NCBI RefSeq assembly: GCF_014840935.1
Contig: NZ_CP062005.1
Span: 2,108,001-2,172,000 of the forward strand
Length of the DNA stretch: 64,000 nt
Origin: Halomonas sp. YLGW01
GTDB taxonomy: Bacteria; Pseudomonadota; Gammaproteobacteria; Pseudomonadales; Halomonadaceae
Direction: 5' to 3'
Made by a program: the position numbers and the translations under genes. Shown piece by piece: positions 1 through 64,000 of this stretch (position 1 is the stretch's first letter; every line of letters starts with the position of its first letter). The notes under the pieces are model-generated. The model saw only the letters and a list, made by a program, of their open reading frames with translations. It was not told the DNA's origin and did no database searches.

Positions 1-445
1 CGGTGTCGATACGCACCCCATCATGCGTGAAGCGATACCAGTAACAAATGATCGACGGCAGTGCCGCCAGCAGCCGATCCGCCACGTCCTGCTGCTGATC
101 GAAGCTCTGCTCGGTTTCCAGGTTGCCGAGCATCGAGGCCCCCGTGCGCATCACGTCCATCGGGTGGGCATCGGCAGGAATCTGCTCGAGCACGGCCTTC
201 AGCGCATCAGGCAGGTCGCGCAGGCCCTTGAGCTTGGTGATGTAGGCATCGAGCTCCGCCTGGTTAGGCAGCTTGCCCTTGAGCAGCAGGTAAGCCACCT
301 CCTCGAAGCGCGCATGCTCGGCCAGGTCGTGGATATCGTAGCCGCGATAGGTCAGCCCGGAGCCGCTCTTGCCCACGGTGCACAGGGCGGTGCTGCCCGC
401 GCTCTGGCCGCGCAGGCCGGCGGCTGCCTTGGGTTGTTCTGCCAT
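1..445 (-). CDS. prpC: 2-methylcitrate synthase, N-terminal part (cut by window edge)
   Basis: The minus-strand frame from the ATG at 443-445 stays open to the left edge, giving about 148 residues of a citrate-synthase fold protein. It begins MAEQPKAAAGLRGQSAG and contains the YRGYDIHDLAEHARFEEVAYLLL segment region typical of 2-methylcitrate synthase N-termini. The enzyme condenses propionyl-CoA with oxaloacetate in the cytosolic methylcitrate cycle. AGGAGA lies just upstream of the ATG. It follows prpB by about 95 bases on the same strand, so the two are probably co-transcribed under the GntR regulator further upstream. The catalytic C-terminal part lies outside the window. A general citrate synthase is the alternative, but the prpB neighbour argues strongly for PrpC. 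Confidence 0.9.
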   Translation of the reverse strand, partial: MAEQPKAAAGLRGQSAGSTALCTVGKSGSGLTYRGYDIHDLAEHARFEEVAYLLLKGKLPNQAELDAYITKLKGLRDLPDALKAVLEQIPADAHPMDVMRTGASMLGNLETEQSFDQQQDVADRLLAALPSIICYWYRFTHDGVRIDT

Positions 446-540
446 GACGTGTCTCCTACTGGCGTGTGATCGATCTTGTCGTTGTTGTCGTGACGCTTGT
501 TTACTGACGGCCGCCGCCGTGGTGGCGCCCGGTCGCTGAC

Positions 541-1428
541 TCAGGCCTGCCCCTTGTCGGCGAAGAGTGCGTCGAGCTTCTGCTCGAAGCTGTGATAATC
601 GAGGAAGTCGTAGAGCTCATCGCGGGTCTGCATGATGTCGACCACGTCTCGCTGATGCCCCGTCTCGGCGATGCTCTGATAGACCTTGAGCGCGGCGGCA
701 TTCATGGCACGGAAGGCCGACAGCGGATACAGCACCATGCGACAGCCGACCTCGCCGAGCTCCTGCTGACTGAACAGCGGCGTGGCGCCAAACTCGGTGA
801 TGTTGGCAAGAATCGGCGCCTTCACCCGGTCGCAGAAGGCCCGATAGTCATCGAGGCTATGCACAGCCTCGGCGAAGATGGCATCGGCGCCGGCCTCGAT
901 GCAGGCGTTGGCCCGGTCGATGGCTGCCTCGAGCCCTTCCTTCTGGAAGGCATCGGTGCGAGCGATCAGGTAGAAGTCCGGATCGAGGCGCGCATCGGCG
1001 GCGGCCTTGATGCGATCGACCATTTCCTCCTTGGAGACGATGGCCTTGTTGGGACGGTGGCCGCAGCGCTTCTGGGCTACCTGATCCTCGAGATGCACGG
1101 CCGCCACACCGGCACGCTGCATCTCCTTGACCGTACGCTCGATGTTGAAGGCCCCGCCCCAGCCGGTGTCGATGTCCACCAGCAACGGCAGATCGCTGGC
1201 GGCGGTGATGCGCCGAGCGTCCTCGACCACGTCGTTCATGGTGGTCATGCCAAGGTCCGGCAGGCCGAAGGAGGCATTGGCCACCCCGCCACCGGAAAGG
1301 TAGATCGCCTGATGACCGACTCTCTGTGCCATCAGCGCGGTATAGGCATTGATGGTGCCCAGGATCGGCAACGGACGCTGCGACTCGAGGGCGGCACGAA
1401 AGCGGGCACCGGGAGTTAGGGTGGTCAT
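541..1428 (-). CDS. prpB: Methylisocitrate lyase
   Basis: The 295-residue protein has the family's usual length and belongs to the isocitrate lyase/PEP mutase superfamily. It cleaves 2-methylisocitrate to pyruvate and succinate, the last step of the methylcitrate cycle. Visible signatures are [18 protein letters not shown] near residues 43-60, the metal-binding DIDTGWGG near residue 85, and the active-site loop [10 protein letters not shown] with its catalytic cysteine near residue 123. The ATG at 1428 was chosen over an upstream extension because CAGGAGATCACC precedes it and [11 protein letters not shown] matches PrpB N-termini. It lies between the GntR regulator and prpC, all on the minus strand. 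Confidence 0.95.
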
Positions 1429-1468
1429 GGTGATCTCCTGTCTGGGAAGCGCCCCGGAGCGATGTCCG

Positions 1469-2179
1469 TCACGGGGTCGGTGAGGATTCCTGATCGAGAA
1501 TGGCGGCATAGCGCTCGGCGACATTGGCTCTCGATGCGCTAACATGGCGACGCATCAGGAGCTCGGAGAGCTCGGCATCGCCGGCCTCGATGGCATCGAC
1601 AATACGATGGTGCTCGACGAAGGCCCGCTGCGGCCGGGTGCCACTGGCGCTGAACTGGGTGCGATAGAGCCGCACCAGGTAATAAAGGTCATCACAGAGA
1701 ATCGTCATCAGCATGCGATTGTGGCTGCCTTGGACGATCCGGTAATGAAAGTCGAGATCCCCTTCCCGCTGGAAGTAGGCTTCGCCACGCCGGAGATCGG
1801 CCTGGCGCTCATGCACGGCCAGCACCTCACGCAGGCCCGCGATCTCCTCGGCGGTCATGTGCTCGGCGGCGAGCCTGGCGGCCATGCTCTCCAGCGCCTC
1901 GCGCACATCGAACAGCTCGATCAGCTCCTTCATCGACAGCTTGACCACCCGGGCGCCGACATGTGGCACCCGCTCGATCAGGCGATGCGTCTCGAGCCGA
2001 CGCATGGCTTCACGCAGCGGGCCACGGGAAATGCCATAGGCCTTGGAGAGGCCGGGTTCGGTGATCTTGCTGCCCGGCGCCAGGTCACCGCGCACGATGT
2101 CGCTCTGCAGCTGGTTGAAGACTCGCTCTGCCAGGGTGCGCACTTCCGGGGTCGAGAGATCGGGTGAGGACGTTGTCAT
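1469..2179 (-). CDS. GntR-family (FadR/FCD type) regulator of the prp operon
   Basis: This 236-residue protein has an N-terminal winged helix (residues about 10-75, with [28 protein letters not shown]) and a C-terminal all-helical FCD ligand-binding domain. The FCD histidine and aspartate positions are visible in DLDFHYRI and in the closing [11 protein letters not shown] segment. It lies directly upstream of prpB and prpC on the same strand, so it most likely controls propionate catabolism, probably as a repressor released by a pathway intermediate (inference). The ATG at 2179 was preferred to a TTG at 2194. A palindrome of GntR-operator type begins five bases upstream of this ATG, suggesting autoregulation. 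Confidence 0.88.
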
Positions 2180-2183
2180 GGGG

Positions 2184-2195
2184 ATTGTCGACAAT
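2184..2195. promoter_or_regulatory. Palindromic GntR-type operator, copy 1
   Basis: ATTGTCGACAAT is a perfect 12-base palindrome lying just upstream of the GntR-family regulator gene. Its core TTGTCGACAA fits the general GntR pattern of GT and AC half-sites around a short centre. The same core recurs 118 bases further upstream, which supports a real operator pair for prp autoregulation rather than a chance palindrome. Confidence 0.65.
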
Positions 2196-2301
2196 TAAAT
2201 GATAAAATGAACTTTAGCTAGCCACCGTGATGCGGTCAATATGCAGATGACCCGCATGGGCTACACCTTTTGGTGTAAGGCTAAAGGCGAGCTCTCGCTC
2301 T

Positions 2302-2313
2302 GTTGTCGACAAT
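2302..2313. promoter_or_regulatory. Palindromic GntR-type operator, copy 2
   Basis: GTTGTCGACAAT matches operator copy 1 at 11 of 12 positions and keeps the perfect TTGTCGACAA core. It lies in the intergenic region between the prp regulator and the divergent pabB. The centre-to-centre distance to copy 1 is 118 bases, close to eleven helical turns, which would permit looping between two bound dimers (inference). Confidence 0.6.
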
Positions 2314-2437
2314 ATTACCAGAGATGGCGGAGCGAAGCTGAGTCTTTCCCGATTCGGCGGCAACACTGATGACACGAAAGGGACAAATGGCGTCGCGGCC
2401 CCTAGAATGTGGCGCTCGTTGAGGAAAAGCACACCCC

Positions 2438-3796
2438 ATGAGTTCACGACTGGAAATCACGCCACTGCCCTATCGGCCGGACCCGCTCGGCTACTTTGGC
2501 CCGTTACGCGAGCGTCGCGGTGCCGTGCTGCTCGATAGCGGACGCCCGCAAGGTCCTGGGGGACGCTATGACATCATCAGCGCCGAGCCACTGGCCCTGA
2601 TGAGTGTCAGCCCCTCCGGCCAGGTCGACTGCGATATCGACCCGCCGCTGCCTGAAGAGCCGATCGCCGCGCAGAAGGCCCTGCTTTCACGGCTCGCCGT
2701 GGAGGCACCGGAGAGCGACCTGCCCTTCCTCGGCGGCCTGATCGGCTATTGGAGCTACGACTTCGGCCGGTGCCTGGAGCCGATTGCCGGCCAGGCCGCG
2801 GACCTCGTCGACCTGCCCTGGAGCCGGGTCGGTCTCTATGACTGGGCGATCATCCAGGATCATGCGCTCGGCGAGAGCTTCCTGGTGGCCGATCGGAAGC
2901 GCCGCGCCCAGGTGGAAGGCTGGCTGGCGGCCGACGCCCCGATCAGTGCGCCCTTCGCCATCATCTCCCCCTTCGCAGGCGAGCAGGACCGGGCGGGCTA
3001 TGGCGAGCGCTTTCGCGCCGTACAGCGCTATATTCATGCCGGCGACTGCTACCAGATCAATCTGACCCAGCGCTTCAGCGCCCCCTACCGGGGCGACCTG
3101 TGGCAGGCCTACCTGCACCTGCGCGAGGCGACCCCCACGCCCTTCGCCGGCTACATGGCCTGGGATGACAAGGCAGTGCTGTCGCTGTCACCGGAGCGGT
3201 TCCTGCAGTGTCATGCAGGCCACGTCGAGGCCCGTCCGATCAAGGGCACGCGCCCGCGAGGCGATACCCCCGAGCAGGATGTGGCCCTGGCCAAGGAGCT
3301 CAAGGCCAGCGCCAAGGATCGCGCCGAGAACGTGATGATCGTCGATCTGCTGCGCAACGACCTGAGCCGGGCCTGCGCTCCTGGGAGCGTGCGGGTGCCC
3401 CAGCTGTGCGGACTGGAAAGCTACGCCAACGTGCACCATCTGGTCAGCGTGGTCGAGGGACGCCTGGCCGATGATCAGACGCCGCTGGACATCCTGGCGG
3501 CGGCCTTCCCGGGTGGCTCGATCACCGGCGCGCCGAAGATTCGCGCCATGCAGATCATCGACGAGCTGGAGCCCAGCCGGCGCAGCGTTTACTGCGGAAG
3601 CCTGGGCTATATCGACCAGCGTGGGCACATGGACACTTCGATCGCCATCCGGACCGCAGTGGCCAGTGACGGGCAGCTGCACCTATGGGGCGGTGGCGGC
3701 CTGGTCGCCGACTCGGAGGAGGATGCCGAATACGTCGAGACCCTGGACAAGATCCGGCACCTGCTGACGGCGCTGAGCGACGCCGAGCCGCAGTGA
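2438..3796 (+). CDS. pabB: Aminodeoxychorismate synthase component I
   Basis: At 452 residues this is the standard length for PabB. It converts chorismate plus ammonia to 4-amino-4-deoxychorismate for folate synthesis. The chorismate-utilising domain shows PIKGTRPRG near residue 267, where lysine of PIKGT is the PabB nucleophile (anthranilate synthase has alanine there), then [27 protein letters not shown] and GGGLVADSEEDAEY. The lysine separates it from trpE at 27811. No pabA is nearby; the TrpG at 22830 could supply the glutaminase activity, as amphibolic subunits do in some bacteria (inference). GAGG lies 13 bases before the ATG. Confidence 0.95.
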   Translation: MSSRLEITPLPYRPDPLGYFGPLRERRGAVLLDSGRPQGPGGRYDIISAEPLALMSVSPSGQVDCDIDPPLPEEPIAAQKALLSRLAVEAPESDLPFLGGLIGYWSYDFGRCLEPIAGQAADLVDLPWSRVGLYDWAIIQDHALGESFLVADRKRRAQVEGWLAADAPISAPFAIISPFAGEQDRAGYGERFRAVQRYIHAGDCYQINLTQRFSAPYRGDLWQAYLHLREATPTPFAGYMAWDDKAVLSLSPERFLQCHAGHVEARPIKGTRPRGDTPEQDVALAKELKASAKDRAENVMIVDLLRNDLSRACAPGSVRVPQLCGLESYANVHHLVSVVEGRLADDQTPLDILAAAFPGGSITGAPKIRAMQIIDELEPSRRSVYCGSLGYIDQRGHMDTSIAIRTAVASDGQLHLWGGGGLVADSEEDAEYVETLDKIRHLLTALSDAEPQ

Positions 3797-4000
3797 GGAA
3801 GGCGGGGCCACAGACATGCCGGACACACACGTCAGCCCGATGCGCCATATAGCACCAGGCATTCTAACGACACCCTGACGTGCAATCATTTCGCTATATA
3901 AGAACCGAACCAATAGGTATTGGGGCCGGGGACAGGCGATTTGCTAGGGTATCGCCATTATCGGAACGCTCTCAGGTTCCTCATCATTTCAGGAGGCCCC

Positions 4001-4621
4001 ATGGACTTTGACATCGACGCCATCAATCGCGACCTCGGCCACGACCCGGAGGCCATGACCCGCTGGGCGCTGGGCCTCGGTCAGCATGCCATCTGCACCA
4101 CCAACTTCCGCCCCTTCGAGGCGGTGATCCTGCATATGGTCACCCGGGTCAAGCCGGACATCCCGGTCGTCTGGATGGACTCGGGCTACAACACCGAGGC
4201 CACCTACCGCTTCGCCGACGAGGTCATCAAGCGGCTTGACCTGAATCTGGTCAGCTACCTGCCCAAGCGCACCCGTGCCCACCGGGAAGCCCTGGAAGGC
4301 GCCATGCCGACCATCGATGACCCGCGCCATGCCGCCTTCACCGAGGAGGTCAAGCTCGAGCCCTTCACTCGCGCCCTGCGCGAAATGGCCCCGCAGGTCT
4401 GGCTGACCGCCCTGCGTGCCGAGGACACTCCCGAACGCGCCAAGATGCAGCCGGTGTCGATCAACGACGATGGCCTGATCAAGGTCGCCCCGGTATTGCA
4501 CTGGAGCGCCAAGGACATGTACGAGTATCTGGTCAAGCACGACCTGCCCAACAACTTCGACTACTTCGACCCCACCAAGGTGGAAGACAAGCGCGAGTGC
4601 GGTCTGCACCTTCAGCACTGA
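4001..4621 (+). CDS. cysH: Phosphoadenylyl-sulfate (PAPS) reductase
   Basis: The 206-residue protein is a PAPS reductase-family enzyme that reduces activated sulfate to sulfite using thioredoxin. It contains PDIPVVWMDSGYNTEATYRF near residues 45-65, LRAEDTPERAKM (the substrate-binding region) and ends in KRECGLHLQH, whose cysteine is the catalytic thiol. There is no CC...CxxC cysteine set, so it is not the Fe-S APS reductase type. It is shorter than the E. coli enzyme and its C-terminal segment differs. AGGAGG sits seven bases before the ATG at 4001. The convergent cysB downstream, the known activator of cysteine genes, and the thioredoxin gene nearby fit its role. Confidence 0.92.
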   Translation: MDFDIDAINRDLGHDPEAMTRWALGLGQHAICTTNFRPFEAVILHMVTRVKPDIPVVWMDSGYNTEATYRFADEVIKRLDLNLVSYLPKRTRAHREALEGAMPTIDDPRHAAFTEEVKLEPFTRALREMAPQVWLTALRAEDTPERAKMQPVSINDDGLIKVAPVLHWSAKDMYEYLVKHDLPNNFDYFDPTKVEDKRECGLHLQH

Positions 4622-4675
4622 TCATCGAGTGGCTCGCCAGTCATCGTGTCAGTAGCGACTTTGGTCGTTGAAGAC

Positions 4676-4713
4676 GAGAAGGCCCCGGCAACGCGAGTTG
4701 CCGGGGCCTTCTC
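4676..4713. terminator. Bidirectional terminator between cysH and cysB
   Basis: A 17-base-pair perfect stem (arms 4676-4692 and 4697-4713, starting GAGAAGGCCCCGG) closes a GCGA tetraloop between two convergent genes. It can serve both transcripts. Confidence 0.9.
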
Positions 4714-4821
4714 TTGTCTGGTGTGCGCGGCTGCCTTGCCTTGTGCCGCTGTGCCGCACTGCCTGGCCACAGGCCGTCTTCATGACACCCGACGGGCGCC
4801 TGAGCGGCCTTTAGGGCGCGC

Positions 4822-5912
<1,091 letters not shown>

Positions 5913-6069
5913 TGCCCTGTGAGCGCGCAGCCTCGATGTCGAGACCATGGCCTCCGGCTATTGATCTGATTGGGGAACCGGCATTTGCCAGCGGCCTCGG
6001 CGGCCGCTAACATCAGCCGACTATGCTGAAACAGCACGCGTTCAACGCGTAATGCAACGGGAGAATTCC

Positions 6070-6393
6070 ATGGCCAACAACGTCGATGTCACCACCGCCA
6101 ACTTTGAGCAGGAAGTCCTCAAGGCGGACATGCCTGTTCTGCTGAAGTTCTGGGCCCCCTGGTGCGGCCCCTGCAAGATGATGGCGCCGGTGGTGGACGA
6201 AGTCGCCGATGAGCGTGCCGACAATGTCAAGGTCGTGAGCGTGAACGTAGATGACGCACCGGACATTGCCGCCGAGCACGGCGTTCGCGGCGTACCGACC
6301 GTGATGCTCTTCAAGTCTGGCGCCAAGGTGGCCTCGCTGGTCGGCGCCCAGTCCAAGTCACAGCTCGCGCAGTTCATCGATCAGAACGCCTGA
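6070..6393 (+). CDS. trxA: Thioredoxin 1
   Basis: The 107-residue protein is a complete thioredoxin with the redox-active WCGPC motif at about residues 31-35 and the cis-proline segment VRGVPTVMLF. It is the general cytosolic disulfide reductant and serves PAPS reductase, encoded close by. The ATG at 6070 follows CGGGAGAATTCC and gives the usual N-terminus; an in-frame ATG at 6052 is less well placed. A strong hairpin follows at 6423-6451, so trxA is probably monocistronic. Confidence 0.96.
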   Translation: MANNVDVTTANFEQEVLKADMPVLLKFWAPWCGPCKMMAPVVDEVADERADNVKVVSVNVDDAPDIAAEHGVRGVPTVMLFKSGAKVASLVGAQSKSQLAQFIDQNA

Positions 6394-6422
6394 TCGCGGG
6401 CCTCGCCCCCATCACGTTCGCT

Positions 6423-6451
6423 CCGACGCCCCGGCCTTGCCGGGGCGTCGG
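6423..6451. terminator. Terminator after trxA
   Basis: A 13-base-pair perfect stem (CCGACGCCCCGGC and its complement, 6423-6435 and 6439-6451) with a CTT loop lies 30 bases after trxA and before the convergent permease gene. Confidence 0.85.
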
Positions 6452-6470
6452 CGTTTCAGGGCCCTGTGTG

Positions 6471-7565
6471 TCAGGGCTCTGAAGACGGCCCCACGTGATT
6501 GGTCTGCGTCACCGGGCGCTCATGGGCCGGCCCCAGCAGGCGGGCCATCCAGCGCGTCTGAGGATGACTGTCGAGGGCAATCTTGAGGGTCATCGTCAAC
6601 AGCACCGACAGCAACAGCCCCCCCGTCCCCAGGATCCAGCCCCATACCACCAGCGATAGGAACGCCACGAAGGTCGAGAGGCCCAACGCGCGCCCCATCA
6701 CCCGCGGCTCGACCAGGTTGCCCAACACGAAGTTGATGCCCAGGTAACTCCCCGCCAGCAGCGTCGCCGGGAAGACCCCACCCTGGGGTGAGACCAGCAG
6801 CAGCAGCACCGGGGGAATCGCCGCCAGCACCGAGCCGATATTGGGAATGTAGTTGAGCCCGAAGGCCAGCGTCGCCCACAGCAATGGGAAATCAACGCCC
6901 AATATCTTGCAGGCCAGCCACACCAGCACCCCGGTCACCAGGCTGATCAGGGTCTTCACCGCCAGGTAACGCTTGAGCGTCTGGCTGAACTCATTGAAGC
7001 GCTGAAGGCTCGGCGCCGGATTCAGCAGCGCCTGGGAGACCTTGTCGCGGAAATGGAGCGTCTCGAACAGCAAGAAAATCACCAGCAGCCCCACGATCAG
7101 GCTCTGCATCACGACGTTGCCGACTTCACCCAGCAGCGCCGGAATCAGCTGGGTGGCCTGAGTTGGGTCCAGCCATTCGGAGAAACGCTCCGGGCGGATC
7201 GACACCCCGATGCCCGCCAGCCAGTTGAGGATGCTCAGGTAATGCTCATAGAGTTGCGACTCAAGGCCTGGCAGTTCTTCGGCAAAGGTATTGACGCTAT
7301 TGACCAGCAACAAGCCCAGCAGACTCAGCAGCAACCCGATCACCATCAGTGTCAGCCACACCGACAGCCGCAGCGACACGCCATGGCGATGCAACCAGTG
7401 CACCGGCGAGGTACAGATCACGGCGATGAACAGCGACAGTAGCAGCGGCACCAGCAGACTGGCCCCGAGCTTCATGCCGCCGATGATGACCACCAGCGCG
7501 GCCAGCGCCAGGGTCAGGTTAAGCGGCATGGTGTTCGCCGCCTCGTCGAGATCCTCGTCGTTCAT
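6471..7565 (-). CDS. AI-2E family (PerM-like) membrane transporter
   Basis: The 364-residue protein has the pattern of the AI-2E/PerM family: paired N-terminal membrane helices (residues about 14-50), a third at about 65-90, a soluble stretch, then a C-terminal membrane bundle containing the family signature LNYIPNIGSVLAAIPP and the conserved NLVEPRVMGRALGLS. Family members include the putative AI-2 exporter TqsA and Na+/H+ antiporter-like proteins, so the substrate cannot be named. It runs convergently to trxA and divergently from the SIMPL gene. Confidence 0.85.
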   Translation of the reverse strand: MNDEDLDEAANTMPLNLTLALAALVVIIGGMKLGASLLVPLLLSLFIAVICTSPVHWLHRHGVSLRLSVWLTLMVIGLLLSLLGLLLVNSVNTFAEELPGLESQLYEHYLSILNWLAGIGVSIRPERFSEWLDPTQATQLIPALLGEVGNVVMQSLIVGLLVIFLLFETLHFRDKVSQALLNPAPSLQRFNEFSQTLKRYLAVKTLISLVTGVLVWLACKILGVDFPLLWATLAFGLNYIPNIGSVLAAIPPVLLLLVSPQGGVFPATLLAGSYLGINFVLGNLVEPRVMGRALGLSTFVAFLSLVVWGWILGTGGLLLSVLLTMTLKIALDSHPQTRWMARLLGPAHERPVTQTNHVGPSSEP

Positions 7566-7675
7566 GAGCCCTTCCCGGGAATCGCTTATGCTGGATGATG
7601 AATGAAGTTTACCGACTCGCCGCCCCCTTTACACAATCGACGGGCGAGATGTCAGCCACACTGCACGGAGGTTTC

Positions 7676-8527
7676 ATGCTTTCCTTTCCTGCCCCACCTG
7701 CTCTGATGGGCCGTCGCCTAATCGGCCGTCTCACCCCTCCATGCCACGGCTCGCGCGCCCGCTCCCTTCTTGGCCTGCTGCTGGCCACCTGGCTGACGAC
7801 AGGCGCCACGGCCCAGGCTCAGCCGCCGGCTGTCCAGGATCAAACGCCGGGACGACTCGAGGTGGCGGCGCACCACACCCTGGAGGTGGCGCCGGACATG
7901 GCCACCCTCAACGCCCGCCTGTGGGAGCGCACTCCAGCGCGGGCGATCGATTCGGCCCGGGAGGCGAGCCCCGAGGCCCTGAGCCAGGCGCGCAGCCGGC
8001 TCGAGGCCCGCATGGGCAAGCTGATTCGCACCCTCGAGGCGGACGGCCTGCCCCGGGACGCCATCCAGGCCGGCTCACTATCGGTGCAGCCGAGCTATAT
8101 CCAAGGCCCTGTCGACACCGAGGGCCAGCCCGAGCGGCGGGTGCGGACTCAGCTGACCCGGCCGGTCACCCTGACCCTTGATGACCTGGAGGCCCTTCCC
8201 GGCCTGCTCGATGCCCTGACCACCGCCGGCGTCGATGCCCTGGATGGCGTCAGCTACGATCTCAAGGATCGCAGCGCCGCAAGCGACAAGGCCCTTGAGC
8301 TCGCCATCGACCGGGCCAAGGCCAAGGCCACCCTGATGGCCGAGCGCCTGGGCATCACCCTGGGCCGCGTGCTGCAGGTGCAGGAAACGCAGATGCCGAG
8401 GTTCCAGCCGCAGATGATGATGCGCGCCGCCGATGCGGCCCCAAAGGAGTCGGCCTCCGAGTATCGCCCTGGCCAGATCGAGATCGAGGCCGAGGTGGCC
8501 ATTCACTGGGCCATTGCCGACGAGTGA
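7676..8527 (+). CDS. SIMPL-domain (DUF541) exported protein
   Basis: This 283-residue protein begins with a basic and hydrophobic leader (GSRARSLLGLLLATWLTTGATAQA, residues about 24-47) that looks like a signal peptide, followed by a SIMPL domain. Typical features are the early EVAPDMATLNARLW segment and RAKAKATLMAERLGITLGRVLQVQE near the C-terminus. Members are periplasmic or outer-membrane-associated and poorly understood; some protect against stress. The ATG at 7676 follows ACGGAGGTTTC, better than the upstream alternative at 7595. It ends before a strong hairpin at 8576. Confidence 0.85.
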   Translation: MLSFPAPPALMGRRLIGRLTPPCHGSRARSLLGLLLATWLTTGATAQAQPPAVQDQTPGRLEVAAHHTLEVAPDMATLNARLWERTPARAIDSAREASPEALSQARSRLEARMGKLIRTLEADGLPRDAIQAGSLSVQPSYIQGPVDTEGQPERRVRTQLTRPVTLTLDDLEALPGLLDALTTAGVDALDGVSYDLKDRSAASDKALELAIDRAKAKATLMAERLGITLGRVLQVQETQMPRFQPQMMMRAADAAPKESASEYRPGQIEIEAEVAIHWAIADE

Positions 8528-8575
8528 CGCGATGATCAAGCACCGGGTCAAGTACAGCGCTTGACGCCAAATGCA

Positions 8576-8608
8576 CAAGGCCCCGACGGCGCTGCCGTCG
8601 GGGCCTTG
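8576..8608. terminator. Terminator between the SIMPL gene and serS
   Basis: A 15-base-pair perfect stem (CAAGGCCCCGACGGC at 8576-8590 with its complement at 8594-8608, loop GCT) lies between convergent genes and can act in both directions. Confidence 0.9.
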
Positions 8609-8700
8609 CTATTCCCTGTCACGTCACGCGATCGGTCGCGTCTGACGATGGGGGGAGGCAATCACTGATACGCCTGCATGCCGACAAGGCCTCGGCGCGC

Positions 8701-10053
<1,353 letters not shown>

Positions 10054-10190
10054 TCACCACGCCGGGGCCGGGGTGCACCGCCCGGCGTGCTCCGGTAAAG
10101 TGGGCGCTATTCCTTTCTTCCTGCCCACGCCAGGACATCGATGGCGATGACCGCCGGCCAGGGCAGCGACCCACGGTCTGATAGCGACTC

Positions 10191-13100
10191 ATGATTGCAC
10201 AACTGGACACCCTCGCCCGGCTCGACGCCGACTACCTGCGCTTCCTCGAGGCCCTGCGGGCCGAAGGGTTCGACGGCGAGATCGCGCCTGACTATGCCAA
10301 CCGCACCGTGCTGGCCACCGACAATTCCATCTATCAGCGCCTGCCCCAGGCGGTGCTGTATCCCCGCCACGGCGAGGATCTCGAGCGTATCGCCCGGCTC
10401 GCTGGGCAGGACGCCCACCACCGGGTGGTGCTCGCCCCCCGCGGCGGCGGTACCGGCACCAATGGCCAGTCGCTGACCGACGGCCTGGTCGTGGATGTCT
10501 CCAAGCACATGAACGCCATCCTCGATATCGACGTCGAGAATCGCCGGGTCCGCGTTCAGGCCGGGGTGGTCAAGGACCAGCTCAATGCCGCCTTGAAGCC
10601 CCATGGGCTCTTCTTCGCCCCGGAGCTGTCGACCTCCAACCGCGCGACGATCGGCGGCATGATCTCGACCGATGCCAGCGGCCAGGGCAGCTGCGAATAT
10701 GGCAAGACCCGCGATCACGTGCTCGAGCTCGACAGCGTGCTGCTGGGCGGTGAACGCCTCACCAGTCGTCCGCTGGATGCCGACGACCTGGACAGCGAAT
10801 GCGCCCGTCAGGATCGCATCGGCGAGGCTCACCGCACGGCCCGCGATATCATCGACACCCAGGCCGGACTGATCGAGGCCAAGTTCCCCAAGCTCAACCG
10901 CTGCCTGACCGGCTATGACCTGGCACACCTCTACACCGACGATCGGGAGTTCGATCTCAACAGCGTGCTGTGCGGCTCGGAGGGCTCGCTTGGACTGCTC
11001 AACGAGGCGGTGCTCAACGTCCTGCCGATTCCCAGACACTCCACCCTGGTCAATGTGCGCTATGCAAGCTTCATGGATGCCCTCCGCGATGCCAAGGCGC
11101 TGATGGCGAGTGCCGCCGCCCCCACTTCCATCGAGACGGTGGACGACAAGGTCCTCAATCTCGCCATGCAGGACTTCGTCTGGGACAGCGTGGAAGAGTT
11201 CTTCCCGGCCTCTCCCGATGCGCCATCGGGAGGCGATGCCGACGGCGACACCGCCGTGGCCGCGCAGGCCGCCACCATCCGCGGCATCAACCTGATCGAA
11301 TTCAACGCCGATGACCCGGCGACGCTGGAGGCCCGCATCGCCGACTTCACCCGCCACCTGGAAGCGGATGCCAGCGTCGAGCGGTTGGGCTACACCCTGG
11401 CCAAGGGCCGTGACCAGATCCAGCGAGTCTATGCCATGCGCAAGCGTGCGGTGGGCCTGCTCGGCAATGCCGAGGGCGAGAAGCGCCCGATTCCCTTCGT
11501 CGAGGACACCGCGGTGCCACCGGAGCACCTGGCCGACTACATCGCCGAGTTCCGCGCCGCCCTGGATGCACGCGGCCTCGCCTACGGCATGTTTGGCCAC
11601 GTCGATGCCGGCGTGCTGCACGTACGCCCGGCCATCGACATGAAGGACCCGGCCCAGGAAGCGCTGATCCGCGAAATCTCGGATGAGGTCGCCGAGCTGA
11701 CTCACAAGTATCACGGCCTCTTGTGGGGCGAGCACGGCAAGGGCGTGCGTTCGGAGTACGCCCCCAGGTTCTTCGGCGAGCTATACCCGAGCCTGCAGCG
11801 GCTGAAGGCGGCCTTCGATCCGCACAATCAGCTCAACCCGGGCAAGATCGCCACCCCGCTCTCTTCCTCCATCCCGCCCGGACCCGCGGGAAGCGCGCCC
11901 GACGACGCGGAATCCTCTACCCCACCCGGAACCGCGGAGAGCGCAACCGACGTCGCGGAGTCCTCGACCCCATCCGCAGCCGCTTCCTCAGACGGCCAAG
12001 AGGTCACGTCTGACGCCGCCAGCGGCGCGAACGAGACCACCGAACAGACCGTCAAGTGGGTCGACCCGGGCCTGCTGACCATCGATGGCGTGCCGACCCG
12101 GGGTCAGCAGGATCGCCAGATCGATGAGCGGGTCTGGCAGACCCACGGCTCAGCGGTCTACTGCAACGGCAATGGCGCCTGCTACAACTACGACCCCAAC
12201 GACGCCATGTGCCCCTCCTGGAAGGCGACCCGCGAACGGGTCCACTCGCCCAAGGGGCGCGCCAGCCTGATGCGGGAGTGGCTGCGCCTGCAGGGCCAGG
12301 CCGGCACCGACGTGATCGAGGAGTCGAGCAGGACGAAGGCCGAGGGCGCCTGGGGCTTTCTGCGAAGCTTCCCCGCCCGCGCCCGCAACACCTGGGCCAA
12401 GCGCCGCGGCCAGGAAGACTTTTCCCACGAGGTCTACGACGCCATGGCCGGCTGTCTGGCCTGCAAGTCCTGTGCGGGTCAGTGCCCGATCAAGGTCAAC
12501 GTGCCGGAATTCCGCTCCCAGTTCCTCGAGGTCTACCACAGCCGCTACCTGCGCGCCCCCCGGGACTATGTGATCGGCGGCCTGGAGTTTCTGGTGCCCT
12601 ATCTCGCCCCGGTGGCCCCGCTCTACAACGCGACCCTCGACAACCGCCTGGTGGATCGCCTGCTGTCCGGCCCCATCGGCATGGTCGACAGCCCCCGGCT
12701 CTCGCGGGCGAGCCTCAAGAAGCAGCTCAAGGCCTGGGGCGTTGCCGAGGCCACTCCGACATCGCTTGGCCTGCTCACCGAGACCCAGAAGGCCAACAGC
12801 GTGATCCTGGTGCAGGATGCCTTCACCAGCTACTTCGAATCGAAGCTGGTCATGGACGTGGTCGAGCTGCTCTCTCGCCTGGATGTGAAAGTCTTCGTCG
12901 CGCCCTTCTCGCCCAACGGCAAGCCGCTCAACGTCCAGGGTTTCCTCGGCGCCTTCGCGCGTACCGCCGACCGTCAGGCACGGCGGCTGCGCACGCTGGC
13001 CAGCTTCGGCGTGCCGCTGGTGGGCATCGACCCGGCCATGACCCTCACCTACCGCCAGGAGTATGTGAAGGCACTGGGCCCAGACGCCGTGCCCGAAGTG

Positions 13101-13505
13101 CTGATGCTTCAGGAGTGGCTGGTGTCGCTGGGCAAGCGGCTGACGCCTCGCGGGCTCAGCCTGCCCGACCCGGGCTTCAAGCTGCTCGCCCACTGTACCG
13201 AGAAGACCAACGCCCCGGGCTCCCCCAAGGCCTGGCAGCAGGTCTTCGGCGCCTTCGGCCTGGAGCTCGAGGTGCTCTCGAGCGGCTGCTGTGGCATGTC
13301 CGGCACCTACGGCCACGAGGCGCGCAACCTCGCCACCTCGAAGACCATCTATGCCCAGTCCTGGCAGCCCAAGGTGGAGGATCCCGCCAATACAGGCCGC
13401 CTGCTGGCCACCGGCTATTCCTGCCGCAGCCAGGCCAAGCGGCTCTCCGACACCGCACTGGCACACCCCCTGCAGGGCCTGCTGGAGACGCTGCGCCGCG
13501 CCTGA
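10191..13505 (+). CDS. YdiJ-like FAD-linked oxidoreductase with Fe-S/CCG domain (D-2-hydroxyacid dehydrogenase type)
   Basis: This 1104-residue protein fuses a VAO-type FAD-binding domain (RGGGTGTNGQSLTDG near residue 85), the C-terminal FAD-linked oxidase cap (GHVDAGVLHVRP near residue 470), a 4Fe-4S segment CLACKSCAGQCP near residues 755-766, and a C-terminal cysteine-rich CCG region (SSGCCGMSGTYGHE and TGYSCRSQ). E. coli YdiJ has the same order but about 1018 residues; the extra length here is largely a Ser/Pro/Ala/Glu-rich linker around residues 560-622. Family members oxidise D-2-hydroxyacids such as D-2-hydroxyglutarate or D-lactate and pass electrons on, probably to quinone. The exact substrate cannot be read from sequence. 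Confidence 0.85.
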   Translation: MIAQLDTLARLDADYLRFLEALRAEGFDGEIAPDYANRTVLATDNSIYQRLPQAVLYPRHGEDLERIARLAGQDAHHRVVLAPRGGGTGTNGQSLTDGLVVDVSKHMNAILDIDVENRRVRVQAGVVKDQLNAALKPHGLFFAPELSTSNRATIGGMISTDASGQGSCEYGKTRDHVLELDSVLLGGERLTSRPLDADDLDSECARQDRIGEAHRTARDIIDTQAGLIEAKFPKLNRCLTGYDLAHLYTDDREFDLNSVLCGSEGSLGLLNEAVLNVLPIPRHSTLVNVRYASFMDALRDAKALMASAAAPTSIETVDDKVLNLAMQDFVWDSVEEFFPASPDAPSGGDADGDTAVAAQAATIRGINLIEFNADDPATLEARIADFTRHLEADASVERLGYTLAKGRDQIQRVYAMRKRAVGLLGNAEGEKRPIPFVEDTAVPPEHLADYIAEFRAALDARGLAYGMFGHVDAGVLHVRPAIDMKDPAQEALIREISDEVAELTHKYHGLLWGEHGKGVRSEYAPRFFGELYPSLQRLKAAFDPHNQLNPGKIATPLSSSIPPGPAGSAPDDAESSTPPGTAESATDVAESSTPSAAASSDGQEVTSDAASGANETTEQTVKWVDPGLLTIDGVPTRGQQDRQIDERVWQTHGSAVYCNGNGACYNYDPNDAMCPSWKATRERVHSPKGRASLMREWLRLQGQAGTDVIEESSRTKAEGAWGFLRSFPARARNTWAKRRGQEDFSHEVYDAMAGCLACKSCAGQCPIKVNVPEFRSQFLEVYHSRYLRAPRDYVIGGLEFLVPYLAPVAPLYNATLDNRLVDRLLSGPIGMVDSPRLSRASLKKQLKAWGVAEATPTSLGLLTETQKANSVILVQDAFTSYFESKLVMDVVELLSRLDVKVFVAPFSPNGKPLNVQGFLGAFARTADRQARRLRTLASFGVPLVGIDPAMTLTYRQEYVKALGPDAVPEVLMLQEWLVSLGKRLTPRGLSLPDPGFKLLAHCTEKTNAPGSPKAWQQVFGAFGLELEVLSSGCCGMSGTYGHEARNLATSKTIYAQSWQPKVEDPANTGRLLATGYSCRSQAKRLSDTALAHPLQGLLETLRRA

Positions 13506-13829
13506 CCCGGCGGCCTGCCCGGCCGAGACGGCCGGGCAGGCTTCGGCGTCATGCCTCCGGCCGCCATCGACCGGGGGCTGCTGGCCTGACTCTTCTAGCC
13601 TGACTCTGCTCCCGACCCTTCTGATCAAGCCCCGCCGGCCTGCCAACACGAGCCACTCACCCTCATTTCCCCGTCACGACATAACGACACGCGAGCCGCG
13701 CACGGCCGCGGCAAAGCGCGTGTCGACAGCGCCGATATCATCCGGAACACACGGATACCGAATTGGGTTTGCATGTGGCCTACGGCGAAGATAGGCTTCG
13801 CGGCTTTCTGACACTCACCGGAGCATCTC
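13506..13829. other. Intergenic region with terminator before the antiporter gene
   Basis: The 324-base gap starts with a clear terminator hairpin (13513-13541). A short direct repeat GCCTGACTCT occurs twice around 13585-13610. The rest shows no convincing gene; it should carry the promoter of the antiporter, whose elements I could not fix. Confidence 0.5.
13513..13541 (+). terminator. Terminator after the YdiJ-like gene
   Basis: A 13-base-pair perfect stem (GCCTGCCCGGCCG and complement) with an AGA loop begins eight bases after the stop codon. Confidence 0.8.
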
Positions 13830-15680
13830 ATGGAGCATGCAGCCCTCCACCTGGCGGGAATCGGCCTGCTGGCCCTGATCTGTCAATGGGTCGCCTGGCA
13901 GCTGCAGTTACCGGCCATTCTCACGCTGCTGATCGCCGGTATCGCCGCGGGCCCCGTCACCGGCGTACTCGCCCCGGATGCCCTGCTCGGCGACCTGCTG
14001 TTCCCGCTGGTCTCGCTGGCCGTGGCGGTGATCCTCTTCGAGGGGGCGCTGACCCTGAGCTTTCGTGAACTGGGGGGCCATGGCCGCACGGTGCGCCGGC
14101 TGGTGACCTGGGGTGTGCTGGTGACCGGGCTGATCGGTACCGGGGCCGCCTACCTGCTGCTCGATCTGTCCTGGCAGATGGCCAGCGTGCTCGGCGCGCT
14201 GCTGGTGGTCACCGGCCCCACCGTGGTGCTGCCGCTGCTGCAGACCCTGCGCGCCAAGGAGAACCTGACCCAGATCTTGCGCTGGGAGGGCATTCTGATC
14301 GACCCGGTGGGGGCCATCGGCGCGGTACTGGTCTACGAGTTCGTGGCGCTGGGCGGCTCGGTGGATGCCGGCAACGCCGCCGCCCATACCCTGCTGCTGT
14401 TCGGCAAGACGGCGCTGATCGGCTTCGGGCTGGGCATCGCCGGCGGCTACCTGTGGGGCCTGGTGCTGCGGCATCACTGGCTGCCGCGCAAGCTGCACAG
14501 CTTCGGCACCCTGATGATGATGCTGACCCTGTACTCGATCTCCAACACCCTCTTCCACGAGTCGGGACTGCTGACCGTCACCGTGATGGGCGTGTGGCTG
14601 GCCAACATGCGCGGCGTGCCGACGCAGCCGATCATCGAGTTCAAGGAGACCCTGTCGGTCCTGCTGATCTCGGGGCTCTTCATCCTGCTGGCCGCCCGCC
14701 TGACCGTCGACCAGCTGTCGCTGCTGACCTGGCCGGCCTGGGCCTTCCTGGCGGTGCTGGTGGCAGTGGCGCGGCCGCTCACGGTCTGGCTGTGCACCCT
14801 GGGCAGCGGGCTCGACTGGCGCGAGAAGACCCTGCTGGCCTTCATCTCCCCCCGCGGCATCGTCGCCGCAGCCGTCGCCTCGCTATTCTCGCTGCGCCTG
14901 GAAAGCCTGAACATGCCCGGCGCCGAGCTGCTGGTACCGGTGACCTTCCTGGTGATCATCAGCACCGTGGTGATGCAGAGTCTGCTGGCCCGCCCGCTGG
15001 CCGGCGCCCTGAGCCTGAGCCGCCCCACGCCGCGGGGCTTCCTGATCATCGGCGCCAACCCGGTGGCCCGGGCGATCGCCGGCGCCCTGCAGGACAACGG
15101 TTTCAAGGTGCTGCTGACCGACAACAGCTGGGATGCCGTCCAGGAAGCACGTGCGGCGGGGCTACCGGTGTACTATGGCGACCCGCTTTCCGAGCATGCG
15201 GCCCAGCACCTGGAGCTGACCGGTATCGGCCACCTGCTGCCGCTGTCGCCCTATCGGGAACTCAACAACCTGGCGGCCCTGCACTTCGAGCCCCAGGTCG
15301 GCGAAGGCAAGGTCTACCGTCTGGCGGTCAAGGCCGGCAAGAAGCCACAACCTCGCCATGATCAGGCCCTGGGGCACCTGCCGGTGGCCTTTGGTGACGA
15401 TGTGACCTTCGCCCGCCTCTCGAGCCTGATCGCCCGCGGCGCCACCCTCGAGTGCATGCCGATCACCCCCACTATGAAGATCGAGGACTACCGCGCCAGG
15501 CACCGGGATCGCCTGCTGCCGCTGTTTGCCTTCACACCCGGCGGGCGGATCCGCATCGCCACCGCCCAGGAGAGTTTCGTCCCGCGCAGTGGGGAGATCA
15601 TGATCGGGCTTCCCTATGCCGAGACCGGCAGCGAGGCCATGGAGGCTCAGCGCACCGAGCGCCGGCGCCCCACCGCCTGA
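13830..15680 (+). CDS. CPA1-family Na+/H+ antiporter with C-terminal TrkA-N domain
   Basis: The 616-residue protein has about twelve membrane helices over residues 1-395, with the conserved TGPTVVLPLLQTLR segment and EGILIDPVGAIGAVLVYEF, the ion-binding helix where CPA1 members carry an acidic pair or N/I-D motif. RGFLIIGANPVARAIAGAL near residue 397 opens a Rossmann-like TrkA-N domain, which in related carriers senses nucleotides and gates transport. It probably exchanges Na+ or K+ for protons, consistent with a halophile. CACCGGAGCATCTC precedes the ATG. NhaP-like and K+/H+ antiporter annotations are both possible. Confidence 0.88.
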   Translation: MEHAALHLAGIGLLALICQWVAWQLQLPAILTLLIAGIAAGPVTGVLAPDALLGDLLFPLVSLAVAVILFEGALTLSFRELGGHGRTVRRLVTWGVLVTGLIGTGAAYLLLDLSWQMASVLGALLVVTGPTVVLPLLQTLRAKENLTQILRWEGILIDPVGAIGAVLVYEFVALGGSVDAGNAAAHTLLLFGKTALIGFGLGIAGGYLWGLVLRHHWLPRKLHSFGTLMMMLTLYSISNTLFHESGLLTVTVMGVWLANMRGVPTQPIIEFKETLSVLLISGLFILLAARLTVDQLSLLTWPAWAFLAVLVAVARPLTVWLCTLGSGLDWREKTLLAFISPRGIVAAAVASLFSLRLESLNMPGAELLVPVTFLVIISTVVMQSLLARPLAGALSLSRPTPRGFLIIGANPVARAIAGALQDNGFKVLLTDNSWDAVQEARAAGLPVYYGDPLSEHAAQHLELTGIGHLLPLSPYRELNNLAALHFEPQVGEGKVYRLAVKAGKKPQPRHDQALGHLPVAFGDDVTFARLSSLIARGATLECMPITPTMKIEDYRARHRDRLLPLFAFTPGGRIRIATAQESFVPRSGEIMIGLPYAETGSEAMEAQRTERRRPTA

Positions 15681-15713
15681 CGCGCCGGCTTACAGCACTT
15701 GCTATCCCCGCTA

Positions 15714-15751
15714 AACGCCGAGGGGCTGCCATCTGGCAGCCCCTCGGCGTT
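15714..15751. terminator. Bidirectional terminator between antiporter and ethanolamine permease
   Basis: A 17-base-pair perfect stem (AACGCCGAGGGGCTGCC and complement, 15714-15730 and 15735-15751) with loop ATCT lies between convergent genes. Confidence 0.9.
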
Positions 15752-15785
15752 GCAGTGAGACGCGTCGTAGTGAGACTACTCGCCG

Positions 15786-17213
15786 TCAGGCGTTGGCGGG
15801 TGCCACCTCGGCATCCTCCAGGCTGCTCTCGGCATCGGCCACCAGCGCAAATTCCTCATCCGCGGTCTTCGCCACCAGCGTATTCTTGCTGTAAAGGAAG
15901 TAGTAGGCCGCCCCGATCGCGAACAGCACCAGGGTGTAGTTGAAGGCCCGCGGATCGAAGGCATAGACGCCGGACAGGGCCACCAGCGACAGCACCAGGG
16001 CCACGGCCGAGGTGAAGATGCCACCGGGGGTCTTGTAGGGACGCGGCAGCTCCGGACGCTTCAGGCGTAGCAGGATATGGCTCAGCGCCATCAGCGCATA
16101 GGACAGCGTCGCGCCTACCACGGCCATGCCCAGGATCAGATCCCCCTCGCCGCTCAGCGACACCAGGAAGCCGAACACACCCGGCACCACCAGCGCCCAG
16201 GTTGGCGCCTTGCGGCGACTGGTCAGCGACAGCATCTTGGGCAGGTAGCCGGCCCGGGACAGGGCAAACACCAGACGGCTGTAGCCGTAGATGATCGAGA
16301 AGAAGGACGCGATCAGGCCGGCAAGACCCAGCACATTGACCAGCGTGGCCAGGGTCGCATAGTCCGCGGCCTTGAGGGCATCCACCAGCGGCACGCCGCT
16401 TTGGCCGATCGCCCCGGCACCGGCGGCGCCGGCCAGCAGCACCACGACCAGCAGCGCCGTCACCACCAGGAAGAGCATCGCGCCGATGATCCCCTTGGGC
16501 ACATCGCGGGCGGGGTTCTTGGCTTCCTCGGCGGCCAGCGGCACGCCTTCCACGGCCAAGAACAGCCACATGCCGAAGGGAAGCGCGGCCCACACCCCGG
16601 CCCAGCCGAAGGGCATGAAGGCATTGGCGCCGGCGGCATCGGTCGGCGCGATATCGAACAGCCGACTGGCATCGAAGACACCGATCAGGGCAAGCGCGGT
16701 GGCGATGATGGCGAACACGGCCAGGCCACTGATCACCATCATCACCTTCAGCGCCTCACCGACGCCGGCCAGGTGAATGCCGATGAAGACAGCATAGAAG
16801 AGCGCGTACACCACGGGGCCGTTGATGCCCAAGAGCTCCTCCACCGCAGCACCGATGAAGATGACGATCGCCGCGGGCGCCAGCGCATACTCGATCAGCA
16901 CGGCCAGTCCCGTCAGGTAGCCCCCCGCCGGCCCCATGGCCTGGCGGGCGAAGCTGTAGCCGCCCCCGGCGGCGGGAATCGCCGCCGACATCTCGGCGAG
17001 CGACAGCACCAGGGCGAAGTACATCAGCCCCATCAGGGCCGCGGCAATCACGAAGCCGCCCCAGCCGGCCTCGGCGATGCCGAAGTTCCAGCCGGCAAAA
17101 TCGCCGGAGATCACGTAGGAAACGCCGAGACCGGCCAGCAGGATCCAGCCCGCCGTGCCTTTCTTCAGCTGTCGTTTGGCCAGGTAATCCTGGTCGAGGG
17201 TCGGGTCGTTCAT
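15786..17213 (-). CDS. eat: Ethanolamine permease (APC superfamily)
   Basis: The 475-residue protein has about twelve membrane helices and the amino acid-polyamine-organocation signatures GWILLAGLGVSYVISGDFAGWNFG region near the N-terminus, AEMSAAIPAAGGGYSFARQAMGP region near residue 75, and FLAVEGVPLAAEEAKNPARDVP region near residue 225, all typical of ethanolamine permeases. It lies 90 bases downstream of eutC on the same strand, so substrate uptake is encoded with the ammonia-lyase. The ATG at 17213 follows GAGAGGTATTCCC; a longer frame to 17291 runs into the eutC spacer and is not needed. Confidence 0.92.
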   Translation of the reverse strand: MNDPTLDQDYLAKRQLKKGTAGWILLAGLGVSYVISGDFAGWNFGIAEAGWGGFVIAAALMGLMYFALVLSLAEMSAAIPAAGGGYSFARQAMGPAGGYLTGLAVLIEYALAPAAIVIFIGAAVEELLGINGPVVYALFYAVFIGIHLAGVGEALKVMMVISGLAVFAIIATALALIGVFDASRLFDIAPTDAAGANAFMPFGWAGVWAALPFGMWLFLAVEGVPLAAEEAKNPARDVPKGIIGAMLFLVVTALLVVVLLAGAAGAGAIGQSGVPLVDALKAADYATLATLVNVLGLAGLIASFFSIIYGYSRLVFALSRAGYLPKMLSLTSRRKAPTWALVVPGVFGFLVSLSGEGDLILGMAVVGATLSYALMALSHILLRLKRPELPRPYKTPGGIFTSAVALVLSLVALSGVYAFDPRAFNYTLVLFAIGAAYYFLYSKNTLVAKTADEEFALVADAESSLEDAEVAPANA

Positions 17214-17303
17214 GGGAATACCTCTCATCGTTGTTATTGGAGATGACACGGGTGACGCAGGAGACGCCTGACAGCACTGCCAGGTGCCCATCTGATGAAG
17301 CCG

Positions 17304-18158
17304 TCAGGAGATCAGGAAATTACGAATGCCTCCCGAGGACTCGATGACATCATCCTGCGTTCGATCCTTGAGCTTGACGCCGGACAGTCCCTTGGCCCGG
17401 GATTCACGCAACAGGTACAGAAGCCGCCGGCTCGCCTCGGCGAAAGCGAGCCCCGCCGGCCGCACGTTGGAGATGCAGTTGCGGTAGGCATCGGTGAGCC
17501 CGACCGCTGGCCCCCAGGTCATGTAGAGGCCCAGGCTATCCGGCGAGCTGAGCCCCGGGCGTTCACCGATCAACACCAGCACCACCCGCGCATTGAGCAG
17601 CTCGCCGACTTCATCGCCGATCGCCACCCGGCCCTGCTCGACCACCGAGAGCGGTGCCAGCGACCAGGGCTGGTCGTCGTCGGCAAGCGCCTGGGTCAGC
17701 GCCTCAAGAAAGGGGACGGCGTTGTGCTGCACGGCAAGCGACGACAGACCGTCGACCACCGTGATGGCCAGATCGAAGGCGGGCTGCGGGGCATGGCCTG
17801 CCTGACTCAGCCGCTGCCGGGACGCCTCATCGAGGCGACGGCCCCAGTCCGGGCGCTGCAGATAGGTCAAGCGGTCGGGCACCAGGCTGTGCAGGCGCTG
17901 GATCGGCAGACTCGCCTCGAGCCCCTCCAGGGCCTCGAGGTCCCGACACAGGGTCTCGACATCCAGGGGCAGGTGCACGGCATCCTGAGCACGGGCATGG
18001 GCCAGTTGAAACTCCAGCGAGCACGCGGTGGGCAGGCTGATGCCGGCGCGGCCGAGGCCGATGCGGGCATCGGTGAACTGGCGAAGATGATGCCAGGGGT
18101 TGTCGGTCACGCCGTGCGCGTGGGATATCGCGCCGTGATCGAGGGCTTTCGTGGTCAT
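17304..18158 (-). CDS. eutC: Ethanolamine ammonia-lyase small subunit
   Basis: The 284-residue product is the beta subunit of adenosylcobalamin-dependent ethanolamine ammonia-lyase. Recognisable stretches are DARIGLGRAGISLPT near residue 31, the cobalamin-site region VVLVLIGERPGLSSPDSLGLY, and the C-terminal GLSGVKLKDR. With EutB it splits ethanolamine into acetaldehyde and ammonia. Its ATG overlaps the eutB stop codon in an ATGA, so translation is coupled. No targeting extension for a microcompartment is evident, and no shell genes are present nearby. Confidence 0.95.
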   Translation of the reverse strand: MTTKALDHGAISHAHGVTDNPWHHLRQFTDARIGLGRAGISLPTACSLEFQLAHARAQDAVHLPLDVETLCRDLEALEGLEASLPIQRLHSLVPDRLTYLQRPDWGRRLDEASRQRLSQAGHAPQPAFDLAITVVDGLSSLAVQHNAVPFLEALTQALADDDQPWSLAPLSVVEQGRVAIGDEVGELLNARVVLVLIGERPGLSSPDSLGLYMTWGPAVGLTDAYRNCISNVRPAGLAFAEASRRLLYLLRESRAKGLSGVKLKDRTQDDVIESSGGIRNFLIS

Positions 18159-19567
18159 TGATCGGCTCCGGCGGCAGGCAGGTTGGCAAGCGACCGAGCA
18201 AAGGAATCTGGCAAGGCGGCGCTGGGGCGGTGCTTGGCCACGTCATCGAAGATCGCCATCTCGCTAAGCCAGCGCTCGAACTCCGGGGCCGGCGACAGAT
18301 CCAGCGCCCGGCGCGCATAGAGGGCGTCGTGGAAGGACGTGGTCTGGTAGTTGAGCATGATGTCGTCGGAGCCGGGGATGCCCATGATGAAGGTGCAGCC
18401 CGCCACCCCCAGCAGGGTGAGCAGGTTATCCATGTCGTTCTGGTCGGCATCGGCGTGATTGGTGTAGCAGATATCGCAGCCCATCGGCACGCCGAGCAGC
18501 TTGGCGCAGAAGTGATCCTCGAGCCCCGCCCGGATGATCTGCTTGCCGTCGAACAGGTACTCGGGGCCGATGAAGCCGACCACGGTGTTGACCAGCAGCG
18601 GCTCGAAGTGGCGCGCCACCGCATAGGCACGTACCTCACAGGTCTGCTGATCGAGGCCATGGTGGGCGTTGGCCGACAGGGCGCTGCCCTGGCCGGTCTC
18701 GAAGTACATGACGTTGTCACCTACGGTGCCGCGCTTGAGGCTCCTGGCCGCGTCCTGGGCCTCGGCGAGCACGCCGAGATCGAAGCCGAAACTCTCGTTG
18801 GTGGCCTGGGTGCCGCCGATCGACTGGAACACCAGGTCCACCGGGGCGCCCTGCTCGATGGCCTCCAGGGTGTTGGTGACGTGGGTCAGCACACAAGACT
18901 GGGTGGGAATCTGATACTTCTGAATCACCTCATCCATCAGGTTCATCAGCTTGATGCTCTGGGCGACGTTATCGGTGGCCGGATTGATGCCGATCACCGC
19001 ATCTCCGTTGCCGTAGAGCAGGCCATCGAGGATGCTGGCGGCGATGCCGGTCACATCATCGGTCGGGTGGTTGGGCTGCAAGCGGGTCGAGAGCCGCCCT
19101 GGCAGGCCGATGGTATTGCGAAAGGCCGAGGTCACCCGGCACTTGCGGGCGACCAGAATCAGATCCTGATTGCGCATCAGCTTGCTCACCGCCGCGGCCA
19201 TCTCGGGCGTGATGCCGGCCTGGACGCGCGTCAGCACCTCCGGGGTGGCCAGGTCGCTCAGCAGCCAGTTGCGAAAGTCGCCGACGGTGAGGTGGCTGAT
19301 GGGGGCAAACGCCTTGGCATCGTGGGTGTCGATGATCAGCCGCGTGATCTCATCCTCGGCATAGGGGATGAGATGATCCTCGAGGAAGGTGCGCAGCGGC
19401 AGCTCCGCCAGCGCCATCTGCGCCACCACCCGCTCCTCCGCGGAGTTGGCGATGACGCCCGCCAGCCGATCGCCGGAGCGCGCTGGGGTGGCCTTGGCCA
19501 TCAGCTCGGCCAGGCTCTTGAAGCGATAGCATTGGCTACCCAGCGTGTAATGGTAAGCCTTGGCCAT
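18155..19567 (-). CDS. eutB: Ethanolamine ammonia-lyase large subunit
   Basis: The 470-residue alpha subunit contains the substrate-binding TIM barrel. It starts MAKAYHYTLGSQCYRFKSL and shows LLYGNGDAVIGINPATDN, FQSIGGTQATNESFGFD, MYFETGQGSALSANAHHG and GCDICYTNHADADQNDMDN, all conserved in EutB. The ATG at 19567 follows CAGGGAGACGATC. It overlaps eutC by four bases. A divergent AraC-type regulator starts about 190 bases upstream. The reactivating factor EutA is not in this window, so reactivation of the B12 enzyme must come from elsewhere or another mechanism. Confidence 0.97.
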   Translation of the reverse strand: MAKAYHYTLGSQCYRFKSLAELMAKATPARSGDRLAGVIANSAEERVVAQMALAELPLRTFLEDHLIPYAEDEITRLIIDTHDAKAFAPISHLTVGDFRNWLLSDLATPEVLTRVQAGITPEMAAAVSKLMRNQDLILVARKCRVTSAFRNTIGLPGRLSTRLQPNHPTDDVTGIAASILDGLLYGNGDAVIGINPATDNVAQSIKLMNLMDEVIQKYQIPTQSCVLTHVTNTLEAIEQGAPVDLVFQSIGGTQATNESFGFDLGVLAEAQDAARSLKRGTVGDNVMYFETGQGSALSANAHHGLDQQTCEVRAYAVARHFEPLLVNTVVGFIGPEYLFDGKQIIRAGLEDHFCAKLLGVPMGCDICYTNHADADQNDMDNLLTLLGVAGCTFIMGIPGSDDIMLNYQTTSFHDALYARRALDLSPAPEFERWLSEMAIFDDVAKHRPSAALPDSFARSLANLPAAGADQ

Positions 19568-19715
19568 GATCGTCTCCCTGGATGCATCTATTCGTCGGCG
19601 GCCGGGACCGCAGACGGAACGAAACTTGCTTGCATAAAGGGTATCGAGCACGCCGATGATGGCGTTATCGTTTTCCGGCAAAACTAAATAAACCAACACC
19701 AACAAGCAGTTAGCT

Positions 19716-19741
19716 CATGGAAAGGCAGAACATGCTCCATG
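19716..19741. promoter_or_regulatory. Inverted repeat in the eutB/AraC-regulator divergent region
   Basis: CATGGA (19716-19721) is repeated inverted as TCCATG (19736-19741), with 14 bases between, in the 191-base gap between divergent eutB and the AraC-family regulator. It ends 17 bases before the regulator's ATG, so it could be an autoregulatory site or a hairpin in its leader. Arms are only six bases, so chance is possible. Confidence 0.3.
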
Positions 19742-19758
19742 GGAGGGAGTGAACGACC

Positions 19759-20715
19759 ATGTCGCTGGCACATCATGCAGCAGAGAATGCACCAAGGAAG
19801 TGCATATGGGAGGCATGGGACGCCAACGAACACGCTCATAACCTGACCGACTGGTCTCAGGAGTACGATCAATTCGGTAAGGGCGCCTTCTACGGGCGCA
19901 TCGATGAGGTCCACCTCGACGAGATGCAGGTCTTCAAGGAGTACACCAGCAGGGCGCTCGGCCAGCAGTGCAACGTCTGGCCGGATTCGCTGTGGATCGG
20001 CATTCCCGTCGCGAGCCAAGGCTGCCGCATCAACGGGCATCCAGTGGGCGCGCAGGAGGTGATGTGCCAGCCAGGCGGCCATGACTTCGAGCTGGTGACC
20101 CCGGATGCCTTCGGCATCTACGGGCTGGTGGTCAGCCGACAATGGCTGACCCGGGCCGCCGGCGGCACCGCGAGTCCGCTACTGCAGGCAAACCCCGACC
20201 AGCTAATGCGCCTGCAGTTGCCCGACCATACCCGGAGGGCCACCGGCTTTCTCATCGAACGCCTGCTAGGCACGCGGCGTGAGCAGCTGTCGGTCAAGGT
20301 CCATCAGGACATCTTGAGCCTGGCGCTCCTGGAGATCCTGCGAGAGGAAACACCGAATACCGAGATGCCACCAAGCTATCGCCACCGCAAGCAAGTGGTG
20401 GATCGCATCAAGGCGCACCTGGAAATCTGCGAGGCACCGCCGGTGGCCGTAAGCGAGCTCTGCGAGATCGCCCACGTCAGCCAGCGCACCCTGCAATACA
20501 GCTTCACTAGCATCCTCGGTATCAGCCCCATCCAGTTCCTGCGCGCCACAAGGCTCAACCGGGTACGACGACGCCTGTGCTCCCCGGACAGCGAGACCAC
20601 GGTGAGCCAGGTAGCCGCCGACTGGGGCTTCTATCACCTGGGACAGTTCGCCCAGGACTATCGCCAGCTGTTCGGGGAGTCGCCCTCGGCGACCCTCTCC
20701 CGCCATGCGGCCTGA
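19759..20715 (+). CDS. AraC-family regulator of ethanolamine utilisation (EutR-like)
   Basis: The 318-residue protein carries a C-terminal AraC/XylS DNA-binding domain (residues about 210-312) with two helix-turn-helix motifs: VSELCEIAHVSQRTLQYSF and VSQVAADWGFYHLGQFAQDYRQ region, the latter with the family's FG-SP ending LFGESPSA. The N-terminal part resembles the sensing domain of EutR-like activators (DQFGKGAFYGRIDEV near residue 36). It is divergent from eutB, so activation of eutBC and the permease by ethanolamine, perhaps with B12, is the likely role. GGGAGGGAG precedes the ATG. A strong terminator follows at 20754. Confidence 0.85.
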   Translation: MSLAHHAAENAPRKCIWEAWDANEHAHNLTDWSQEYDQFGKGAFYGRIDEVHLDEMQVFKEYTSRALGQQCNVWPDSLWIGIPVASQGCRINGHPVGAQEVMCQPGGHDFELVTPDAFGIYGLVVSRQWLTRAAGGTASPLLQANPDQLMRLQLPDHTRRATGFLIERLLGTRREQLSVKVHQDILSLALLEILREETPNTEMPPSYRHRKQVVDRIKAHLEICEAPPVAVSELCEIAHVSQRTLQYSFTSILGISPIQFLRATRLNRVRRRLCSPDSETTVSQVAADWGFYHLGQFAQDYRQLFGESPSATLSRHAA

Positions 20716-20753
20716 TCGACACCCTGCCTAGGTCTTCTCCCAGCTCCAAACGC

Positions 20754-20789
20754 ACTGGGCCCCCGGCGATTGCTCGCCGGGGGCCCAGT
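20754..20789. terminator. Terminator between the AraC regulator and trpC
   Basis: A 16-base-pair perfect stem (ACTGGGCCCCCGGCGA at 20754-20769, complement at 20774-20789) closes a TTGC loop between convergent genes. Confidence 0.9.
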
Positions 20790-20868
20790 CGTCGCATCGG
20801 ACACCTACTGGCTGAACATCAGGTCCACCCTGACCATCAGTCAGTAGGCCTGGGAGCCACCTAACCGA

Positions 20869-21708
20869 TCAGTAGAACATCGCCTCCAACGCCGCGCCGG
20901 GATCCTCCATGCGCATGAAGGCCTCGCCGACCAGGAAGCCATGCACGCCGCGCTCGCGCATCCGCGCCACGTCCTCGCGGCCATGGATACCGGACTCGGT
21001 GATCACCATCACGCCGTCGGGAATGCGCTCGAGCAGCTCGAAGGTGGTCTCCAGGCGGGTCTCGAAGGTATGCAGGTCGCGGTTGTTGATGCCGACTAGG
21101 GTAAGATCCAACGCCAGCGCCCGCTCAAGCTCATGGACATCATGCACTTCCACCAGCACATCCATGCCCAGCGCCACGGCCTGGTCATGCAGCGCCTTGA
21201 GGCGCGCATCATCCAGGGCGGCGACGATCAGCAGAATGCAGTCGGCACCGATGGCGCGAGCCTCGACGACCTGATAGCCGTGGGTGATGAAGTCCTTGCG
21301 GATCACCGGCAGCCCACAGGCGTCCTGCGCCTCGATCAGGTAATCCTCATGGCCCTGGAAGAAGTCGGCATCGGTGAGCACCGACAGGCAGGCCGCCCCG
21401 CCGCGCTCGTAGGCACGAGCGATTTCGGCGGGACGAAAGTCCTCGCGCATCACGCCCTTCGAGGGCGAGGCCTTCTTGACCTCGGCGATCACCGCCGGGT
21501 CACCGGCCGCAATGCGGGCCTCCAGGGCGGCAACGAAGCCACGCGGCGGCGCCTGGCGGGCGGCGAGTTCATGAAGCTCGTCTTCGCTGACAGCCTGGCG
21601 GCGCTCGGCAACCTCATCGTCCTTGCGGGCCAGAATGCGCGCCAGGATGGTCGGCAGGCGGTCTTGAGACTGAGCGCCTTGAGAATGAATATCTTGAGTT
21701 GGAGTCAT
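20869..21708 (-). CDS. trpC: Indole-3-glycerol phosphate synthase
   Basis: The 279-residue TIM-barrel enzyme makes indole-3-glycerol phosphate from CdRP in tryptophan synthesis. Signatures are [18 protein letters not shown] (catalytic lysine region) near residue 74, [19 protein letters not shown] region, [26 protein letters not shown] and [15 protein letters not shown]. It is monofunctional, without the TrpF domain seen fused in E. coli. It is the third gene of trpG-trpD-trpC, 57 bases after trpD. Confidence 0.96.
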
Positions 21709-21765
21709 GTCAGACGTTCCTAGGTTCCAAAGGCCGTATACGAGGGCCGCATCCAGAGGCTGCGG

Positions 21766-22785
21766 TCAGGCCGCAAAGACCCGGGTGAAATCGGCAAGCT
21801 CCTTGAGCTTCTCCGCCGGCAGCTTCGAGGCCTGGGCATCCTGGGCCATCAGTACGCCTTCCTTGAGGGTGTCAGCCACCCCGGAGGCGTACAGGGCCGC
21901 CCCGGCGTTAAGGGCGACGATATCCGCCGCCGGCCCCTCGCCCACCAGCGACTGCTTGACCAGGGCCAGGCTCTCGTCGGCGGTAGACACCTTGAGGGCA
22001 CTCAGCGACTGGCGCTGGACGCCGAAGTCCTCGGGGACGATGGTGTACTGGGTGATCTCGCCGTCCTTGAGCTCGGCCACATGGGTCGGCGCCGCCAGGG
22101 AAATCTCGTCGAGACCGTCCTCGGCGTGAACCACCAGCACGTGCTCGCTGCCCAGGCGCTTGAGCACCTCGGCCATCAACGGCAACAGCTTGGCGGAATA
22201 GACGCCGAGCAACTGGTTGGGGGCGCTGGCCGGGTTGGTCAGCGGACCAAGGATATTGAACAGGGTGCGCACGCCCATCTCGCGGCGCGGCCCCACCGCA
22301 TAACGCATGGCGGTGTGGTGATTGGGGGCGAACATGAAGCCGACCCCGACCTGATCGATGCAACGCGACACCTGATCGGCCGTCAGATCGAGATTGATCC
22401 CGGCGACGCTGAACAGATCGGCACTGCCCGACGACGAGGACACGCCACGGTTGCCGTGCTTGGCGACATGCGCCCCCGCCGCGGCAACCACGAAGCTCGC
22501 CGCCGTCGAGACATTAAACAGGTTGGCGCCGTCGCCGCCGGTGCCGACGATATCGACGACGTTCTCGCCATGGACCTCCACCGGGATCATCAGCTCGCGC
22601 ATCACCTGGGCGGCGGCGCTGATTTCCTCGGCGGTCTCGCCCTTCATGGCCAGTCCCACCAGGAAGCCGCCGATCTGGGCGTCGGTGGCCTCGCCGGTCA
22701 TGATGGTGTGCATCACGCCATGGGTCTGTTCATAGCTCAGGCTCTGGCCGCGCATCACGGCGTCGATCGCCTCTCGCATCTGCAT
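21766..22785 (-). CDS. trpD: Anthranilate phosphoribosyltransferase
   Basis: The 339-residue protein transfers phosphoribose from PRPP to anthranilate. It has the PRPP-binding DIVGTGGDGANLFNVSTAAS region near residue 77, KHGNRGVSSSSGSAD near residue 106, and the anthranilate-site region FMFAPNHHTAMRYAVGPRREMG. It is not fused to TrpG, unlike E. coli. The ATG at 22785 is chosen because AAGGAGAGACAAG precedes it and MQMREAIDAVMRG is a normal N-terminus. It begins 44 bases after trpG. Confidence 0.96.
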   Translation of the reverse strand: MQMREAIDAVMRGQSLSYEQTHGVMHTIMTGEATDAQIGGFLVGLAMKGETAEEISAAAQVMRELMIPVEVHGENVVDIVGTGGDGANLFNVSTAASFVVAAAGAHVAKHGNRGVSSSSGSADLFSVAGINLDLTADQVSRCIDQVGVGFMFAPNHHTAMRYAVGPRREMGVRTLFNILGPLTNPASAPNQLLGVYSAKLLPLMAEVLKRLGSEHVLVVHAEDGLDEISLAAPTHVAELKDGEITQYTIVPEDFGVQRQSLSALKVSTADESLALVKQSLVGEGPAADIVALNAGAALYASGVADTLKEGVLMAQDAQASKLPAEKLKELADFTRVFAA

Positions 22786-22829
22786 CTTGTCTCTCCTTGC
22801 GATCCATGTCCTGGGGTGGCGATCAACGC

Positions 22830-23414
22830 TCAACCACGTTGCAGAAAGGTGGCCAGCAGCTCGTGACCCTGCCGGGTGAGGATCGATTCGGGGTGGAACT
22901 GCACCCCCTCGATATCCAGTGTCTTGTGCCTAAGGCCCATGATCAGCCCCGGGGTGACGTCGTCGTCATCGACCCAGGCGGTGACCTCGAGGCAGTCCGG
23001 CACGCTATCCTCGGCCACCACCAGCGAATGATAGCGGGTCACTTCGAGAGGATTCTCGAGGCCGGTGAACACGCCGGTATTCAGGTGACGCACCTTGGAG
23101 GTCTTGCCGTGCATCACCTGGGGGGCGCGCACCACCTGGCCGCCGAACACCTGACCGATGGCCTGGTGGCCCAGGCAGATGCCGAGGATCGGCACGCGCC
23201 CGGCAAAATGGCGAATCACCTCAAGCGAAATGCCGGCTTCGGTGGGCGTGCAGGGCCCCGGCGAGATCACGATATGGCCCGGTGCCATGGCCTCGATCTC
23301 TTCGATCGTAATGGCATCGTTGCGGTGGGTCTCGACCTCGGCTCCGAGCTCGGCGAGGTACTGCACCACGTTGTAAGTAAAGCTGTCGTAATTGTCCAAC
23401 ATGAGAACGGACAT
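22830..23414 (-). CDS. trpG: Anthranilate synthase component II (glutamine amidotransferase)
   Basis: The 194-residue class I amidotransferase opens with [20 protein letters not shown] and has the catalytic cysteine in [12 protein letters not shown] (C80) and the His-Glu pair in VQFHPESIL. It supplies ammonia to TrpE and, since no separate pabA is seen, may also serve PabB (inference). It heads trpG-trpD-trpC but is not adjacent to trpE: two signalling genes and a terminator lie between, so the trio needs its own promoter in 23415-23533. Confidence 0.95.
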
Positions 23415-23533
23415 GGCTTTATGATCCTGTTTCTACTCGTCGTCGGTGTGGCGACCGGTCGTCGCGCTCAGCAGGCTTGACCGGAATCCGCCACGTGCTC
23501 ATATCCGCCGTGCAGGGAATCAGCAGACACAAA

Positions 23534-23556
23534 AATGCCGCCCTGACGGCGGCATT
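23534..23556 (-). terminator. Terminator of the KaiC-like/GGDEF-EAL unit
   Basis: A 9-base-pair stem (AATGCCGCC at 23534-23542, GGCGGCATT at 23548-23556, loop CTGAC) is flanked on its left by AAAA, which reads as a T-run on the minus strand. It therefore ends transcripts coming leftwards from the signalling genes and isolates trpGDC. Confidence 0.85.
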
Positions 23557-23696
23557 ATCTCCAGACGCCCAAGTGCCGCCCCTGCGTCAGGAGCGCCACC
23601 ACCGCGGGGCTGGATGTGCATGATCTGGTGTCTTCATGCCGTCAATAGTGCTGGGCAGGCCTCACACCTGTCAAGGAGGATCGCCGCGGGGGCCGC

Positions 23697-26027
23697 CTAT
23701 CGCTCATCGCCCCGCGGTACGCCCTGCCGAACGAGGCCGGGAATCTCGTTGCCCGGTCGCGCCGCGCTCAACCAGAAGCCCTGGCCGAGCTGACAGCCGA
23801 TGTCGGCAAGCTGGTTCTTCTGCTGCTCTGTCTCGATCCCCTCGGCCACGGTGGCCAACGAGAGGTTGCGCGCCAGGTCCGTGATCGCACGGACGATGCT
23901 TCCTCCGGCGCCCTCCTCTTCCAGGCGGTCGACAAACATCTTGTCGATCTTGAGGGTATCCAGCGGCATCAGTTGCAGCCGGGCCAGCGAGGAATAGCCC
24001 TGGCCGAAGTCATCCAGCGACAGGCGAAACCCCTCTTCACTCAGCCAGTGCATCGCCTCGGCCACCTGCTCGGGGGAGCGCATCAGGGTATCTTCGGTCA
24101 ACTCCAGCGACCACCAGCCCGGCTGCGTCTCTTCTGACGTGATGATCTCATGGATGCGTGCCGCCGCCCGCTTGCCCTGCAACTGACTCACGGACAGGTT
24201 GACCCCCATCCAGACCTCGACCCCCTCGCGGCGCCAGGCGGCCAGCTGCCGAGCCGCGGTCTTCAGCACCCAGTCTCCCAGGTCGCCGATCAACCCTAGC
24301 TCCTCGGCCAAGGGGATGAAGGTCCCGGGGGATATCATGCTGCCGTCGGCCTTTTTCCACCGGATCAAGGCCTCGACCCCCACAATGCTGCCGCTGGCGA
24401 TGTCCCAGATCGGCTGATAGTGCAGAATGAACTGGTCGGCGGCCAGGGCGTGATAGAGCTCCGCCTCCAGGGTCAAGCGTTGCTGTCGACCACTGCCGAG
24501 GTCTTGGGAATAGAACACCAGTGGCGCCCCGGAGTCCTTGGCCTGGTACATGGCCATATCGGCCTGCTCGATCACGAGCTCCACATCGTCACCAGAGTAG
24601 GGAAACAGACTGACACCTATGCTCGCGCCGAGATGATGCTGGTAGCCTTCGATGTCGAACGGCTTGTGCAGGGCCCGGTGCACCCTGCCGGCGAGGGCTT
24701 CGGCGCCGCGGGTCAGACGCTTGACGCCATCGTCCTCGTTCGGTGCTGGCTGACCGGGTTCCTCGAGCATGACGACAATGAATTCATCGCCGCCCTGCCG
24801 GCCCACCAGGTCGCCTTGTCGAAGCGTGTCCTGGATGCGCCTGGCCACCCGCTTGAGCACCTCATCGCCGGCCGCATGGCCCAGCGCATCATTGATCAGC
24901 TTGAAGTCATTGAGATCGATGAACAGCACGGCAGCACTGCGCCCCTTGCCGTCACCGGCCGCGACCCGCTTGAGGCATTGCAGCAGGGAGCGCCGGTTGG
25001 GCAAGGCGGTGAGGGAATCCTTGTAGGCGAGGCGCCAAATTTCCCGGTCCTTGAGCTCACGCTCACGCCACATCCGCACCTTGTCCACCCCCAGCGCGAG
25101 ATTGTCGGCCAGGCGCTCCAGCAGGCCATTCTCCTCGTCGTCGAAGTCACCCCGATGCCGGGAATACACGGCCAGGACAGTATGGGGTCCATAGTGGGTG
25201 CGCAGGGGCAGCAGGATCACACTGTTCAACCCCCAGGCCTCCATCTGTGGCCACCAGGGCGCCATGCGGGTATCCGCCATCAGGTCGGAAACGACCTGGG
25301 GACGACCCGTCGAGAGAGCCTTACCGATGGCGGCGCCATCCCATGGGCTATCGCCCAAGCGCACCTCGAGACCATCCGTATAGCCCGCCGCGGCCCCCGA
25401 CACCGCGGCGATGGCAATGCTTGCGAGGGACGCGGTCCCCTCGTCGAGTCGTCCCACCCAGGCCAGGTCATACCCCTCGGACTGGGTGATCATCCGGCAC
25501 ACGGCGCTTATCAGTCCGTCCTCGTCTGATTCCCGCAGCATCACCTCATTGCAGGCGTTCAGGGTCTTCAAGGCACGGCTCACCCCATCAAACGCCTGGC
25601 GAGTCACGTCGTGCGCTCGCGACTGCTGCTGCGACAACTCCCTGAGACGCAACAGGTTGCGGACTCGGGCCCGGATCTCGGGCGCAGTGGTCGGCAGGCG
25701 CAGCACGTCTTCCACGGCCTGCCCGAGCTCTTGCTCGAGGGCATCGGACGAGACGCGCTGCCCCGGTACCAGCATCAGCACCGGCAAGATCACCGGATGC
25801 GCCTGTGCGCGCAGGCGGCTGACCAGCGCCCGCTGACGCTGCAGCAGCGTGGGGTCGAGGATCAGCAGGTCGGCCGCGCCGCTGAAGCTTGCGCCCTGCT
25901 CGAGCCCGACGGGAGAGAGGCTCTCGTCGGCACCGAGGGTCTGGACCAGCAGATCACGATCCGCGCTGGCCTGCAGGGCAATCTCGACGCGCATGGGCCG
26001 GCGGCCTGCCATGCTGCTGGCCGTCAC
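23697..26027 (-). CDS. REC-like/GAF/GGDEF/EAL cyclic-di-GMP turnover protein
   Basis: The 776-residue protein has four parts: a receiver-like fold (about 13-125) lacking a clear phosphorylation pocket beyond D58, a GAF domain (about 150-320), a GGDEF domain (about 335-510) and an EAL domain (about 520-770). GGDEF is intact at 412-416 and preceded by the RxxD inhibitory site RQGD (403-406). The EAL domain keeps EAL (552-554), NLS (610-612), ELTE (642-645), DDFGQGYSS (672-680), LKID (692-695) and AEGIET (728-733), so both synthesis and hydrolysis of cyclic-di-GMP look possible. The start is a GTG overlapping the stop of the KaiC-like gene (GTGA); in-frame ATGs at 26012 and 25994 are alternatives. 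No membrane segment is seen. Confidence 0.88.
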   Translation of the reverse strand: MTASSMAGRRPMRVEIALQASADRDLLVQTLGADESLSPVGLEQGASFSGAADLLILDPTLLQRQRALVSRLRAQAHPVILPVLMLVPGQRVSSDALEQELGQAVEDVLRLPTTAPEIRARVRNLLRLRELSQQQSRAHDVTRQAFDGVSRALKTLNACNEVMLRESDEDGLISAVCRMITQSEGYDLAWVGRLDEGTASLASIAIAAVSGAAAGYTDGLEVRLGDSPWDGAAIGKALSTGRPQVVSDLMADTRMAPWWPQMEAWGLNSVILLPLRTHYGPHTVLAVYSRHRGDFDDEENGLLERLADNLALGVDKVRMWRERELKDREIWRLAYKDSLTALPNRRSLLQCLKRVAAGDGKGRSAAVLFIDLNDFKLINDALGHAAGDEVLKRVARRIQDTLRQGDLVGRQGGDEFIVVMLEEPGQPAPNEDDGVKRLTRGAEALAGRVHRALHKPFDIEGYQHHLGASIGVSLFPYSGDDVELVIEQADMAMYQAKDSGAPLVFYSQDLGSGRQQRLTLEAELYHALAADQFILHYQPIWDIASGSIVGVEALIRWKKADGSMISPGTFIPLAEELGLIGDLGDWVLKTAARQLAAWRREGVEVWMGVNLSVSQLQGKRAAARIHEIITSEETQPGWWSLELTEDTLMRSPEQVAEAMHWLSEEGFRLSLDDFGQGYSSLARLQLMPLDTLKIDKMFVDRLEEEGAGGSIVRAITDLARNLSLATVAEGIETEQQKNQLADIGCQLGQGFWLSAARPGNEIPGLVRQGVPRGDER

Positions 26028-27487
26028 GAGCCGGCCACTGGGGACGCCTCGCGGGAGGCCAGCTCGGGAGCTCCGCGCAGGATGCCTCGCAAGCCGGTCA
26101 AGGGCTCACCGATCTTCAGCCCCTCGGAGGTGATATCGAACTCACGCAGCGTCTTCTCGAAGTCGCCCGTGCGCTTCTTCAGCATGCCGATGGTCTTGCG
26201 CATTTCGCCATCGAATTCGATGTAGCGCAGGATCAGGACGGCATCGGCCAGGTAGCTGATGCCGAGCTCGGTCACACGAATCTCCGCGCCGGCAATCGAG
26301 CCGACCTCGTTGACGAGCAGCACGGTGACGCCCATGTTGGCCAGGTACCGGCACAGGGCATGGGCATGCGTCACCACATCCTCGCCCCGCACCGACTGCC
26401 GATAGCCCGAGAGGCTATCGATCATCACCATCGTGGCGCCCCGCTCCTCGACCTCCCGGCGGACCCGCCAGGCGAATTCATCCGGTGAGTAGCGCAGTGG
26501 CTCGACTTCCTCCACCCCGAGCGAATCGTCCTGGATCATCTGATCCAGCGGGATGCCGACCTGTTTACAGCGATGACTGATCGTCGCCAGGCTTTCCTCG
26601 AAACTGAAGATGACCGACCGTTCCCCACGGCTCGCCGCCTCCCGCATGAACTGCACCCCCAGCGAGGTCTTGCCCACCCCCGTGGGGCCCGAGATGATCG
26701 TCACCGTCCCCTTGCCGAGGCCGCCACCGGAGAGGGCATCCAGCTCGGCGACCCCTGAAGGAATCGACTCGGCCACGAAGGGCTGACCGTGTTCGCTCGG
26801 CACGAGGCGCTGGAAGACGCTCATGCCGCGACCATCCAAGCGAAAGGTATGCCGGCCTTCGGCAAAGCCGGAGCCACGAAACTTGACCACGGAGAGAGTC
26901 CGCCCGGCCTGCGTGCGGTCGAGCTGCAGGATCCCATCGCCCAGATACTGCAGGTCCTCGTCGGCCTGAGACCCCTGCTCCGAGGTGAACAGCAGGGTCG
27001 ACCCGGCCGTCGTCAGGTATTCGAGCAGCGCCATCACCTGCCTGCGGAATTGGAAGGTGTCGGGCACCAGGTGTCGAAACTGGCTGAGCGCATCGATGAA
27101 GACCCGCGCCGGCGGCCCCTCGGGAAAGGCCGCCTCAATACGCGAGCGGATGTCGGGCGGCTCCGCCTCCCAGGGTTCGAGCAGGGTATAGGTCGAGGAC
27201 TCGCTCGTTTGTGCCGTCGGCGAGAGATCCAGGGTGACTACCCCCTCGAGCGTCATGCCGATGCTTCGCGCATCGCTGCGGATATTGCGATCCGCCTCGC
27301 CGAGACTGACCAGCAGGGCCTGCTCTCCCGGCGGCTTGGCGGAAAGAAAGTGAAGACCAAGCGTCGTCTTGCCCGTCCCCGGGCCTCCGGACACCAGGTA
27401 GGAGCGTCCGGGCAGGAAGCCTCCATGAAGGATCCTCTCCAGCCCGGGAATATCGGTCGTGATGCGTGACGGCTGTGCGTCTGTCAT
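26024..27487 (-). CDS. KaiC-like double-domain ATPase
   Basis: The 487-residue protein consists of two tandem RecA-like KaiC domains. The first has Walker A GGPGTGKTT (34-42) and the second GPTGVGKTS (267-275). The catalytic glutamate pair of clock KaiC is GE (63-64) in the first domain but complete EE (297-298) in the second. Near the end, RVTELGISYLADAVLILRYIE-type sequence aligns with the autophosphorylation loop of cyanobacterial KaiC, giving Ser411-Tyr412 where the clock protein has Ser-Thr. No kaiA or kaiB is in the window. AGGGGGAGTC precedes the ATG at 27487; an in-frame upstream ATG at 27550 and GTG at 27571 are possible. It is translationally coupled to the downstream cyclic-di-GMP gene. 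Function in timekeeping is not implied; many KaiC homologues are signalling ATPases. Confidence 0.87.
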   Translation of the reverse strand: MTDAQPSRITTDIPGLERILHGGFLPGRSYLVSGGPGTGKTTLGLHFLSAKPPGEQALLVSLGEADRNIRSDARSIGMTLEGVVTLDLSPTAQTSESSTYTLLEPWEAEPPDIRSRIEAAFPEGPPARVFIDALSQFRHLVPDTFQFRRQVMALLEYLTTAGSTLLFTSEQGSQADEDLQYLGDGILQLDRTQAGRTLSVVKFRGSGFAEGRHTFRLDGRGMSVFQRLVPSEHGQPFVAESIPSGVAELDALSGGGLGKGTVTIISGPTGVGKTSLGVQFMREAASRGERSVIFSFEESLATISHRCKQVGIPLDQMIQDDSLGVEEVEPLRYSPDEFAWRVRREVEERGATMVMIDSLSGYRQSVRGEDVVTHAHALCRYLANMGVTVLLVNEVGSIAGAEIRVTELGISYLADAVLILRYIEFDGEMRKTIGMLKKRTGDFEKTLREFDITSEGLKIGEPLTGLRGILRGAPELASREASPVAGS

Positions 27488-27810
27488 GACTCCCCCTAAC
27501 GTGATCTCTATTGCCTCAACAAGCGCTAATGAGTCAGCGATACCCTCCATCGCTCGGGCCAGCCCGCTCACTGGGGCGGCGAGCCGGCGATGTCGGGCAG
27601 GCAGTCAATCCGTGGCCAGCGACTGCGATCACCATCCTCAAGCTATCAAGAAAAAGCTTACCTAATATTAAATAAAACTCATATTTTACGATTGTCGCCG
27701 AGCCGGCGCAGACGCCATCCAGGTAGGGAGCATCGAGGCGGGCCGAAGGTCACGCGGCGAGCCTCGCCCGAAGATCCGGCAATGGCCATCGGCGAGGCTC
27801 GGTTGCGTGC
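27488..27810. other. Intergenic region between trpE and the KaiC-like gene
   Basis: This 323-base gap holds an AT-rich tract at about 27648-27690 that stands out from its GC-rich setting and probably contains the promoter of the KaiC-like gene, leaving a leader of roughly 150 bases. Immediately after the trpE stop is an 11-base inverted repeat CGAGCCTCGCC (27758-27768) with GGCGAGGCTCG (27791-27801); it lacks a T-run, so it is a weak terminator candidate. No further gene is evident. Confidence 0.5.
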
Positions 27811-29301
27811 CTACTCCAGGTTATCCAGGCCGCGCTCGGCCATGGCCACGGCGCGGAACAGGGCACGCCCCTTGTTGAGGGTCTCCTGCCACTCGAGCTC
27901 GGGCACCGAATCGGCGACCACCCCGGCACCCGCCTGAACGTGCAGCTGGCCGTCCTTGATGACGGCGGTACGGATGGCGATGGCGGTATCCATGTTGCCA
28001 TGCCAGGAGAGGTAGCCCACGGCGCCGGAATAGATGCCGCGCTTGACCGGCTCGAGTTCGTCGATGATCTCCATGGCGCGGATCTTCGGCGCCCCTGACA
28101 GGGTCCCCGCCGGGAAGGTGGCACGCAGCACGTCCATCGCCGACAGCCCCGGTTTCAGCTGCCCGGTGACATTGGAGACGATATGCATGACGTGGGAATA
28201 ACGCTCCACCGCCATCTGGTCGGTGACCCTGACCGTGCCGGTCTGGCTGATCCGGCCCACGTCGTTGCGGCCCAGGTCGATCAGCATCAGGTGCTCGGCG
28301 ATCTCCTTGGGGTCGGCCATCAGATCGGCTTCCAGCGCCTGATCCTCGGCCTCGGTGGCGCCGCGCACCCGCGTACCGGCGATCGGACGCACGGTGACCT
28401 CGCCATCCTCCAGACGCGTCAGGATCTCCGGCGAGGAGCCCACCACATGATGATCCTCGAGGTTGAAGAAGAACATGTAGGGCGAGGGATTGAGGCTGCG
28501 CAGCGCCCGGTACAGATCGAGCGGAGGCGCCTGATAGGGAATCGACATGCGCTGTGAGGGCACGCACTGCATGACGTCGCCGGCCAGCACGTACTCCTTG
28601 ATCTTCTCTACCGCGGCCTTGAAACCGTCTTCGGTGAAGCCGGAGCTGAAATGGCCTTCCTCGACGGCGCGTCTCCCCGTGCCGGGGCTCTGGGTGGCGA
28701 TGGTGGCGCTGCGCAGTTGAATCTCGAGGCGCTCGAGGCGCTCGCGCGCCATGGCATAGGCGCCCTCGATGGCCGGGTCGACGTGGGTCCACAGGGTCAG
28801 GCGACCGGACAGGTTGTCGAACACCACCAGGTCATCGCAGACCATCAGCAGGATGTCCGGCACGCCCAGAGGATCGGGCTTGTCGACGCCGGCGAGGCGA
28901 GGCTCGGCGTAGCGTACGGTGTCGTAGCCGAAGTAGCCGACCAGGCCACCGTCGAAGCGTGGCTGATCATCGAGACGCGGCACCTTGAAGCGCTGCTGGA
29001 ATTGTTCGATCCATGCCAGCGGATCCTCGACCCGGCTGGCGCCCAGCACCTCGTCATCCTTGAGATGACGCACCTCATAGCCGCGCACCTCGATACGCTC
29101 GCGGCTGGGCAGCCCGATGATCGAGTAGCGGCCCCACTTCTCGCCGCCCTGCACCGACTCGAGCAGGAAGGTCCAGGGCGCGTTGGCCAGCTTCAGGTAA
29201 GTCGACAGCGGAGTGTCGAGATCGGCGAGGACCTCGCGGGTCACCGGAATGCGGTTGTAGCCGGCATCGGCCAGCTCATTGAAGCGTTCGGGAGTCATCA
29301 T
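27811..29301 (-). CDS. trpE: Anthranilate synthase component I
   Basis: The 496-residue enzyme converts chorismate and ammonia to anthranilate. It has the tryptophan feedback site [19 protein letters not shown] near residue 45, [12 protein letters not shown] (alanine where PabB has lysine), [12 protein letters not shown], and [20 protein letters not shown] region followed by GAGVVADS. Three in-frame ATGs occur at 29310, 29301 and 29298; AAGGA lies only two bases before the first, so 29301 with about eleven bases of spacing is preferred. It stands apart from trpGDC and follows a candidate leader peptide and hairpin. Confidence 0.95.
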
Positions 29302-29379
29302 GCCCGGCATCTTCCTTCAAGAATGAATCACTTAAGCGGGGAGTCTTACACAGGGGCGAGCCTAGCGCACTAAACAGAA

Positions 29380-29397
29380 GGGTACAGCGGCGTACCC
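29380..29397 (-). terminator. Candidate trp attenuator hairpin
   Basis: GGGTAC (29380-29385) pairs with GTACCC (29392-29397) across a six-base loop. On the minus strand the stem is followed by TTCTGTTTA, giving a modest intrinsic terminator about 18 bases after the leader peptide stop and about 80 bases before trpE. A competing pairing, GCGG with CCGC inside the same region, would exclude it. The stem is only six base pairs. Confidence 0.5.
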
Positions 29398-29414
29398 GCC
29401 TCGCCTGGTCGGCA

Positions 29415-29504
29415 TCACCATCGCCAACGCTTGACGTCACGCATCAGGCCCGCAGGGCCCTGGTGAAGTGCATCTTGAGAGGAGTGACGGGTGTCCAGCG
29501 TCAT
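29415..29504 (-). CDS. trpL: Candidate trp operon leader peptide
   Basis: A 29-codon reading frame from the ATG at 29504 ends with codons for MRDVKRWRW followed by TGA at 29415-29417. Two tryptophan codons in the last three sense codons, upstream of trpE and just before a hairpin with a T-rich tail, is the arrangement of ribosome-mediated attenuation leaders. GGATTCCCC before the ATG is only a fair ribosome site; an internal ATG at 29444 gives a nine-residue alternative without a good site. No coding homology can be invoked for so short a peptide. Confidence 0.6.
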   Translation of the reverse strand: MTLDTRHSSQDALHQGPAGLMRDVKRWRW

Positions 29505-29571
29505 GGGGAATCCGTTATAACAAAATATTATTGCTTAGGCGTTTTTTATAGCCCCGCTTTAAAAAAGAACC

Positions 29572-30237
29572 CTAAACGAGTTCAGAAAGCGATTCAACTA
29601 CCGCATCGGGGCCACTGTCGGTCACCGATTCGCCGTGATTGTACCCATAAGGCACGGCCAGGGTGCGAAAGCCGGCGCGCTTGCCGGCCTCGATGTCGTG
29701 GCGTGAATCACCGACCATCAGGCAGGCCTCCGGCGACAGCCCGAAATGCGCCGCCGCATGCAGCAAGGGCGCCGGATGGGGTTTCTTCTCGTCGAGTGAA
29801 TCGCCGCCCAGGCAAAGGGCGAAGGCGTCATTGAGCGCAAAGTGCTCAAGGATCGGGGCGATGAAGGCCTGCGGCTTGTTGGTGATCAGGACCAGCGACA
29901 ACCCATGGGCGATGAGCCCCTCAAGCGCCTCGCGCACCCCGGGATAAAGCCGGGTGCGCTCAACCGGTGAGGCGTGGTAATGCGCGAGAAAGCGTGCATG
30001 GCAGGCCTCGAGCACACCTTGATCCGCCGGGCGCTCAAGCGCCGCCTCAAGGGCCCGCTCGACCAGGCGCCAGGACCCGTTACCGACCCAGTCCCGCACC
30101 CGCGCCTCGCCGACCGGGGCGACCCCCTGATCCTCGAGGGCGGCATCCACCGCCACCGCCAGATCCGGGACCGAGTCGATCAGGGTGCCATCTAGGTCAA
30201 AAGCCACCAGGCGGATGTCGCGAACCAGGTCATGCAT
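29572..30237 (-). CDS. gph: Phosphoglycolate phosphatase (HAD superfamily)
   Basis: The 221-residue HAD hydrolase has motif I FDLDGTLIDS near residue 13, motif II LVLITNKP with its threonine, the lysine in EKKPHPAPLL, and motif IV MVGDSRHDIEAG. It removes phosphate from 2-phosphoglycolate arising from DNA repair or oxygenase side reactions. Gene order rpe-gph-trpE is common in pseudomonads and relatives, and here the three are in that order on the minus strand but with extra genes between rpe and gph. Other HAD phosphatases cannot be excluded on motifs alone. Confidence 0.9.
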   Translation of the reverse strand: MHDLVRDIRLVAFDLDGTLIDSVPDLAVAVDAALEDQGVAPVGEARVRDWVGNGSWRLVERALEAALERPADQGVLEACHARFLAHYHASPVERTRLYPGVREALEGLIAHGLSLVLITNKPQAFIAPILEHFALNDAFALCLGGDSLDEKKPHPAPLLHAAAHFGLSPEACLMVGDSRHDIEAGKRAGFRTLAVPYGYNHGESVTDSGPDAVVESLSELV

Positions 30238-30301
30238 AAAAAATTCCTTCCTTCTCAGAGTTTTTAGCGGTGTCTACAGGCCAACATCCATTTTATGCAT
30301 G
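30231..30301. promoter_or_regulatory. 11-base inverted repeat spanning the gph promoter side
   Basis: CATGCATAAAA (30231-30241) recurs inverted as TTTTATGCATG (30291-30301), 49 bases apart, in the AT-rich region between divergent gph and ndh. The left arm covers the gph start codon (30235-30237). A second palindrome GTAATATTAC immediately follows the right arm (30301-30310). The pair could be two operator sites for one regulator; which one is unknown. Confidence 0.4.
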
Positions 30302-30520
30302 TAATATTACGAAAAAACATGGCCAAAACTCGCCCTTCCCCATAGGCAGAGGCCCGACAGAGGCATATCCTAGGCATCAGCCGTCGCCGCTACCAGGTGG
30401 AGAGCCCTCGGGGGATCGACGTTCGCGCCTCATCGCGTCCAGCAGTCCCCATGAGACGCCCTGCCTGACCCAGGCGATTCTTGCGTCTCTCAACCTTTCC
30501 ACTCATCAACGGAGTGTCCC

Positions 30521-31822
30521 ATGTCTCTACCACGCATCGTGGTGGTCGGCGGTGGCGCCGGCGGGCTCGAGCTGGTGACTCGGCTAGGCCGCAAGCTGGG
30601 CAAACGCCAGCGCGCCGAGATCGTGCTCGTCGACCGCAACCCCACCCACATCTGGAAGCCGCTGCTTCACGAGGTCGCCACCGGCGTGCTCGATTCCGGC
30701 CTCGACGAGGTCTCCTACCAGGGCCATTCCAAGGCCCACGGCTATCGCTTCCAGCGCGGCACCCTGAGCAACCTGGATCGCGATGCCAAGAAGCTGACCC
30801 TGGCGCCGATTATCGATGACGACGGCGAGACGGTGGTCCTGCCCTCCCGTGAGCTGGACTACGACTACCTGGTGTTGTCGCTGGGTAGCGTCTCCAACGA
30901 TTTCGGCACGCCGGGCGTCGCCGAACATGCCCACTTCCTCGATAGCCCGCACCAGGCGGAGGCCTTCCGCCACGACATGCTCAACACCTTCCTGCGCTAC
31001 AGCGACCCGGAGCGCCGCGTCCACCCCAAGCTGGCGGTCGGCATCGTCGGCGCCGGTGCCACGGGGGTGGAGCTGGCCGCCGAGCTGTACGGTGCCTCGA
31101 AGATGCTCAACAGCTATGGCTTCACGGAGCTCAAGAGCACACAGCTCGAGGTCCACCTGATCGAGGCGGCCCCGCGGATCCTGCCGGCCCTGCCCGAGCG
31201 CATCAGCCAGGCGGTGCACAAGGAGCTCGAAAACCTGGGCGTGAACGTGCACGTGGATACCAAGGTGACCTGTGCCGATGAAGAAGGCTTCATGACCGCC
31301 GAAGGCACCCGCATCGAGACCGATCTCAATGTCTGGGCGGCCGGCATCAAGGCTCCCGCCTTTCTCTCCGAGCTGGGGCTCTCCACACAGCGCAACCACC
31401 AGCTCAAGGTCGAGCGCACCCTGCAGAGCATCGATGACCCGCACATCTTCGCCTTCGGCGACTGCGCCAGCTGCCCTCAGGATGACGGCAAGACGGTACC
31501 TCCGCGGGCTCAGGCAGCCCACCAGCAGGCCGGCACCCTCTTCCGCAACCTGGTCGCCACCCTCGACGGCAAGCCGCTCAAGGACTTCACCTTCCAGGAT
31601 CGCGGCTCGCTGATCTCGCTGGCGCACTTCGATGCCGTGGGCTCGCTGATGCGCGGCGCCTCCGCGCGTTCGCTGTTCATCGAGGGCCGCCTGGCCAAGG
31701 TCTTCTATGCCTCGCTCTATCGCATGCACCAGCTCGCCATCCACGGCACGGTGAAGACCGGCATGACGGTGGTCGTCGATGGCCTCAACCGCTTCCTCAA
31801 GCCGAAGATGAAGCTGCACTAA
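30521..31822 (+). CDS. ndh: Type II NADH:quinone oxidoreductase
   Basis: The 433-residue flavoprotein has the FAD-binding GGGAGGLELVTRLG near residue 10, WKPLLHEVATGVLDSGLDEVSY region, the NADH-binding GIVGAGATGVELAAEL near residue 172, and FAFGDCASCPQDDGKTVPPRAQAAHQQA region that closes the FAD site. It passes electrons from NADH to quinone at the inner face of the membrane without pumping protons; the C-terminal amphipathic region could anchor it. It is divergent from gph and ends in a strong terminator. Sulfide:quinone reductase is a more distant alternative. Confidence 0.92.
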   Translation: MSLPRIVVVGGGAGGLELVTRLGRKLGKRQRAEIVLVDRNPTHIWKPLLHEVATGVLDSGLDEVSYQGHSKAHGYRFQRGTLSNLDRDAKKLTLAPIIDDDGETVVLPSRELDYDYLVLSLGSVSNDFGTPGVAEHAHFLDSPHQAEAFRHDMLNTFLRYSDPERRVHPKLAVGIVGAGATGVELAAELYGASKMLNSYGFTELKSTQLEVHLIEAAPRILPALPERISQAVHKELENLGVNVHVDTKVTCADEEGFMTAEGTRIETDLNVWAAGIKAPAFLSELGLSTQRNHQLKVERTLQSIDDPHIFAFGDCASCPQDDGKTVPPRAQAAHQQAGTLFRNLVATLDGKPLKDFTFQDRGSLISLAHFDAVGSLMRGASARSLFIEGRLAKVFYASLYRMHQLAIHGTVKTGMTVVVDGLNRFLKPKMKLH

Positions 31823-31853
31823 GTCCGACTCGATCGGCCGCTGCGCGGCGCTG

Positions 31854-31895
31854 CAACTAAAAGGCCGCCGAGGACACTCGGCGGCCTTTTAGTTG
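31854..31895. terminator. Terminator between ndh and the MscS gene
   Basis: A 19-base-pair perfect stem (31854-31872 with 31877-31895, loop GACA) contains AAAA and TTTT in its arms, so it works in both directions between these convergent genes. Confidence 0.93.
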
Positions 31896-31947
31896 TGTGG
31901 CGCTGCCGAGCGCCACAGGTGAAGAATCGTGGATCAACGCCCGTGGA

Positions 31948-32790
31948 TCAGGGCCTGGATACCCCAGCCTTCTGATCATCGTGGTGATAGACATGCACGT
32001 CGCGCTGCGGGAAGGGAATGCTGATGCCTTCGGCATCGAAGCGCCGCTTGATCTCCTCGGTCATTCCCCAGTACACGTCCCAGTAATCGCTGGCCTTTAC
32101 CCAGGGCCGCACGATCCAGTTCACACTGGAATCCATCATCGCGCTCATGCGGATATTGGGCGCCGGCGTCTCGAGCACCCGGCCATCATTGGCGACTACC
32201 TCTTCGAGCACCCGGCGCACGGTATCGATATCGACCTCATAACCGACACTCGCCACCAGGTCGACCCGACGGGTATCGTGCGCGGAGTAGTTGGTAATGG
32301 CACCGTTCATCATCTGACCGTTGGGCACGATGATCTTGCGGTTGTCACCGGTCTTGAGCTCGGTGGTGAAGATCTGCACGTCATCGACGGTGCCGGCCAC
32401 GCCACCGGCCTCGACGTAGTCGCCGATCTTGTAGGGGCGAAAGATGATCACCAGCACCCCGGCGGCGAAGTTGGCAAGCGAGCCCTGCAGCGCCAGGCCG
32501 ACGGCCAGGCCGGCGGCACCGAGCACCGCGATCAGCGAGGTGGTCTGGATGCCGACCTGGTTGATGGCGGCCAGCACCACCACAATCAGCAACAGGGTCC
32601 GCACGATGTTGCCGAGGAACTTGACCAGCAGCGGCTCGACCTTCGCCCGCTCCATTGCCCTGAGACTCAGCCGGTGCACCAGCGATATCACCCAGCGGCC
32701 GATCACAAAGATGGCGATGGCGGCCACCAGGTCGACGGCGAAGCCGGCGCCGGCGGTCTTCAGGTAGGTCATCAGGGCATCCATTTCCAT
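31948..32790 (-). CDS. mscS: Small-conductance mechanosensitive channel (MscS family)
   Basis: The 280-residue protein has three N-terminal membrane helices, the third being the pore helix with the GAAGLAVGLALQGSLANFAAG glycine/alanine pattern, then the beta domain FRPYKIGDYVEAGGVAGTV and IIVPNGQMMNG, both hallmarks of MscS. It releases solutes on hypo-osmotic shock, useful for a halophile. The ATG at 32790 has GAGGACGTGCT upstream and gives the usual length; the frame is open to 32811. It converges on the ndh terminator. Confidence 0.93.
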   Translation of the reverse strand: MEMDALMTYLKTAGAGFAVDLVAAIAIFVIGRWVISLVHRLSLRAMERAKVEPLLVKFLGNIVRTLLLIVVVLAAINQVGIQTTSLIAVLGAAGLAVGLALQGSLANFAAGVLVIIFRPYKIGDYVEAGGVAGTVDDVQIFTTELKTGDNRKIIVPNGQMMNGAITNYSAHDTRRVDLVASVGYEVDIDTVRRVLEEVVANDGRVLETPAPNIRMSAMMDSSVNWIVRPWVKASDYWDVYWGMTEEIKRRFDAEGISIPFPQRDVHVYHHDDQKAGVSRP

Positions 32791-32937
32791 AGCACGTCCT
32801 CGAAGGCTCAAGCGGTGTGCTCACCGCAGGGTTGGTCAAATAGACGGTCAAACAGCAGGTCAGACATAGGAGCCGTCATCGATACCCGGCGGCGGTGCGG
32901 TGCGGGGCGCTGCGATGACTCTCCCTTATATAGAGCA

Positions 32938-33246
32938 TCATGGAGGGGATAGCACCTGCTGATGCACTTGACCTGGCGCTTCATTACGACGCGCCTCGAG
33001 CCAGGCACGCTTGCCCGCCGCCGACAGCCGTTTCACCCGCGCCTCGAGCCGCAGAGCCTCCCCCCGCTCGCCCACGGCCTCGTGGTGCATGAGGGTCAGC
33101 GGCCCCTTGCCCCGTAGGGCCTTGGCGCCGCGAACGCCGCCGCGGTGCTCCTCGAGACGCCGCGACACATCGGTGGTGATACCGGTGTAGAGATGACCAG
33201 CGGCGGTCTCGAGCATATAGAGATGCCAGCAGGGCGAGACTGTCAT
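32938..33246 (-). CDS. GIY-YIG superfamily protein (YhbQ/UPF0213-like)
   Basis: The 102-residue protein is a single GIY-YIG nuclease fold. [30 protein letters not shown] region at residues 8-36 contains the split GIY...YIG-like motif (LYM...YTG) and the conserved arginine, and [19 protein letters not shown] supplies the glutamate helix. Small proteins of this family are of uncertain role, perhaps DNA repair. It ends 6 bases from the start side of rpe and shares its strand, so it may be transcribed after rpe. Confidence 0.85.
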
Positions 33247-33251
33247 GCGAC

Positions 33252-33950
33252 TCAGACCTTCGCCAGCTCGTCGCGGAAGGCCTGCATCACGCTCTCATAA
33301 CGGTTCGGGTCGTCGGGGTTGCGGGCCTTGAACACCGCCGAGCCGGCGACGAAGGTGTCGGCCCCGGCACGGGCGATCTCGGCGATGTTGTCGACCTTCA
33401 CCCCGCCGTCGATCTCCAAGCGGATGTTGCGGCCGCTGGCATCGATGCGTCGGCGCACCTCGCGCAGCTTGTCGAGGGTGCCGGGGATGAACGACTGGCC
33501 GCCGAAGCCCGGGTTGACGCTCATCAAGAGGATCATGTCGACCTTGTCCATCACGTAATCGAGATAGGACAGCGGCGTGGCCGGGTTGAACACCAGGCCG
33601 GCCTGGCAGCCACCATCGCGGATCATCGCAAGCGAGCGATCGATATGGTCGGAGGCTTCCGGGTGGAAGGTGATATAGCTGGCACCGGCATCGATGAAGT
33701 CGCCGATCAGTCGATCCACCGGGCGCACCATCAGGTGGGCATCGATGGGGGCGGTGACGCCGTGCTTGCGCAACGCCTCGCAGACCATCGGGCCGATGGT
33801 CAGGTTGGGCACATAGTGATTGTCCATGACGTCGAAATGCACGATGTCGGCGCCGGAGGCCAGCACATCATCGACTTCTTCCCCGAGGCGGGCGAAGTCG
33901 GCAGAAAGAATCGAGGGTGCGATCTTGAAGTCTGGCGTTGCATCGCTCAT
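33252..33950 (-). CDS. rpe: Ribulose-phosphate 3-epimerase
   Basis: The 232-residue TIM barrel interconverts ribulose-5-phosphate and xylulose-5-phosphate in the pentose phosphate pathway. It contains [17 protein letters not shown] near residue 10, [17 protein letters not shown] with metal-binding His and Asp, [25 protein letters not shown] and [12 protein letters not shown]. The ATG at 33950 gives a normal N-terminus; AAGGAG lies about twelve bases upstream. It would ordinarily sit next to gph, but four other features separate them here. Confidence 0.96.
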
Positions 33951-34163
33951 GGGCAGGGCTGGCTCCTTGGAAAGGATGAATGGCGAGATAACAGGCCGCC
34001 ATTCTAGCAGCAAGGCCGGGCGCCGGCGCCCCCGGCAGACCAGGATGGCCGGAGCCAGATGACTGCCGCTCACCTGTCGGGCATTTCCTTGCGGCCCCTG
34101 CGCATAGCGACAATAGTGGGTAGCGAGAAGAGTGAAGAGCCCCCCATCACCAAGGAGACGGTC

Positions 34164-35894
34164 ATGCCCCCATTCCCCCTTCGACGCTCGCTGGCCCTTG
34201 GCCTGCTGGCCGGCACCCTGTCATTCGCCCCCGGCGCCTTCGCCCAGCAGGCGATCCTCGAGGGCGAACGCTTCCACCCGGAAGTCGGCACCCAGGGCAT
34301 GGTCGCCACCAGCCACTTCCTCGCCTCCCAGGTGTCACATGACGTACTGGCCGACGGGGGCAATGCGGTGGATGCCGCGGTCAGTGCCGGCTTCGCCCTG
34401 GCGGTCACCCAACCCCGTTCGGGCAACATCGGCGGCGGGGGCTTCATGCTGATCTCGGATGAAGCGAGCGGCGAGGTCATCGCCATCGACTACCGCGAGA
34501 TGGCGCCGGCCGCCGCCACCGAGACCATGTTCCAGGACGCGGACGGCAACCCGGTGACCGAGCGCTCCCGCTTCACCCACCTGGCGGCCGGGGTACCGGG
34601 CACCGTCGCCGGCCTGGCCATGGCTCTCGAACAATACGGCACCATGAGCCTGGCCGAAGCCTTGGCCCCAGCCATCGATCTGGCCGAGAACGGTTTCCCG
34701 CTGCCTCAGCGCTTCGTCGACGGCATCCGAGATGCCCGCATGAACTTCGAACCCTGGGAGGCCTCCAGAGCGAAGTTCTTCAAGGAAGATGGCAGCCCCT
34801 ATCGGGTCGGTGACACCTTCCGTCAGCCGGATCTCGCCGCCACCCTCAAGCGCATCGCCGCCGAGGGAGCCCGGGAGTTCTACGAAGGCGAGACGGCCGA
34901 GATGATCGTTGCCGAGATGCAGGCCCATGACGGCCTGATCACCATGGAGGACCTGGCCGCCTACCAGCCGATCATTCGCGAGCCGAGCCACGGCACCTAT
35001 CGCGGCCATGACATCTACGCCATGAGCCCACCCTCTTCCGGCGGCGCCCACATCGTGCAGATGCTCAACATTCTCGAGGACTATGATATCGGCGCCATGG
35101 GCTTCAATTCCGCGGCCACCATCCATGTGATGGCCGAGGCCATGAAGCGCGCCTACGCCGATCGCTCCGAATATCTGGGCGACACCGACTTCGTCGAGGT
35201 ACCCCTTGCGGGCATTACCTCCAAGGCCTACGCCAGTGAGCTTCGCGAAGGCATCGACATGGACGAGGCCACCCCCAGCGCCACCCTGGCACCGGGCAAC
35301 CCGCTGCCCTACGAGTCCAACGAGACCACTCACTTCTCGATCACCGACGGCAATGGCCTGGCGGTCTCCAACACCTACACCATCAACTTCAGCTACGGCT
35401 CGGGGATCGTGGTCGATGGCGCCGGCTTCCTGCTCAACAACGAGATGGATGATTTCTCGGCCAAGCCCGGCGTGCCCAACGCCTATGGCCTGATCGGCGG
35501 CGAGGCTAACAAGGTCGAGCCCGGCAAGCGCATGCTCTCTTCGATGACGCCGACCATCGTCAAGAAGGACGGCAAGAACTTCCTGATCACCGGCAGCCCC
35601 GGCGGCTCGCGAATCATTACCACCACCCTGCAGGTGCTGATGAACGTCATCGATCACCACATGAACATCCAGTCGGCGGTCAGCGCGCCACGCATCCACC
35701 ACCAATGGCTGCCCGACGAGATTCGCATCGAGGACGGCATCAGCCCGGATACGATCGCGCTGCTCGAGGCCAAGGGCCATACCCTCCGCCAGCAGTCCGC
35801 CATGGGCGCGGCCCAGTCGATACTGATCGAGGATGACGCGTACTACGGGGGTGCCGACCCACGGCGCTCGACGTCCTCGGCCATGGGCCTCTAA
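34164..35894 (+). CDS. ggt: Gamma-glutamyltransferase
   Basis: The 576-residue precursor has a signal peptide ([23 protein letters not shown] region, residues about 6-29) and is exported to the periplasm, where it cleaves glutathione and transfers gamma-glutamyl groups. It self-processes at a threonine: [21 protein letters not shown] region near residue 390 carries the catalytic threonine, followed by [18 protein letters not shown] region and [11 protein letters not shown]. The ATG at 34164 follows AAGGAGACGGTC exactly where the signal peptide begins. Transcription is divergent from rpe. Confidence 0.95.
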
Positions 35895-35924
35895 GATACT
35901 GAGAGCCCCTGCCCTGTGACCCAC

Positions 35925-35943
35925 GGCCCGGCACTGCCGGGCC
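35925..35943 (+). terminator. Terminator after ggt
   Basis: An 8-base-pair stem GGCCCGGC/GCCGGGCC with an ACT loop is followed by TTTTCATTTTT, a textbook intrinsic terminator for ggt. Confidence 0.92.
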
Positions 35944-35974
35944 TTTTCATTTTTCCTGCTGCGTTCACGTTCCC

Positions 35975-37195
35975 ATGCCCATCCTGATTCTCGCCATCGC
36001 CGAGCTGCTCGGTACCGCCCTGTGGTTCACTCCCAATGCCGTGCTCCCGGAGCTGATGGTGCTCTGGTCACTGGCGCCGGCCGATCTGGGCTGGCTGACC
36101 GGTGCCGTTCAGGGCGGCTTCCTGCTCGGCACCCTGATCATCGGCCTGGCGGGGCTGGCCGACCGGCTCGATGCCAGCCGACTGTTCGCCGTCTGCTGCC
36201 TGTTGGGCGCGCTCTCCAACGCCCTGCTGCCCTGGGCCGGCGGCCTTTACGGGGCGGTGGGGCTACGCGTGATCACCGGCCTGTGTCTGGCCGGCATCTA
36301 TCCGGTGGGCATGAAGCTGATGGTGGGCTGGACGCCGGGACGCAGCGGCGTTGGCCTGGCCTGGCTGGTGGGCATGCTGGTGCTCGGCACCGCCCTGCCC
36401 CACGGCCTGCGCGCCCTGGGGGCGCTGGAGGGCGTCTCGCTCTCCTGGCGGGGCGGCGTCTGGAGCGCCTCGCTGTTGGCCATGCTGGGCGGGGCCATGG
36501 TCTGGCGACTGGGTGAGGCCCCGCGCCAGGATCGCACCACCCCAGGCGCAATCCCGACACGGGGGACCCGCCTGGCGGGCCTGGCGGCCTTCCGGATCGC
36601 CGATTTCCGCCATGCGGCCGGCGGCTACTTCGGGCACATGTGGGAGCTCTACACCCTGTGGGCCCTGCTACCGCTGATGCTCGCGGCAAGTTGGCCCGGG
36701 CTAAGTACCGCCGAACTGGCCTTCGGGGCCTTCGCGCTGATCGCCATCGGCGGGCCCTGCTGCTGGATCGGCGGAGCCTTCAGCGCGCGCCTGGGCAGCC
36801 GTCAGGTAGCAAGATTCGCCCTCGCGGGCTCCGGCCTGTGCTGTGCGCTCTACCCCCTCCTCGACGGGCTGCCGGCGGCGGGCCTGGTGGCCTTCCTCGC
36901 CCTGTGGAGCGCTCTGGCGGTGGTCGATTCTCCGCAGTTCTCGTCGCTCTCCGCCAAGGCCTGCCCGGCGAGCATCGTCGGCAGCGCCCTGACGCTGCAG
37001 AACGCCATCGGCTTCGCGATCTCCATGCTGTCGCTGCTGATCCTGATTCCGCTGTGGCAGGCCATCGGCCCCTGGCTCGCCTGGCTGCTGCTGCCGGGCC
37101 CCCTGCTCGGCCTGTGGTGCCTGCAGGGCTATGCTCGGCGTCCGGCCACCGCTCTGTCGCCTCCACAAGGGCCTGACCCTGGCGCCCGACGATGA
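35975..37195 (+). CDS. Major facilitator superfamily transporter
   Basis: The 406-residue protein has about twelve predicted membrane helices in two halves with a basic central loop (residues about 185-200). GLADRLDASRLFAV near residue 60 is the MFS loop 2-3 motif in degenerate form, and the tail LQGYARRPATALSPPQ is soluble. The start at the ATG 35975 gives MPILILAIAELLGTALWFTPN, directly a membrane helix. Substrate is unknown; it is encoded alone between ggt and tpm. Related Pseudomonas/Halomonas proteins are annotated only as MFS or CynX-like. Confidence 0.8.
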   Translation: MPILILAIAELLGTALWFTPNAVLPELMVLWSLAPADLGWLTGAVQGGFLLGTLIIGLAGLADRLDASRLFAVCCLLGALSNALLPWAGGLYGAVGLRVITGLCLAGIYPVGMKLMVGWTPGRSGVGLAWLVGMLVLGTALPHGLRALGALEGVSLSWRGGVWSASLLAMLGGAMVWRLGEAPRQDRTTPGAIPTRGTRLAGLAAFRIADFRHAAGGYFGHMWELYTLWALLPLMLAASWPGLSTAELAFGAFALIAIGGPCCWIGGAFSARLGSRQVARFALAGSGLCCALYPLLDGLPAAGLVAFLALWSALAVVDSPQFSSLSAKACPASIVGSALTLQNAIGFAISMLSLLILIPLWQAIGPWLAWLLLPGPLLGLWCLQGYARRPATALSPPQGPDPGARR

Positions 37196-37241
37196 TCAGT
37201 CCCAGGGGGCAAGAGTCGACAGCCAAGACCGCCATGCGGGG

Positions 37242-37898
37242 CTAGTAGCCCGGCCCCTGACCATGCCCCGCCCGCGGACCACGGCGCACCAGCGACCAGA
37301 CACTCTCCCGCCAGCCGTTGGGCTCGGGCTCGCCATCCTCGAGATGCGCCACCTCGAAGTTGGGCCCGAACAGTGCGCGCACCTCATCGGCAGGCACGCT
37401 GTAAGGCGGTCCGGCCTCGTCGCCGGGGGTACGGGTCAGGCTGATCAGCAGCCCCCGAGCACCGGGCGGCATCAACTGCGCCAGGTGAAAGGCGTAGCGC
37501 TGGCGGGTCGCCTCCGGCAGCGCGATCAGGGCCGCCCGATCATAGAAGGCGCCCAGATCCGCGGCCTGCTGGGTGTGGAAGTGGAAGAAATCGCCACACC
37601 ACAGTTCGATGCTACCCTGGCGCCAGATCTCGAAGTCGCCCTGGCGATAGCGGGAGGACTCCCCCCCCTCGGCGATGAACTGCTCGATGGCAAGCGAGGC
37701 CAGCTCGATCCCCAGCACCGGATGCCCCGCGGCGGCGAGCCAGCGCATGTCCAGGCTCTTGCCGCATAGCGGCACCAGCACCTTGGCTCCCTCCTCGACG
37801 CCCAAGCGCGGCCAGTGCCGCACCAGTGCCGGGTGCTCGACCTGGCGGTGAAAGCCGATCCGCCCCTCACGCCAGCGCGAGATCCATTCATTGCTCAT
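37242..37898 (-). CDS. tpm: Thiopurine S-methyltransferase
   Basis: The 218-residue class I SAM methyltransferase begins MSNEWISRWREGRIGFHR and has LVPLCGKSLDMRWLAAAGHPVLGIEL region near residue 42, the SAM-binding segment specific to this family, then YDRAALIALPEATRQRYA. In bacteria such enzymes also methylate selenium and tellurium compounds. The ATG at 37898 is preceded by AGGAGCGCAC. It is convergent with the MFS gene, with only about 46 bases between stop codons. Confidence 0.93.
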   Translation of the reverse strand: MSNEWISRWREGRIGFHRQVEHPALVRHWPRLGVEEGAKVLVPLCGKSLDMRWLAAAGHPVLGIELASLAIEQFIAEGGESSRYRQGDFEIWRQGSIELWCGDFFHFHTQQAADLGAFYDRAALIALPEATRQRYAFHLAQLMPPGARGLLISLTRTPGDEAGPPYSVPADEVRALFGPNFEVAHLEDGEPEPNGWRESVWSLVRRGPRAGHGQGPGY

Positions 37899-37958
37899 GT
37901 GCGCTCCTGTCACATCAGACCCGATCACTCGGCCCCGGTCGCTTCGCTACCCGACGCC

Positions 37959-38582
37959 TCAGAACCAGCGGTCGTTCTTCTTGCGACGCCTGGGCAGGTG
38001 AGGAACGATCAGCCCGACCAGCAGGCCACCGCCGGCCACGCCGCCGCCATACATGAAGTAGCGCAGCAGCAGATCTTCTTCCTGGGTGTCCAGCCGTGCC
38101 TGCAGGCCACGCAGCCGCTCCTGAGACTCACTGTACTGATCCTGCAGCACCTCGTTGCGGCTCTCGAGATCGACGATGCGCGCCTCGCGCTGCTCGAGCG
38201 CGTCGGTCGTGGAGGCCAACCGCCCCTTCCACTGCTCGCTGATGCCCTCGAGTTCGTCGCTCAGGGTCTCGACGCGTTCCTGGAGAACCGGTAACTGGGC
38301 GGTGGCACTTTTCTCCTGCTGAAGGTTGGAGGAGAGGATCCACACCTGATCCCCTCCTGGGCCCTCGACCAGTGAATAGTCCCCGCTGGTCTCGAGTCGC
38401 TCGACCGGGTCCCCCGCGGTCAAGGTACCGATGATGCGGTAGCCATCAGTAGGCCCACTTCTCACGAAGGTGGTGAGTTCGTCCGAGACCCAGAGCTCCG
38501 GGTCAGTGGTCTCCTGGGCCTTGGCCCCCAGCGTCAGGGTCGCCAGGGAGAGCCCCAGCATCACAGAGTTGAATGTTCGCAT
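37959..38582 (-). CDS. TIGR04211-type SH3-domain/coiled-coil membrane protein
   Basis: The 207-residue protein starts with a signal peptide (MRTFNSVMLGLSLATLTLGA, cleaved near AKA-QE), then a bacterial SH3-like domain (residues about 27-90: WVSDELTTFVRSGPTDGYRIIGTL region), a coiled coil (about 95-165) and one C-terminal membrane helix (FMYGGGVAGGGLLVGLIVPHL region) ending in RRRKKNDRWF. The layout matches the TIGR04211 family, whose role in the envelope is unknown. The ATG at 38582 is set by the signal peptide; the ribosome site is weak. Confidence 0.85.
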   Translation of the reverse strand: MRTFNSVMLGLSLATLTLGAKAQETTDPELWVSDELTTFVRSGPTDGYRIIGTLTAGDPVERLETSGDYSLVEGPGGDQVWILSSNLQQEKSATAQLPVLQERVETLSDELEGISEQWKGRLASTTDALEQREARIVDLESRNEVLQDQYSESQERLRGLQARLDTQEEDLLLRYFMYGGGVAGGGLLVGLIVPHLPRRRKKNDRWF

Positions 38583-38992
38583 AAGTCTGCCGTCTATCAG
38601 GGCGATGGAGGCTCGTGGCCGCCTGCCCACACGAGGTTGCTCAGGCCACCGGACGTCCTGTGACGGTGGCACCGCGATGAGACCTTGTCCCATCCACACT
38701 TTCTGTGGATAAGTCTTGGGAAAACCGCCGACGATCGCGTGGCAGTCGGCGCAAGGCCTGGAATTGCCACGGATTGTTCAATTTTTAACCTGTGCGTCAT
38801 GCAAGGATGCGCCGCACGATTTCCTTGACGGCGGCCAGAATAGCACAGCCCCGGGGCGCTGGCCGCGCCGCCGCCGGATACGTATAATCCAGGCATCTAC
38901 TGAGCGGGCCGCCCGGCCTCGGGCCCTGCCCGCCTTCATTCCCAATTTCGGTGACGGACGCGCCGAGGCTCTCACGGTCTCGGCCCATTGTT
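38583..38992. other. Divergent intergenic region upstream of miaB with a DnaA-box palindrome
   Basis: This 410-base gap separates the SH3-domain gene from miaB. ATCCACA-CTTTC-TGTGGAT at 38692-38710 is a 7-base inverted repeat, and its right side plus two bases (38704-38712) reads on the minus strand as the exact DnaA box TTATCCACA. Promoters for both flanking genes must lie here but cannot be fixed by eye. I see no convincing gene; the frame open from 38716 runs into miaB out of phase. Confidence 0.45.
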
Positions 38993-40342
38993 ATGACGAA
39001 GAAACTCTTCATCAAGACCCACGGCTGCCAGATGAACGAGTACGATTCCTCCCGTATGGCGGATCTGCTCGGTGAGTCCCATCAGCTCGAAATGACCGAC
39101 GACGAGCGCGATGCCGACGTCATCCTGCTCAATACCTGCTCGATCCGAGAGAAGGCGCAGGAGAAGGTGTTCCATCAGCTCGGTCGCTGGAAGAAGCTCA
39201 AGGAAAAGAACCCGGATCTGGTGATCGGCGTGGGTGGCTGCGTGGCCAGCCAGGAAGGCGAGGCACTGCGCAAGCGGGCGCCCCACGTCGACATGGTGTT
39301 CGGTCCCCAGACCCTGCACCGCCTGCCGACCATGCTCGATACACGCAACAAGAGCGCCGAGCCGATTTCGGTGGTCGACGTGACCTTCCCGGAAATCGAG
39401 AAGTTCGATCACCTGCCCAAGCCCACCTCTGACGGCGCCACCGCCTTCGTCTCGATCATGGAAGGCTGCTCCAAGTACTGCACCTTCTGCGTGGTGCCCT
39501 ACACCCGCGGCGAGGAGGTCTCGCGGCCCTTCGAGTCGGTGATGGACGAGGTCATTCACCTGGCCGATCAGGGCGTGCGCGAAATCAACCTGCTGGGGCA
39601 GAACGTCAACGCCTACCGCGGCGAGAACCAGCTCGGCGACGAGATCGACCTGGCCGAGCTGATCGCCTGCGTGGCCGCCGTCGAGGGCATCGACCGCATC
39701 CGCTTCACCACCTCCCACCCGGTGGAGTTCTCGGATTCGCTGATCGAGGCCTATGGCGAGATCCCGGAACTGGTCAGCCACCTGCACCTGCCCGTTCAGG
39801 CCGGCTCGGATCGCGTCCTGGCCGCCATGAAACGCGGTCACACGGTCGAGGAATACGTCGACAAGCTCGAACGCATCCGCGCCCTGCGACCGGAGATCAG
39901 CTTCTCCTCGGACTTCATCATCGGCTTCCCTGGCGAGACCGAGGCCGACTTCGAGGCCACCATGGACCTGATCCATCGCATCGGCTTCGATCATTCCTTC
40001 AGCTTCGTCTATTCGGCCCGGCCGGGGACTCCCGCCACCGAACTCGACGACGAGACCCCTGAGTCGGTCAAGAAGGAGCGACTGGCGATCCTTCAGGAGC
40101 GCCTCAACCAGAACGTGATGCAGATCAGCCGCCGCATGGTGGGCAACGTCGAGCGCATCCTGGTCACCGGCTTCTCGCCCCGGGACCCGGGCCAGCTGAC
40201 CGGCCGCACCGAGAACAACCGGGTGGTCAACTTCCGCGCCCCCAACCCGGCCGAACTGATCGGCCACTTTGTAGACGTGGAAATCACCGAGGCCCTGCCC
40301 AACTCGCTGCGCGCCGAGCTGGCCTCCCCCGCCTGCTACTGA
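38993..40342 (+). CDS. miaB: tRNA-2-methylthio-N6-dimethylallyladenosine synthase
   Basis: The 449-residue radical-SAM methylthiotransferase modifies A37 of tRNAs reading UNN codons. The N-terminal UPF0004 domain supplies three cluster cysteines ([31 protein letters not shown]), the radical-SAM domain has CSKYCTFC near residue 162, and a TRAM domain closes the protein from about residue 380. [15 protein letters not shown] at the ATG 38993 is the standard start although the ribosome site is poor; a GTG at 38951 in frame is an alternative. It heads the conserved order miaB-ybeZ-ybeY-corC-lnt. Confidence 0.96.
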
Positions 40343-40358
40343 GCCCGCATCCTCCTTC

Positions 40359-40389
40359 CGGCGCCCCCCGATCTCGCTCGGGGGCGCCG
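40359..40389. terminator. Hairpin after miaB
   Basis: CGGCGCCCCCCGA (40359-40371) pairs with TCGGGGGCGCCG (40378-40389) with one bulged C and a six-base loop. It lies 17 bases after miaB; no T-run follows, so termination may be partial and ybeZ may still be read from miaB. Confidence 0.6.
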
Positions 40390-40462
40390 CGAGCATTGCC
40401 CCCGGGTCATCCCGGGCAGTAAGCTGCCGTCATCCTTCTCCAACGCATGGGATCCTCACGAC

Positions 40463-41566
40463 TTGAGCCAGACAACCTCTCAGGCCAATCGCATCATCAC
40501 CCTGACCCTCGAGCCCAATGACCCGCGGCGCCTGGCCAACCTGAGCGGCCAGCGTGACGAACACCTCAAGCTGATCGAGGAGCGCCTGGGGGTGACCCTG
40601 CGCAACCGCGGCAACAGCTTCCAGCTGGCCGGCCCCGCGGCACGCGCCAAGGCCGCCGCCAACGTCCTCGAGCGCCTCTATCGCGAGACCGAAGCCAGCG
40701 ACCTCACGCCGGACATGGTGCATCTCTTCCTGCAGGAATCGGGCCTCGAGGCCATCGAGGAAGACGAGGACGGCATCGGCGACGGTGACCTGCTGCTGCG
40801 CACCCCCAAGGCCCTGATCAAGCCCCGCGGTCAGAACCAGCAGAGCTATGTCGCGAGCATTCGCGCCCATGACATCAACTTCGGCATCGGCCCGGCCGGT
40901 ACCGGCAAGACCTATCTCGCCGTCGCGGCCGCGGTGGAGGCCCTCAATCGCCAGGAAGTGCGCCGCATCCTGCTGGTTCGCCCCGCAGTCGAGGCCGGCG
41001 AGAAGCTGGGCTTCCTGCCCGGCGACCTGGCACAGAAGATCGATCCCTACCTGCGCCCGCTATACGACGCCCTCTACGAGATGATCGGCTTCGAGCAGGT
41101 CAATAAGCTGATCGAGCGCCAGGTGATCGAGATCGCCCCGCTGGCCTACATGCGCGGTCGCACCCTGAACAATGCCTACATCATCCTCGACGAGAGCCAG
41201 AACACCACCCGCGAGCAGATGAAGATGTTCCTGACCCGCATCGGCTTCGGCTCGACCGCCGTGATCACCGGCGACGTGACTCAGGTCGACCTGCCGAAGG
41301 GCCAGAGCTCGGGGCTGATTCAGGTGCTCGACGTGCTCAAGGATACCCAGGGCATCGGCGTCACCCATTTTGCCGCCAAGGACGTGGTGCGCCATCCGCT
41401 GGTCCAGCGCATCATCGAGGCCTACGATCACTTCGAGGCCGAGCAGGAAGCCGCCGAACGCCAGCGTCGCGATGAACGCGAGGCCCGTCGTGAGGCACAG
41501 GCCGAGGAACGCCAGGCGCGTCAAAGCCAGAATCAGAGCCCTGCAAACTCCGGGGAGTCATCATGA
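40463..41566 (+). CDS. ybeZ: PhoH-family ATPase YbeZ
   Basis: The 367-residue protein has an N-terminal KH-like region (residues about 25-75) and a PhoH ATPase domain with Walker [21 protein letters not shown] region near residue 145 and Walker [11 protein letters not shown] near residue 240, plus [12 protein letters not shown]. YbeZ partners the endoribonuclease YbeY in ribosome RNA maturation. The start is a TTG at 40463: the only in-frame ATG is far inside, and an upstream ATG at 40446 is out of frame. Its last codons overlap ybeY in an ATGA. Confidence 0.94.
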
Positions 41567-42093
41567 TCAGTGAACCTCCGCCAGTCACCGTCGATCGCCA
41601 GGTCGCCCTAGAGGCGGCCGATGCCATCGCGGTGCTGCCCTCCCAGGTCGACCTCGAGTGCTGGATCAGCGCGGTGCTCGACCAGCATGAAGACGAAACG
41701 CGTCAGGAGCTGACGGTGCGTTTCGTCGAGGCCGACGAGAGCCAGACCCTCAATCGCGATTATCGTGATCGCGATCGCCCGACCAATGTGTTGTCCTTTC
41801 CCTTCGAATCGCCGCCGGGCCTGACGCTTCCGCTGCTCGGCGACCTGGTCATCTGTCATGCCGTGGTGGCCCGCGAGGCCCGCGAACAGGACAAGCCACT
41901 GGCGGCTCACTACGCTCATATGGTGATTCATGGCACCTTGCATCTGCTGGGTCATGACCATATCGAGGAGGAGGAAGCCGAGCGTATGGAGGCCCTCGAA
42001 CGGCAGATCCTCTCAGGCTTCAATATTCCAGACCCCTATGCGGCCGACCGCCATCTCGACCTTGGTTCCGAGGAAAAGAGACCCCACGCATGA
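41563..42093 (+). CDS. ybeY: Endoribonuclease YbeY (rRNA maturation)
   Basis: The 176-residue zinc enzyme carries the metal motif [11 protein letters not shown] near residue 124 (H-x3-H-x5-H) and the preceding NVLSFPFE strand. It acts in 16S rRNA 3'-end processing and ribosome quality control. It overlaps ybeZ by four bases (ATGA) and corC likewise at 42090, so the three genes are translationally coupled. CGGGGAGTCATC precedes its ATG. Confidence 0.96.
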
Positions 42094-42971
42094 GTGAAGA
42101 TCGATCGAGTAGCCAGGCCAACAAGTCCTGGTTCGAAAAACTGTTCACCGCCTTCAGTTCCGACGCCGACGAGCCCAGTTCCCGCGATGAGCTGCGAGAG
42201 TTCCTGCGCGAGGCCGGCCCGCGGCTCCGCCTCGACCAGGACGCCCTGACCATCATCGAGGGCGCCCTGCAGATCAGCGATCAGCAGGTGCGCGAGGTGA
42301 TGATTCCCCGCTCCCAGGTCACCGCCATCGCGGCCGATCAGCCGCCGGAGGACTACCTGCCGGTGATCCTCGAGACCGGCCACTCCCGCTACCCGGTGGT
42401 CGGCGAGAACCTCGACGAGGTCAAGGGCCTGTTGCTGGTCAAGGACCTGCTGCCGCTGATCAGCAAGAGTCAGGAGAATCGCGACAGCTTCGATCTCACC
42501 CACATCCTGCGCCCGGCCATGTTCGTGCCGGAGTCCAAGCGTCTGAACAGCCTGCTCAAGGAGTTCCGCGAGACGCACAATCACATGGCCGTGGTGGTCG
42601 ACGAGTACGGCGGCACCGCGGGCATCGTGACCATCGAGGACATCCTCGAGCAGATCGTCGGCGATATCGAGGACGAGCACGATACCGACGAGGAAGAAGA
42701 CATCCGCGACCTGGGGGACGGCAGCTATGCGATCCGCGCCCTGACCCCGATCGAGGACTTCAACGAGCGCTTCGCCACCGACTTCTCCGACGAAGAATTC
42801 GACACCCTCGGCGGTCTGGTGATGCAGAGCTTCGGCCATCTTCCTCGTCGCGGCGAGTTCGCCGAGCTCGGTAACTGGCGCTTCACGGTGCTTAACGCCG
42901 ACAACCGCCGCATCCGCCTTTTGCAGGCCGAGCAGGCCGACCGACAACACGCTGAGGCGAGTCACGCCTGA
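42090..42971 (+). CDS. corC: CBS-domain protein CorC (YbeX)
   Basis: The 293-residue protein has two CBS domains (residues about 65-185; [14 protein letters not shown] opens the first, and [27 protein letters not shown] region closes the second) and a C-terminal CorC/HlyC transporter-associated domain (about 205-285). It lacks membrane helices, so it is the soluble CorC form associated with magnesium/cobalt efflux. Its ATG overlaps the ybeY stop. lnt follows after 52 bases, as in many gammaproteobacteria. Confidence 0.94.
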
Positions 42972-43023
42972 CGGATCGCCCGCCCGATCCTCAAGGACGC
43001 TGCATGGACGCCACAAGAGAGCA

Positions 43024-44502
43024 ATGATGAGTGAACGACGCCTGAGTCCGGCGCTCGGCTACTTGGCCGCGCTACTCGCCGGTGGACTGACGACCCTGTC
43101 CGCCGCCCCCTTCGCCCTGTGGTGGCTGGGTCCGGTCGCGGTGGGCCTTGTGTACCTGGGCATCCAGGCCCTGACACCGGGCCAGGCGGCCCTCAGGGGC
43201 TGGAGCTACGGCCTGGGCCTCTTCGGCAGCGGCGCCTCCTGGGTCTATGTCTCGATTCATGATTACGGCTACACCAGCATGCCGCTGGCGGTATTGCTCA
43301 CCGCCCTGTTCGTCGCCGCCATGGCGCTCTTCCCCGCCGTGACCCTCTGGCTCTATCGGCGCCTTGCCGGGCCCCGCCTGGCGGCCCTCAGCTTCGCCGG
43401 GGCCTGGGTGCTCGGGGAGGTGCTGCGCACCTACCTGTTCACCGGCTTCCCCTGGCTGCTGATCGGCACCTCCCAGGTGGACTCTCCCCTGGCGGCCTGG
43501 GCGCCGGTCGGCGGTGTCTATCTGCTGTCGCTGATCACCGCCCTGACCGGCACCCTGGGCGTCGAGGCGCTGCGTCGCCGCCTGGCACCGGCGGCGATCA
43601 TCGCCGGCTTGTGGCTGATCCCCCTGGCGCTGCCCGGACAGTGGACACGCCCCGCGGAGGCCCCCACCCAGGTGGCGATGCTGCAGGGCAACCTGCCCCA
43701 GCTGACCAAGTGGAGCGCAGAGGGGCAGCGTCAGGCTTGGAACACCTACAGCACCATGACCGTCGAGGTGGCGGAGGGCACAGACCTGATCGTCTGGCCC
43801 GAGGCGGCCCTGCCGATGTTCGAGGACCAGGCCCGGCCACTGCTCGAGCGTGTCCAGGCTGGCCTCGCACCGGAGACCGCGCTGCTGACCGGCATCCTGC
43901 AGCGCGACGCGGGCGGCTATTTCAACAGCGTGATCGGCGTCGGCGCCGCCAGCGGACAGTATCGCAAGGCGCACCTGGTGCCCTTCGGCGAATACCTGCC
44001 GCTGGAGCCCCTGCTGAGCGGCCTGATCGCCTTCTTCGACCTGCCGGCCCCGGCGATGACGCCGGCCCAAAAAGACCAGGCGCCGATCCAGGCCGCCGGC
44101 CTCACGATCGGCAGCGCCATCTGCTACGAGATCGTCTATGCCGACCTGGTGGCAGCCCGGGCCCGGAACGCCGACATCCTGCTGACGGTGTCCAATGACA
44201 CCTGGTTCGGTGATTCCCTGGGGCCGTTGCAGCACCTGCAGATGGCCAGACTCAGGGCCCTGGAGAACGGCCGCTACGTGATGCGCGCGACCAGCAACGG
44301 CGTCACTGCCATCATCGATGACAAGGGACGCATCACCGCTCAGGCGCCCCAGTTCACCGCTACCGCCCTGACTGGCGAGGTGCGTGCGATGCAGGGCAGT
44401 ACCCCCTTCACCCGCACCGGCAGCTGGCCGGTCTGGCTCCTCGCCACCCTGCTCGTGTTGCCGGGGCTTGCCCTCTCGCGGCGGCGACGCCTGGCGACCT
44501 GA
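43024..44502 (+). CDS. lnt: Apolipoprotein N-acyltransferase
   Basis: The 492-residue inner-membrane enzyme adds the third acyl chain to lipoproteins. About six N-terminal membrane helices (to residue 205) are followed by the periplasmic nitrilase domain with its Glu-Lys-Cys triad: VWPEAALPMF (Glu), QYRKAHLVPFGEYLP (Lys) and IGSAICYEIVY (Cys). A last membrane helix (WPVWLLATLLVLPGLAL) ends the protein. ATG codons at 43024 and 43027 are adjacent; AAGAGAG precedes. It closes the miaB-lnt block and is followed by a hairpin. Confidence 0.96.
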   Translation: MMSERRLSPALGYLAALLAGGLTTLSAAPFALWWLGPVAVGLVYLGIQALTPGQAALRGWSYGLGLFGSGASWVYVSIHDYGYTSMPLAVLLTALFVAAMALFPAVTLWLYRRLAGPRLAALSFAGAWVLGEVLRTYLFTGFPWLLIGTSQVDSPLAAWAPVGGVYLLSLITALTGTLGVEALRRRLAPAAIIAGLWLIPLALPGQWTRPAEAPTQVAMLQGNLPQLTKWSAEGQRQAWNTYSTMTVEVAEGTDLIVWPEAALPMFEDQARPLLERVQAGLAPETALLTGILQRDAGGYFNSVIGVGAASGQYRKAHLVPFGEYLPLEPLLSGLIAFFDLPAPAMTPAQKDQAPIQAAGLTIGSAICYEIVYADLVAARARNADILLTVSNDTWFGDSLGPLQHLQMARLRALENGRYVMRATSNGVTAIIDDKGRITAQAPQFTATALTGEVRAMQGSTPFTRTGSWPVWLLATLLVLPGLALSRRRRLAT

Positions 44503-44559
44503 GCCCGCCGCGCTCCGTGAACCGCTGACACCCGTCGGACACTGCCCCAGAACACAAGG

Positions 44560-44580
44560 AGGCCCGCCTATGGCGGGCCT
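44560..44580. terminator. Terminator after lnt
   Basis: AGGCCCGCC (44560-44568) pairs perfectly with GGCGGGCCT (44572-44580) around a TAT loop, between convergent lnt and phaC. Confidence 0.85.
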
Positions 44581-44608
44581 CGTGGTGTCAGGCATAGAAC
44601 CCTGACAG

Positions 44609-44666
44609 GGGCTCACTGTCAGGGCTCACTGTCAGGGCTCACTATCAGGGCTCACTATCAGGGCTC
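44609..44666. repeat. 13-base tandem repeat downstream of phaC
   Basis: The unit AGGGCTCACTGTC or AGGGCTCACTATC occurs in about four and a half consecutive copies (copy boundaries near 44609, 44621, 44634, 44647 and 44660). The two left copies have G and the two right ones A at position 11. It lies between the lnt terminator and the phaC stop codon, outside any gene. Confidence 0.85.
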
Positions 44667-44683
44667 AGGTGCCCACTTGAGGC

Positions 44684-46531
44684 TCAGGAGCCTGCCTCCT
44701 CCTTCGGCGCCACCTGCCCCAGCACCTCGGGGATGGTCTGACACACATAGCGTCCCGGCGCCGGCTCGAGAATCGGCAATTCTCCCTCCCCGGGCTGGCG
44801 CGCCGGCACCATCTTCTCGGCATCCGCATAGCCGTTGTCGGTCATCCAGGCCTGCCAGTGCGGCCACCAGGAGCCTTCATTGAAGGTGGCGCCGTCAAGC
44901 CAGGCCTCCGGCTCCGGCGGCAGGTCGTCATTGGTCCAGAACCCGTACTTGTTCTTGTGCGGCGGATTGACGATACCGGCGATGTGCCCGGATCCCCCCA
45001 GCACGAAGGTGACCGGCCCCTTGGGCAACTGGGTGCCGCCATAGGTGCTGTTCCACTTGGCGATGTGATCCTCGCGGGTGGACACGAAATAGCTCGGCGT
45101 GGAGATCTTGCGCAGGTCGATCTTGACCCCGTCCAGCTCGATCCCGCCGGGCTCGATCAGGCGGTTCTCCAGGTACATGTTGCGCAGGTACCAGCCATGA
45201 GTCCCCGCCGGCAGGTTGGTGCCGTCGGTGTTCCAGTACAGCAGATCGAAGGGCGCCGGCTGCTCGCCCTTAAGGTAGTTGCTGATATAGAACGACCAGA
45301 ATAGGTCGTTCTCGCGCAACAGGTTGAACGAGAAGGCCATCACCCGGCCATCCAGGTAGCCGTCGGCTTCCAGCTGTCGCTCGATGCCCTGCAAGACCGG
45401 CTCGTTGAGGAAGACGCCGATCTCGCCGGGATCGCGGAAGTCCTGCAGGGTGGCCATGTAGGTCACCGAGCGCACCTTGCGCCCGCGGCGCGTGCTGGTC
45501 AGATAGGCCACCGTCGAAGCGGTCAGGGTACCGCCGATGCAGTAGCTCAGCAGGTTGACCGATTTCTCGCCACAGGCCTGCTCGATGGCGCTCATCGCCT
45601 CGATGGGGCCGAGCTGCATGTAGTCGGCCCAGGTCATATCCCGCTGCTCGGGACCGGGATTGCGCCAGGAAATCAGGAAGACGGTGTGGCCTTGATCGAC
45701 CAGCCACTTCACCAGGGAGTTGTCCTGGCGCAGATCGAGAATGTAGTACTTGTTGATCCAGGGCGGCACGATCAGCAATGGCGTCTTGAAGGACTGCTCG
45801 GTGCTCGGGGTGTACTGGATCAGCTGCATCAGCTCGTTCTCGAAGACCACCGCGCCCGGCGTCACGGCCACGTTCTCGCCGATCGTGAAGGCGCTGCGAT
45901 CGGTCATCTTGACGTTGATGCCTTCCGCCGAGTTGGCCAGGTCCTCGCGCAGCTGCGCCAGCCCCTCGATCAGGTTCTGGCCCTTGGTCTCCATGGTCAG
46001 ACGCATCACCTCCGGGTTGGTCGAGGCGAAGTTCGAGGGCGAGATGGCACTCAGGTACTGACGGGCATAGAACTCCAGGTTGCGCCTCTGGGACGCGGGC
46101 AGGTTATCGAGGTTGCCGACCATGTCCTCGACCAAGCGCGAGAACAGCAAGTACTGCTCCAGGAGCCCTCGGTAGAAGGGCTCCTTCCGCCAGGCTTCGT
46201 CCTTGAAGCGTCGATCGTGACGGCCCGGCTCGATCAGCGGCTCGGTCTCCTCGCCGGCCAGGTCTCGCCACCCCTGCTGCCAGAGCTGCATCTGATCCTG
46301 GGCGAGGCGCAGCTGGGCATTGACGAGCGCCTCGGGATCGCTGATCAGGGCCTCGACGCCGGCGCGAAAGCTCTCGCGCATGTCATCGTAGATGCACTTG
46401 CCGGCCTCTCCGGGCAGCATCCGCGCCAGCATGTCCTGCATCAGCACCTGATATTCCTGACCAATCACTTCTAGCTGCTCGGTCCATTCCTGAAGTTCGG
46501 ACGCCGACTGCGTTTGAAAACCTGACTGCAT
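44684..46531 (-). CDS. phaC: Class I poly(3-hydroxyalkanoate) synthase
   Basis: The 615-residue enzyme polymerises (R)-3-hydroxyacyl-CoA on granule surfaces. The N-terminal PhaC domain spans residues about 75-245 and the alpha/beta hydrolase core about 250-575. The nucleophile is C331 in SYCIGG (329-334), where most synthases have GxCxGG; the catalytic Asp lies in STREDHIAKW and the His in GGSGHIAGIVNPP. The C-terminal extension (about 575-615) is long. It is downstream of the phasin gene phaP on the same strand; no phaA or phaB is in the window. Confidence 0.95.
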   Translation of the reverse strand: MQSGFQTQSASELQEWTEQLEVIGQEYQVLMQDMLARMLPGEAGKCIYDDMRESFRAGVEALISDPEALVNAQLRLAQDQMQLWQQGWRDLAGEETEPLIEPGRHDRRFKDEAWRKEPFYRGLLEQYLLFSRLVEDMVGNLDNLPASQRRNLEFYARQYLSAISPSNFASTNPEVMRLTMETKGQNLIEGLAQLREDLANSAEGINVKMTDRSAFTIGENVAVTPGAVVFENELMQLIQYTPSTEQSFKTPLLIVPPWINKYYILDLRQDNSLVKWLVDQGHTVFLISWRNPGPEQRDMTWADYMQLGPIEAMSAIEQACGEKSVNLLSYCIGGTLTASTVAYLTSTRRGRKVRSVTYMATLQDFRDPGEIGVFLNEPVLQGIERQLEADGYLDGRVMAFSFNLLRENDLFWSFYISNYLKGEQPAPFDLLYWNTDGTNLPAGTHGWYLRNMYLENRLIEPGGIELDGVKIDLRKISTPSYFVSTREDHIAKWNSTYGGTQLPKGPVTFVLGGSGHIAGIVNPPHKNKYGFWTNDDLPPEPEAWLDGATFNEGSWWPHWQAWMTDNGYADAEKMVPARQPGEGELPILEPAPGRYVCQTIPEVLGQVAPKEEAGS

Positions 46532-46803
46532 TGCTCACTCCTGTGATCGAAGCCCTGCGTGATTCCACACCTGCTGGTCAATCCCTTTGCCACCCAAGGC
46601 CCTGGCATCACCCGCATCTCGGGGTCTCCTGCATGCCTCATGCCCGGTGATCGAGAAAGGTGGCCGTCCTCGCTGCCATTCTTGTATCACATACGCTGCT
46701 TCATACACGCTGTCTCAAACACGCCAATGCCCGGAAGACGCAGGGCGTGTTCCGGACATGGGCGACACGAGGTCCAGCGGGGAGACCTCTTCTGCCAGCG
46801 GGT

Positions 46804-47364
46804 TCAGGAGGTCTTGCGTCCGCCTGTGCCGCCAGTCTTGCTGGATGTGGTGCTCTTGGCACTGGCCGAAGCACCGCGCTTGCTCGTCGCGCTGGAAGAC
46901 GGCTTGGCTGCCTCCTTCGGCGCCTGTGCAGTGGCTTGTGTGGCCTGCGTAGCCTGTTGAGCGGCCTGCTCGGTGGCGGCAGCCATCCTTTCACTGGCCG
47001 CCTGCGTCGCCGAGGTGGCCTGCTGGCCGGCCGTCTCGGAGATGTCGGTCAGAACCTTCTCCATCTCGCGCTTGAACTCGAGACTCAACTCGGTCATCGC
47101 CTCGGCGTCCTTGAGCAACTGGGTGGAGAGCTCGTTCATCATCTCCGTCTGGCGGGTGCCGAAGTCGCGCATGGCCTCGGGATCCTTGACCTCGCTGGCA
47201 TCCCGCAACCGTTCGGTGCCCAACTGACTGTAACGCTTCATGGACTCGAGCTGGAACTGGGTCAGCTTCTCCATGTTGTCGAGCATCAGGCCATTAATCT
47301 TGCGCATCGGTGCGAAGAAGCCCTCGGCCTGCTCCGTGAACTCGGTGAACGTCTTGTCCTGCAT
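46804..47364 (-). CDS. phaP: Phasin
   Basis: The 186-residue protein has the phasin fold: a helical, amphipathic body (residues about 1-120; FTEQAEGFFAPMRKINGLMLDNMEKLTQFQLESMKRYSQLG region) followed by an Ala/Gln/Thr-rich and then Lys/Ser-rich tail ending GGTGGRKTS. Phasins coat polyhydroxyalkanoate granules and control their size. The ATG at 47364 follows GGAGGATGAAGCC; the ATG at 47379 overlaps that site. It lies 272 bases upstream of phaC. Confidence 0.88.
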   Translation of the reverse strand: MQDKTFTEFTEQAEGFFAPMRKINGLMLDNMEKLTQFQLESMKRYSQLGTERLRDASEVKDPEAMRDFGTRQTEMMNELSTQLLKDAEAMTELSLEFKREMEKVLTDISETAGQQATSATQAASERMAAATEQAAQQATQATQATAQAPKEAAKPSSSATSKRGASASAKSTTSSKTGGTGGRKTS

Positions 47365-47461
47365 GGCTTCATCCTCCATGGGTCATCGGGGTGGGCGCAC
47401 GCCCTGATTGCTGCACTGCACAAAGCGTAGTCCTGGACGCGCGCCCATGCAATAGGCCGCA

Positions 47462-47881
47462 CTACTTCTTGCGATGCGACCGGGAACTAGCGCTGGCTGG
47501 CTCGTCGGCCGCCTTGCCCGTATCGGCCGTGTTGCTCCCTTCACTCCCTTCACTCTCATCACTTCCACGGGGCTTGCTGGAGGCCGCCTGAGCCTGACGC
47601 AGCATGTCGAGCATCATCTGCTGATAGTTGCCGAAGCTGGTCATGCTCTGAGAGAGGTTTTCCTGGAAATTGCCCTTGAGCGAGTCCTGGAAAGCGGGGG
47701 GCATGAAGGGGGTCTTGAGGAAGGGCTGGAGCAGGCTCATGGGATCATAGCCCTCGGCACCGGCGTCCATCTGTTGCTGGATGCGAGACATCAGCTCATT
47801 GTGGAACGCCTCCACATCGGGCAGGCCCAGAGACTGGCGGAATTCGGCAGGCGTGAGGTCAAACTCGAGATGAATCTTCAT
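47462..47881 (-). CDS. DUF6489-like small protein next to the PHA genes
   Basis: The 139-residue protein begins MKIHLEFDLTPAEFRQSLGLPDVEAFHNEL region, the pattern of a small family of unknown function found in proteobacteria near polyhydroxyalkanoate genes. The middle is rich in Met, Gln and Phe (QPFLKTPFMPPAF), the tail is a low-complexity Ser/Glu/Ala region ending RSHRKK. It may be granule-associated, by position only. Start choice among ATGs at 47881, 47887 and 47908 is uncertain; 47881 matches family N-termini. A hairpin lies right before it. Confidence 0.7.
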   Translation of the reverse strand: MKIHLEFDLTPAEFRQSLGLPDVEAFHNELMSRIQQQMDAGAEGYDPMSLLQPFLKTPFMPPAFQDSLKGNFQENLSQSMTSFGNYQQMMLDMLRQAQAASSKPRGSDESEGSEGSNTADTGKAADEPASASSRSHRKK

Positions 47882-47891
47882 GGACATAGCC

Positions 47892-47916
47892 AGACTGAGG
47901 AATTTCATCTCAGTCT
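47892..47916. promoter_or_regulatory. 8-base-pair hairpin at the 5' end of the DUF6489-like gene
   Basis: AGACTGAG (47892-47899) is complementary to CTCAGTCT (47909-47916) across nine bases. It stands between aroC and the small gene on the minus strand, five bases before the ATG at 47887. It could be the tail terminator of aroC or a translational control hairpin. A further stem GGGGCCGC/GCGGCCCC lies at 47926-47944. Confidence 0.5.
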
Positions 47917-47951
47917 AGCAGCCAAGGGGCCGCCATGCGGCCCCCGCCCCC

Positions 47952-49037
47952 TCAACGCAGGTGAGGGGTGTCGACAGTGACGTCGAGGTTCTGCGCCCGG
48001 TGACGCAGCAGATGATCGATCAGCGTCAGCGCCATCATGGCCTCGGCGATCGGGGTGGCGCGAATCCCCACACAGGGATCATGGCGTCCCTTGGTCACCA
48101 CCTCCACCGGTGCACCGTGCACATCGATGGAGCGCCCCGGCAGGGTGATGCTGGAGGTCGGCTTGAGGGCCAGGTGCGCAATCAACGGCTGGCCCGAGGA
48201 AATCCCGCCCAACACGCCGCCGGCATGGTTGGAGAGGAAACCCTCAGGGGTCATCTCGTCGCGATGCTCGCTGCCCCGCTGGGCGATGGCCGCGAAGCCA
48301 TCGCCGATCTCCACACCCTTGACCGCATTGATGCTCATCAGGCCATGCGCGAGTTCGGCATCCAGGCGATCGAAGACCGGCTCACCGAGCCCGGCCGGAA
48401 CGCCCTCGGCCACCACGGTAATCTTGGCACCCACCGAGTCCTGATCACGACGAAGCTGATCCATGTAGGCTTCAAGCTCCGGCACCCGGTCGGGGTCGGG
48501 GCAGAAGAAGGCGTTTTGCTCGACCGATGCCCAGTCCTTGAACTCCATGGTCAGTGGGCCGAGCTGGCTCATGTAACCGCGCACGCTGATGCCCTGCGCC
48601 GCCAGATACGCCTTGGCAATGGCCCCGGCGGCCACGCGCATGGCGGTCTCCCGGGCGCTGGAACGCCCACCGCCCCGGTAGTCGCGGCGACCGTACTTGT
48701 GGTGGTAGGTGTAGTCGGCGTGAGCCGGACGGAACTGATCCTTGATCTTCGAGTAGTCCTTGGAGCGCTGATCGGTGTTCTCGATCATCAGGCCGATGGC
48801 GGTGCCGGTGGTGACGCCCTCGAAGACCCCGGACAGGATCCGTACCTGATCCGGCTCACGACGCTGGGTGGTGTGGCGCGAGGTGCCCGGCCGGCGGCGA
48901 TCGAGATCGCGCTGCAGGTCGGCCTCGCTCAAGGGGATGCCCGGCGGGCAGCCGTCGACGATGGCCCCCAGCGCGGGGCCGTGGCTCTCGCCGAAGGTGG
49001 TAACAGTAAACAGCTTGCCGAAGGTATTACCGGACAT
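47952..49037 (-). CDS. aroC: Chorismate synthase
   Basis: The 361-residue FMN-dependent enzyme makes chorismate, the substrate of the trpE and pabB products in this window. It shows [31 protein letters not shown] region at the N-terminus, [27 protein letters not shown] region near residue 115, and [16 protein letters not shown] near the end. It follows prmB by 31 bases on the same strand, the same pairing as in E. coli. Confidence 0.97.
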
Positions 49038-49068
49038 TGACGTTCCTCAAGGCTCTGGTATCAGCGGT

Positions 49069-50022
49069 TCAGGCGAAGAATGCGGCATAGGCGTCGAGTT
49101 CCTGGGCGGTCAGCACGAAGACGCCCTGCCCCCCGCGCTCGAACTCCAGCCACAGGAAAGGCACCTCCGGGAAGGCCGCCTCGAGGTGGCGATCGGAGTT
49201 GCCGACCTCGACGATCAGCACGCCCTCGTCGGTGAGCAGGCCCCTGGCCTCGCGCAGGATGCGACGCACGATATCCAGGCCGTCATCACCGGCACCCAGC
49301 GCCAGCGCCGGCTCGTGGCCGAACTCGGCCGGCATGGTGGCGAGGTCCCGGGCATCCACGTAGGGCGGGTTGGAGACGATCAGGTCATAGCGCTGGCCGC
49401 CCAGACCGTCGAAGACATCGGAGGCCACGGCCCGCACCCGCGCACCGACGTCATGGCGGGTGATATTGGCCTTGGCCACCTCGAGGGCATCGGCGCTGAT
49501 ATCGGCCAGGTCGACCTCGGCGGTCGGCAGGTTAAGGGCGGTGGCGATGCCGATGCAGCCCGAGCCGCAGCACAGATCCAGCACCCGGGCCGGCGGCTCC
49601 TCGGGGAACCAGGCGGCGAAACCATGCTCGATCAGTTCGGCAATCGGTGAGCGAGGAATCAGCACCCGTTCATCGACATTGAACGGCAGGCCCGCGAAGA
49701 AGGCCTCACCGAGCAGGTAGGGCAACGGCCGGCGCGTCTCGATGCGCGCACGCACCAGCCCGACGATGCGCCGACGCTCCATGGGCAGCAGCCGCGCCTC
49801 GAGCACGGAAGGATCCACGTCCCAGGGCAGGTGCAGGGCACCCAGTGTCAACGCCACTGCCTCGTCCCAGGGCGAGGCGGTGCCATGGCCGAAGAACAGG
49901 CCATGGACATGAAATTCGCTGGTCGCCCAGCGCAGGCAGTCGCGCAGGGTATACAGGCCCTCGGCGATCTCGCGATCATCGAGAGTCAGGGTCGAGTCGG
50001 CATCGGGTCGGGAAGCGGCCAC
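49069..50022 (-). CDS. prmB: 50S ribosomal protein L3 glutamine methyltransferase
   Basis: The 317-residue SAM-dependent enzyme N5-methylates a glutamine of ribosomal protein L3. The N-terminal [18 protein letters not shown] is particular to PrmB rather than HemK/PrmC, and the catalytic [12 protein letters not shown] and NPPY (in [13 protein letters not shown]) motifs follow. It is upstream of aroC and divergent from smrB, the same neighbourhood as in E. coli. Confidence 0.95.
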
Positions 50023-50155
50023 GCGTCGTCCTGTGATTGGTCGAATGGAGAGTCAGCCTAGAATTGTACCCGGCCCGCCGCCCGGTTCACAGTCGCCACC
50101 AAGCCGCTATACTGAGCCGTCATTTACCCATTCGACATAATCCACGGGGAGCAAC

Positions 50156-50737
50156 ATGAGTCAGCGCCGCGGCCACCCGGACGACGACGAGGTTTCGCTG
50201 TTTCGCCAGGCCCTGGCCGAGGCGGGCGTCAAGCCGATGCGCTCGAATCGGGCCGACCCGGGCAAGCCCCGGGAGCGTCGCCGAGAGGCCCTGGCCGAAC
50301 GCCGCGCCGCGGCCCTCGAGGCCGACAGCTACCAGCTCAGCAGCCGGACCAGCGACGGTCGGGTCGAACCGGTACGCCCCTCCGAATGGCTCGACTTCAC
50401 CGTCCCCGACCTGCCCCAGCGCACCCGCAGCCAACTGAAACGCGGGGCCATTGCCTGGGAAGCGGGCCTCGACCTGCACGGCTACACCGTCGACGAGGCC
50501 CGTGCCGAGCTCGAGAGCTTCCTCGCCGAAGCCCAGGCCCAACGCGCCCGCTGCGTGCTGGTCGTCCATGGCAAGGCACGCAGCGCCAGCGGGCCCGACG
50601 CTTATCCAGTGATCAAGAGCCACGTCAATGCCTGGCTACGGGAATGGCCGAGCGTGCTGGCCTTCTGCTCGGCACGGGAACTGGACGGCGGCAGCGGCGC
50701 CGTCTACGTGCTGCTGCGCCGCCGCGAGGGTCGCTAG
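50156..50737 (+). CDS. smrB: Smr-domain endonuclease SmrB (ribosome rescue)
   Basis: The 193-residue protein has a basic N-terminal part and a C-terminal Smr domain (residues about 95-190) with GLDLHGYTVDEARAEL, VLVVHGKARSA and GGSGAVYVLLRR. SmrB cleaves mRNA at collided ribosomes. Identification rests on domain length plus position: as in E. coli it is divergent from prmB-aroC. GGGGAGCAAC precedes the ATG. Its TAG stop overlaps the stop of the convergent patatin gene in the sequence CTAG. Confidence 0.88.
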   Translation: MSQRRGHPDDDEVSLFRQALAEAGVKPMRSNRADPGKPRERRREALAERRAAALEADSYQLSSRTSDGRVEPVRPSEWLDFTVPDLPQRTRSQLKRGAIAWEAGLDLHGYTVDEARAELESFLAEAQAQRARCVLVVHGKARSASGPDAYPVIKSHVNAWLREWPSVLAFCSARELDGGSGAVYVLLRRREGR

Positions 50738-51867
50738 GAGCCGGTGGGCTCGCCAGGCTCGGGAGTCTCCGACGACGATTCCAAAATGCCCTCGGGGCCA
50801 GCCCCGGCCGCCGGCGTGACCACGGGCGTCTCGACCGCCCCGAGGCGCCGAGCGCTCGCCCGGTTCGATGCGGGGCCCTCGAAACGCTCGATGGCTTGTT
50901 CCGCCAGATGATGACCCAGCTGGATCAAGGCCTCGGCACGATGAAACTCGTAGGCCCCACAAACCGTCTTGGGAATCTCGATCAGCACGTCCGGTGGATA
51001 GCCCGCCACCTTGTACTTGGCAAGTGCCGCCTGGGTGATATCGAAAGAGGCCAACATCATGTCGAGCTTGCCCCAGGCACGCTGGCTGGCGGCCTGAGGA
51101 GTCTGGGCCTCCTCGCCGTCCTCAGTGCCGTTGCCATTCCCGTTACCGAAGCCTGTGTTGAACAGGCGCTGAGCCCGGCCACGCACCCCGTCTACCCAGC
51201 CGGCAAAGCCCCGCCCCTCGGCTTCCAGGGCTTCTTCACGCGCCAGCTCCTCGGCCAGCTCCTCGGCGGGCAACAGCTCTTCCAGGGTGACCGGGCGCGG
51301 GCTGTGAGCCGTGGCGTTGACCGCCACCACCAGATCGGCCTGCGCCGAGACGGTGGGAATGATCGGCAGGGGGTTCATCAGGCCACCATCGACCAGCACC
51401 TGATCGCCGACATGCACCGGAGTGATGATACCGGGCACGGCGATGGAGGCCCGGATCGCCTGCAGCAGCGAGCCGCTCTGGAACCACACCTCGCGCTGAC
51501 GCACCAGATCGGTGGCCACGGTGGTCACCGGCACCGGCAGATCCTCGATGCGCGTCTCGCCGATCAGGCTGGCGAGCTTGCTCATCACCTTGTTAGCCCG
51601 CATCGCGCCCATCGGGCTCCAGGTCACATCGACCAGCTTGAGCACATCGAAATAATCCAGCTGGCACACCCAGTCACGGTAGGCGGAGAGCTTGCCGGCG
51701 GCATGGATCCCCCCCACCAGCGCTCCCATCGAGCAGCCCGAGATGGCCACTATCTCATAGCCCCGAGCCTCGAGCTCTTCGATCACGCCGATATGGGCAT
51801 AGCCCCGCGCCCCGCCGCTGCCCAGTACCAGAGCGACCCGCTTGCCTAGTTTTGCCTTGCCGTTCAT
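50734..51867 (-). CDS. Patatin-like phospholipase (RssA type)
   Basis: The 377-residue protein has a patatin domain (residues about 10-185) with the oxyanion loop GSGGARGYAHIGVI, the nucleophile S46 in GCSMG and the catalytic Asp in VDGGLMNP. A longer C-terminal half with an acidic, Glu/Ala-rich segment and a Gly/Asn repeat (GNGNGNG, near residue 250) and a proline/serine tail is beyond the RssA core. It probably hydrolyses membrane lipids; the substrate is unknown. Its stop codon shares CTAG with smrB. Confidence 0.88.
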   Translation of the reverse strand: MNGKAKLGKRVALVLGSGGARGYAHIGVIEELEARGYEIVAISGCSMGALVGGIHAAGKLSAYRDWVCQLDYFDVLKLVDVTWSPMGAMRANKVMSKLASLIGETRIEDLPVPVTTVATDLVRQREVWFQSGSLLQAIRASIAVPGIITPVHVGDQVLVDGGLMNPLPIIPTVSAQADLVVAVNATAHSPRPVTLEELLPAEELAEELAREEALEAEGRGFAGWVDGVRGRAQRLFNTGFGNGNGNGTEDGEEAQTPQAASQRAWGKLDMMLASFDITQAALAKYKVAGYPPDVLIEIPKTVCGAYEFHRAEALIQLGHHLAEQAIERFEGPASNRASARRLGAVETPVVTPAAGAGPEGILESSSETPEPGEPTGS

Positions 51868-51901
51868 CGCGCCCCTCCTGGCCAGGACTGTCCCCGGCCA
51901 C

Positions 51902-52786
51902 TCACTGCTCGACCCTCATGCAAGCGGCCATCTGCCACCATTGTGCGATGCTTACGGCCACCTCGGCCAGCGCCTCGCGCTCGAGGTGAAGGTGATGACC
52001 GCCCGGCAAAACCCGGCGCTCGAGTCCCGCCAACGTCGCCCGCGCCTGTCGGGCGCTCGCACGCTCGCCAAGGATGCCCTTTTCGCCCTCGATCAACAGC
52101 GTGGGCGCCTGGATCGCGGCGATCAGGCCCTCCACCTGCTCGGGACAGAAGCGCACCAGCGAGGGACGCATCAGGCGGCCATCGGTTCGCAACCGGACGT
52201 GACCATCGTCCAACCGCTCGAGATTCCGCTCGACCAGCGGCCAGGCCGTCTCGGTATCGATGGGCGTCACGCCACCCGCGACCCGGGCGGCGACGGCACT
52301 CTCGATATCAGCATAGCGTGGCGACGGCGAGCTGCGCCGGCGATGGCTCAGCAACCCCTTGCGCAGCTGCAGCGCGGTGTCCCGTCCCGGTGTGCTCAGG
52401 GTCCCCAGGCCGTCGATCAGCATCAGCCGCTCGACTCGCTCGGGAAGGGCCGCGGCCAGCAGACAGGCCACCCCGGCCCCCATGGAGTGCGACAGCAGCG
52501 GCGCCGACTCGAGCTTGAGACTCGCCATGGCATCGAGGACATCATGGCAGTAGTCCCAGATGGCATAGTCGACGCCCGGGGGGTGGCGCCGTGAGTGACC
52601 ATGGCCCGCGAAATCCAGCGCCACGATACGAATGCCGAGCGTCTCGACCAGCAAGGGCGCCAGGCGGGAAAAGCTCGCTGCGTTATCGAGCCAGCCGTGC
52701 AGGGCCAGCCAGGTCGGCGCCTCGGGCTCGCCCCAGGCCAGGGCCGCCAGGCGGCCTTCATCCAGGTGCAGTTCGGTCGGGCTCAT
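51902..52786 (-). CDS. Alpha/beta hydrolase
   Basis: The 294-residue alpha/beta-hydrolase fold protein begins MSPTELHLDEGRLAALAWG and has HGWLDNAASF (oxyanion region, near residue 30), the nucleophile elbow LLSHSMGAGVAC near residue 100, and the catalytic His in LPGGHHLHLE near residue 270. The substrate is unknown. Its ATG overlaps the TGA of the upstream hydrolase gene by one base (TGATG), so the two are probably translated together. Confidence 0.85.
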   Translation of the reverse strand: MSPTELHLDEGRLAALAWGEPEAPTWLALHGWLDNAASFSRLAPLLVETLGIRIVALDFAGHGHSRRHPPGVDYAIWDYCHDVLDAMASLKLESAPLLSHSMGAGVACLLAAALPERVERLMLIDGLGTLSTPGRDTALQLRKGLLSHRRRSSPSPRYADIESAVAARVAGGVTPIDTETAWPLVERNLERLDDGHVRLRTDGRLMRPSLVRFCPEQVEGLIAAIQAPTLLIEGEKGILGERASARQARATLAGLERRVLPGGHHLHLEREALAEVAVSIAQWWQMAACMRVEQ

Positions 52787-53643
52787 CAGCAAGGCTCCAG
52801 CAGACGGTCGAGGGTGGCACACAGGGCCCGCCGACAGGCCTCGGGGTGCTCCATGGGAAACATATGGCCGCCAGGCACCAGCGTGATCGGAATACCATGG
52901 CGGCGGAGCCGGCGACAACGACGAGCGGTCAGCAGATCCGACTCGCGGCCGGCCAGCAGGACCAGCGGCACCTCGAGCCGCCCGGGCAGGTCACGCAGAT
53001 GATCGGGCAGGTGACGGAAGATCGCCACCTCGGTGTCGGGGGAAAAGGCCAGGGCCACCCCGCCCTCGTTTCGTTGTGTTGCAGCGCCAGCAAGGTAGTC
53101 ATCGAAGGCCTCGGTGGTGAACTGTTGAAACAGCCCCTTGCGCCGCAGATCCTGGCGCATCGCCTCGCGATCCGGCCAGTACGCCCGGCGACCCCGGCTA
53201 CGCCCCGCCGGGGTGACCCGGTCGACCAGCCCGGTCCGCTTGGCGAATTTCATGGCCAATGCATCCAGCCCCAGCATCAACGGCGGATCCAGGGCGACCA
53301 CGCAGCGAAAGCGCTCGGGCGCCTTCTCGGCGGCCATCGCCATCAGCACCCCGCCCATCGAATGCCCGACCCCGATCACCGGCTCGCCATCGTCGGGCAG
53401 CCTTGCCAGCAGCTCGTCCCGCAGCGCTAGCCAGTTGCGTCCCACCGGAAAACGCGGGTGATGACCGAGCTGCTCGAGGGCAGAGACGGCGAACCGCTCG
53501 TTCAGTGGCGCCAGCAGGCTTTCATAGCTGCGCCCGGTGAAGCCATTGGCATGGGCAAAGACCAGCGGCGGCTTGGCGACCACATCATCCGGCCGACCGA
53601 GTGAGGCTGCATCGGCTGGAACAGCATCTTGTCGCTGGGGCAT
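52786..53643 (-). CDS. Alpha/beta hydrolase
   Basis: The 285-residue alpha/beta hydrolase has FAHANGFTGRSYESLL near residue 29 (HANG oxyanion region), nucleophile elbow GVGHSMGGVLMAMAA region with Ser near residue 94, and the catalytic His in LVPGGHMFPMEHPE. It differs in sequence from the hydrolase gene it overlaps. The ATG at 53643 follows CAGGATGATGCC; a TTG at 53673 would add ten residues. Substrate unknown. Confidence 0.85.
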   Translation of the reverse strand: MPQRQDAVPADAASLGRPDDVVAKPPLVFAHANGFTGRSYESLLAPLNERFAVSALEQLGHHPRFPVGRNWLALRDELLARLPDDGEPVIGVGHSMGGVLMAMAAEKAPERFRCVVALDPPLMLGLDALAMKFAKRTGLVDRVTPAGRSRGRRAYWPDREAMRQDLRRKGLFQQFTTEAFDDYLAGAATQRNEGGVALAFSPDTEVAIFRHLPDHLRDLPGRLEVPLVLLAGRESDLLTARRCRRLRRHGIPITLVPGGHMFPMEHPEACRRALCATLDRLLEPC

Positions 53644-53806
53644 GGCATCATCCTGGTCAGTGGCAACTAGCAAGCTAACGGCTTACCATCCTAATCTACC
53701 CGCAGCGGGGTCAATTTAAAACGGATGTTTGATTTCCCGACATCCCTTCGTCCTGCCAGCTCGGCAGAGCGGTCCTGCAGCCCAACAGCCTTTTTTGGAG
53801 ATCCTC

Positions 53807-53908
53807 TTGTCCCAGCCGCGCCCTCCTCGAGACACTCGCCTGCGCAACGCCCTCTTCTTCGCCGCCGTGATCGCGGCGATCGCCGTCGGTCGATGGCTGG
53901 CGGCCTAG
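53807..53908 (+). CDS. Candidate 33-residue single-span membrane protein
   Basis: A TTG start at 53807, four to eight bases after GGAGATCC, opens a 33-codon frame ending TAG at 53906-53908. The product starts MSQPRPPRDTRLRN (basic, proline-rich) and continues with one hydrophobic span, ALFFAAVIAAIAVGRWLAA. It ends 14 bases before the AEC permease gene in a different frame, so it may be translated from the same message. Nothing longer on either strand explains this stretch. The TTG start and small size leave real doubt. Confidence 0.5.
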   Translation: MSQPRPPRDTRLRNALFFAAVIAAIAVGRWLAA

Positions 53909-53922
53909 GGAGCGTATCGCGC

Positions 53923-54870
53923 ATGAACCTTCTCGCGGTCTTCCAGCACACCCTCAACGTCACCCTGCCGGTGTTCGCCATGGTCTTCATCGGCATCGGC
54001 CTCAAGCGCGGTGGCTGGATCGATCCAGCCTTCGTCTCCACCGCCTCGGCACTGGTGTTCAAGGCCACCATGCCGACCCTCGTATTCATGAGCATCGTCC
54101 AGGCCGACCTCGAGACAAGCCTGAACCCGAGCATGCTGGGCTACTTCGCCCTGGCCACCCTGGCCAGCTTCGCCCTGGCCTGGGCCTGGGCCCACTTCCG
54201 CGTGGGCCGCGCGGATCGTGGGGTCTATATCCAGGGGGCCTTTCGCGGCAACTGCGCCATCGTCGGACTGGCCCTGGCGGCCAGCATGTATGGCGACTAC
54301 GGCCTCTCGGCCGGCGGGCTACTTCTGGGAGTGGTGATCATCAGCTACAACGCCCTGTCGGTGGTCGCACTCACCACCTTTCAGGATGGCCAAGCGACGA
54401 ACTGGCGCAGCATCCTTGGGCAAGTCGCCAGGAACCCGCTGATTCTCGCCGTGGTAGCGGCCCTGCCGGTGGCGCTATCGGACGTGGCGCTGCCGGCCTG
54501 GCTGCTGACGACCGGCGACTACTTCGCCTCCCTCACCCTGCCGCTGGCCCTGATCTGCGTGGGAGCGACGCTTTCCGTGAAGGCCCTGCGCAACGACAGC
54601 ACCACCGCCACCAGCGCCAGCCTGATGAAGATGGTGGTGCTGCCGATACTGGCGACGGCCGGCGCCTGGTTGGCCGGTTTCTCGGGCCGTGAGCTGGGGG
54701 TGATGTTCCTGTTCTTCTCAAGCCCCACCGCTGCGGCAAGCTTCGTGATGGTCAAGGCGATGAACGGCAATGCGCGGCTCGCCGCCAACATCATCGCCAT
54801 CAGCACCCTGCTCGCCAGCCTGACCGTCACCGGCGGCGTGTTCGGCCTGCGCGTGGCCGGGCTGATCTAG
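53923..54870 (+). CDS. AEC-family transporter (auxin efflux carrier fold)
   Basis: The 315-residue integral membrane protein has about ten helices in two halves, starting MNLLAVFQHTLNVTLPVFAM. The family hallmarks GAFRGNCAIVGLALA (first unwound helix) and FFSSPTAAASFVMVKAM (second) are present. AEC carriers in bacteria move malonate, malate or similar organic acids or unknown compounds. The ATG at 53923 follows TAGGGAGCGTATCGC; the longer frame upstream is arginine-rich and overlaps the candidate small ORF. Confidence 0.88.
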   Translation: MNLLAVFQHTLNVTLPVFAMVFIGIGLKRGGWIDPAFVSTASALVFKATMPTLVFMSIVQADLETSLNPSMLGYFALATLASFALAWAWAHFRVGRADRGVYIQGAFRGNCAIVGLALAASMYGDYGLSAGGLLLGVVIISYNALSVVALTTFQDGQATNWRSILGQVARNPLILAVVAALPVALSDVALPAWLLTTGDYFASLTLPLALICVGATLSVKALRNDSTTATSASLMKMVVLPILATAGAWLAGFSGRELGVMFLFFSSPTAAASFVMVKAMNGNARLAANIIAISTLLASLTVTGGVFGLRVAGLI

Positions 54871-54890
54871 CCTGGCTGATGAAGACGGCC

Positions 54891-55220
54891 CTACTGGGCC
54901 TCGCCCGCCCCCTCGGCGTCGGCCCGGATCACCACCTCGAACTGTTCGATCCCGCCACCCTCGCCGAAGGCCTCCTTTGGCATGGGGTTGGCGTGGGCGC
55001 GCTTGAAGTCGTCACTGCCGACCCAGGCGCGAAAGGCGTCCTGGCTCTCCCACTCGGTCTCCACCACATAGGGTGCCTGGTTGCCCTGAGGTCGCAACAC
55101 CCGCATGGCCAGGAAGCCGGGCTGCTTGTCGATCTCGCCGGCCCGGGTGCGGAATCGGGCCTCGAACTCCTGCTCGAAGCCCGGGGCCACGTGAATGCGG
55201 TTGTTGACCATGAACGTCAT
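54891..55220 (-). CDS. Antibiotic biosynthesis monooxygenase-domain protein (HmoA-like)
   Basis: The 109-residue dimeric alpha-beta barrel (ABM) protein contains NRIHVAPGFEQEFEARFRTRAGEIDKQPGFL region and YVVETEWESQDAFRAWVGSDDFKRAH region. Small ABM proteins act as haem-degrading or quinol monooxygenases; the haem-ligand asparagine of such enzymes may be N6 or N7. CCAGGAGCGCCC precedes the ATG at 55220. It stands alone between the convergent AEC gene and sixA. Confidence 0.82.
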   Translation of the reverse strand: MTFMVNNRIHVAPGFEQEFEARFRTRAGEIDKQPGFLAMRVLRPQGNQAPYVVETEWESQDAFRAWVGSDDFKRAHANPMPKEAFGEGGGIEQFEVVIRADAEGAGEAQ

Positions 55221-55339
55221 GGGCGCTCCTGGGGGAATAAGTGAGGGAAAATGACGGGGAATAGGGGTGGCGTAGATGAGGCGCCGCTGGCGGGCGGCGC
55301 GCAGGATCAGACGCTCTGGCGAGCACACTATCGAGAGTG

Positions 55340-55828
55340 TCAGTGTCGCCCGGGCGCGTCGAGGCTGATGAAGCGGGCACAGCCGGCGGCGAAGACGTCG
55401 CTCTCGAGCCGGGCGATCGCCGCGGTGGGAAACCCCAACCCCGGCGCTCGCGGCCCATCGGTGAGCTGCGCCGTCAGCACGCCGACCAGGGGCATGTGGC
55501 TGACCAGCAGCAGCGGTCCCGGGGTCTGTTCCTGGGTTTCGATCAGCCAGTCGAGGATCGGTCCGACCGGGTCGTCCGGGGTGATGATCGGCAGCGTCTC
55601 GACCACGACGCCCAGGCGGTCGGCCATCAGCGTCGCGGTCTCCTGGGCGCGTCGATAGGGGCTGGCCAGCACCCGCGGGGTGGCCAGTTCTTCATCGGCG
55701 AGGCGTTGCGCCAGCCAGTCGGCCATGGCAGCTCCCTCACGGCGGCCCTCTTCGGTGAGTGCACGCTCGGCATCCGGGCGGCCGGGGGCGGCCTGGCCAT
55801 GTCGCATGATCCACAGAGTCTCGTGCAT
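55340..55828 (-). CDS. sixA: Phosphohistidine phosphatase SixA
   Basis: The 162-residue histidine phosphatase has the catalytic LWIMRHGQAAPG motif at residues 5-16 and the second histidine in LLLVSHMPLVG. SixA removes phosphate from phosphohistidine, for example on the phosphotransferase protein NPr or on ArcB. It begins five bases after the gpsA stop on the same strand, so it is almost certainly co-transcribed with gpsA. Confidence 0.92.
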   Translation of the reverse strand: MHETLWIMRHGQAAPGRPDAERALTEEGRREGAAMADWLAQRLADEELATPRVLASPYRRAQETATLMADRLGVVVETLPIITPDDPVGPILDWLIETQEQTPGPLLLVSHMPLVGVLTAQLTDGPRAPGLGFPTAAIARLESDVFAAGCARFISLDAPGRH

Positions 55829-55833
55829 CTTTT

Positions 55834-56889
55834 TTATTCCTCCAGGCGCCAGGCCTCTTTGACGTCCTCGCGGGACAGGGTGAACTCGACGTCGCTGCTC
55901 TGCTCGCCCTGCATCAGCATCTTGGCCATGTCGCGGGCCGGCACCTGATTGAACAGCACCTGATAGAGCCCCTCGGCCAGCGGCATGTAGACGCCCTCCT
56001 CCGAAGCCTTGTCGTGCACCAGTCGCACGGTATTGACGCCCTCGGCGACCTGCCCCAGGGCATCGACGGCCTCCTCCAGGGTCCTGCCCTCGCCGAGAGC
56101 ATAGCCGACCCGATAGTTGCGGGAGAGCTTCGACGAGCAGGTGACGATCAAGTCGCCGACGCCGGAAAGCCCCAGAAAAGTCATGGGATTGGCTCCCAGG
56201 TGCACGGCGAAGCGGCTCATTTCGGCCAGGGCGCGCGTCATCAGCATGCTGCGGGTGTTCTCCCCCATGCCCAGCGCCGCGGCCATGCCGGCGGCGATGG
56301 CATAGATGTTCTTCAGGGCCCCGCCCAGCTCGACGCCGAAGCGGTCATTGTTGGCATAGACCCGAAAATAGGCACAGCCCAGCACGCTCTGCACGCGAGC
56401 CCGGGTCAGGGGGTCGTCGCTTGCGATCACGGTGGCGGTCAGCTGCTTGTCGGCGACCTCAGAGGCGAGGTTGGGGCCGGAGATCACCCCCAGATGCGGG
56501 AAGCCGGTCTCCTCCTCGAGGACCTCGCTCATCAGCTTGAAGCCCTCGGCCTCGATGCCCTTGGTGGTGCTGACGAGGATCTGCTCCGGAGACAACCAGG
56601 GACGCGCCTGACGCACCACCGACCGGAAGGCCTTGGAGGGAATCGCCACCAGCACCAGCGTGGCACCGGTGAGCACCTCCTCCATGTCGGTGGAGGCCGT
56701 GACGGCCGGATTGATGGCGTAGTCCGGCAGGTAGTGGCTGTTGCGATGGTCACGGTTGATCTCGTCCGCCAATTCGGCATCCCGCAACCACTGGTGAACC
56801 TGGGCCCCATTATCGGCGGCGATGCTGGCAAGCGCCGTTCCGAAGCTGCCGCCGCCGAGCACCGCGACCTTCAAGCGATCATCTGACAT
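55834..56889 (-). CDS. gpsA: Glycerol-3-phosphate dehydrogenase [NAD(P)+]
   Basis: The 351-residue enzyme reduces dihydroxyacetone phosphate to sn-glycerol-3-phosphate for phospholipid synthesis. It has the NAD(P) motif [19 protein letters not shown] near residue 11, [11 protein letters not shown], the catalytic-lysine segment [16 protein letters not shown], and the late ARNALIV-like region replaced here by the [16 protein letters not shown] signature. sixA follows after five bases. A pntB terminator lies 45 bases upstream, so gpsA has its own promoter. Confidence 0.96.
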
Positions 56890-56933
56890 TCTCGATCCAT
56901 TGACGAGTGATAGATCCGCTCATTGTAACGAAA

Positions 56934-56961
56934 AGCGGAGAGGCCGAAATGCCTCTCCGCT
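56934..56961 (-). terminator. Terminator after pntB
   Basis: AGCGGAGAGGC (56934-56944) pairs perfectly with GCCTCTCCGCT (56951-56961). On the minus strand the stem is followed by TTTCGTTA, so it ends the pntAB message before gpsA. Confidence 0.88.
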
Positions 56962-57012
56962 CGGGAGCTATTTGGCCGGGGCACGCTGTCGAGACACCCT
57001 GCCCCACTTGGC

Positions 57013-58455
57013 TCAGTCGATCATCGGCACCAGGGTGTCGATGCTGGACCGGGCATCGCCAAACAGCATGCGCGTATTCTCCTTGAAGAACAGCGGGTTC
57101 TCGATGCCGGAGTAGCCGGTACCCTGGCCGCGCTTGCAGACGAAGACCTGCTTGGCCTCCCAGACCTTGAGCACCGGCATGCCGGCGATGGGGCTCGCGG
57201 GATCCTCCTGGGCCGCCGGATTGACGATGTCGTTGGAGCCGATGACGATCACCACGTCGGTCTCGGCGAAGTCATCATTGATCTCGTCCATTTCCATCAC
57301 GATGTCATAGGGCACCCGCGCCTCGGCGAGCAGCACGTTCATGTGCCCCGGCAGTCGCCCCGCCACCGGATGGATACCGAAGCGTACGTTCTTGCCGGCA
57401 CTGCGCAGCTTGCGGGTCAGCTCGCTGACCGCATTCTGCGCCTGGGCCACCGCCATGCCATAGCCCGGCACGATGATCACACTGTCGGCATCGTTCAGCG
57501 CGCTGGCGACACCGCCGGTATCAATGGCCACCTGTTCGCCCTCGATCTCGGCCGCCTCGCCCTGGCTGCCACCGAAGCCGCCCAGGATCACGTTGACGAA
57601 GTTGCGGTTCATCGCCTTGCACATGATGTAGGAGAGGATGGCCCCCGAGGAGCCCACCAGGGCGCCGGTGACGATCAGCAGATCATTGGAGAGCGTGAAA
57701 CCGATGGCCGCCGCCGCCCAACCGGAGTAGCTGTTGAGCATGGACACCACCACCGGCATGTCGGCGCCGCCGATGCCCATGATCAGGTGCCAGCCGACGA
57801 AGAATGCCAGCAGCGCCAGCAGCAGCAGGGTCCAGAAGCCGGCACCGTTCAGGTAGGCGATGGCCAGCACCAGCGACAGAATCGCCGCCCCGGCATTCAG
57901 CCAGTGACCGCCCGGGAACTGGCGCGGCTTGCCATCGATCTTGCCGGCGAGCTTGCCGAAGGCGATCACCGAGCCGGTGAAGGTCACCGCGCCGATGAAG
58001 ACCCCGAGCACCACCTCGACCTGCAGGAAGGTCAGCTCGGCGGGCGTCTTGTGCGCCAGGGTGGCGGCGAAGGCGGAAAACCCCTCAGTGCCGGACTCCG
58101 CGAGCCGCGCGGCCAGTACCCGGCGTCGCTCCAGATCGGCGTTCCAGCCGACGAAGACGGCCGCCAGGCCGACGAAGGAGTGCAGCGCCGCCACCAGCTG
58201 CGGCATCTCGGTCATCTCGACCTTCCTGGCCACCACGGTGCCGATAGCGGCACCGATCAGCATCATTGGGATCAGCCAGCCATAACCGCCGATGCCCGGG
58301 CCGAACATGGTGGCAGCCACTGCCAATGCCATGCCGACGATGCCATACCACACCGCCCGCTTGGCCTTTTCCTGATTGCTCAAGCCCCCCAGCGAGAGGA
58401 TGAACAGGACACTTGCCGCGATCGCCGCGGCAGAAACGAACTCTTGACCCAGCAT
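57013..58455 (-). CDS. pntB: NAD(P) transhydrogenase subunit beta
   Basis: The 480-residue subunit has about nine membrane helices (residues 1-260) with the glycine-rich [35 protein letters not shown] region, and the NADP-binding domain III (about 300-480) with [36 protein letters not shown] and [15 protein letters not shown]. With PntA it couples hydride transfer between NADH and NADP+ to proton flow. It begins 16 bases after pntA on the same strand. Confidence 0.96.
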
Positions 58456-58471
58456 TTCGACTCTCCGCGAT

Positions 58472-60043
58472 TCAGGATTTCTGGAACATGGCCAGCATCC
58501 GGCGTGTCACCAGGAAGCCACCCACGATATTGATGGACGCGATCAGCACCGAAATCCCGGCCAGCAGCCCCACCAGCCAGTTGCCCGAGCCGACCTGCAG
58601 CACGGCGCCGAGGATGATGATGCCGGAGATGGCATTGGTCACCGCCATCAGCGGGGTATGCAGCGAGTGGCTGACGTTCCAGATCACCTGGAAACCGACG
58701 AAGCAGGCCAGCACGAAGACGATGAAATGCTGCATGAAGGAGGCCGGCGCCACCTGGCCGAGCAACCACATCAGCACCCCGCCTGCCGCGAGCAGGCCGA
58801 CCTGACGCTTGGTCTGGGCGACGAAGGCGGCATGCTCGGCGGCCTTCTTCTCCTCGTGGGTGGGCTCCTTCTCCTTCGGCTTGGGCTTGGCCGCGCCGAT
58901 CGCCTTCACCTTGGGCGGCGGTGGCGGGAAGGTAATTTCCCCCCCGTGGGTCACGGTGGCGCCACGGATCACGTCGTCTTCCATGTCATGATCGATCACG
59001 CCGTCCTTCTCGGGGGTCAGATCGGTCAGCATGTGGCGAATGTTGGTGGCATAAAGCAGCGAGGACTGTGTCGCCATCCGCGACGGGAAGTCGGTATAGC
59101 CGACCACGATCACGCCGTTGTCGGTGACGATGCGCTGATCGGGTACGGTCAGATCGCAGTTGCCGCCCTTCTCCGCGGCCAGGTCGACGATCACCGAGCC
59201 GGGCTTCATGGCCTTCACCATGTCCTCGAGCCACAGCTTGGGCGCCGGCTTGCCGGGAATCAGCGCGGTGGTAATGACGATGTCCACCTCAGGGGCCTGT
59301 TCGCGGAAGCACTCAAGCTGCTTCTCGCGGAACTCGGGGCTAGAGGGCGCCGCATAACCGCCGCTCTCGGCACCATCCTGACTGTCCTCGAAGTCGAGAA
59401 ACAGGAACTCGGCGCCCATGGACTCGATCTGCTCGGCCACTTCGGGCCGCACGTCGAAGGCCCGCACCACGGCCCCGAGGCTGGTCGCCGTGCCGATGGC
59501 GGCGAGCCCCGCCACGCCGGCACCGACCACCAGCACCTTGGCCGGCGGCACCTTGCCCGCGGCGGTGACCTGGCCAGTGAAGAAGCGGCCAAACTGGTTG
59601 CCGGCCTCGATCACCGCCCGATAGCCGGCGATGTTGGCGGTACTCGACAGGGCATCCATCTTCTGGGCCCGCGAGATGCGCGGCACCATGTCCATGGCGA
59701 CGACGGTCGCACCCTGAGAACGACAGCGCTCCAGCAGCGCCTCATTCTGGGCCGGCCAGAAGAACGAAATCAGTGTCTGGCCGTCATGCAGCCGATCGGC
59801 TTCCTCGTCCGTGGGCTCGCGCACCTTGATCACGGTGTCGGCCTGCGCCCAGAGCGCCTCGGCATCCTCGACCACGCGCACGCCGGCCTCGCGATAGGCC
59901 GCATCGGCGAAGCCCGCGGCCACGCCGGCTCCGGCCTCGACCAGGCACTCGTGGCCGAGTTTCTGGATCTGCTGCGCGCTCTCGGGGGTCAGCGCGACGC
60001 GCGCTTCCCCCGGGGCCCGCTCCTTGGGTGCTCCGATCTTCAC
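58472..60043 (-). CDS. pntA: NAD(P) transhydrogenase subunit alpha
   Basis: The 523-residue subunit opens [20 protein letters not shown] (alanine-dehydrogenase/PNT N-domain) and holds the NAD site [26 protein letters not shown] region near residue 170; the C-terminus carries four membrane helices beginning near residue 415 after a Lys/Glu/Pro-rich linker. This is the undivided E. coli-type alpha chain. The start is the GTG at 60043: GGGAGG lies six bases upstream and the sequence then matches PntA N-termini; an ATG 45 bases upstream is less likely. Confidence 0.95.
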
Positions 60044-60426
60044 TCTATGCCTCCCTGTCGCGACGCTCGTCGCGAAGTTGGCCGCCATGCTGGGGCGGGA
60101 ATGAATCGATGTCAGCAGGAATCACCGGCGCTAACGCCCAAGGACGTACGGACGCTGTTGATTCACTGCCAGTTCGCAATCTTTTTAGGAAGCAACAAAA
60201 ATGCCAGGGATTGCAAGAAAAAACCTTTATAAAGAGATAGTTATGCCATATATAACATCACTGTTATATTTCATTCGACATTTAAGCCACTGATAAATAA
60301 CGAAAAGCTCACCACTCCAAACCTCGCTAAATCATTATGAATGCCATAACAAAAGCCTTATTGCCGATCTAGCACTGACAGTTGGCACCGCTAACCGACG
60401 TGCCTAAGCAACTGCCTTCGGCCTCA
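60044..60426. other. AT-rich intergenic region upstream of pntA with a 20-base palindrome
   Basis: The 383-base gap between pntA and the isochorismatase-fold gene turns sharply AT-rich at about 60185-60370. It contains ATATAACA-TCAC-TGTTATAT (60250-60269), an 8-base perfect inverted repeat about 205 bases upstream of pntA, and CTTTATAAAG nearby. It probably carries the pntAB promoter and an operator. The frames open through it have no codon pattern or homology that I recognise. Confidence 0.5.
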
Positions 60427-61026
60427 TCAGAACTGCTGTACCACCTCCCGCGTCGAGGCAATACGCGCGTAATGACTGCCCAGCAGCGCCAGGCTGAACC
60501 GCTGGACGTCATCGGCAGACCAGCGGCGCCCTTCATCATCATCGAGCGGAAAACTCGCACAGGCGTCGGCGACCACCACCACCCCGAAGTCGAGGCAATG
60601 GGCATGGCGCGCGGCCGTGGAGACGGCATGACCGGTGGCGACACCGGCCACCACCAGCCGCGACACGCCGTGGCGGCGCAACCAGGTGTCGAGGTCGGTG
60701 CCAATGAAGGGGCTCTCGACGTGCTTGGTGACGACACGCTCCCCGGCCAGGGGCATGGCGCAGGCCTTGAAATCGGCCCCGGCATGGCCGGAGCGATAGG
60801 GGGAGCCGGGGGTATGGGAGAAGTGACGCACGTGAACGATGTGTCCATTACCGCCGCGCCAGCAGGTCAGCAGCTCATCGAGCCGGTCATCGAGGGCCGG
60901 GTTGCTGTGCGCGCCGTGAAGATCGACGTCATCGATGGCCTGCTGGATATCGATCAGCAACAGGGCCGCTGCATCGTCCCTGGCGTCACAGAGACGCAAC
61001 CGTGCATTGCTTGACTGGCGCACCAT
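60427..61026 (-). CDS. Isochorismatase-fold hydrolase-like protein lacking the usual cysteine
   Basis: The 199-residue protein has the cysteine-hydrolase (isochorismatase) fold: ALLLIDIQQAIDD with the catalytic Asp near residue 25, the Lys in VVTKHVESPFIGTDL, and GVATGHAVSTAARHA at the nucleophile elbow. Aligned with the family pattern GVxTxxCVxxTARxA, the cysteine position is alanine (and histidine precedes it). Nicotinamidase-type chemistry through a thiol is therefore unlikely; non-thiol relatives or a binding role are possible. The ATG at 61026 follows CGGAGGTGGTC. No operon partner is evident. Confidence 0.78.
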   Translation of the reverse strand: MVRQSSNARLRLCDARDDAAALLLIDIQQAIDDVDLHGAHSNPALDDRLDELLTCWRGGNGHIVHVRHFSHTPGSPYRSGHAGADFKACAMPLAGERVVTKHVESPFIGTDLDTWLRRHGVSRLVVAGVATGHAVSTAARHAHCLDFGVVVVADACASFPLDDDEGRRWSADDVQRFSLALLGSHYARIASTREVVQQF

Positions 61027-61181
61027 GACCACCTCCGTCGACTGCCCTGAACTGAACAGCCCGGAACTGAAGTGCTCTGGACCGCATTGCCCCCTGCAAG
61101 CATAGATGCTCGCACGCCAGGTCGCCCTGCAATGCAGCATGAGGCTCTCAACGCTCTGGCCATGATGACCATCGAAACGAC

Positions 61182-61216
61182 GACGCCTCCCACGGCACCA
61201 GGCCGGGGAAGGCGTC
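61182..61216 (-). terminator. Probable terminator after the Bax-like gene
   Basis: GACGCCT (61182-61188) pairs with AGGCGTC (61210-61216), with further inner pairing of CCC with GGGG. On the minus strand it is followed by GTCGTTTCG. It lies about 90 bases beyond the Bax-like stop codon. Confidence 0.55.
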
Positions 61217-61307
61217 TTCCAAGGGGACAGCGTCTGAACGCTGAGGCAGGACCTGAACGCTGCCTGCAGGCAGCACAGGCTATCGGCTATCAGGTCAGCC
61301 GATCCGA

Positions 61308-62090
61308 TCAGGCAGGCGTATCGCCGACATGGCGACGAATTCGCTCGGCATTGGTGCGCAGCAGCGACAGCAACACGTCCTGGTAGTCGGGGCGGGTGGC
61401 GTAATCGTCCAGGGTGGCAATCAACGCCTCCGGAGACACGTCGCCTTCGTCGGCCAGCTGCGCCCGACGCGAGCGCAGTTCAGCATAGGCGCCATGGGTG
61501 TTCAGGTTCTTGAGATAGGCGCGCACGGCCTCCTGAACACTGTCGAAGGACTGGTAGCGGCCGCTGCTGGCCCGCATGCCGAAGAGGTTGTTGTTCTGAC
61601 GCGCCAGACGCGAGGTGCCCCAGCCGGATTCCTCCACGGCCTGCACCGCGACCATCTCCAGCGGCAGCGGTGCGACGCGCTTGAGCAAGGCCTGGCTGAT
61701 CTCGCCCGGCACGCAGTCCAGCGCATACTCCACGCACAGGGCCGCCACCCGCTCACGTTCGGCAGCATTCAAGGGCGCCTTCCGCTCGTTCAGCGCCAGC
61801 AGCCACTCGCGGCGGGCGGCCAGGCGCGAATTCTCGACCTCGACGATCGGCACCAGCACCTCGAGGAAGGCATCCTTGCGCTGTGGCCCCGCCGGCCACT
61901 GGCGAAGATCCGGCAGCCGAGCGTCCGAGGCCGGCAGCTCGACGCCGGCCTCATCCGGCGCCACGGGGTGAGAGACCGCCATCGGCGGCATGGCCACGAC
62001 GCCCAGACTCAGGATCAGCAGCGCCGCCGGCCAGGGCCGACGACGCTGGAACGACGATAGGAAAGACGAAGGTAACAGGTAGCGCATCAT
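61308..62090 (-). CDS. Bax-like glucosaminidase-domain protein
   Basis: The 260-residue protein starts with a basic segment and a hydrophobic span (WPAALLILSLGVVAMPPMAV, residues about 20-39), a signal peptide or anchor, and then a mannosyl-glycoprotein endo-beta-N-acetylglucosaminidase-type domain as in E. coli Bax: AVEESGWGTSRLARQNNNLFGM (residues about 150-171, catalytic Glu in the EES) and AYLKNLNTHGAYAELR. It should act on peptidoglycan in the periplasm. Two ATGs are adjacent at 62090 and 62087; GCGGAGTCCTG precedes them. Confidence 0.88.
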   Translation of the reverse strand: MMRYLLPSSFLSSFQRRRPWPAALLILSLGVVAMPPMAVSHPVAPDEAGVELPASDARLPDLRQWPAGPQRKDAFLEVLVPIVEVENSRLAARREWLLALNERKAPLNAAERERVAALCVEYALDCVPGEISQALLKRVAPLPLEMVAVQAVEESGWGTSRLARQNNNLFGMRASSGRYQSFDSVQEAVRAYLKNLNTHGAYAELRSRRAQLADEGDVSPEALIATLDDYATRPDYQDVLLSLLRTNAERIRRHVGDTPA

Positions 62091-62283
62091 CAGGACTCCG
62101 CTAATGCTCGATCAAGACCGCCGTTCCACGACGGTCCTTGAACACGGTGCCCCTTTGCAACGTCCGGGGCACTACGAAAGGGCCATGGCAAGACGTGTCC
62201 GACCAGGCCCGGTGACACTTTGCGGGCAAGCCTATCAGGCATTGGCCGAATCACCGAGAATTATTGCACTGCACAAAATAAAA

Positions 62284-62311
62284 AACCCTGCCAGGCGGAC
62301 CTGGCAGGGTT
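62284..62311 (-). terminator. Terminator after htpG
   Basis: AACCCTGCCAGG (62284-62295) pairs perfectly with CCTGGCAGGGTT (62300-62311), loop CGGA. On the minus strand the hairpin is followed by TTTTTTATTTTG, an ideal intrinsic terminator for htpG. Confidence 0.95.
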
Positions 62312-62362
62312 GGCGATGACTCACCACGCGCGTAACAGGTACGCGCGATCAGCACATGGCGC

Positions 62363-64000
62363 TCAAGCCATCAGCAGCGCATTGAGGCGCTTGACGTAGG
62401 CGGCCGGATCATCGAGATGACCGCCCTCGGCGATGATCGCCTGGTCGAGCAGGATGCGCGACAGATCGCTGAAGGCCTCGCCTTCGGCGCCTTCCAGACG
62501 ACCGACCAGCGCATGCTCGGGGTTGAGCTCGAGGATCGGCTTGACCTCCGGCATCGGCTGGCCGGCGGCCTCCATGATACGACGCATCTGGAAGCCCATC
62601 TCGTGTTCCGGCAGCACCACGCAGGCCGGGGAGTCGGTCAGGCGATGGGTGACCTTGACCTCCTGAACCTCTTCGCCCAGGGCCTCCTTGACGCGCTTGA
62701 CCAGGTCTTCCTTGGACTTGGCGGTCTCTTCCTGTGCCTTCTTCTCGTCCTCGTCCTCGATCTCGCCCAGATCCAGTTCGCCCTTGGCGACGTCGACCAT
62801 GGACTTGCCGTCGAACTCGGTGAGGTGGCTCATCAGCCACTCGTCGATGCGATCGGAGAGCAGCAGGACCTCGATACCCTTCTTGCGGAAGATCTCGAGA
62901 TGCGGGCTGTGCTTGGCCGCATTGAAGCTATCGGCCACGATGTAGTAGATCTTCTGCTGGCCTTCCTTCATGCGCTCGACGTAGGCCGCCAGCGACTGAT
63001 CCTGGGTCGCGCTGTCGGTGTGGGTCGAGGCGAAGCGCAGCAGTGCGGCGATCTTGTCGCGGTTGGCATGATCCTCGGCCGGGCCTTCCTTCAGCACCGT
63101 GCCGAAGGTGTTCCAGAAGGTCTGGTACTGCTCGTCGTCCTTGGCCAGCTTCTTGAGCATGTCCAGGCCACGCTTGGTCAGAGCCGCCTTCATCTTGTCG
63201 ACCTGCGGGTCCTGCTGCAGCAGTTCGCGGGACACGTTCAGCGACAGGTCCTTGGAATCCACCACGCCCTTGATGAAGCGCAGGTACAGCGGCAGGAACT
63301 GCTCGGCGTCATCCATGATGAAGACGCGCTGCACGTAGAGCTTAAGGCCACGGGCTCCATCGCGCTCGTACAGATCGAAGGGCGCGCGGCCCGGCACGTA
63401 CAGAAGGCTGGTGTAGTCGAGCTTGCCCTCGACCCGGTTATGGCTCCAGGTCAGCGGGTCGCTGAAGTCATGGGAGACATGCTTGTAGAACGCCTTGTAC
63501 TCATCGTCGCTGATCTCGGCCTTGGGGCGCACCCACATCGCCGTCGCCTCGTTGACGGTCTCCCAGGTGGTGACCTCGCTACCTTCGACCTCATTGCCCT
63601 CGTCGTCCTTGGCGGTCTCGGTCTTGGGCATGCGCACCGGCACTTCGATGTGATCGGAGTACTTGCGCACCAGGTTCTGGAGGCGGAAGTCGTCGGCGTA
63701 TTCCTGGGCGTCTTCCTTGAGATGCAGGACGATCTCGGTGCCACGCACCTCGCGGTCGATATCGGCGATGGTAAATTCGCCCTCGCCCTTGGAGCGCCAC
63801 TCGACGCCGGCATCATGGGGCTGGTCGGCACGGCGGGTGCGAACACTCACCTCATCGGCGACGATGAAGCCGGAATAAAAGCCGACGCCGAACTGGCCGA
63901 TCAGGCGCGCGTCCTTCTGCTGCTCGCCGGAGAGCTGCTTGAGGAAGTCGGCGGTACCGCTCTTGGCGATGGTGCCGAGGTTCTGGATCACCTCGTCGCG
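62363..64000 (-). CDS. htpG: Chaperone HtpG (Hsp90), lacking its N-terminus at window edge
   Basis: The frame is open from the right edge to the stop at 62363, giving 545 residues; roughly the first 90 of about 630 lie outside. The visible N-terminal part reads [20 protein letters not shown] and [14 protein letters not shown], the ATP-binding Hsp90 fold, followed by the middle domain ([24 protein letters not shown] region, then [12 protein letters not shown] with its catalytic Arg) and the dimerisation domain. It is an ATP-dependent cytosolic chaperone, usually heat-induced; its promoter is not in the window. Confidence 0.97.

Follow-up and report, generated by a model that had tools for sequence, protein, structure and literature searches.

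The window, a 64,000-nucleotide stretch of the Halomonas sp. YLGW01 genome, contains a gene for a KaiC-like ATPase followed by a gene for a protein with pseudo-receiver (PsR), GAF, GGDEF and EAL domains. The operon-like pair lies between two genes that we take to be trpE and trpG. The features are:

27811..29310, minus strand: presumed trpE, bordering the insertion on its upstream side; gene order shared with sister genomes
26024..27487, minus strand: KaiC-like double RecA/KaiC-domain ATPase, 487 aa (Pfam KaiC, E 1.5e-66; best match to a solved KaiC structure at E 1.9e-54)
26252..26257, minus strand: codons for S411-Y412, which align with the Ser-Thr pair in KaiC of known structure
26024..26027, minus strand: overlap of KaiC stop and partner start; coding-strand bases read GTGA
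23697..26027, minus strand: PsR-GAF-GGDEF-EAL protein, 776 aa (ORF, Pfam)
25617..26000, minus strand: PsR with a long last helix, candidate KaiC docking domain (profiles, domain model, residues)
25086..25529, minus strand: GAF domain (GAF_2, E 1.7e-14), putatively ligand-binding
24528..25028, minus strand: GGDEF domain (Pfam), motif at 24780-24794, RxxD I-site intact
23763..24464, minus strand: predicted EAL phosphodiesterase domain (Pfam), ten examined positions intact
23534..23556, minus strand: predicted intrinsic terminator after the pair, 9-pair stem
22830..23414, minus strand: presumed trpG, bordering the insertion on its downstream side

The KaiC-like reading frame runs on the minus strand from an ATG at 27487 to a stop at 26024, with the purine-rich sequence AGGGGGAG just 5' of the ATG; a longer frame of 515 aa with a GTG start is also open. 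Pfam recognises two KaiC stretches in the protein. The partner frame, on the same strand, starts with GTG at 26027 and stops at 23697, and encodes GAF_2 (aa 167-314), GGDEF (334-500) and EAL (522-755) matches. The bases at 26024-26027 confirm the GTGA overlap given in the preliminary description. Of the 24 clade A pairs, 23 show some overlap of the two genes at the start codons that we chose. A terminator had also been placed after the pair, and we found a 9-pair-stem candidate at 23556-23534, about 140 bases beyond the partner stop; it has the longest stem of three terminator-like sites, where shuffled sequences give 1.7. In the genus of the window, the pair interrupts trpE-trpG in 4 of 7 genomes, and the site is empty in the other 3, where the gap measures 152-167 bases.

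The pair had been proposed as a unit, with occurrence in a single strain or homologues that are usually unlinked named as signs of chance adjacency. We searched 275 Halomonadaceae genomes and found neither: the 29 places at which KaiC of this clade occurs are the same loci, one to one, as the 29 PsR places, and a sample of 369 genomes from the class yielded five further pairs outside the family. The PsR set is sharply bounded, with E-values jumping from 3.2e-41 to 1.3e-11 after the 29th match. The 32 loci that we fetched represent 19 distinct genomic settings, and the partner or its start is present in each, including one (L092) where a contig end cuts the partner. The genome has 23 EAL places above the cut-off, so that an EAL neighbour could arise by luck (by our estimate, with some 3200 genes, at about 0.7% per slot), but the mutual linkage across so many settings rules out adjacency by chance, to which we assign a negligible probability. 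The genes could also travel jointly and serve related responses without any physical contact of their products. The patchy distribution, with the 29 places spread over 22 of the 275 genomes and at many sites, fits such co-transfer. The mutual linkage and the gene overlaps argue against it, as do the seven genomes that hold two modules, in which every KaiC has its own partner, and the sharing of one PsR family with proteins beside archaeal KaiC (below); we consider co-transfer alone distinctly unlikely. Pairwise distances of KaiC and partner correlate closely (r 0.98 over 27 pairs, 0 of 5000 permutations), which is weak evidence for coupling, as any co-inherited operon gives the same result. 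That comparison omits loci with a split partner (L088, L101), a contig end (L092) or an incomplete KaiC (L113, L114, L109, L099b).

Both KaiC/RecA ATPase domains of the KaiC-like protein have Walker A motifs. We compared residues, and built the KaiC tree, with 29 of 34 sequences (L113, L114, L109, L099b and L088 omitted). The catalytic acidic pair of CII is EE in the window; all 21 clade A sequences compared have E or D there, followed by E. In CI of the same 21 sequences the second catalytic Glu is retained and the first is Gly; across clades A and B the first is Gly or Gln in 29 of 29. S411-Y412 occupies the position of the Ser-Thr autophosphorylation pair of clock KaiC, which we take to be S431/T432 in clock numbering, and thus departs from the clock arrangement; Ser is found in 27 and Tyr in 28 of the 29 clade A and B sequences. 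Like the cyanobacterial KaiABC clock with its SasA/CikA output, the window protein has a double KaiC domain and the CII acidic pair, but it differs from that system in its Tyr at the second phosphosite, in the lack of a KaiB and in having no kinase output. The absence of kaiB beside the pair, noted earlier, extends to the whole genome, in which a search at E 0.001 returned 0 KaiB matches; the same search was positive in a Synechococcus elongatus control. A conventional circadian or hourglass output, in which KaiC phosphorylation cycles drive a day-night rhythm of c-di-GMP, would be compatible with the retained Ser-Tyr and CII acidic pairs, and an hourglass has been proposed for pairs of KaiC and histidine kinase (PMC3164672). 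Given the missing KaiB and a second site that is Tyr rather than Thr, we regard it as very unlikely here.

The REC-like N-terminus of the partner has no Pfam match at E 0.01. A profile built from 25 homologues does match receivers of known structure, PleD best (E 5e-12). Modelled by itself, the domain shows REC topology, although just 1 of 5 AF2 models folded. The full-length model (pLDDT 63) was set aside; its PsR part scored below 50 and its N-terminus was unfolded. Canonical receivers are phosphorylated with the help of an acidic pair and a Lys beside the Asp. Asp58 is present in all 31 complete partners, and none of these has an acidic pair at positions 19-22 or a Lys before Pro112, the latter being replaced by Leu, Ile, Thr or Ser. 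By the profile match and a weak model, the domain has the REC fold, and it lacks the residues of a phosphorylated receiver.

We found relatives of the window KaiC on 245 plasmid records. Haloarchaeal KaiC is up to 52% identical to it over 99% of its length, and is encoded (on plasmids of Halorussus, Haladaptatus, Haloferax and others) beside PAS/HAMP histidine kinases or single receivers. The archaeal loci that we analysed are the 12 most similar of 19 listed archaeal plasmid records and so a biased sample; with the same bias towards the best plasmid matches, clade A and 13 archaeal KaiC sequences group at 99.7/100. Directly downstream of haloarchaeal KaiC we examined seven histidine kinases, and the N-terminus of every one matches the PsR profile (50-96 bits per domain). 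Six of these score 60-96 bits, and the seventh (L168), at 50 bits, does not exceed receivers elsewhere (up to 54 bits per domain). Profile-profile comparison of the window family with the archaeal kinase domains gave 99.7% (E 3.3e-27); the window PsR alone gave no match in the plasmid search (tblastn, 1e-4), whereas the profile does find the domain on the seven archaeal kinases. The two arrangements therefore share a KaiC clade and a downstream PsR protein, and differ in output, which is a histidine kinase in haloarchaea and GGDEF-EAL in the window. The preliminary description had proposed the REC-like or the GAF domain as the docking surface. PsR is the best candidate for docking KaiC, given that members of its family also stand on the histidine kinases next to haloarchaeal KaiC. 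GAF was rejected as a constant docking part; it is missing in seven aligned clade B partners, and three of these seven, when scanned, gave no GAF match.

Intact synthase and phosphodiesterase motifs had also been stressed, and both are indeed intact in the window. The EAL catalytic positions (E-A-L, N, E, DD, K, E, Q) are retained in 31 of 31 complete partners. The GGDEF motif and RxxD I-site are intact in the window partner and in 21 of 21 clade A partners but in 0 of 10 from clade B, which makes 21 intact and 10 degenerate GGDEF domains among the 31. Since EAL is intact throughout and GGDEF is not, the constant output of the pair is probably c-di-GMP hydrolysis. Control might instead run in reverse, with the partner sensing a ligand through GAF, or c-di-GMP through GGDEF/EAL, and regulating KaiC, as the pseudo-receiver proteins KaiA and CikA do in the cyanobacterial clock. 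The degenerate GGDEF of clade B could be a nucleotide sensor, and according to PMC12632262, which places pseudo-receivers in CikA and KaiA, a ligand bound by that of KaiA affects how KaiC is stimulated. An EAL domain intact in every complete partner is unexpected for a mere sensor, however, and in haloarchaea PsR of this family is joined to a histidine kinase; we consider this direction unlikely.

Several observations count against the reading favoured below, among them the changed CI glutamate and the low score of L168. No KaiC adjoins a more remote PsR-GAF-GGDEF-EAL protein (G055; PsR E 2.6e-21), a similar PsR sits on a PAS protein (G625) with no KaiC match in the 12 kb fetched, and one genome (G221) has a KaiC remnant without a partner. 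Two KaiC copies are shortened, to 263 aa (L113, with a 775-aa partner) and 236 aa (L114, with a 691-aa partner). The grouping of clade A and clade B KaiC is without support (77.5/30); the EAL domains of the two clades group together, along with that of G055 (91.2/96). The PsR tree was too poorly supported to resolve the relationship of the clades and was not used.

We also examined other KaiC groups. In Halomonadaceae, a distant group (about 25% identity, about 570 aa) has an adjoining EAL gene in 11 of 11 places, and in the class sample in 3 of 4 (G450, G560 and G435, but not G475). This group had been meant as a negative control and came out positive, in line with the reading favoured below. 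Among 21 less related KaiC loci of the class (G435 included), scanned with 1.5 kb flanks, we found GGDEF plus EAL at 4, GGDEF alone at 2, a histidine-kinase-like match at 5 and none of these at 10. Since only 4 of the 21 have GGDEF plus EAL, EAL coupling is not general for KaiC. The distant family group is of the kaiC-kaiB cluster type, the first of the contexts given in PMC3164672, in which KaiC likewise adjoins a GGDEF-EAL gene. Such clusters differ from the window pair in a KaiC just about 25% identical to its clade, in a KaiB-like gene beside KaiC (6 of 8 family loci fetched wide) and in the upstream position of the EAL gene, whose product has HAMP/PAS/GAF sensors in the three cases that we scanned.

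GGDEF/EAL genes beside kaiC were already noted in 2011 (PMC3164672). The suggestion that the pairing may be undescribed was thus too strong; the window pair is a variant of that neighbourhood. The same paper describes Ramlibacter Rta_04330/04340 (RtaNt domain, Nt_HK), where a KaiB-free KaiC likewise directly precedes a signalling enzyme whose N-domain resembles a receiver; proteobacterial KaiC with Nt_HK differs in its histidine kinase output. We infer that the ten proteobacterial kinases that we fetched belong to Nt_HK. None of the ten matched the PsR profile at E 10, and nine of their N-domains, taken together as a profile, compared with PsR at 27%, leaving a likeness of these domains to PsR unsupported. 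As described in PMC7439463, BcsE resembles the pair in that a KaiC/RecA-like fold, a receiver-like domain and a GGDEF-like domain come together in c-di-GMP signalling, and differs in carrying degenerate domains (RecA-like NTPase, REC*, GGDEF*) on one chain that serves cellulose secretion.

Strict gene pairing, together with a docking-like domain that recurs beside archaeal relatives, argues that the ATPase probably controls the enzyme. We favour, at a probability of roughly 0.62, a two-gene signalling unit in which the KaiC ATPase controls the PsR-(GAF)-GGDEF-EAL partner and so sets c-di-GMP. The KaiC ring would change shape with its nucleotide or phosphorylation state. PsR, which has kept the receiver-like fold and the aspartate and lost the other phosphotransfer residues, would dock on KaiC instead of taking phosphate from a kinase, and the binding signal would run along the long helix after PsR to the GAF-GGDEF-EAL part. 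There its main effect would be on the hydrolysis of c-di-GMP at the EAL domain; in clade A, GGDEF might be affected as well, in synthesis or in the sensing of GTP. GAF would supply a second input, and c-di-GMP would in this way be set according to ATP or time. The earlier proposal that KaiC state may be read out as c-di-GMP level is supported in part, by the conservation of the pair as a unit; its synthase side is not a constant feature.

PMC5847659 reports archaea to be without GGDEF/EAL response regulators. KaiC and PsR may form a portable hub with exchangeable output. More tentatively, and with somewhat less than even confidence, we suggest that KaiC with a PsR adaptor is a timing or energy-sensing hub common to haloarchaea, a cyanobacterium and halophilic bacteria, with phosphorelay kinases as output in archaea and c-di-GMP hydrolysis in Halomonadaceae, such that a KaiB-free KaiC would drive a c-di-GMP switch or hourglass.

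Because the two proteins are so strictly linked and their probable output, c-di-GMP breakdown, can be measured, the pair makes it testable in vitro what KaiC homologues outside the cyanobacterial clock signal, and through which surface. If the favoured reading is true, we know of no earlier mechanistic connection between a KaiC ATPase and c-di-GMP, and it would tie the proposed archaeal KaiC hub to a bacterial second messenger through a swapped output domain.

In the window (G000:C1:2108001-2172000; genome total 3.45 Mb), a KaiC-like gene overlaps the gene for its partner, a GGDEF-EAL protein that begins with a REC-like domain, here called a putative pseudo-receiver (PsR). The pair lies among genes that we take to be trpE, trpG, trpD and trpC:

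27811-29310, minus strand: trpE, upstream of the pair
26024-27487, minus strand: KaiC-like gene, 487 aa
23697-26027, minus strand: PsR-GAF-GGDEF-EAL gene, 776 aa, with a GTGA overlap with the KaiC-like gene
23556-23534, minus strand: terminator after the PsR-GAF-GGDEF-EAL gene
beyond the terminator, minus strand: trpG, trpD and trpC, in this order

Since trpE and trpG are 152, 152 and 167 bases apart in three pair-less genomes of the genus (G003, G001 and G004, respectively), and the pair sits between them in four (G000, G002, G005 and G006), the pair is an additional segment at this site. Upstream of kaiC, at 27600-27749, G+C content falls to 42-50%, against ~67-71% around it; a scan of this stretch gave no sigma-70-like site.

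A KaiC protein search of 275 Halomonadaceae genomes yielded 41 places with E-values no higher than 1e-20. Of these, 29 belong to the clade of the query (all at 1.5e-70 or better) and are spread over 22 genomes, 11 belong to a distant group of ~25% identity, and one is a remnant with four stops. We independently searched the same genomes with a profile (A1) of the partner N-terminal domain, built from 25 sequences. This gave 29 places at 3.2e-41 or better; the next match was at 1.3e-11, below the gap, and from there on we took the matches to be ordinary receivers. The coordinates show that the 29 clade KaiC places and the 29 PsR places are one set of loci, with the PsR downstream on the same strand every time. 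We also detected the pair in five of the 369 genomes of the class sample, outside the family (G450, G581, G560, G496 and G655), making 34 pairs in total. The pairing of a KaiC-like gene with a GGDEF/EAL gene, noted in the preliminary description, is not confined to one strain: it holds in 29 of 29 cases in the family and in five genomes beyond. Judged by shared flanking proteins, there are 19 genomic settings among 32 fetched loci (the window not counted; L099 carries two pairs), and seven genomes have two modules each. In the window's genome, 23 EAL places exceed the cut-off; luck is ruled out as the cause of the pairing by the matching sets of 29 and the 19 settings.

The pairs fall into two kinds. 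In clade A (24 pairs), KaiC is at least 51% identical to that of the window and the partner is PsR-GAF-GGDEF-EAL; under our choice of start codons, the overlap is 4 bases long in 13 pairs, 11 or 14 in eight and 1 in two, and in one pair the genes lie 4 bases apart. In clade B (10 pairs), KaiC is ~39-42% identical, and the partner has a PsR, a degenerate GGDEF and an EAL domain, with GAF missing (seven aligned). At least five of these ten pairs have a ~130-aa gene between KaiC and partner, with sub-threshold receiver-family matches in the three scanned.

Ten EAL positions are identical in all 31 complete partners, against a GGDEF and RxxD I-site that are intact in 21/21 from clade A and 0/10 from clade B; hydrolysis would therefore be the expected constant activity. 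These counts omit L092, cut by a contig end, and L088 (G006) and L101 (G002), where the partner gene, whole in sister genomes, is split into two ORFs by a frameshift or an assembly error. The window KaiC has both Walker A motifs and retains the acidic pair of CII. In a comparison of 29 clade A and B sequences (34 rows less five that were left out), the CI pair is down to one glutamate in all 29. Where clock KaiC has its autophosphorylation pair, the window has Ser-Tyr; the 29 sequences have S in 27 and Y in 28. A search of the window's genome found no KaiB.

Pfam did not recognize the partner N-terminal domain, but a profile of it hits receivers whose structures are solved, PleD best (5e-12). 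AlphaFold2, run on five sequences, gave one folded model (pLDDT 80.5; 37-45 for the other four); it has a REC topology, and its last helix is long (115-147). Receivers predominate among the best Foldseek matches to this model, although the scores are modest (E 2.3e-5, TM ~0.6); in a full-length partner model the PsR part was unfolded. An aspartate, two prolines and two arginines are kept in 31/31 complete partners; the receiver acidic pair and lysine are not. A related PsR-GAF-GGDEF-EAL protein in G055 (L150, 5696-7999) has no KaiC beside it within the 12 kb fetched, and may show reuse of the adaptor for another input.

The best plasmid matches to the window KaiC are haloarchaeal (up to 52% identity, with 99% of the query covered). 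A tree of 57 KaiC sequences joins clade A to 13 archaeal KaiC (99.7/100) and leaves clade B outside with unsupported placement (77.5/30); ten proteobacterial KaiC whose next gene encodes a histidine kinase stand apart as a group of their own (100/100). The kinases beside those ten differ from the pairs in their N-domain. The gene after the archaeal KaiC encodes a histidine kinase in seven cases (including L168, annotated merely as a PAS protein), a single receiver in four, and neither, as annotated, in two; downstream of KaiC in one of the latter, L167, lies an open PsR stretch (69 bits). All seven kinase proteins have an N-terminal PsR (96, 86, 83, 77, 70, 60 and 50 bits per domain). Background is at most 46 bits in Halomonadaceae outside the 29 pairs and at most 54 bits for class receivers; therefore, six of the seven lie above it and L168 does not. 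Profile-profile comparison of partner PsR and archaeal kinase N-domains gave 99.7% (E 3.3e-27). On Acaryochloris plasmid pMB01 (L166, 3223-7065), a KaiC 47% identical to the window's has histidine kinases on both sides with PsR matches of 90 and 39 bits, the latter within background. On three haloarchaeal plasmids (L163, L171 and L173), KaiC overlaps a single-domain receiver gene that by eye resembles the short intervening gene of clade B. In a tree with 20 other EAL domains from the window's genome, those of both clades and of G055 form one group (91.2/96), which suggests a single origin of the c-di-GMP partner. This grouping is in tension with the KaiC tree, and the PsR tree does not decide.

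We chose the 11 distant KaiC places as a negative control for EAL pairing; an EAL gene adjoins KaiC, upstream, in all 11. Three of these EAL proteins, when scanned, had HAMP, PAS or GAF sensors, and six of eight loci fetched wide have a KaiB-like gene downstream, four exceeding Pfam's cut-off. In L203-L206 and L216-L219, a sensor-GGDEF-EAL gene, a ~570-aa KaiC-like gene (by eye, with a coiled-coil-like tail) and often a KaiB-like gene are present. As judged from gene content, the distant group is a second KaiC to c-di-GMP arrangement within Halomonadaceae. With clade and distant group together, 39 of 41 family places have a visible EAL neighbour, the exceptions being G156, where the contig ends after the PsR, and the remnant in G221 (L157, ~5653-6352), a decayed KaiC that contains several stops and for which we found no partner. 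Among 21 less related KaiC loci of the class sample (1.5 kb flanks), four have GGDEF and EAL, two GGDEF alone, five a kinase-like match and ten none of these; by this sample, an EAL neighbour is not the rule for KaiC outside Halomonadaceae.

The idea of KaiC as a hub reportedly goes back to Makarova 2017. PMC5847659 treats KaiC in this way and describes GGDEF/EAL response regulators as lacking in archaea. PMC3164672 places nearly all bacterial kaiC genes outside cyanobacteria near signalling proteins, including GGDEF/EAL proteins, sorts kaiC contexts into groups, and describes a KaiC without KaiB whose downstream neighbour is a kinase bearing a receiver-like N-domain. PMC12632262 and PMC7439463 offer parallels in a pseudo-receiver and in BcsE, respectively, and PMC13001216 reports no direct c-di-GMP effect on the cyanobacterial oscillator in vitro. 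The sections examined of PMC5520375, PMC10132064 and PMC3899966 hold nothing on the KaiC-PsR-GGDEF-EAL pairing, and the titles and abstract starts listed, with subscription papers mostly outside their scope, gave no description of the unit. From sequence comparison, we conclude that KaiC and its partner are a real, conserved signalling unit. With the linkage as observed and the mechanism as we infer it, KaiC would most likely set how active its partner is, chiefly in breaking down c-di-GMP, by way of the pseudo-receiver.
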